The position numbers and the translations under genes were made by a program. A model generated the notes under the pieces. The model was given only the letters and a program-made list of their open reading frames with translations. It was not told where the DNA came from and searched no databases. From positions 1 to 24,095 of IMG/VR virus record IMGVR_UViG_3300019756_000015: a stretch of DNA of 24,095 bases; one strand, given 5' to 3'. The stretch is from a virus. Below are positions 1-24,095 of the stretch, one piece after another (position 1 is the first letter of the stretch; every line of letters starts with the position of its first letter).

Positions 1-1
1 A

Positions 2-508
2 CCTGCAGGTCAGCAAAGAGGTGTTTTAAATAATGCAATTAAACTTGCATACAATCCATCAAAAGCACAAAGAGATCTTCTTTATAAAGCAAGAGTAAAT
101 TCAGTAATTAATCAACCTGGAGTTGGCATTTTACTTTTTGGTGATAAAACTGCGTTGTCTTATGCTTCAGCATTTGATAGGATTAATGTTCGTAGACTAT
201 TCTTAACTGTAGAGCAATCTCTACAAAGAGCAGCACAGTCTCAGTTATTTCAATTAAATGATCAAACTACGAGAGCAAATTTTGTAAATATTGTTGAACC
301 TTATTTAAGAGATGTTCAAGCAAAAAGAGGTGTGTATGACTTTTTAGTTATTTGCGATGAAACTAATAACACCCCAGATGTTATTGATAATAATGAGTTT
401 AGGGCAGATATTTTCCTAAAACCAACTAAATCAATTAACTATATTACTCTTACTTTTGTTGCTACAAGAACTGGAGTTTCTTTCCAGGAAGTAGCTGGAA
501 GAGTTTGA
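2..508 (+). CDS. 18: Tail sheath protein gp18, C-terminal part (5' truncated by window edge)
   Basis: The reading frame is open from base 2 to the TGA at 506-508 and gives about 168 residues without a start codon, so this is the C-terminal part of a gene that begins outside the window. It reads as the C-terminal part of a T4-family contractile tail sheath protein: the pattern GVGILLFGDKTAL, then SAFDRINVRRLF, then a long helix (VEQSLQRAAQ) and a final beta segment ending in SFQEVAGRV is the typical sheath core that packs around the tail tube. The TTG at 155 is internal to the domain and is not a real start. Its position directly before the tail tube gene gp19 and portal gp20 is the conserved T4-like order. 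The family assignment is from motif pattern and gene order. Confidence 0.9.
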   Translation, partial: PAGQQRGVLNNAIKLAYNPSKAQRDLLYKARVNSVINQPGVGILLFGDKTALSYASAFDRINVRRLFLTVEQSLQRAAQSQLFQLNDQTTRANFVNIVEPYLRDVQAKRGVYDFLVICDETNNTPDVIDNNEFRADIFLKPTKSINYITLTFVATRTGVSFQEVAGRV

Positions 509-531
509 TTTGATTATAATTAATTACACAC

Positions 532-537
532 GGAGGT
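532..537 (+). promoter_or_regulatory. Strong ribosome binding site for gp19
   Basis: GGAGGT lies 7 bases before the ATG at 545. It is one of the few strong Shine-Dalgarno sequences in the window and fits the high expression needed for a tail tube subunit. Confidence 0.7.
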
Positions 538-544
538 TCTAAAA

Positions 545-1174
545 ATGTCAACTCTCAGAACAATTACAGGTTTTAAAGAAAGACTTGCTGGTGGTGGAGC
601 AAGACCAAATCTTTTTGAGGTGGAAATTCCCAGTTTTCCACAACCACTACAAAACTTATGGTCAACAGGTGCAGGTCAAGAAGTTGAGACATTTAAATTT
701 TTATGTAAAACTGCTGCTCTTCCAGCATCAAATGTTTCTCCAATTGATGTCCCATTTAGAGGACGTATTTTAAAAGTAGCAGGAGATCGTACATTTGATG
801 TTTGGAATGTTACTGTGATTAATGACGAAGATTTCAAGCTTAGAACTGCTTTTGAGCTTTGGATGAATAATATCAGCAAATTAGAGAATAACACTGGAGC
901 AACAAATCCAACATCTTATATGACTGATGCATATGTTCATCAACTTGGTAGAGGTGCTGGAACAATAAATTCAACTAAAAATTCTGATTCATCAAATGAT
1001 ACAGCAATTACACCATTAAGAACTTACAAGTTCTATGATATTTTCCCAACAAATGTATCAGAAATTTCTCTTTCATATGATTCTTCTGATACTATTGAAG
1101 AGTACAATGTAGAATTCCAAGTACAGTGGTGGTCTGCAGAAAATACAGACGCAACTAACACTGAAATTAAATAA
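545..1174 (+). CDS. 19: Tail tube protein gp19
   Basis: 209 residues. It forms the inner tube of the contractile tail, stacked as hexameric rings inside the gp18 sheath. It reads as a T4-family gp19: an N-terminal RPNLFEVEIP strand, FLCKTAALPASNVSPIDVPFRGR in the first third, the FDVWNVTVINDEDF segment near the middle, and a C-terminal YDIFPTNVSEISLSYDSSDTIEEYNVEFQVQWW region that is typical of tail tube proteins. It starts at an ATG with a strong GGAGGT site and follows gp18 by 36 bases. Gene order 18-19-20 is conserved in T4-like phages. Confidence is high; the only doubt would be a rare duplication of tube-like proteins. Confidence 0.92.
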   Translation: MSTLRTITGFKERLAGGGARPNLFEVEIPSFPQPLQNLWSTGAGQEVETFKFLCKTAALPASNVSPIDVPFRGRILKVAGDRTFDVWNVTVINDEDFKLRTAFELWMNNISKLENNTGATNPTSYMTDAYVHQLGRGAGTINSTKNSDSSNDTAITPLRTYKFYDIFPTNVSEISLSYDSSDTIEEYNVEFQVQWWSAENTDATNTEIK

Positions 1175-1180
1175 TAAATA
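1173..1180 (+). promoter_or_regulatory. T4-type late promoter box before gp20
   Basis: AATAAATA differs by one base from the T4 late consensus TATAAATA. It overlaps the gp19 stop codon and leaves 24 bases to the gp20 ATG. A late promoter needs only this -10-like element, recognised by the gp55 sigma factor encoded at 12921. Confidence 0.55.
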
Positions 1181-1204
1181 GTAGCAAGTAATTAAAAGTA
1201 TATA

Positions 1205-4132
1205 ATGTCTAAGTTATTTGGATTTTCCATTGAAGATGATGATAAAAAATCTCCTAGTATAGTATCCCCCGTCGTTCCTAACAATGAAGACGGGGTTGAT
1301 CACTATTTAACTAGTGGATTTTTTGGTTCATATGTTGATATTGAAGGAGTATATAAATCTGAATTTGAACTAATTAAAAGATATCGTGAAATGGCTCTTC
1401 ATCCAGAAGTGGATAGTGCTATTGAAGATATTGTAAATGAGGCAATAGTATCGGATAGTAATGATGTTCCAGTTCAAATTGAGCTTTCTAATTTAAATGC
1501 AAGTGATGGAATAAAGAAAAAAATTAGAGATGAATTTAAATATATTTTAGATTTATTAGATTTTAATAAAAAGTCACACGAAATATATAGAAATTGGTAT
1601 ATTGATGGTAGATTATACTATCATAAAATAATTGACCTAAAAAAACCTCAAGATGGTATAAAGGAGTTGAGATATATTGACGCAATGAAAATGAAATATG
1701 TGCGTCAAGAAAAAAAGAAAGATAATAATGGAAATGGTGCATTTATTAAGAAAATTAATAATGATCCAATGGATTATGAATTTCCCGAAATTGAGGAATA
1801 TTTTATATATAATCCAAAAATGTCTTATCCAACCAGTTCAATGACTGGAAAGTCCTCAAGTGTAACATCTGGGGGCATTAAAATGGCAAAAGATGCAATC
1901 ACGTATTGCACTTCAGGTTTAGTTGATAGAAATAAATCAATTACTTTATCATATTTAAATAAAGCAATTAAATCACTCAATCAACTTCGTATGATTGAAG
2001 ATTCTCTTGTTATCTATCGTTTGTGTTTGATCGGTGATTCACGAGTTAAAACAGAAAATGGATACTCATATATCAAAGACATCAATGTTGGTGATGTTGT
2101 TTATGCTTACGACAACAGAGTTGATGTTCTAGTCAAAACTTCAGTCACCAATAAATGGCTAACTGGAACAAAGAAAACTTATACAGTAAAATCAAAGCAT
2201 CATAGCATCACAGGAACAGATACTCACCCTGTTCTTGTTTATGATTCTAATACAAAAGAAGTTAAGTATGTACCCATCAAGGATCTAATTCCTAAAGTGC
2301 ATTCACTGACTTATATTAAACCAGAATCTACGAATGATATTGTATTGTTCAATGATGTCAGAGAGAAAGCATACTCAATTGTTGATACTCAATTTTGGCC
2401 AACATTTAAACTAGAAGGAAAAGAAAAGTTTATTGAAACTTTATCAGAAAAAACTGGCGTAAAAGAATTAAGAATTAGAAATTTCCTCTATGGCTTACAA
2501 CATTTAGAAGAATCGAGTCTAGTTAAACTTAAAGAAGAGTTCAAAGAACTAAATGATATTGAGTATAACGAGAAGCATGAAGGATTCTGCAATAATGAGC
2601 TTAGTCTCCCTGAGTATGTAACTCCGGAGTTTGCTCGTTTATTTGGATTCTTGCTTGGCGATGGGTCTGTAAGTAAATACAGAGTTGTTTTTGCTGAAGG
2701 AGAAGACGAAGAGCAAAATCTTTATTATGCAAATCTCATGAGAACTTTCTTCGGAAATTGTACAAAATATGATTTAAAGAATAGAAAATACACCAACTAC
2801 ATCACAAGTAATACTCTTGCTGCAGAACTACTAATTTCTCTTGGTTATATTCCAGGAGCAAAAAATAAGAGAATTCCAAGTTGGGTATTTAATGCATCAG
2901 ATGAAATCAAGCGACAACTTGTTTTTGGTCTATTGGATGCTGATGGTCATTATCGTGATCTTGTGAATGGATTCTCATGTGAAATTTCATTGTGTAATAA
3001 ACAACTTATTGAAGATATCAAAGAACTTTGGACTTCTATTGGTTTATGTTCTGGTCAAATTCGCCATAGAATTAGGGAAGAGCAGATGAGAATCGTTGGC
3101 GAGGAAAAAGAACCTCGATTAATGCCAAGAACAGAATGCTATGAACTATATCTAAGTGAGTATGAACTTCCAAAGTTTGAGAAAATTATGTCTGTTGAGT
3201 ATCATTCCGAAGAGGAAGTTTATGATATAGAAGTCGAGCACGAAAAGCATAACTTCGTGGCTAACGGCATTGTGGTGCATAACTCAAGAGCACCAGAAAG
3301 AAGAATTTTTTATATTGATGTTGGAAATCTTCCAAAAGTAAAAGCAGAACAATATCTTCGTGATGTTATGATGAGATATCGTAATAAACTTGTTTATGAT
3401 GCTTCCACAGGAGAAATTCGTGATGATAAAAAGTTTATGAGTATGCTTGAAGATTTCTGGCTTCCAAGAAGAGAAGGTGGAAGAGGAACTGAAATTTCAA
3501 CTTTACCTGGCGGACAAAATCTTGGAGAAATTACAGATATTGAGTATTTTAAGAAAAAATTATATAGATCTTTAAATGTACCACCATCAAGAATGGATGG
3601 TGAAGGTGGATTCAATCTTGGAAGATCTTCTGAAATTTTAAGGGATGAGCTAAAGTTCACTAAATTTGTAAGTCGTTTGAGAAAAAGATTTTCTCAAATG
3701 TTCAATGATATGCTAAAGACTCAACTTATACTTAAAAACATAATAACTCCTGAGGATTGGGATTTAATGCAGCAGCATATACAATATGACTTTTTATATG
3801 ATAATCATTTTTCAGAGTTAAAAGAAGCAGAACTCTTATCTGAGAGATTGAACTTGGTTGCAACTGCAGAACCTTATGTAGGTAAGTATTATTCTCAAGA
3901 CTATGTTCGTAGAAATATTTTAAGACAAACCGATCAAGAAATTATTGAACAAGATGAAATTATTAAAAAGGAAATTGAAGATGGGGTTATTCCAGATCCA
4001 ACAGCAATGGTAGATCCAGAAACTGGACAACCAATTACTGATGATAATATTAGAGGACAATCTGGAAATGTTCCAATAGAACCAGAAATTGATGGTTCTG
4101 CAACTGAAGCACCAGAAGGTGGTGAAATTTAA
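1205..4132 (+). CDS. 20: Portal vertex protein gp20, interrupted in frame by an intein
   Basis: 975-residue precursor. Residues 1-273 and 694-975 are portal protein; joined they make 555 residues, close to T4 gp20 (524). The portal forms the dodecameric ring through which DNA is packaged and to which the neck attaches. N-terminal portal features include SGFFGSYVDIEGVYKSEFEL and YREMALHPEVDSAIEDIVNE; after the insert come SRAPERRIFYIDVGNLPK and the conserved RMDGEGGFNLGRSSEILRDE region. Residues 274-693 are a complete intein with a homing endonuclease (separate entry). The insertion falls between Leu273 and Ser694, in the most conserved motif of the portal, so excision must be exact for a viable virion. 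Both portal halves are intact and in frame. An acidic, proline-rich tail (residues about 925-975) ends the protein. The late-promoter box at 1173 precedes the gene. Confidence 0.95.
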   Translation: MSKLFGFSIEDDDKKSPSIVSPVVPNNEDGVDHYLTSGFFGSYVDIEGVYKSEFELIKRYREMALHPEVDSAIEDIVNEAIVSDSNDVPVQIELSNLNASDGIKKKIRDEFKYILDLLDFNKKSHEIYRNWYIDGRLYYHKIIDLKKPQDGIKELRYIDAMKMKYVRQEKKKDNNGNGAFIKKINNDPMDYEFPEIEEYFIYNPKMSYPTSSMTGKSSSVTSGGIKMAKDAITYCTSGLVDRNKSITLSYLNKAIKSLNQLRMIEDSLVIYRLCLIGDSRVKTENGYSYIKDINVGDVVYAYDNRVDVLVKTSVTNKWLTGTKKTYTVKSKHHSITGTDTHPVLVYDSNTKEVKYVPIKDLIPKVHSLTYIKPESTNDIVLFNDVREKAYSIVDTQFWPTFKLEGKEKFIETLSEKTGVKELRIRNFLYGLQHLEESSLVKLKEEFKELNDIEYNEKHEGFCNNELSLPEYVTPEFARLFGFLLGDGSVSKYRVVFAEGEDEEQNLYYANLMRTFFGNCTKYDLKNRKYTNYITSNTLAAELLISLGYIPGAKNKRIPSWVFNASDEIKRQLVFGLLDADGHYRDLVNGFSCEISLCNKQLIEDIKELWTSIGLCSGQIRHRIREEQMRIVGEEKEPRLMPRTECYELYLSEYELPKFEKIMSVEYHSEEEVYDIEVEHEKHNFVANGIVVHNSRAPERRIFYIDVGNLPKVKAEQYLRDVMMRYRNKLVYDASTGEIRDDKKFMSMLEDFWLPRREGGRGTEISTLPGGQNLGEITDIEYFKKKLYRSLNVPPSRMDGEGGFNLGRSSEILRDELKFTKFVSRLRKRFSQMFNDMLKTQLILKNIITPEDWDLMQQHIQYDFLYDNHFSELKEAELLSERLNLVATAEPYVGKYYSQDYVRRNILRQTDQEIIEQDEIIKKEIEDGVIPDPTAMVDPETGQPITDDNIRGQSGNVPIEPEIDGSATEAPEGGEI
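2024..3283 (+). mobile_element. Intein with two-motif LAGLIDADG homing endonuclease inside gp20
   Basis: 420 residues (274-693 of the precursor). All splicing signals are visible: Cys274 as first residue (CLIGDSRV, block A), the block B motif T338-x-x-H341 in GTDTHPVL, and the C-terminal block F/G VYDIEVEHEKHNFVANGIVVHN ending in His692-Asn693, with Ser694 as the +1 nucleophile. The endonuclease domain between them has two dodecapeptide motifs, LFGFLLGDG with Asp486 and LVFGLLDADG with Asp580; both catalytic aspartates are kept, so cleavage activity is plausible. Known for the class: self-excision from the protein by Cys1/Asn/+1 chemistry, and homing of the DNA into inteinless alleles by a double-strand cut. 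Codon choice looks different from the portal parts, with more ATC, AAC and GGC, which suggests separate origin. Splicing itself is inferred. Confidence 0.95.
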
Positions 4133-4133
4133 A

Positions 4134-4141
4134 TATAAATA
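4134..4141 (+). promoter_or_regulatory. T4-type late promoter box before the gp67-like gene
   Basis: A perfect TATAAATA directly after the gp20 stop codon, with 24 bases to the ATG at 4166. It matches the T4 late consensus exactly. Confidence 0.65.
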
Positions 4142-4165
4142 GAAAAAACAACAAAAATAAACTAT

Positions 4166-4333
4166 ATGGAAGACCTACTTGATATGATCGTTTCTGACGA
4201 ATCACCATCACAAATTAGTGATAAAATTAAAGATATTCTTTTTTCTAAATCTGCAGAAAAAATTGATGCTTTAAGACCAGAAGTTTCTACATCTATGTTT
4301 AATGATAGTGAAGTAGAAGAGCAAGAAGACTGA
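4166..4333 (+). CDS. Small acidic protein, probable prohead core protein (gp67-like)
   Basis: 55 residues. It begins MEDLLDMIVSDESPSQISD, continues with a helical segment containing LFSKSAEKIDALRPEVSTSMF, and ends in the acidic tail NDSEVEEQED. In T4 the small core protein gp67 is encoded in the same place, between portal gp20 and protease gp21, and also joins a short helical segment to an acidic region; gp67 is part of the scaffold core and is cut up by gp21. The gene has a perfect late-promoter box 24 bases before the start, and another box follows between it and the next gene, which supports that it is real. No strong Shine-Dalgarno is visible. The functional call rests on position, size and composition, not on a diagnostic motif. 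Confidence 0.6.
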   Translation: MEDLLDMIVSDESPSQISDKIKDILFSKSAEKIDALRPEVSTSMFNDSEVEEQED

Positions 4334-4337
4334 AAAT

Positions 4338-4345
4338 AATAAATA
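4338..4345 (+). promoter_or_regulatory. T4-type late promoter box before the 183-residue virion-type gene
   Basis: AATAAATA, one base from TATAAATA, with 24 bases to the ATG at 4370. The spacing is the same as at 1173 and 4134. Confidence 0.55.
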
Positions 4346-4369
4346 ACTAATAAGTATATAATAACTATA

Positions 4370-4921
4370 ATGGCGCATAAACCAGTAGGTAGTGGTTCTT
4401 CGTTTTCCATTAGTGGAACAAGTGCTCAATCTATCATTTTCCCAAAAAGAAGTGATACGTTGAGAGTTGTATCTGTATCTTCAGATTGTTTTGTTGCAAT
4501 TGGAACTAATCCAGTTTCAACAAATATTGATTATTATGTGAGTGCTAACAGTTCAGAAACTATTAGTATAGGGCAAGTTAAATCTCAAAAAGTTGTAGGA
4601 GTTACTACTGGAGCAACTACAATTATAGACTTTCCAGAAGGAACTGATTCGCCATTTGATGTTGGAGATTCAGTTCAACTTACCGGAATTTCTCCAACTG
4701 GGATTAATACTAACTTTGCAATTGTGTCTAGTATAAATGCGTCTTCAGGATATGATGGATATTACTCCACAAGATTAGTATTGGATTGGGATACATCTTC
4801 TCAAAGTACGCCAACAAACTCTGTAGGTGAATTAAGAGAAGTATTTAAAGTTTCTGGTAAGTCTTCAGGTTCTTCTGGAGCACTTTATGTTCAACAAGTT
4901 CAAGTTTCAGGAGTCGCTTGA
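4370..4921 (+). CDS. Unknown protein in the head-gene cluster, possible virion component
   Basis: 183 residues, no recognised domain. The sequence is rich in Ser, Thr, Gly and Val, with alternating hydrophobic patterns that suggest an all-beta fold (SIIFPKRSDTLRVVSVSSDCFVAIG, then TTIIDFPEGTDSPFDVGDSVQLTGI, then YYSTRLVLDWD), and a glycine/serine-rich C-terminus (KSSGSSGALYVQQVQVSGVA). There is no signal peptide or membrane segment. It lies between the gp67-like gene and protease gp21 behind its own late-promoter box, and its stop overlaps the gp21 start (TGATG), so it is very probably made late together with head proteins. A beta-rich decoration or neck-related protein is one possibility, but I do not recognise a T4 counterpart. 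Confidence 0.6.
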   Translation: MAHKPVGSGSSFSISGTSAQSIIFPKRSDTLRVVSVSSDCFVAIGTNPVSTNIDYYVSANSSETISIGQVKSQKVVGVTTGATTIIDFPEGTDSPFDVGDSVQLTGISPTGINTNFAIVSSINASSGYDGYYSTRLVLDWDTSSQSTPTNSVGELREVFKVSGKSSGSSGALYVQQVQVSGVA

Positions 4922-5571
4922 TGAAACTAATTAAAGAAGAGATAGAATCTGTAGAATTTATTACAGAAACTGTCGGAAAAGTTAAAAAACTTTGTATTAA
5001 GGGACCTTTTCTACAAGCAGAATGTGTGAATAGGAACAAAAGAAAGTATCCAATGCACATTTTAGAAAAAGAAGTGAAAAGATACTCTAATCTTTATATT
5101 GATAAAGGTCGTGCTTTGGGTGAATTAGGACATCCAACAGGACCAACTGTAAATCTTGATAGAGTTTCTCATAAAATTATAGATTTATACCGTGAAGGTA
5201 ATAATTTTATAGGAAAAGCTCAAATACTATCAACTCCTATGGGAAAAATTGCGGAGTCTTTAATTAAAGAAGGTGTTTGTTTAGGTGTTTCTTCTCGTGG
5301 ATTGGGATCATTAAGACCTACTAGAGAGGGTTATAGTGAAGTTGGTGAAGATTTTATGTTAGCTACTGCTGCAGATATTGTTGCAGATCCATCAGCTCCT
5401 GATGCATTTGTTCAAGGAATTATGGAAGATAAAGAGTGGATATATGATGCTTCCAAAAAAACTTGGATGGTTGAATCTGTAAAAAATATTATTGAAAGAG
5501 ATGTTCAGCAAAGAAGACTTACTGAACAAAGAAAATTAGAACATTTTGAAACCTTTTTAAATAATCTTTAA
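4921..5571 (+). CDS. 21: Prohead core protease gp21
   Basis: 216 residues. It is the serine protease that sits in the prohead core and cleaves scaffold, core and capsid proteins during head maturation. Visible family features are AECVNRNKRKYP near the N-terminus, GELGHP with the probable catalytic His71, and GVSSRG (residues 122-127) with the nucleophilic serine, followed by DIVADPSAPDAFVQGIMEDKEWIYD. The spacing of His and Ser agrees with T4-like prohead proteases. The start is the ATG at 4921, which overlaps the stop of the upstream gene by one base; a TTG three bases earlier is less likely. No separate Shine-Dalgarno is needed if translation is coupled. The C-terminal tail, residues about 185-216, is basic and may be removed by self-cleavage (inference). 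Confidence 0.92.
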   Translation: MKLIKEEIESVEFITETVGKVKKLCIKGPFLQAECVNRNKRKYPMHILEKEVKRYSNLYIDKGRALGELGHPTGPTVNLDRVSHKIIDLYREGNNFIGKAQILSTPMGKIAESLIKEGVCLGVSSRGLGSLRPTREGYSEVGEDFMLATAADIVADPSAPDAFVQGIMEDKEWIYDASKKTWMVESVKNIIERDVQQRRLTEQRKLEHFETFLNNL

Positions 5572-5591
5572 AATACTAAAAAAAATTAATT

Positions 5592-5599
5592 TATAAATA
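5592..5599 (+). promoter_or_regulatory. T4-type late promoter box before gp22
   Basis: A perfect TATAAATA in the gap between gp21 and gp22, 35 bases before the gp22 ATG. GGAG at 5624-5627 is the ribosome binding site. Confidence 0.65.
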
Positions 5600-5634
5600 A
5601 ATATAGATTTAAATAGGAAAATCGGAGAGTTCAA

Positions 5635-6792
5635 ATGTCTCGTGGAGATTTACAAGAAATGGAAGTAGGCACTAAGCAATCCAAAACTGCTGTAAATGCT
5701 GGAGCATCTCCTGCAGAAGCAATGCCTAAATTGACTACAGGCATTCCTGATGGTCAAACTGGAGGATGGGAAGATTTAGGTGGACCAACACCAGAAAACT
5801 ATCGTTCAGATGATGATTCTGCAAAGCTTTCAACTGCTGAGAAAACTCTTAAGCAAGTTAAAGATATTGTAAATAGGGGTGCAAAACCTGCAGATCCTAT
5901 GAAAGGTATGAAAGAAGATGCTGAAGTTGATGAAGATGATGAAGTTCTTCAAGAAGAAGAAATTGAAGAAGATGATGAAGAAGTAACTTATGCAGAAGAA
6001 GAAAGTGTAGATGAAGATATTGAAGAAAGTGATGAAGATGCTGAAGATGCTGAAGACGATGAAGAAGATTTAGACATTGAAGAGGATGTAAATGCTCTTC
6101 TTGAGGGTGAAGAACTTTCTGAAGAGTTTAAAGATAAAGCAAAACTAGTTTTTGAGTCTGCATTAAGAACAAAAATTAGTGAAATTAAAGAAAATATTGA
6201 AGAGAAGTATGCACAGGTACTTGCTGAAGAGGTTGAAGAAATTAAATATGCTCTTATAGAACGTGTTGATTCATATCTAGAGTATGTTTCTGGTGAATGG
6301 CTAACAGAAAATGAGTTAGCAATTGAAAGAGGTCTTAAAGAAGAACTTACTGAGTCCTTCTTAGTTGGTATGAAAAATCTTTTTGAAGAACATTATGTAC
6401 AAATCCCTGAAGAGAAATATGATGTACTTGAGAGTATGGTAGAAAAACTTGATGATATGGAAACAAAACTCAACGAGCAAATTGAGAAGAATGTTTCCCT
6501 CAACAAGCGTCTTGCAGAGTCGGTTGCTGATGGAATCTTTGATGAAGTTTCTGAGGGTCTAGCACTTTCTCAGAAAGAAAAGCTCGCTTCACTTGCCGAA
6601 AGTGTTGAGTTTGAAAGTGACGAAGAATATCGTGAAAAGTTGGAGACCTTAAGGGAAGCATATTTCCCATCAAGATTAGTTTCTCCATCATCTAAGACTG
6701 AAACTTTGTCTGAAGGTGTAGATAGCACTCCCGAACCTATTTCTGGTTCTATGGCTGCTTATTTAAAAACACTTTCAAGTTTTAGCAAATGA
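5635..6792 (+). CDS. 22: Prohead scaffold core protein gp22
   Basis: 385 residues. It is the main scaffold protein that fills the prohead and is degraded by gp21 to make room for DNA. The call rests on position between gp21 and gp23 and on composition. The first 85 residues are Gly/Pro/Ala-rich. Residues about 95-155 are a highly acidic stretch of Glu and Asp, with repeats of GAAGAT/GATGAAG codons. Residues about 160-340 are predicted long helix (KDKAKLVFESALRTKISEIKENIEEKY and similar), typical of scaffolds. It is longer than T4 gp22 (269), as is usual in cyanophages. A late promoter box and a GGAG ribosome binding site precede it. The C-terminus PISGSMAAYLKTLSSF resembles the conserved end of cyanophage gp22. 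Confidence 0.9.
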   Translation: MSRGDLQEMEVGTKQSKTAVNAGASPAEAMPKLTTGIPDGQTGGWEDLGGPTPENYRSDDDSAKLSTAEKTLKQVKDIVNRGAKPADPMKGMKEDAEVDEDDEVLQEEEIEEDDEEVTYAEEESVDEDIEESDEDAEDAEDDEEDLDIEEDVNALLEGEELSEEFKDKAKLVFESALRTKISEIKENIEEKYAQVLAEEVEEIKYALIERVDSYLEYVSGEWLTENELAIERGLKEELTESFLVGMKNLFEEHYVQIPEEKYDVLESMVEKLDDMETKLNEQIEKNVSLNKRLAESVADGIFDEVSEGLALSQKEKLASLAESVEFESDEEYREKLETLREAYFPSRLVSPSSKTETLSEGVDSTPEPISGSMAAYLKTLSSFSK

Positions 6793-6824
6793 ATTTAATA
6801 TAATTCAAACAAAACACAGATTTT

Positions 6825-6832
6825 AAAGAGGT
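6825..6832 (+). promoter_or_regulatory. Ribosome binding site for gp23
   Basis: AAAGAGGT lies 8 bases before the gp23 ATG. No clear TATAAATA box is seen in this gap, so gp23 may depend on the gp22 promoter or a more divergent box. Confidence 0.55.
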
Positions 6833-6840
6833 AAACGCAA

Positions 6841-8253
6841 ATGTTTCATTCAGAACAATTGCAGGAAAAGTGGGCACCACTTCTAGACTACGAAGGTCTT
6901 GATAAAATCAAAGATCATCATCGTAGAGCAGTAACCGCAGTCCTGCTAGAAAACCAAGAAAGATTTCTTAAAGATGAGTCTGCATTCCAGACTGGATCTC
7001 TCCAAACTCTGATGGAGACTCCAACAGTTAATACTAATACTGGCGCAAATGCTGGTTTTAGTGCTGCTGCATCTTCACCAGTTGCAGGTTTTGATCCAGT
7101 TCTCATCTCACTTATTCGTCGTTCAATGCCTAACTTGGTCGCATATGACCTAGCAGGTGTTCAACCAATGAATGGTCCTACTGGACTTATCTTCGCAATG
7201 CGTTCTCGTTATAACAACCAGAGCGGTACTGAAGCATTCTACAACGAAGTAGATACAGCATTCTCCGGTCAAGATGATGGATTCAACCTTACTGATGGTT
7301 GGTCTAATGGTAATGTTGGTCTTGGTACTACTAACCAGCAAGGAACTAATCCTGGACTTCTTGATCCAACTACAACTACAAGTGGTGACGCAACCACTTA
7401 TAATGTTGGTCAGGGAATGAGAACTGATGCTGCTGAAAATCTAGGAAGCAGTGATGGTAATCATTTTAACGAAATGGCTTTCTCTATTGAGAAAGTTGCT
7501 GTAACTGCAAAGTCCAGAGCACTTAAAGCAGAATACAGTCTAGAACTCGCTCAGGACCTCAAGGCAATTCACGGTCTAAATGCAGAAGCTGAGCTTGCAA
7601 ATATTCTCAGCACTGAAATTCTTGCTGAAATCAACCGTGAAGTTATTCGTACCATTTATAATGTAGCAGAACCTGGTGCTCAGGCAAATGTTGCTACTGC
7701 TGGTACTTTTGACCTTGATATTGACTCCAATGGTCGTTGGTCCGTTGAGAAGTTCAAAGGTCTTCTCTTCCAGATTGAGCGTGATGCTAACGCAATTGCA
7801 CAAAGAACTCGTAGAGGGAAGGGTAACGTAATTATGTGCTCTGCTGACGTTGCTTCTGCACTCAGTATGGCTGGAGTACTTGATTACACCCCTGCACTCA
7901 ATGCAAATCTAAGTGTAGATGATACTGGCAATACTTTTGCTGGTACTCTAATGGGTAAATTCCGTGTTTATATTGACCCATATGCTGCAAACGTTTCTGC
8001 TAATCAGTATTACGTTGTAGGGTATAAGGGTTCTTCTCCTTATGATGCAGGTCTCTTCTATTGTCCTTATGTTCCTCTCCAGATGGTACGTGCCGTTGGT
8101 GAGAACACCTTCCAGCCAAAAATTGGATTTAAGACTCGTTATGGTATGGTTGCAAATCCATTCGCTGAAGGAACTAACGATACTGCTCTAGGTCGCCTAG
8201 CAAGAAATGCTAATCGTTACTACAGAAGAGTTAAGATTAAGAACCTAATGTGA
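6841..8253 (+). CDS. 23: Major capsid protein gp23
   Basis: 470 residues, HK97-fold shell protein. Diagnostic segments are VLISLIRRSMPNLVAYDLAGVQPMNGPTGLIFAMRSRY (from about residue 87), EMAFSIEKVAVTAKSRALKAEYSLELAQDLKAIHGLNAEAELANIL, and the C-terminal FQPKIGFKTRYGMVANPFAEG. Residues 1 to about 59 are the propeptide: Leu57-Met58-Glu59 followed by Thr60 fits the gp21 cleavage rule (Leu or Ile, any residue, Glu), and lies at the same place as the T4 cut after Glu65. Codon use is richer in C-ending codons (AAC, TTC, GAC, CGT) than in neighbours, which fits very high expression. A Rho-independent terminator follows within 21 bases of the stop. Identification is certain; the cleavage site is inferred from the consensus. 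Confidence 0.97.
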   Translation: MFHSEQLQEKWAPLLDYEGLDKIKDHHRRAVTAVLLENQERFLKDESAFQTGSLQTLMETPTVNTNTGANAGFSAAASSPVAGFDPVLISLIRRSMPNLVAYDLAGVQPMNGPTGLIFAMRSRYNNQSGTEAFYNEVDTAFSGQDDGFNLTDGWSNGNVGLGTTNQQGTNPGLLDPTTTTSGDATTYNVGQGMRTDAAENLGSSDGNHFNEMAFSIEKVAVTAKSRALKAEYSLELAQDLKAIHGLNAEAELANILSTEILAEINREVIRTIYNVAEPGAQANVATAGTFDLDIDSNGRWSVEKFKGLLFQIERDANAIAQRTRRGKGNVIMCSADVASALSMAGVLDYTPALNANLSVDDTGNTFAGTLMGKFRVYIDPYAANVSANQYYVVGYKGSSPYDAGLFYCPYVPLQMVRAVGENTFQPKIGFKTRYGMVANPFAEGTNDTALGRLARNANRYYRRVKIKNLM

Positions 8254-8273
8254 TTCGGTTCATATATTTTTCG

Positions 8274-8297
8274 GGGAGGAGAAATCCTCCCTTTTTT
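8274..8297 (+). terminator. Rho-independent terminator after gp23
   Basis: Perfect 7-bp stem GGGAGGA / TCCTCCC with a GAAA tetraloop, followed by six T. It ends the late virion transcript. The T run overlaps the stop codon of the minus-strand endonuclease gene; the hairpin is not followed by T in the minus direction, so it acts on + transcripts only. Confidence 0.9.
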
Positions 8298-9801
8298 AAT
8301 GTTCATATCCAAAGCAAATAGTTCCACAGTCATAGATTTTATTATACCCCATTTCTCTTGCCTTTTCATATTCGGTACAATTGTAAGCACCTATAAGTTT
8401 TTTTTGAAATTTCATTCTATTATATCTTTTTAAATAATTCTTATCAACATAGTAATATGACGGAGAATTTATTTTAATCATATTAAATCCATTTTTAGAA
8501 TATACATTTCCATTAGAATATCTTCTATCAGCATAAGATACTATATTTCCAGAATTTTCAGATATAAACCATTTAAGAAGTTTACTAAATCCACCTATCA
8601 CATTTAATCCAATTTTATTTGAAAATCTTGAAAGTTCCCATTCATAATTGGAATTAAATCTAGACTTACAAAAAGTCATTAAACAAACTAATTCATTATT
8701 ATATGTTAATCCAAGTTTAATTCTACTCTTATCTTCACCTTGTAGATGATTAGCATTTAAAAATTTATTTTTTGTGCTAACATCAACTATTATCTTTTGA
8801 CATTTTCTAGCATAAATTTTACCATTCAAATTCAATTTACTTTTTATTAAAGATTTCACAATATCTTTTTTTAAATTCCACTCATCACTGTAAATGTGAA
8901 GTAATTGTATTTTTTTATTTTCGCAAAGTAAAGTTTTATTTAAATGATATGATTTATCTTTAATTAAAGATTCCTTTATCTCATCTGGCCGATAATGATG
9001 AGAATACAATCCATTATATTCAATGGCAAGATTTTTATCTGGAAGGTATATGTCAAGTTCTTTTCCATTCAATATAGATCTATTTGATTGAATTATTTCC
9101 CCACCATATATTGATCTCACATATTCATATAAATCAGTTTCTTCTTTACTTACTTTATTTACCTTTCTTTGATATGAATTAGATTCTCTAGTTTTTATAT
9201 CATATATTTTTAACCATCTTGATATCGTAGATTTTGTAGTGTTAAGGTTTTCAGCGATTTGTTCACAAGTTAATCCACTTTGATACATCTCATATAATTT
9301 ATTTTTATCACTCAAAATAGACAAACTTAAACTATTCCTTCTTCTACTATCAATTAAATTTTCAAGATTATGTAGACATAAGTATTTGTATACTGGAGAT
9401 GTTGATATTTTTAAATTTTTAGCTATATTTTCAATGGATTCTTTTTCTATAATTCTTTTTTGATACATCCACTCATAATCTTCAAGTTTTAATTTCACTT
9501 CTTCACAAATTTTACTATCTTTACGGGAGCAATTTAAATTTGCATATAATCTAAACCCATTTTCAGTATAAGTTTTATCAATTGCACATACTTTACCACA
9601 TCCACATTTACATCTTGGTATATTGTTTTCATCTATATTGTGAATCAAGGTGTATGCTCTTGTTCTTAGTGGGGGATTTATATAATGTTTATCTAAAAAT
9701 GATGTAGATTCTTCAATCACTTTTCTTATATTCCGATTTAACGATAATTTGATGAATGAAGATTTGTCCCAATTGTTTTGAATTAACTCAATTATATTCA
9801 T
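8296..9801 (-). CDS. Free-standing homing endonuclease, Vsr-like/EDxHD type
   Basis: 501 residues, the only minus-strand gene. Order of parts: a cysteine cluster, probably zinc-binding (Cys64, Cys66, Cys68, Cys72 and Cys91); two helix-turn-helix-like segments (about 121-145, ENIAKNLKISTSPVYKYL, and 177-202, CEQIAENLNTTKSTISRWL); a nuclease core at about 225-315 with KELDIYLPDKNLAIEYNG, SHH (268-269), HLNK and LLHIYSDEW; and a C-terminal domain (about 335-475) with the pattern ANHLQG, IKLGL, LMTF, IGGFSKLLKWF, SYADRRYSNG that accompanies such nucleases in many phages. The nuclease core has the acidic, His and Asp positions (Asp250, Glu261, His268/269, Asp306) of Vsr-fold homing endonucleases. 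The gene is intact and has its own promoter. Its likely target is an unoccupied gp23-gp3 junction or nearby gene in related phages (inference). Exact catalytic residues are not certain. Confidence 0.8.
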   Translation of the reverse strand: MNIIELIQNNWDKSSFIKLSLNRNIRKVIEESTSFLDKHYINPPLRTRAYTLIHNIDENNIPRCKCGCGKVCAIDKTYTENGFRLYANLNCSRKDSKICEEVKLKLEDYEWMYQKRIIEKESIENIAKNLKISTSPVYKYLCLHNLENLIDSRRRNSLSLSILSDKNKLYEMYQSGLTCEQIAENLNTTKSTISRWLKIYDIKTRESNSYQRKVNKVSKEETDLYEYVRSIYGGEIIQSNRSILNGKELDIYLPDKNLAIEYNGLYSHHYRPDEIKESLIKDKSYHLNKTLLCENKKIQLLHIYSDEWNLKKDIVKSLIKSKLNLNGKIYARKCQKIIVDVSTKNKFLNANHLQGEDKSRIKLGLTYNNELVCLMTFCKSRFNSNYEWELSRFSNKIGLNVIGGFSKLLKWFISENSGNIVSYADRRYSNGNVYSKNGFNMIKINSPSYYYVDKNYLKRYNRMKFQKKLIGAYNCTEYEKAREMGYNKIYDCGTICFGYEH

Positions 9802-9825
9802 TGAAATTGATACTCTATCATTTAT

Positions 9826-9854
9826 AGTATATATTGTATGGTTTTAAATATCAA
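9826..9854 (-). promoter_or_regulatory. Sigma70-like promoter of the minus-strand homing endonuclease
   Basis: Read on the minus strand: TTGATA (9854-9849), exactly 17 bases, then TATACT (9831-9826). Each hexamer has five of six consensus bases. The predicted start of transcription is near 9819, giving a leader of about 18 bases before the ATG at 9801. A TATAAATG sequence also overlaps the -10 region, so a weak late promoter is an alternative. Confidence 0.7.
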
Positions 9855-9857
9855 CCC

Positions 9858-9865
9858 AATAAATA
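9858..9865 (+). promoter_or_regulatory. Late-promoter-like box before gp3
   Basis: AATAAATA ends only 10 bases before the ATG at 9876, much closer than the 24 bases seen elsewhere. Transcripts from it would have almost no leader, so this box is less certain than the others. Confidence 0.35.
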
Positions 9866-9875
9866 ATAATAAAAA

Positions 9876-10436
9876 ATGACTAAAAATATATACGTTAATC
9901 AAATACAGAATAGAAATTTTTTATCTCCCACTGGATTTAAGCTTAGTCTAGTTAGATCGCCAAAAGTCGCATTTTTTTCAAATGTAGCAAATATTCCTGG
10001 AATAAATTTAGGTATAGCAAATCAACCAACATATTTAAAAGACATTGATATTCCGGGAGATAAGTTAGTTTTTGACGAATTTAGAATTAGTTTTTTGGTT
10101 GATGAAAATCTTGAGAACTTTATGGAGATTCAAAATTGGATGAGAGGGTTAGGATATCCAGAAAGTTTAAAAGAAATATATGATTTGCAAAATGAACCAA
10201 AAACCATTGATAATAGAAACTCACCAATGATGAATATCTATTCAGATGGTACTTTACAAGTTTTTAATAGTTCATATAATACTCAATTCAAAATTATATT
10301 TGAAGATATGTTTCCCACATTTCTTTCTGGACTTAAATTTGATGCTACAGATAACTCAATTGAGTACTTTACAGCAGAGGTAGTTTTTAGATATACTTAC
10401 TATTATATCACAGACACAAAAGGAAATAGATTATGA
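9876..10436 (+). CDS. 3: Probable tail completion and sheath stabiliser protein gp3
   Basis: 186 residues, similar to T4 gp3 (176). In T4 gp3 caps the tail tube end after polymerisation and holds the sheath before joining to the head. The sequence reads as a relative of the tail-tube fold: SPTGFKLSLVRSPKVAFFSNVANIPGI near the N-terminus, IPGDKLVFDEFRISFLVDENLENFMEIQNWMRGLGYPE in the middle, and a C-terminal FEDMFPTFLSGLKFDATDNSIEYFTAEVVFRYTYY that resembles the end of gp19. In cyanophages gp3 follows gp23, and here only the endonuclease gene separates the two. The stop overlaps the uvsY start (ATGA). The gp3 name rests on gene order and general pattern; a baseplate or tube-related protein is the alternative. 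Confidence 0.65.
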   Translation: MTKNIYVNQIQNRNFLSPTGFKLSLVRSPKVAFFSNVANIPGINLGIANQPTYLKDIDIPGDKLVFDEFRISFLVDENLENFMEIQNWMRGLGYPESLKEIYDLQNEPKTIDNRNSPMMNIYSDGTLQVFNSSYNTQFKIIFEDMFPTFLSGLKFDATDNSIEYFTAEVVFRYTYYYITDTKGNRL

Positions 10437-10867
10437 GTATTGACTTGGAAAAAATCCAAGAAATGTGGGAAAAAGATTCAAAGATTGATGTTGATAATTT
10501 ACATACAGAATCATTAAACGTTCCAATTTTACATTCAAAATATTTTGAAATATATAATACTATATTACTCTTAAGAAAAAAAGCAGAGCAGCAAAAAAGA
10601 AATATTAGGCACGAAAGGTATGAATATTATTCAGGAAAATCAGATCCAAAAGTTTATGTAGATAATCCATTTCCAAAAAAGATTAGAGATAAAGATACTA
10701 TGCAAAAGTATCTAGATGCAGATGAAAAATTATCTCAAGTTTCTTTGAAAGTAGAATATTATGACGTAATGCTATCATATATTGAAGATATTTTAAAAAT
10801 GATACACAATAGAACTTATCAAATTAAAAATTCAATAGATTATATGAAGTTTTCTTCTGGTATGTAA
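10433..10867 (+). CDS. uvsY: Recombination mediator UvsY
   Basis: 144 residues, against 137 in T4. UvsY loads the UvsX recombinase on single-stranded DNA covered with gp32. The pattern matches T4 UvsY along its length: IDLEKIQEMWEKDSKID at the start, LHSKYFEIYN, RHERYEYYSGKSDP (T4 has ARLDYYSGRGD), the DADEKLSQVSLKVEYYDVMLSYIEDILKMI helix (T4 LSADKDVLKVDTSLQYWGILLDF) and the helical end RTYQIKNSIDYMKF. The start overlaps the gp3 stop by four bases (ATGA), so translation is probably coupled. The gene lies before uvsW as in other cyanophages. UvsX itself is not in the window. Confidence 0.9.
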   Translation: MSIDLEKIQEMWEKDSKIDVDNLHTESLNVPILHSKYFEIYNTILLLRKKAEQQKRNIRHERYEYYSGKSDPKVYVDNPFPKKIRDKDTMQKYLDADEKLSQVSLKVEYYDVMLSYIEDILKMIHNRTYQIKNSIDYMKFSSGM

Positions 10868-10871
10868 TACA

Positions 10872-10879
10872 AATAAATA
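10872..10879 (+). promoter_or_regulatory. Late-promoter-like box before uvsW
   Basis: AATAAATA in the short gap between uvsY and uvsW, 21 bases before the GTG start at 10901. T4 uvsW is also known to be transcribed late. Confidence 0.45.
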
Positions 10880-10900
10880 CTTGTAGCGACATTATAAGAA

Positions 10901-12358
10901 GTGACTAATATTAAAATATCTAAAAAGAATGAGGTTTACATTAAGTTGGAATGTGAACCTCATATTTTATATGAACTTCAACAGTATTTTACATTTGAGG
11001 TTCCTAATGCAAAATTTATGCCTCAAAGAAGAAATAAAAATTGGGATGGTACAATAAGACTTTTATCAGTTCACACTGGAGAAATATATGCTGGACTTTT
11101 AGATAAGGTTGTGGAAAAGATAAATCTTCACGGATACTCATACGAATTTGTGAATAATAAGTATTACGGACTACCTTTTGAGGTCAATGAAACAGTATCT
11201 TTAGAAGGTGTAAAGGATTATATGAATAAAATTTGTTCATATGAACCAAGAACATATCAAGTAAGTTGTGTATTTGATGCTTTAAAATATAACAGAAAAC
11301 TTATTATCAGTCCAACCGCTTCTGGTAAATCTTTAATGATTTATTCTATAGTTAGATACTTTACTGCAAAAAATAAAAATACTCTTATCGTTGTTCCAAC
11401 AACAAGTCTTGTAGAGCAAATGGTCAAAGACTTTGCTGATTATGGGTGGAATTCTGATGATTACTGTCATAAAATATATTCTGGAAGAGAAAAAGATACT
11501 GAAAAACAGGTTACAGTTACAACCTGGCAATCAATTTATAAGTTAGAAAGAAAATTCTTTGAAGATTATGATGTTGTAATTGGAGATGAAGCACACTTAT
11601 TTAAAAGTAAGTCCCTAATCAGCATTATGGCTAAGTTACACCACGCAAAGTATAGATTTGGGTTCACAGGAACTTTAGACGGCACACAGACGCATAAATG
11701 GGTCTTAGAGGGATTATTTGGACCTTCATATAAGGTTACAAAAACTTCAGAGCTAATGGAAAAAGGATTTATTGCAAATCTTGATATATATTGTTTAGTC
11801 TTAAAACACAATCCTAAAAAGTTTGAAACATATGAAGATGAAGTTCAATATTTAATTGGAAATGAAAGTAGAAATAATTTTATAAAAAAATTAGCTTTAG
11901 ATTTAAAGGGTAATACTTTAATTTTATTTTCAAGAGTAGAAGCACACGGACAAATACTCTACGACATTCTAAATAATAATGAGAAGAATAAAAAAGTTTT
12001 TTTCATATATGGTGGAGTAGATGTTGAAGAAAGAGAAAAAATTAGAGAAATAGTTGAAAAAGAAAATGATGCTATTATTGTTGCTTCTTATGGAACAATG
12101 AGTACTGGAGTAAACATTAAAAATCTTTCTAATGTTATTTTTTCTTCTCCAAGTAAGTCTAGAGTAAGAAATCTTCAATCTATAGGTAGAGTGTTAAGAA
12201 AAGGTAAAAATAAGAGTAAAGCAGTACTTTATGATATTGCAGATGACTGTACATATAATTCATATAAAAACTATACTCTAAATCACTTTATGGAAAGAGT
12301 AAAAATATATAATGAAGAAGATTTTAATTATGAAATAGTAACAATAAATCTAAAATGA
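10901..12358 (+). CDS. uvsW: Recombination and origin-clearing helicase UvsW
   Basis: 485 residues, superfamily 2 helicase. In T4 UvsW unwinds R-loops, regresses stalled forks and moves Holliday junctions, and so shifts replication from origin-driven to recombination-driven. Motifs: N-terminal domain with MPQRRNKNWDGTIRLL (T4 has RYGNWDGRIRLL), Walker A SPTASGKS (137-144), VVPTTSLVEQM, DEAH box (229-232), FTGTLDG (motif III), ASYGTMSTGVNIKNL (motif V) and QSIGRVLRKG (426-435, motif VI). The start is a GTG at 10901; the next ATG would remove the N-terminal domain. A late-promoter box lies 21 bases upstream. It is followed after 3 bases by a small unknown gene. Confidence 0.95.
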   Translation: MTNIKISKKNEVYIKLECEPHILYELQQYFTFEVPNAKFMPQRRNKNWDGTIRLLSVHTGEIYAGLLDKVVEKINLHGYSYEFVNNKYYGLPFEVNETVSLEGVKDYMNKICSYEPRTYQVSCVFDALKYNRKLIISPTASGKSLMIYSIVRYFTAKNKNTLIVVPTTSLVEQMVKDFADYGWNSDDYCHKIYSGREKDTEKQVTVTTWQSIYKLERKFFEDYDVVIGDEAHLFKSKSLISIMAKLHHAKYRFGFTGTLDGTQTHKWVLEGLFGPSYKVTKTSELMEKGFIANLDIYCLVLKHNPKKFETYEDEVQYLIGNESRNNFIKKLALDLKGNTLILFSRVEAHGQILYDILNNNEKNKKVFFIYGGVDVEEREKIREIVEKENDAIIVASYGTMSTGVNIKNLSNVIFSSPSKSRVRNLQSIGRVLRKGKNKSKAVLYDIADDCTYNSYKNYTLNHFMERVKIYNEEDFNYEIVTINLK

Positions 12359-12361
12359 GAT

Positions 12362-12763
12362 ATGGAAGAAGAATTTTATGCAACCATAAAGTTTAAAAAT
12401 GGAGAAGAAGTGTTTACAAAAATGTCTTCTTCAGAAGAAAAGAATGAAACTATTCTAATGCTACTTACACCAATAATAGTTTCTGAAGCTAAAGATAAGA
12501 ATGGTTCAGTTATAGGATATAAGGTAGAACCTTGGTTAAAAACTACTAATGAAGATTTAATTATTATTAAAATGGATGATGTTCTAACTATCGTAGAAAA
12601 TAGATCAGATGAAATGATTTCAATATATGAAAATTACTTAAATAGTTCTCATAGTGAATTTAAAAATTATTCAAAGATAAGTAAAAAGATGGGATATATA
12701 TCTTCAATTAAAGATGCTATAGAAATGCTAGAGAAGATTTATAACAATAATCCAGAGAATTAG
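12362..12763 (+). CDS. Unknown small cyanophage protein, member 1 of a three-copy family
   Basis: 133 residues, no known function. It begins with a strand-like segment (FYATIKFKNGEEVFTKMSS), then LTPIIVSEA, then PWLKTTNEDLIIIKMDDVLTIVENRSDEMISIYENYL, and ends with an extra helical tail of about 40 residues. The same plan of conserved positions (opening strand with a gene-specific SGED or NGEE turn, a P-I or P-x-x-V segment, a W followed by 5-9 residues and an acidic position, then VLTIVE or VVTMVNP, then a Y-E-N/D end) is found in the proteins at 21035 and 21336. The short beta-rich design recalls Sm-like or SH3-type barrels, but that is inference. It follows uvsW by three bases and is probably co-transcribed with it. 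Confidence 0.75.
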   Translation: MEEEFYATIKFKNGEEVFTKMSSSEEKNETILMLLTPIIVSEAKDKNGSVIGYKVEPWLKTTNEDLIIIKMDDVLTIVENRSDEMISIYENYLNSSHSEFKNYSKISKKMGYISSIKDAIEMLEKIYNNNPEN

Positions 12764-12785
12764 TCTCTAGAGTTTCTTTAATATA

Positions 12786-12808
12786 CTTAAAGAACTTTAA
12801 GCTATAAT
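12786..12808 (+). promoter_or_regulatory. Possible promoter with adjoining palindrome before gp55
   Basis: A perfect TATAAT at 12803-12808 is directly preceded by the inverted repeat CTTAAAG-AA-CTTTAAG (12786-12801). No good -35 hexamer is seen at normal spacing (best TTAATA at 12778, spacing 19). The palindrome could be an operator or replace the -35 with an activator site. The gap to gp55 is about 110 bases, unusually long for this window. Confidence 0.35.
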
Positions 12809-12901
12809 TTATCTTCAAACGCGACAAGGCACATTATAGTCATTATTTGAGATCAAGTCAAGCTTGCTTAATTACCACTTTTTTGTTAGTATTGAATCAA
12901 C

Positions 12902-12909
12902 AATAAATA
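12902..12909 (+). promoter_or_regulatory. Late-promoter-like box before gp55
   Basis: AATAAATA lies 11 bases before the ATG at 12921 and 32 bases before the ATG at 12942. With the usual spacing it would fit the second start. If used, gp55 would activate its own gene. Confidence 0.35.
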
Positions 12910-12920
12910 AAAAAATAATA

Positions 12921-13460
12921 ATGGTTGCTATATCTAAAGTTATGTCTGGAAGAAAAAGATCAGTTCATTATGTAAATAATAAAGATTTTTTAAATGCTTT
13001 AATTGAGTACAGGAATCAATCAATTGAAATAGCAGAAAAAGAAATACCAGATTTTAAAGTAGAAGATCTTAAAAAGTGGAATAGTCCAAATAAACCAAAA
13101 GTTCCCAATTATATTGGTGAATGTTTTCTTAAGATTGCGAATCACTTATCATATAAACCAAACTTTGTAAATTATATGTTTAAAGATGATATGATTTGTG
13201 ATGGTATTGAAAATTGTCTTCAATATATTAATAATTTTGATCCAGAGAAGTCTCAGAATCCATTTGCTTATTTTACTCAAATTATTCATTATGCTTTTCT
13301 GAGAAGAATTCAAAGAGAGAAAAAGCAAATGGAAATTAAAAATAAAATTATTGAAAGGACTGGATATACTGAAGTATTTGAAGGTGATAGTTCAGAATGG
13401 TCCAACTATAGTGATTTCAATACTATTAAGGATAATATTCATAACAAGTTGAGATATTGA
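12921..13460 (+). CDS. 55: Late transcription sigma factor gp55
   Basis: 179 residues from this ATG, against 185 in T4. gp55 is the small divergent sigma factor that directs host RNA polymerase to TATAAATA late promoters, helped by gp33 and the gp45 clamp. Family features are RSVHYVNNKDFLNALIEY, PNYIGECFLKIANHLSYKPNFVNYMFKDDMICDGIENCLQYINNFDPEKSQNPFAYFTQIIHYAFLRRIQREKKQ, which is the sigma region 2 core with the promoter-recognising helix, and a variable charged tail. The start is uncertain: ATG 12921, ATG 12942 (MSGRKRSV) and a far TTG at 12864 are all in frame and none has a clear Shine-Dalgarno. The identity is clear. It follows a gap of about 160 bases that holds possible promoters. Confidence 0.93.
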   Translation: MVAISKVMSGRKRSVHYVNNKDFLNALIEYRNQSIEIAEKEIPDFKVEDLKKWNSPNKPKVPNYIGECFLKIANHLSYKPNFVNYMFKDDMICDGIENCLQYINNFDPEKSQNPFAYFTQIIHYAFLRRIQREKKQMEIKNKIIERTGYTEVFEGDSSEWSNYSDFNTIKDNIHNKLRY

Positions 13461-13493
13461 TTGATGATTATTAAAATTGCAAAAGAAAATAGT

Positions 13494-13499
13494 AGGAGG
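13494..13499 (+). promoter_or_regulatory. Ribosome binding site that fixes the GTG start of gp47
   Basis: AGGAGG lies 8 bases before the GTG at 13508. No ATG is available nearby in frame, so this site decides the start. Confidence 0.75.
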
Positions 13500-13507
13500 C
13501 AGAAAAA

Positions 13508-14542
13508 GTGAAGGTGGGTTTGATTTGTGATACTCACTGGGGTGCAAGGAAAGGATCTAAACTTTTCCAAGATTATTTTGAAGAGTTTTATAAAAATGTT
13601 TTTTTCCCTAAATTGGAAGAAGAAAATATTAGTACAGTTATTCATTTAGGTGATGCCTTTGATAGTCGTAAATCAATTGATTATCAAAGTCTTGAATGGA
13701 CAAAAAGAGTTATTCTTGACCCTCTTTCAGAGTATAAAGTTCATATGATTGTGGGAAATCACGATGTGTATTATAAGAATACAAATAATATAAATTCACC
13801 TACTCTTTTATTAAAAAATTATCCAAATATTAAAACTTATAGTGATCCAGAAATAGTAAGCATTGATAATACTAACATATTGTTTATTCCTTGGATTTGC
13901 TCTGATAATGAAGAGATGACCTACAACCTAGTTAAAACTAGTAAATGTAGTATTGGTATGGGTCATTTAGAATTGTGTGGATTTCAAGCATATAGAGGAC
14001 ATACAATGGATGAAGGAATGGACTCCTCCATTTTTGAAAAATATAAAAAAGTTTTTTCTGGACACTATCATACTCGCTCTGATAATGGTAAAGTCTTTTA
14101 TATGGGGAATCCCTATGAAATGTTTTGGAATGATGTAGATGATCAAAGAGGATTTGTAATTTTTGATACTGAAACTTTAGATCATTATTATGTAAACAAT
14201 CCGTATAGTCTTTTTAAGATAATTTACTATACGGATGATATTCCTCAAAAAATCAATTTAGAAGATTATGAAAATAAAATAGTAAAAGTGATTGTAAGAA
14301 AAAAAACTTGTTCTACTAAATTTGAAAAGTTTATTGATAAACTTTATAAGTCTGGAGTTGCTGAACTTAAAGTAGTTGAAAACTTTGAACTTGTAGAAAT
14401 TGAAGATTTTGATATTTCAGAATCAGAAGACACATTATCAATTTTAAGTAGATATATTGAAGAGTCTGAAGTTGAAATTGATAAATCAAGTATAAAAAAT
14501 ATAATCTTTGATATATATCAAGAGTCTTGTGATATTGTATAA
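13508..14542 (+). CDS. 47: Recombination nuclease subunit gp47 (Mre11-like)
   Basis: 344 residues, against 339 in T4. It is the nuclease half of the gp46/gp47 complex that resects DNA ends for recombination-dependent replication and degrades host DNA. All calcineurin-type phosphoesterase motifs are present: Asp8-x-His10 (CDTHWG), Gly48-Asp49 (HLGDAFDSR), GNHD (83-86), His153 in MGHLELCGF and GHYH (185-188). The C-terminal third is helical and acidic. It begins with GTG behind a strong AGGAGG site. Its TAA overlaps the next ATG by one base (TAATG), so the DUF3110 gene and gp46 are probably translated together with it. Confidence 0.96.
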   Translation: MKVGLICDTHWGARKGSKLFQDYFEEFYKNVFFPKLEEENISTVIHLGDAFDSRKSIDYQSLEWTKRVILDPLSEYKVHMIVGNHDVYYKNTNNINSPTLLLKNYPNIKTYSDPEIVSIDNTNILFIPWICSDNEEMTYNLVKTSKCSIGMGHLELCGFQAYRGHTMDEGMDSSIFEKYKKVFSGHYHTRSDNGKVFYMGNPYEMFWNDVDDQRGFVIFDTETLDHYYVNNPYSLFKIIYYTDDIPQKINLEDYENKIVKVIVRKKTCSTKFEKFIDKLYKSGVAELKVVENFELVEIEDFDISESEDTLSILSRYIEESEVEIDKSSIKNIIFDIYQESCDIV

Positions 14543-14814
14543 TGTATATTTTAACACTAAAAGGAAGAGAGACTGATGGGGCATATTCTGTAATAGATGA
14601 ACAAGGAGAAAAAGTTCTTTATTTATTTGTTGATGAAGATGATGCGACAAGATTTGCAATTATGTTAGAAGAAGATGATTATCCAGAAATGAGTGTGATA
14701 GAACTTGATGATGAATTAGTTGTAAATATGTGTGAAACAGAAGGGTATAGATATACAATCATTACCCAAAATGATATTGTAATTCCACCAAAAGATAATG
14801 ATTATTTTTCGTAA
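14542..14814 (+). CDS. DUF3110-type small protein between gp47 and gp46
   Basis: 90 residues. It resembles the DUF3110 family of cyanobacterial proteins: MYILTLKGRETDGAYSVIDEQGEKVLYLFVDEDDATRFAIMLEEDDYPEMSVIELDDELV, then GYRYTIITQNDIVIPPKDNDYF. The family pattern is an opening strand, a DDA-R-(F/Y) helix and a C-terminal PP motif; its molecular role is unknown. The gene overlaps the gp47 stop by one base and reaches 17 bases into the gp46 gene, so it is tightly coupled between the two subunits of the recombination nuclease. This position suggests, but does not show, a link to that complex. Similarity to a host family points to possible transfer from a cyanobacterium. Confidence 0.75.
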   Translation: MYILTLKGRETDGAYSVIDEQGEKVLYLFVDEDDATRFAIMLEEDDYPEMSVIELDDELVVNMCETEGYRYTIITQNDIVIPPKDNDYFS

Positions 14815-16513
14815 AATTTCTTGGAAAAACTTTTTAAGTACAGGAAATCATAAAACTGAGATTGATTTTACAGAGAGTAAAACTAATTTAATTGTTGGTA
14901 CAAATGGTGCAGGTAAAAGTACCATTTTAGATGCTTTGTGTTTTTCTTTATTTGGTCGCGGATTTAGAAAAATTAATAAATCTCAACTTGTTAATTCTGC
15001 AAATGATAAAAATTGTTTAGTTGAAGTTGAGTTTGATATTTCAAATCACAAATGGAAAGTAGTTCGTGGAATCAAACCTAATATTTTTGAAGTTTATAAA
15101 GACGATAAAATTTTAAATCAATTATATTCTTCTACAGAACAGCAAAAGTGGTTAGAGCAAAATCTTCTCAAGATGAATTATAAATCTTTCACACAAATTG
15201 TAATTCTGGGAAGTAGCGCTTTTGTACCTTTTATGGAATTATCAACTGCAAATCGTAGAGAAGTAATTGAAGATCTTTTAGATCTTAAGATATTTTCTTC
15301 TATGAATGGAGTTCTCAAATCTAAAATGCGGCAAATTAAAGATGATGTTAAGGTGTTAGATCTTAAAAAGCAATCTTTAAGTGATAAAATTGAGATGCAA
15401 CAAAATTTTATTGAAGAACTAGAAAATCGTGGAAAGGAAAATATTAAACAAAAAGAAGAAAAGATTGATGAATTGTGTAAATTGCAAGAAGAACTTGGTG
15501 AAAAAAGTGAGAGTCTTGGATATAAAGTTGATGATTTAAATAAAGAAATTATAACGTATTCTGAATCTTCATCTAAGCTTCGTAAACTAGGAACACTTAA
15601 AGGAAAGATTTCTCAGAAGATAAAAAATATTACAGATGAGCATAAGTTTTTTTCTGATAATACGGTTTGCCCAACCTGCACTCAAGATATTGATGAAAAA
15701 TTTAGATTAAATAGAATTGAAAGTGTCCAAAGTAAAGCAAAAGAACTTCAGTCTGGTTATGAAGAATTGAAAAAGACAATTGATATGGAGGAGAAGAGAG
15801 AAAATATATTCAATAATTTAACAAAGGAAATTAGTAAAATTACGAATGAGATTTCTCAAAACAATACTAGAATTTCTACACATCAAAAACAAATCCGAGA
15901 TCTACAATCTGAAATTCAAAAAATTACCAATCAATTTGAAAATAAAAATATTGAACACAAAAAATTAGAAGAATTTAAAAACTCATTAATAACTGTTTAT
16001 GATGAGATTTCTTTAAAGAAAGATCAGGTGCAAAAGTATGAATTTATACATTCATTATTAACTGATTCTGGAGTTAAATCTAAAATAATTAAAAAATACT
16101 TACCCTTAATTAATCAGCAAGTGAATCGATTTTTACAGATGATGGATTCATACATCAATTTTATTCTTGATGAAGAATTTAATGAAACTGTAGAATCTCC
16201 AATATATGAAGATTTTTCATATTCATCATTTAGTGAAGGTGAAAAGGCAAGAATAAACCTTGCTTTAATTTTTGCTTGGAGAGAAGTTGCAAGAATGAAA
16301 AATTCAACTAATTGTAATATTATTTTATTTGATGAAGTGTTTGATGGGTCTTTAGATGGTACTGGAACAGAAGACTTTCTAAAAATTATTCGCTATATCT
16401 TAAAAGATACAAGTGTATTTGTAATTTCTCATAAATTAGGTCTTGAAGATAAATTTGAAAATGTTTATAAAGCTGAAAAAATTAAAGGATTTTCCAGAAT
16501 TGTTAAACTTTAA
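14798..16513 (+). CDS. 46: Recombination nuclease subunit gp46 (Rad50-like ATPase)
   Basis: 571 residues, against 560 in T4. It is the SMC/Rad50-type ATPase that partners gp47 in end resection. In order: Walker A GTNGAGKS (34-41), the Q-loop region FTQIVILGSSAFVPFMELS (131-149), coiled coil from about 165 to 290, zinc hook CPTC (291-294), second coiled coil from about 300 to 415, ABC signature FSEGEKARINLAL (478-490), Walker B NIILFDEVFD (507-516) and the switch His in FVISHKLG. The coiled coils are short, as in T4-like phages. The ATG overlaps the end of the DUF3110 gene. A promoter for the next operon follows within 10 bases of the stop. Confidence 0.96.
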   Translation: MIIFRKISWKNFLSTGNHKTEIDFTESKTNLIVGTNGAGKSTILDALCFSLFGRGFRKINKSQLVNSANDKNCLVEVEFDISNHKWKVVRGIKPNIFEVYKDDKILNQLYSSTEQQKWLEQNLLKMNYKSFTQIVILGSSAFVPFMELSTANRREVIEDLLDLKIFSSMNGVLKSKMRQIKDDVKVLDLKKQSLSDKIEMQQNFIEELENRGKENIKQKEEKIDELCKLQEELGEKSESLGYKVDDLNKEIITYSESSSKLRKLGTLKGKISQKIKNITDEHKFFSDNTVCPTCTQDIDEKFRLNRIESVQSKAKELQSGYEELKKTIDMEEKRENIFNNLTKEISKITNEISQNNTRISTHQKQIRDLQSEIQKITNQFENKNIEHKKLEEFKNSLITVYDEISLKKDQVQKYEFIHSLLTDSGVKSKIIKKYLPLINQQVNRFLQMMDSYINFILDEEFNETVESPIYEDFSYSSFSEGEKARINLALIFAWREVARMKNSTNCNIILFDEVFDGSLDGTGTEDFLKIIRYILKDTSVFVISHKLGLEDKFENVYKAEKIKGFSRIVKL

Positions 16514-16521
16514 TTAACCTC

Positions 16522-16550
16522 TTGATTTATTTTGGATTTTATGCTATACT
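16522..16550 (+). promoter_or_regulatory. Extended -10 sigma70-like promoter of the replication operon
   Basis: TTGATT (16522-16527), exactly 17 bases, then TATACT (16545-16550), with TG one base before the -10 hexamer (TGCTATACT). This matches the host sigma70 type and would start transcription near 16557, ahead of the DUF3310-like gene, gp45, speD, gp44, gp62 and regA. Confidence 0.8.
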
Positions 16551-16580
16551 TGACTAGTATACATAGATTATTTTTTGAGG

Positions 16581-17042
16581 ATGATTAATGAAAATTTTGA
16601 AACTACTTATGAAGGTAGTTTTTCAATGAATTATGAGAGTGGAGGTTTAACATTGGGAAATTATCCATACTCCAGTGGATTTGACGATGATAAAATTATT
16701 TTTGGTGGAGATAGTAAAAATAGTAATAGTGTAGAAACCAGTATGAATGCAAATAAGGTATTTAAATATAATGAAGATAAAATCGTGAAAGAACTTCTTG
16801 ACTATATTCGTGGTACTTACAAACAGCATTATTCTTCTGGAGATGATGAAATTCAAACACTTGATTTAATTGGTGCTTGTGGAGATGGTGAACCTTTTTG
16901 TCGTAGCAACATTTTGAAGTATGCTTCGCGTTATGATAAGAAAGGAACTGCTCGTCTGGACATTATGAAAGTTATGCATTATGCTGTACTACTAATGCAT
17001 TTTAATGATAAAAATTCACAACGTGAAACTTATCCTCAGTAA
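16581..17042 (+). CDS. DUF3310-like small protein before the clamp gene
   Basis: 153 residues from ATG 16581. The N-terminal third is low in complexity and rich in Gly, Ser, Asp and Asn. The C-terminal half, LDLIGACGDGEPFCRSNILKYASRYDKKGTARLDIMKVMHYAVLLMHF, has the pattern of DUF3310 proteins (an N-x-x-K-Y helix, a short basic loop, then a helix of D-x-x-K-x-x-x-Y-A). That family is common in phages and may act on nucleotides, but its activity is not known for certain. The start is uncertain: ATG 16581 has no spaced Shine-Dalgarno, while the ATG at 16626, in the same frame, overlaps the stop of a 13-codon leader ORF (separate entry). It is the first gene behind the 16522 promoter. Confidence 0.7.
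   Translation: MINENFETTYEGSFSMNYESGGLTLGNYPYSSGFDDDKIIFGGDSKNSNSVETSMNANKVFKYNEDKIVKELLDYIRGTYKQHYSSGDDEIQTLDLIGACGDGEPFCRSNILKYASRYDKKGTARLDIMKVMHYAVLLMHFNDKNSQRETYPQ
16588..16629 (+). CDS. Possible 13-codon leader peptide overlapping the downstream start
   Basis: ATG at 16588, peptide MKILKLLMKVVFQ, stop TGA at 16627-16629. GAGG at 16577-16580 is correctly spaced for this ATG and not for the ATG at 16581. The TGA overlaps an ATG (16626) of the DUF3310-like frame as ATGA, the usual coupling arrangement of this phage. It may be chance; the peptide is hydrophobic and basic. Confidence 0.25.
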   Translation: MKILKLLMKVVFQ

Positions 17043-17065
17043 TTGTAAAATTAAAAGAACAATCA

Positions 17066-17731
17066 ATGAAACTTTCTGAAAATACTCTAACAATTTTAAA
17101 AAACTTTTCTGGTATTAATCAGTCAATTCTTTTTAAGGAAGGTAATAAACTTCGTACAATATCAGTAGCTAAAAATATTTTAGCTGAAGCGACAATTACT
17201 GAAGAATTTCCAAAGGACTTTGGAATTTATGATTTGAATCAATTTCTAAATGGGATGGGTCTTCATAAAAATCCAGAACTTAATTTTGATAATGATGGAT
17301 ATGTTGTGATTCGTGAAGGAAAAATGCGATCAAAGTATTTCTTTGCAGATCCTAATGTAATCATTACTCCTCCAGAAAAAGAAATTGAATTTCCAACTGG
17401 AGATGTTTGTTTTGAACTAAAAACAGAACAATTAGATCGCCTTCTGAAAGCAGCAGCAGTATACCAGCTTCCAGATATTTCTGCTGTTGGTGGATCTGGA
17501 GTAGTGAAATTAGTAGTTCGTGATAAAAAGAACGACACTTCAAACGATTTCTCTATTGTTGTAGGAGAAACTGATAATGAATTTTGTTTTAACTTTAAAG
17601 TTGAAAATCTTAAAATTCTTAACGGATCTTATGAGGTAGTTGTATCAAGAAAACTTTTATCTAAATTTGAATCTAAAAATCATAATCTAATTTATTGGAT
17701 TGCTTTAGAACCTGATTCTACTTTTGAATAA
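17066..17731 (+). CDS. 45: DNA polymerase sliding clamp gp45
   Basis: 221 residues, against 228 in T4. gp45 is a trimeric ring loaded by gp44/gp62 that tethers polymerase gp43 to DNA and also activates late transcription with gp55 and gp33. The family is shown by MKLSENTLTILKNFSGINQSILFKEGNKLRTISVAKNILAEATITEEFPKDFGIYDLNQFLNGM at the start, the central FELKTEQLDRLLKAAAVYQLPDISAVG, and the ending ISRKLLSKF-like VVVSRKLLSKFESKNHNLIYWIALEPDSTFE. No clear Shine-Dalgarno precedes the ATG. The TAA overlaps the next ATG (TAATG), coupling it with speD. RegA, encoded at 19924, represses clamp translation in T4. Confidence 0.95.
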   Translation: MKLSENTLTILKNFSGINQSILFKEGNKLRTISVAKNILAEATITEEFPKDFGIYDLNQFLNGMGLHKNPELNFDNDGYVVIREGKMRSKYFFADPNVIITPPEKEIEFPTGDVCFELKTEQLDRLLKAAAVYQLPDISAVGGSGVVKLVVRDKKNDTSNDFSIVVGETDNEFCFNFKVENLKILNGSYEVVVSRKLLSKFESKNHNLIYWIALEPDSTFE

Positions 17732-18066
17732 TGAAGCATATACTCTTTACACTAAAGGGTTGTATTCCTGAAGAATTGAATGATGAAGGTTTTATCAGGG
17801 ATGTTATGTATCAAGCATCAGAATGGTCAAAATCTACTTTGATTTCTTTACATTCTCATAAATTTGATCCTCAAGGAGTCACTGCGATTGCTCTACTTGC
17901 GGAAAGTCATATCAGTATCCATACTTGGCCAGAGAAAGGTATGGCGATATGTGATGTTTTCACTTGTGGAGATCATACAAAACCAATGGATGCAGTAGAA
18001 TATATGAAAACAGAATTTAATTCTGCTAATATTATTGTAAATGAATTTGAAAGACCACTAGAATGA
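17731..18066 (+). CDS. speD: S-adenosylmethionine decarboxylase SpeD, auxiliary metabolic gene
   Basis: 111 residues, the short prokaryotic form. The enzyme makes decarboxylated SAM, the aminopropyl donor for spermidine. Residues of the pyruvoyl active site can be placed: Ser59 in AESHIS (cleavage gives the pyruvoyl group), His64 in HTWPE and Cys79 in FTCGDH. The spacing (59, 64, 79) equals that of the Thermotoga enzyme (Ser63, His68, Cys83), so it looks fully competent. Hidden in the clamp/clamp-loader operon with one-base and four-base overlaps on both sides, it would be made with the replisome. Polyamines may help DNA packing or host translation during infection (inference). SpeD is common in marine T4-like cyanophages. 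Confidence 0.93.
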   Translation: MKHILFTLKGCIPEELNDEGFIRDVMYQASEWSKSTLISLHSHKFDPQGVTAIALLAESHISIHTWPEKGMAICDVFTCGDHTKPMDAVEYMKTEFNSANIIVNEFERPLE

Positions 18067-18578
18067 ATATTTTTGTTACATCTTTGTGTCCAACAAAATC
18101 TGCTCAAGTTCTTCCGGACAAATTAGTAGTGAAGATGCCCGTTGAAACCTGCCAACTATTATCTATAGTAGCATCACACAAGTGGGGACACGGATATGGC
18201 ACTCTTCCGAAGGCAGACGGCACTCCTTATGCCACAGAGAAGGGTGCCTTTCGTAATCATCCCTGTACTAAGTGGGCAAATGAGTCTGAAGAAAATGCAA
18301 GATGGTTGTTAGTTCACGGATTTGCATTGTGCCAAGAATATGCTGCAAGATATGAAAAAACTCATACTTGCTTTCAAACACTTCTTGCTGCAAATGAAAT
18401 CTTTCCAAATGTGAACTATAGTAATCACACACCATTCGTCAGAGCTATGCCTGATGAATATAAACTTGATACAAGCATTGATACATTCACTGCATACAAA
18501 ATGTATATTGCTTCTAAACCTTGGGTATGCGATAATTATATTCGCTTACCACATCGTAAACCTTCTTGGATAAACTAA
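18063..18578 (+). CDS. Conserved phage protein of unknown function between speD and gp44
   Basis: 171 residues. I recognise the pattern as a family found in many unrelated phages but without a firm function: MNIFVTSLCPTKSAQVLPDKLVVKMPVETCQLLS at the start, then a conserved His/Cys-rich centre KGAFRNHPCTKWANESEENARWLLVHGFALCQEYAARYEKTHTC, and a C-terminus PHRKPSWI. The K-M-(P/V)-E-x-x-Q-L-L and HPC-x-x-W motifs are the fixed points. A distant tie to pyrimidine-dimer glycosylases (T4 DenV type) is possible but not shown. It starts at an ATGA overlap with speD. Its first half (about 18125-18290) uses more C- and G-ending codons than its neighbours, which may mean recent transfer. Confidence 0.7.
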   Translation: MNIFVTSLCPTKSAQVLPDKLVVKMPVETCQLLSIVASHKWGHGYGTLPKADGTPYATEKGAFRNHPCTKWANESEENARWLLVHGFALCQEYAARYEKTHTCFQTLLAANEIFPNVNYSNHTPFVRAMPDEYKLDTSIDTFTAYKMYIASKPWVCDNYIRLPHRKPSWIN

Positions 18579-18584
18579 ATTATG
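18577..18584 (+). promoter_or_regulatory. Possible RegA operator at the gp44 start
   Basis: AAATTATG spans the gp44 start codon and equals the 3' part of the RegA recognition element at the T4 gene 44 start. RegA is encoded two genes downstream. The match is short. Confidence 0.3.
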
Positions 18585-19541
18585 GAACTATCTGAAAATA
18601 AACCTTTCTTGTGGGTAGAACAATGGGCACCAGAATCTGTAGAAGAATTAATTTTAACTAAAAGTGTTAAAGAATTTTTCTTAAATGTTGCAAAGGAAGG
18701 TCAACTAAATCAAAATCTAATTCTTCAAGGGTCTCAAGGTTGCGGTAAAACACAAACAATCAAAACTCTTTGTAAAATTACAAAACAGGATGTTTTATTT
18801 TTAAATGGATCTTCTGAGGGGAGGTATTTGGATACTATTCGTAATCAAGTAATTAATTTTGGAACTACCGTTTCAATGTTTAATGATAAGAAAAAGGTAG
18901 TATTTTTTGATGAATTTGATGGAACAACTAATGATGTAATGCTTTGTCTTCGTGGAGTCATTGAGCAATTGCATAAAAATGTATGTTTTATTTTTACTTG
19001 TAATAATTTAAATAAAATTATTGAACCTATTCAATCTAGATGTGTTGTCCTAAAATATACTCCAATTTCTAAAGAAGAAAAACCTCAAATGATGTCTGAT
19101 ACTTTTAAGAGAGTATCTTATATTTTGGATAAGGAAAATATTGAATATGATACTAAAGTCATATTGGAAATGGTTAAAAATTATTTTCCCGATACCAGGA
19201 GACTTTTAAACGCTCTTCAGAGTTATTCTGTAACTGGAAAAATTGATTCTGGAATTCTTGCAAGTTTTTCTGATGTACAAATTGATAATCTTATAGAATT
19301 CATTAAAGATAAAAATTTCCCAGAAGTAAGAAAGTGGGTTATTAATAATGTTGATAATGATACAAATATTATTATGCGTAAAATTTATGATGCCCTTTAC
19401 CATGTATTAGATGGTCCAAGTATTGCATCTTCGGTTTTAATTATTGCAAAGTATCAGTACCAGAGTGCCTTTTGTGCAGACCAAGAGATTAACTTGCTTG
19501 CTTGTATAACTGAAATAATGTGTGAATGTAAATTTAAGTGA
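18582..19541 (+). CDS. 44: Clamp loader large subunit gp44
   Basis: 319 residues, exactly the T4 length. The AAA+ ATPase forms a 4:1 complex with gp62 and opens the gp45 ring onto primer ends. Motifs: LWVEQWAPESVEELIL at the start, Walker A GSQGCGKT (50-57), Walker B VVFFDEFD (106-113), the SRC arginine finger (152-154) and sensor 2 in PDTRRLLNALQ. The stop overlaps a possible GTG start of gp62 and lies 5 bases before its ATG. No strong Shine-Dalgarno; a RegA-like operator covers the start. Confidence 0.96.
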   Translation: MELSENKPFLWVEQWAPESVEELILTKSVKEFFLNVAKEGQLNQNLILQGSQGCGKTQTIKTLCKITKQDVLFLNGSSEGRYLDTIRNQVINFGTTVSMFNDKKKVVFFDEFDGTTNDVMLCLRGVIEQLHKNVCFIFTCNNLNKIIEPIQSRCVVLKYTPISKEEKPQMMSDTFKRVSYILDKENIEYDTKVILEMVKNYFPDTRRLLNALQSYSVTGKIDSGILASFSDVQIDNLIEFIKDKNFPEVRKWVINNVDNDTNIIMRKIYDALYHVLDGPSIASSVLIIAKYQYQSAFCADQEINLLACITEIMCECKFK

Positions 19542-19546
19542 ATATT

Positions 19547-19927
19547 ATGGAATTGAAGGATTGGTTAAATTCAATTAATGATACAAAGAAAAATTTAATT
19601 GACGAAAATAATTCTGTTGAGAGAGAATATCCTCCATTTATAATCAATAAATGTTTATCAGGTAATATTGATTGTTTATTGTATTCAAATGAAATGAATA
19701 TGAATAGGCATTTGAGTAAAAAAATGCAATATGATTTTTATATAAATAGTATTCGTAAAAGAAGAAGATTTTCTCCTTGGGTTAATAAAGAAAAGATTAA
19801 AAATCTTGAAATTATTAAAGAATATTATGGATATAATGATGAAAAGGCAAGACAATCTTTGAAAATACTTACAAGAAAACAAATTGAATTTATTAAAGAC
19901 TCTCTTGATACAGGTGGAAAAAAATGA
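19547..19927 (+). CDS. 62: Clamp loader small subunit gp62
   Basis: 126 residues, shorter than T4 gp62 (187) but of the usual cyanophage size. The pattern MELKDWLNSIN, EYPPFIINKCLSGNIDCLLYSNEMN, LSKKMQYDFYINSIRKRRRFSPWV, YYGYNDEKARQSLKILTRKQIEFIK, DTGGK is that of cyanophage gp62. It binds the gp44 tetramer and lacks ATPase motifs, as expected. The ATG at 19547 is preferred because relatives begin MELKDW; a GTG at 19538 that overlaps the gp44 stop is an alternative. The stop overlaps the regA ATG by four bases, so loader and repressor are translationally coupled. Confidence 0.88.
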   Translation: MELKDWLNSINDTKKNLIDENNSVEREYPPFIINKCLSGNIDCLLYSNEMNMNRHLSKKMQYDFYINSIRKRRRFSPWVNKEKIKNLEIIKEYYGYNDEKARQSLKILTRKQIEFIKDSLDTGGKK

Positions 19928-20358
19928 GTAACATTAGCGAATTAAAAGTGAATTGGACTTCTGATATGATGATTGAAGTTTCTTTGAGTGAACCTGATGA
20001 TTTTTTGAAAGTTCGTGAAACCTTAACTCGTATTGGAGTAGCTTCAAGAAAAGAAAAAAAATTGTATCAATCCTGTCATATTCTTCATAAGCAGGGTAGA
20101 TATTATATTGTTCACTTTAAAGAATTATTTGCGTTGGATGGTAAGCACGCAAATTTAACTGTGAATGATATTCAAAGACGAAATAGAATTATTAAACTAA
20201 TTTCTGATTGGGGTTTAGTTAATGTAATTAATCATGAACTTGTTACTGATATTGCACCTCTTAATCAAATCAAAGTTCTTGCTTATAAAGAAAAAAATGA
20301 TTGGGTTTTAGAACAGAAATACTCAATTGGTAAAAAAAGAGTAGAAGAAACCGAATAA
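19924..20358 (+). CDS. regA: Translational repressor RegA
   Basis: 144 residues, against 122 in T4. RegA binds mRNA near start codons and represses gp44, gp45, gp62, itself and many early genes. After an N-terminal extension of about 15 residues the match to T4 RegA is close: MIEVSLSEPDDFLKVRETLTRIGVASRKEKKLYQSCHILHKQGRYYIVHFKELFALDGK, with T4 having IEITLKKPEDFLKVKETLTRMGIANNKDKVLYQSCHILQKKGLYYIVHFKEM, and the end EQKYSIGKKR parallels PKYTIGN. An internal ATG at residue 15-16 would give the T4 length, but the ATGA overlap with gp62 favours the long form. It is the last gene of its operon, before a terminator. Confidence 0.96.
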   Translation: MSNISELKVNWTSDMMIEVSLSEPDDFLKVRETLTRIGVASRKEKKLYQSCHILHKQGRYYIVHFKELFALDGKHANLTVNDIQRRNRIIKLISDWGLVNVINHELVTDIAPLNQIKVLAYKEKNDWVLEQKYSIGKKRVEETE

Positions 20359-20366
20359 TGAAAGTA

Positions 20367-20389
20367 GGGAATTCAACATTCCCTTTTTT
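20367..20389 (+). terminator. Rho-independent terminator after regA
   Basis: Stem GGGAAT / ATTCCC with loop TCAAC, followed by six T. It ends the replication operon that begins at the 16522 promoter. Confidence 0.85.
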
Positions 20390-20399
20390 AATGAATTGT

Positions 20400-20407
20400 T
20401 ATAAATT
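20400..20407 (+). promoter_or_regulatory. Possible late-type promoter box before hsp20
   Basis: TATAAATT, one base from TATAAATA, lies between the regA terminator and the hsp20 start. Since a terminator separates the two genes, hsp20 needs its own promoter; no good -35/-10 pair is seen, which favours this box. Confidence 0.35.
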
Positions 20408-20450
20408 AATAATGGATGCCGAAAGGGTCTGCACAATCAAACCTCGCTTA

Positions 20451-20490
20451 AAAAGGAGTTAATAAAATGACAAAAGGAGTTAATAAAATG
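20451..20490 (+). repeat. Tandem copy of ribosome binding site plus start codon
   Basis: The 19-base unit AAAAGGAGTTAATAAAATG occurs at 20451-20469 and again at 20472-20490, period 21 bases (seven codons, in frame). Each copy has AGGAG at a suitable distance from an ATG of hsp20. Confidence 0.9.
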
Positions 20491-20922
20491 GCTAACCTAG
20501 CAAGATATACTGCTTCAGATCTTACCCAATTGATGGATAGAATCACACATAATAGTATTGGGATGGATGAATATTTTGATCGTTTATTTAATCTTCACGA
20601 AACTACATCAAATTACCCACCATACAATTTTATTAAAATTAGTAACAGTGAGTTTAGATTAGAACTTGCACTTGCTGGATTTAGAAAAAAAGAAGTTAAT
20701 GTATACACTCAAGATGGTAAACTTTTTGTTGAAGGGCATAAAGAAGATAAAGAACTAAAAACAAAATACCTACACAAAGGTTTAGCACAAAGAAGTTTTA
20801 CTAGAGTGTGGACACTCTCTGATGATATGGAAGTTAGATCAGTTGATTTTGAGGATGGGATTTTGACAGTTATTTTGAGTAAAGTTGTTCCAGAACACCA
20901 TAAGAGAATGGATTGGTTCTAA
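20488..20922 (+). CDS. hsp20: Small heat shock protein Hsp20 (alpha-crystallin type)
   Basis: 144 residues from the second ATG, 151 from the first (20467). Small heat shock proteins bind unfolding proteins without ATP; in cyanophages the role may be folding of virion or replication proteins. The N-terminal arm is MANLARYTASDLTQLMDRI and DEYFDRLFNL; the alpha-crystallin domain runs from about residue 45 (PPYNFIKISNSEFRLELALAGFRKKEVNVYTQDGKLFVEGHKE) to RSVDFEDGILTVILSKVVP at the end. The arrangement matches the cyanophage core Hsp20. The gene has terminators on both sides and so forms its own transcription unit. Either start gives the same domain. Confidence 0.93.
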   Translation: MANLARYTASDLTQLMDRITHNSIGMDEYFDRLFNLHETTSNYPPYNFIKISNSEFRLELALAGFRKKEVNVYTQDGKLFVEGHKEDKELKTKYLHKGLAQRSFTRVWTLSDDMEVRSVDFEDGILTVILSKVVPEHHKRMDWF

Positions 20923-20955
20923 ATAATTTTGGGCAATCCCAAATATCGTCGCCAA

Positions 20956-20995
20956 GGGAGGTTAATGGCAAAAACCATTGACGCCTCCCTTTTTT
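20956..20995 (+). terminator. Rho-independent terminator after hsp20, overlapping a promoter
   Basis: Outer stem GGGAGG (20956-20961) / CCTCCC (20984-20989), inner stem AATGG (20964-20968) / CCATT (20975-20979), loop CAAAAA, then six T. A TTGACG -35 box lies inside the 3' half of the hairpin. Confidence 0.85.
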
Positions 20996-21006
20996 ATTGC
21001 TATAAT
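20978..21006 (+). promoter_or_regulatory. Strong sigma70-like promoter of the polymerase operon
   Basis: TTGACG (20978-20983), exactly 17 bases, then TATAAT (21001-21006) with TG one base before it (TGCTATAAT). This is nearly the full consensus. The -35 box and spacer are part of the hsp20 terminator. Transcription would start near 21013, followed by GGAGG at 21021-21025 and the TTG start at 21035. Confidence 0.85.
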
Positions 21007-21034
21007 AATTATTATTGTGAGGAGGAATTTTGAT

Positions 21035-21361
21035 TTGACTGTAAAGTTAGTATTATTGAAATCTGGTGAGGATATAATCGCTGATGTAAATGAAATGTAC
21101 ACAGAAGAGCAAAAACTTATTGGATACTTATTTAAAAAACCTTGCTCAGTAAAACTACGTAGCTTTTCTCCAGAGTCTGATGGTAAAAATGGATATCAAA
21201 TTGGACTTAGTTCTTGGATTCCTTTAACTCAAGATGATATAGTTCCAGTTCCTTTAGAGTGGGTTGTAACTATGGTAAATCCGATTGAAAGATTGCTTCA
21301 AATGTATGAAAATGATGTTGTAGATAAGAAAGAAAATGATAAAAATTCTGATTCTAATTAA
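21035..21361 (+). CDS. Unknown small cyanophage protein, member 2 of a three-copy family
   Basis: 108 residues, no known function. It reads LTVKLVLLKSGEDIIADVNEM, then LFKKPCSVKLRS, then YQIGLSSWIPLTQDDIVPVPLEWVVTMVNPIERLLQMYENDV, and ends with an Asp/Lys/Asn-rich tail. A TTG start at 21035 is chosen because GGAGG lies 9 bases upstream and the predicted transcript starts near 21013; any earlier start would lie in the promoter or terminator. The opening strand with SGED turn, the PLEWVVTMVNP block and the YEND end are shared with the proteins at 12362 and 21336. The fold could be Sm-like or SH3-like (inference). It is the first gene of the operon leading to DNA polymerase. Confidence 0.75.
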   Translation: MTVKLVLLKSGEDIIADVNEMYTEEQKLIGYLFKKPCSVKLRSFSPESDGKNGYQIGLSSWIPLTQDDIVPVPLEWVVTMVNPIERLLQMYENDVVDKKENDKNSDSN

Positions 21362-21602
21362 TAATTTAGTTCTAATTTCAAAAATAGAAGAAGTTGGAGT
21401 TGATATTGGAGAACCCGATTGTAAACTTACAGAACCATTTGTAATTAATACAGATTCTATAACAAATGTAAAAACATTTATTCCGTGGATATTTGATTAT
21501 ACAAATCAAAATACTATGATGATTTCTTCAGATAAAATATTGACTATTGTAGAACCGAATGAAACTCTTCTTCAAAAATATGAGGACTTGACTAAAAAAT
21601 GA
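21336..21602 (+). CDS. Unknown small cyanophage protein, member 3 of a three-copy family
   Basis: 88 residues from ATG 21336, which overlaps the previous gene by 26 bases. It reads NNLVLISKIEEVGVDIGEPDCKLTEPFVINTDS, then VKTFIPWIFDYTNQNTMMISSDKILTIVEPNETLLQKYEDL. Strand order and the end (ILTIVEPNETLLQKYEDL against VVTMVNPIERLLQMYEND and VLTIVENRSDEMISIYENY) align with the proteins at 21035 and 12362, so these are paralogues. No good ribosome binding site is visible and translation is probably coupled to the gene before. The stop overlaps the gp43 ATG as ATGA. Function unknown. Confidence 0.75.
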   Translation: MIKILILINNLVLISKIEEVGVDIGEPDCKLTEPFVINTDSITNVKTFIPWIFDYTNQNTMMISSDKILTIVEPNETLLQKYEDLTKK

Positions 21603-24094
21603 GATTTTATACAAATGTTCAGATGGTTGGTAATGAATTTCTTGTTCGTGGATATGAAAATGGTCAAAGTGTTATATTTAGAGAAAAGTATCAACCTACT
21701 CTCTTTGTTAAAAGTAATAAAAATTCAAAATATAAAACACTTGAAGGTGAAAATGTAGAACCAATTCAACCTGGTACTGTAAGAGATTGTAGGGAGTTTT
21801 ACAGTAAATATAAGGATATTGATAACTTTAAAATATATGGTAATGATAGATATGTGTATCAATATATTTCTGATAAGTATCCAGAAGATGAAATAAAATT
21901 TGACATTAAAAAAATCAATCTTGTAACACTTGATATTGAAGTTGCTTCTGAGAATGGATTTCCAGATACGGAATCTTGTTCTGAAGAAATCTTATCTATT
22001 AGTGTTCAAAATTACTCTACTAAAAATATATTAACTTGGGGAAGAAAACCTTATACTAGTAAAAAGAAAAATGTAAAATATATTCATTGCTCAACTGAAT
22101 ATGAACTTTTATCTTCATTTTTGATTTTTTGGGTTAATTATCCTCCAGAAATTGTTACTGGATGGAACATCCAATTGTATGATATTCCGTATATTTGTGG
22201 TAGGTTGGAAAAAGTTCTTGGTGAAAAAGAAATGAAAACTTTTTCTCCTTGGGGTCTTGTTACTAAAGGTGAACTGATAATTTCTGGAAGAAAAAATGTA
22301 GTTTATGATGTTGGCGGACTTACTCAATTAGATTATCTTGAACTTTATAGGAAATTTACATATAAGGCTCAAGAATCTTATCGTCTTGATTATATTGCTG
22401 AAGTGGAATTGGGACAAAAGAAACTAGATCACTCTGAGTTTGATACCTTTAAGGATTTTTATACAAAAAATTGGGAAAAATTTATCGATTACAATATCAT
22501 TGACGTGGAACTTGTTGACCAATTAGAAGACAAGATGAAACTGATTGAACTTGCTTTGACTATGGCTTATGATGCAAAGGTGAATTATGCCGATATATTT
22601 TATCAGGTTAGAATGTGGGATACAATTATCTACAATTATCTAAAGAAAAGAAATATTGTAATCCCTCAAAAGGATAGAAGTGAAAAAAATGAAAAATATG
22701 CAGGTGCTTATGTTAAGGAACCTATTCCAGGAAAATATGATTATGTTGTTTCATTTGACTTGAATAGTCTATATCCACATTTGATGATGCAATTCAATAT
22801 AAGCCCAGAAACATTGGTTGATGATAGACATCCAACAGTAAATGTGGAGAAGATTCTTAAAAAAGAACTTTCATTTGAAAACTACAAGGACTACGCTATA
22901 TGTCCTAATGGAGCAATGTATAGAAAAGATTTTCGTGGATTTCTTCCAGAACTAATGGAAAAAATGTATGAAGAACGTAAGATCTTTAAAAGAAAAATGC
23001 TTGAAGCAAAGCAGCAATACGAAGAAACTCCTACTAAAGATCTTGAGAAAGAAATTGCAAGATGTAATAATATTCAGATGGCGAAGAAGATTTCTCTTAA
23101 TTCTGCTTACGGTGCTTGCGGAAACGCATACTTCAGGTACTATAAATTATCAAATGCAGAAGCAATTACCTTAAGTGGTCAAGTTGCAATTCGCTGGATT
23201 GAGAACAAAATGAATCAATATTTAAATAAGATTCTCAAGACAGAAAATAATGATTATGTTATTGCTTCTGATACTGATTCTATCTATTTAAATCTTGGAC
23301 CTCTTGTCTATAAATTCTTTAATGATAAGACTAAAGATATAAACGACATTGTAGAAATTTTAGATAAAATTTGCAAAGAGCAATTTGAACCTTTTATTGA
23401 ATCTAGTTATGATGAACTCGCAGAGTATGTAAATGCTTATGAGCAGAAAATGCAAATGAAGAGGGAAAACATTGCTGATGGTGGAATTTGGACTGCTAAG
23501 AAAAGATATATTCTTAATGTATGGGATAGCGAAGGAGTTCGTTATGAAAAACCCAAACTAAAAATGATGGGAATTGAAGCAGTAAAGTCTTCTACTCCAG
23601 CACCTTGTCGTAAAATGATTCAAAATGCTCTAGAGTTGATGATGAATGGTAATGAAGAAGATATTATCAATTATATTGAAAAATCTCGCAGTGATTTTTA
23701 TAAATTATCTCCAGAAGAAATTGCTTTTCCAAGAACAGTTTCTGATGTAAATAAGCATAAGTCTTCTTCTACGATTTATAATAAAGGAACTCCGATTCAC
23801 GCTAGAGGGGCACTTTTGTTTAATCATTACATTAAAGAAAAAAAATTAACAAACAAATATTCTTTAATTAATAATGGTGAGAAAATTAAATATTGCTATT
23901 TAAAAAAACCCAATCCAATTTATGAAAATGTAATTTCATTTATTCAGGATTTTCCTAGAGAACTTGGTCTTGACAAATATATTGATTATGACCTACAATT
24001 TGAAAAAAGTTTCTTAGATCCACTAAGGTCAATTCTTGATGCAATTGGATGGAAGACTGAACAAAAAGTTAGTTTGGAGGATTTTTTCTCATAA
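21599..24094 (+). CDS. 43: Family B DNA polymerase gp43
   Basis: 831 residues, against 898 in T4; complete. It carries 3'-5' exonuclease and polymerase activities and replicates the genome with gp45, gp44 and gp62. Exo I is Asp112-Ile-Glu114, Exo II GWNIQLYDIPY (Asn190, Asp195), Exo III YNIIDVELVD (Tyr298, Asp302). Motif A is FDLNSLYPHL with Asp387, motif B KKISLNSAYG (496-505), motif C SDTDSIY with Asp558 and Asp560. The C-terminal SLEDFFS resembles the clamp-binding tail of T4 gp43. No intein or intron interrupts the gene, although polymerase genes are common sites for them. The start overlaps the preceding stop (ATGA). Confidence 0.97.
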   Translation: MRFYTNVQMVGNEFLVRGYENGQSVIFREKYQPTLFVKSNKNSKYKTLEGENVEPIQPGTVRDCREFYSKYKDIDNFKIYGNDRYVYQYISDKYPEDEIKFDIKKINLVTLDIEVASENGFPDTESCSEEILSISVQNYSTKNILTWGRKPYTSKKKNVKYIHCSTEYELLSSFLIFWVNYPPEIVTGWNIQLYDIPYICGRLEKVLGEKEMKTFSPWGLVTKGELIISGRKNVVYDVGGLTQLDYLELYRKFTYKAQESYRLDYIAEVELGQKKLDHSEFDTFKDFYTKNWEKFIDYNIIDVELVDQLEDKMKLIELALTMAYDAKVNYADIFYQVRMWDTIIYNYLKKRNIVIPQKDRSEKNEKYAGAYVKEPIPGKYDYVVSFDLNSLYPHLMMQFNISPETLVDDRHPTVNVEKILKKELSFENYKDYAICPNGAMYRKDFRGFLPELMEKMYEERKIFKRKMLEAKQQYEETPTKDLEKEIARCNNIQMAKKISLNSAYGACGNAYFRYYKLSNAEAITLSGQVAIRWIENKMNQYLNKILKTENNDYVIASDTDSIYLNLGPLVYKFFNDKTKDINDIVEILDKICKEQFEPFIESSYDELAEYVNAYEQKMQMKRENIADGGIWTAKKRYILNVWDSEGVRYEKPKLKMMGIEAVKSSTPAPCRKMIQNALELMMNGNEEDIINYIEKSRSDFYKLSPEEIAFPRTVSDVNKHKSSSTIYNKGTPIHARGALLFNHYIKEKKLTNKYSLINNGEKIKYCYLKKPNPIYENVISFIQDFPRELGLDKYIDYDLQFEKSFLDPLRSILDAIGWKTEQKVSLEDFFS

Positions 24095-24095
24095 T

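Follow-up and report, generated by a model that had tools for sequence, protein, structure and literature searches.

The virus record analysed here (the window, 24,095 bases), from a marine phage, has a T4-like gene order, and between the genes for gp23 and gp3 it carries one gene that runs against its neighbours. This raises the question of what this gene is and what ties it to that position. We read it as a free-standing homing endonuclease gene (HEG) of the Hef family, from a lineage that has specialised in the gp23 3' flank, with a probability of about 0.8. An earlier note on this DNA had proposed a free-standing mobile HEG with a nuclease of the Vsr/EDxHD type. That part of the reading stands, while the Mom-like domain and the tie of the lineage to the gp23 3' flank had been missed.

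The antisense gene and its insertion site

The coordinates, minus strand, length of 501 residues and intact reading frame given in the earlier note are all correct (Table 1). It is also the sole minus-strand gene, as had been claimed, the remaining listed minus-strand ORFs being at most 91 aa long. The nearest GenBank relative around the HEG region is Synechococcus phage B23, which has a 53% identical HEG copy, likewise antisense and immediately before gp3.

Table 1. Features of the HEG, its domains and its surroundings (positions in the window).
Feature	Position	Strand	Basis or remark
Divergent tract compared with HEG-free L013	4218..10079 (~5.9 kb)		7-13% divergence inside, ~97% identity elsewhere; contains the HEG
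gp23 intrinsic terminator	8272..8297	+	end of T run is the HEG stop codon on the opposite strand
Hef-type homing endonuclease gene (HEG)	8296..9801	-	501 aa, ATG...TAA; antisense to gp23 and gp3; PHROG 3339 'homing endonuclease', 2.9e-96
Mom-like GNAT-fold domain, residues 326-501	8299..8826	-	H352, E389, R392, D425 and Y434 are aligned to residues retained in Mom
Vsr/EDxHD-type nuclease core, residues 216-325	8827..9156	-	profile matches, conserved residues
N-terminal targeting region, residues 1-215	9157..9801	-	type seen only at the gp23 3' flank
Helix-turn-helix 2, residues ~163-201	9199..9315	-	Pfam HTH_23 8e-8, HTH_7 1e-7
Helix-turn-helix 1, residues ~120-143	9373..9444	-	Pfam HTH_22 match and AF2 helices
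Cys cluster C64, C66, C68, C72, C91, possible zinc site	9523..9618	-	sequence and alignment
Late-promoter-like TATAAATG	9819..9826	-	25 nt upstream of HEG start; weak, not conserved in L091
Late-promoter-like AATAAATA of gp3	9858..9865	+	retained despite insertion

Loci picked by gp3 similarity alone yielded 75 gp23-gp3 junctions, 49 of them distinct. The 36 distinct short junctions (52-82 nt) all contain the T run of the terminator, followed in 34 of them by an [AC]TAAATA element, mostly at a distance of 2-3 nt. In the junctions of L011-L090 this late-promoter-like element mostly precedes the gp3 start by ~20 nt, which implies a very short gp3 leader. One junction, that of L013 (gp23 97% and gp3 96% identical), is an empty site with 76 nt between the two genes, compared to 1,622 nt in the window. 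Among the 13 distinct long junctions, a Hef gene was found in 2, a GIY-YIG gene in 2 and an HNH gene in 5. The GIY-YIG and HNH ORFs, which hold this junction in other cyanophage contigs, are unrelated to Hef and sense-oriented (L026, L084, L008; L050, L053, L070, L072, L077, L082, L083).

The HEG stop codon coincides with the end of the terminator T run in the window and in nine other HEG-carrying loci, their terminator stems differing, and the start codon and an ATAAATA element are fused in B23, L098, L099, L102, L103 and L106. Both signals, terminator and promoter, thus survive the insertion. With the stop codon in the T run, AATAAATA intact and L013 as the matching empty site, the gene indeed fits precisely into the gap from the gp23 terminator to gp3 without breaking a gene, as first described. 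Across relatives the HEG is patchy and precisely inserted, and the majority of close relatives are without it; a gene fixed at this site in all of them was what the earlier note had named as speaking against its view. Vertical fixation is ruled out by the patchy presence and the existence of empty alleles.

Domains of the encoded protein

An AlphaFold2 model of the 501-aa protein reached a mean pLDDT of 88.7 (prediction without an alignment gave a pLDDT of 34 and was not usable). Sequence, Pfam and the model bear out the previously noticed Cys cluster (residues 64-72 plus C91) and two HTH segments. The nuclease core suspected from the letters also found support, namely a modest profile match of residues 229-320 to 3R3P (I-Bth0305I; E=0.003) and matches of two relatives to the Vsr model (1.8e-5). 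Across 110 sequences, D250, E261, H268, H286 and K289 are 99% conserved and E248 95%. Domain homology together with this acidic/His set places the core among the Vsr/EDxHD nucleases. A Pfam search with the window protein returned the HTHs only; the nuclease and Mom-like parts surface only with profiles. Two relatives show signs of turnover, as L105 is without residues ~170-225 and the C-terminus of L107 is short and divergent. L095 and L096 are 92-97% identical across most of the HEG and ~72% at the N-terminal coding end, possibly through a swap of the targeting part.

The C-terminal domain of the 'ANHLQG...SYADRRYSNG' type, which had been left unnamed, is a homolog of the DNA-modification enzyme Mom of phage Mu (GNAT fold). 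Foldseek placed Mu Mom (8bv8, by its title the inactive S124A mutant) on top of the PDB matches (2.4e-5), followed by GNAT acetyltransferases, and among the matches in the viral library were the Mom of a Salmonella phage (3e-7) and a 'putative homing endonuclease' of PA5oct. Comparison of 63 Hef C-termini with seven Mom proteins by hhalign gave 97.8% at scores of 84-86; controls scored at most 19.2 (100 shuffled alignments) and 15.3 (Mom alignment reversed). The Pfam Mom model stayed under its cut-off in relatives and did not match the window protein, and a profile of the domain found just a weak GNAT match among PDB sequences (2bsw, 0.054).

The five aligned residues correspond, in the order of Table 1, to H58, E108, R111, D149 and Y159 of Mom (241-aa numbering). 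Among the seven Mom proteins only R111 varies (R or K), the other four showing no change, and the Hef equivalents of all five are each 97-99% conserved in 110 relatives. Y59 of Mom is not retained in the Hef domain, and a counterpart of S124 could not be placed in the alignment. Most annotated Hefs examined read SYANRR, with Asn for the Mom-type Asp. L180, L181, L182, L183, L185, L187 and L188 have this Asn mostly alongside Asn at nuclease position D306 and form a co-varying Hef subgroup. Since several classical Hefs carry Asn for Asp, modification cannot be universal in the family. For the lineage of the window, adenine modification by the Mom-like domain is possible, at somewhat less than an even chance.

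Hef family, gp23 flank and mobility

Homologs are full-length and 38-99% identical to the window protein (the alignment-based scan covered the best 80 loci, ordered by similarity rather than place), and identity to annotated Hef-like HEGs and to B23 is 38-53%. On homology over the nuclease core and the C-terminal domain, we assign the protein to the Hef family. The family is overwhelmingly viral, with at least 600 matches in viral contigs compared to 46 loci in 84,980 species genomes; these loci come almost entirely from metagenome bins, and for some the match covers the nuclease part alone. In the coliphage FL23, a homolog occupies the classical hef place between nrdA and nrdB, as does the gene for Hef of the T-even phage U5, which cuts nrdB (Sandegren 2005, as cited in PMC2988022). 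Compared through the FL23 copy rather than the U5 protein itself, U5 Hef is likewise free-standing and shares the nuclease and C-terminal domain family, but differs from the window protein in its N-terminal region and locus. Compared with I-Bth0305I and other Vsr-like EDxHD endonucleases, to which the nuclease core and the 3R3P match connect it, the window gene is free-standing, with a different DNA-binding part and an additional Mom-like domain.

The N-terminal region follows the locus. Among the matches listed, 22 of 22 proteins with the window type (at least 40 bits; the next best score was 18 bits) lie beside gp23, and 0 of 79 Hef proteins elsewhere have it; these counts run over related rows, so that a Fisher value cannot be taken as a real probability here. 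We used direct scoring, as single-linkage clustering merged all N-termini into one chain. Carriers span 38-88% identity, the gp23 of some hosts is just 55% identical, and all loci are antisense to gp23 except L111. As gp23 is the constant flank, the target is expected to lie there, and likely within gp23 itself.

Hef genes also occupy this flank elsewhere. In the Straboviridae phages 133, Berthold, fHe-Yen9-01 and PspYZU05, antisense Hefs stand immediately 3' of gp23, with gp24 next where annotated; scoring did not recognise the N-terminal type of the window in these four. In L003 (1291-4846), a distant gp23 is followed by two tandem Hef-like genes with differing N-terminal types, each antisense to it. 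A second recurrent Hef site is the tail sheath gene gp18, with many Hef-like genes adjoining it (L113-L170). T4 segD, the sole antisense HEG of T4, whose activity and target were undetermined (PMC2988022), shares with the window gene the spot behind gp23 (genes 23/24) and the direction; in contrast, it belongs to the unrelated GIY-YIG family and is followed by gp24 instead of gp3. The repeated antisense occurrence of unrelated nucleases at the gp23 flank suggests that they have a common target in the capsid gene.

Presence of the HEG requires 4-6 changes on the gp23 tree, and the HEG tree largely agrees with the gp23 tree apart from local conflicts, for example at L092/L094. Identity to L013, a single metagenome contig that could be chimeric, is ~97% outside 4.2-10.08 kb and 86-93% within (LR 184 vs 66 in block permutations). 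A three-way mosaic with L012 switches at 10058 (10037-10097), ~257 bp past the HEG start. Sites common to HEG-carrying alleles are in excess near the HEG, again with L013 represented by one metagenome contig. A second boundary case is the pair L093 and L094, whose identity drops at the gp23/HEG border, from 87-93% to 71-80%. In other phages, exchanges with nuclease genes at their boundaries have been reported (PMC10448857), and the replaced tract around the HEG would fit either such an exchange or co-conversion. The dN/dS of the HEG relative to L091 is 0.13 overall and 0.11-0.13 per domain, indicating purifying selection on all three. Taken together, a mobile, site-specialised HEG is well supported by these sequence comparisons.

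The gp20 intein that the earlier note had placed about 5 kb from the HEG is real. It carries a LAGLIDADG domain (window ~2025-3283; Intein_splicing 1.6e-12, LAGLIDADG_3 4.5e-6) and is absent from L013 (L235), L236, L237 and the gp20 of B23. L013 is without both elements, and divergence from it is higher right beside the intein (6% vs 2-4%). The intein is an independent presence/absence element, given these absences and the existence of contigs with the HEG and without the intein; the latter also led us to reject a collaborating unit of intein and HEG.

Homing, modification and alternative roles

In the homing reading, the N-terminal Cys cluster and HTHs would read the target, and the Vsr/EDxHD core would cut HEG-free alleles within or near gp23. 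Repair off the HEG-carrying genome would then copy the HEG and flanking DNA into the gap between terminator and promoter. Presence and absence, clean insertion and the replaced tract are the observed outcome of such a putative repair-copy process. Marker exclusion of nearby head genes by the putative HEG, as proposed earlier, is plausible. The Mom-like domain would either modify adenines and so protect the carrier genome, or aid DNA binding. It is possible, if doubtful, that the HEG is self-protecting, a single chain that would cut a rival's allele where this is unmodified and, by means of its Mom-like domain, would modify adenines at or near the target in its own genome.

How much of this involves modification depends on the Mom-like domain, which may equally have lost catalysis and serve in DNA binding only. 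We regard this variant of the homing reading as a serious, still tentative, option: Hefs with Asn at the Mom Asp position remain intact and the equivalent of Y59 is gone, but all five aligned residues are retained in the lineage of the window, and the domain is under constraint equal to that on the nuclease. Mu Mom itself, homologous to the domain, is a stand-alone modifier without a GNAT-like glycine-rich loop, which the window protein has (G403/G404).

The same domain fusion has been described under another interpretation. In jumbo phages, Iyer et al. 2021 (PMC7824862) report Mom domains fused to REase-fold nucleases, which they read as restriction-modification rather than homing; their text counts five momylating enzymes in PA5oct and names neither Hef nor homing. 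In PA5oct, our homology search found five Hef-like places, and two pieces annotated as DNA polymerase flank one of these. From number and domain content, these would be the same five enzymes, and Hef endonucleases and jumbo-phage REase-Mom fusions look like one family under two names. Some annotators already use the label 'nuclease/acetyltransferase', and a literature search of open-licence papers found none linking Hef with Mom. Applied to the window, this interpretation would make the protein a one-chain system of restriction-modification or superinfection exclusion, with a Mom domain that marks the phage's own DNA, a nuclease directed at unmarked rival or host DNA, and an incidental location. 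The Mom homology, the constraint on the domain and the PA5oct correspondence argue for it. We nevertheless consider it unlikely, as the single-locus N-terminus, the clean presence/absence and the elaborate DNA-binding part suit site-specific homing, specificity for one locus is poorly suited to general exclusion, and some family members have exchanged Asp for Asn. Less probable still, and by a wide measure improbable, is that the gene has been domesticated, or is passed on vertically, and serves in regulation or packaging as an accessory gene that has lost its mobility. Purifying selection would agree with it, as would the broad tree congruence, by which much inheritance may be vertical with losses; the patchy presence, the empty site in a 97% identical relative, the mosaic junctions and the further nuclease families at the identical spot argue against it.

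Overall, T4 segD is no isolated case, as unrelated nucleases recur in antisense direction behind gp23 across T4-like phages. Hefs, as selfish homing genes, and REase-Mom fusions, as phage restriction-modification, have so far been treated separately, and their sequences point to one family, so that a single experiment can decide between the two readings. If the HEG is self-protecting, its immunity would be independent of insertion or sequence differences, and Hef HEGs would be united with the REase-Mom 'restriction-modification' fusions. A DNA-modifying homing gene would then provide a new answer to how HEGs avoid cutting their own genome.
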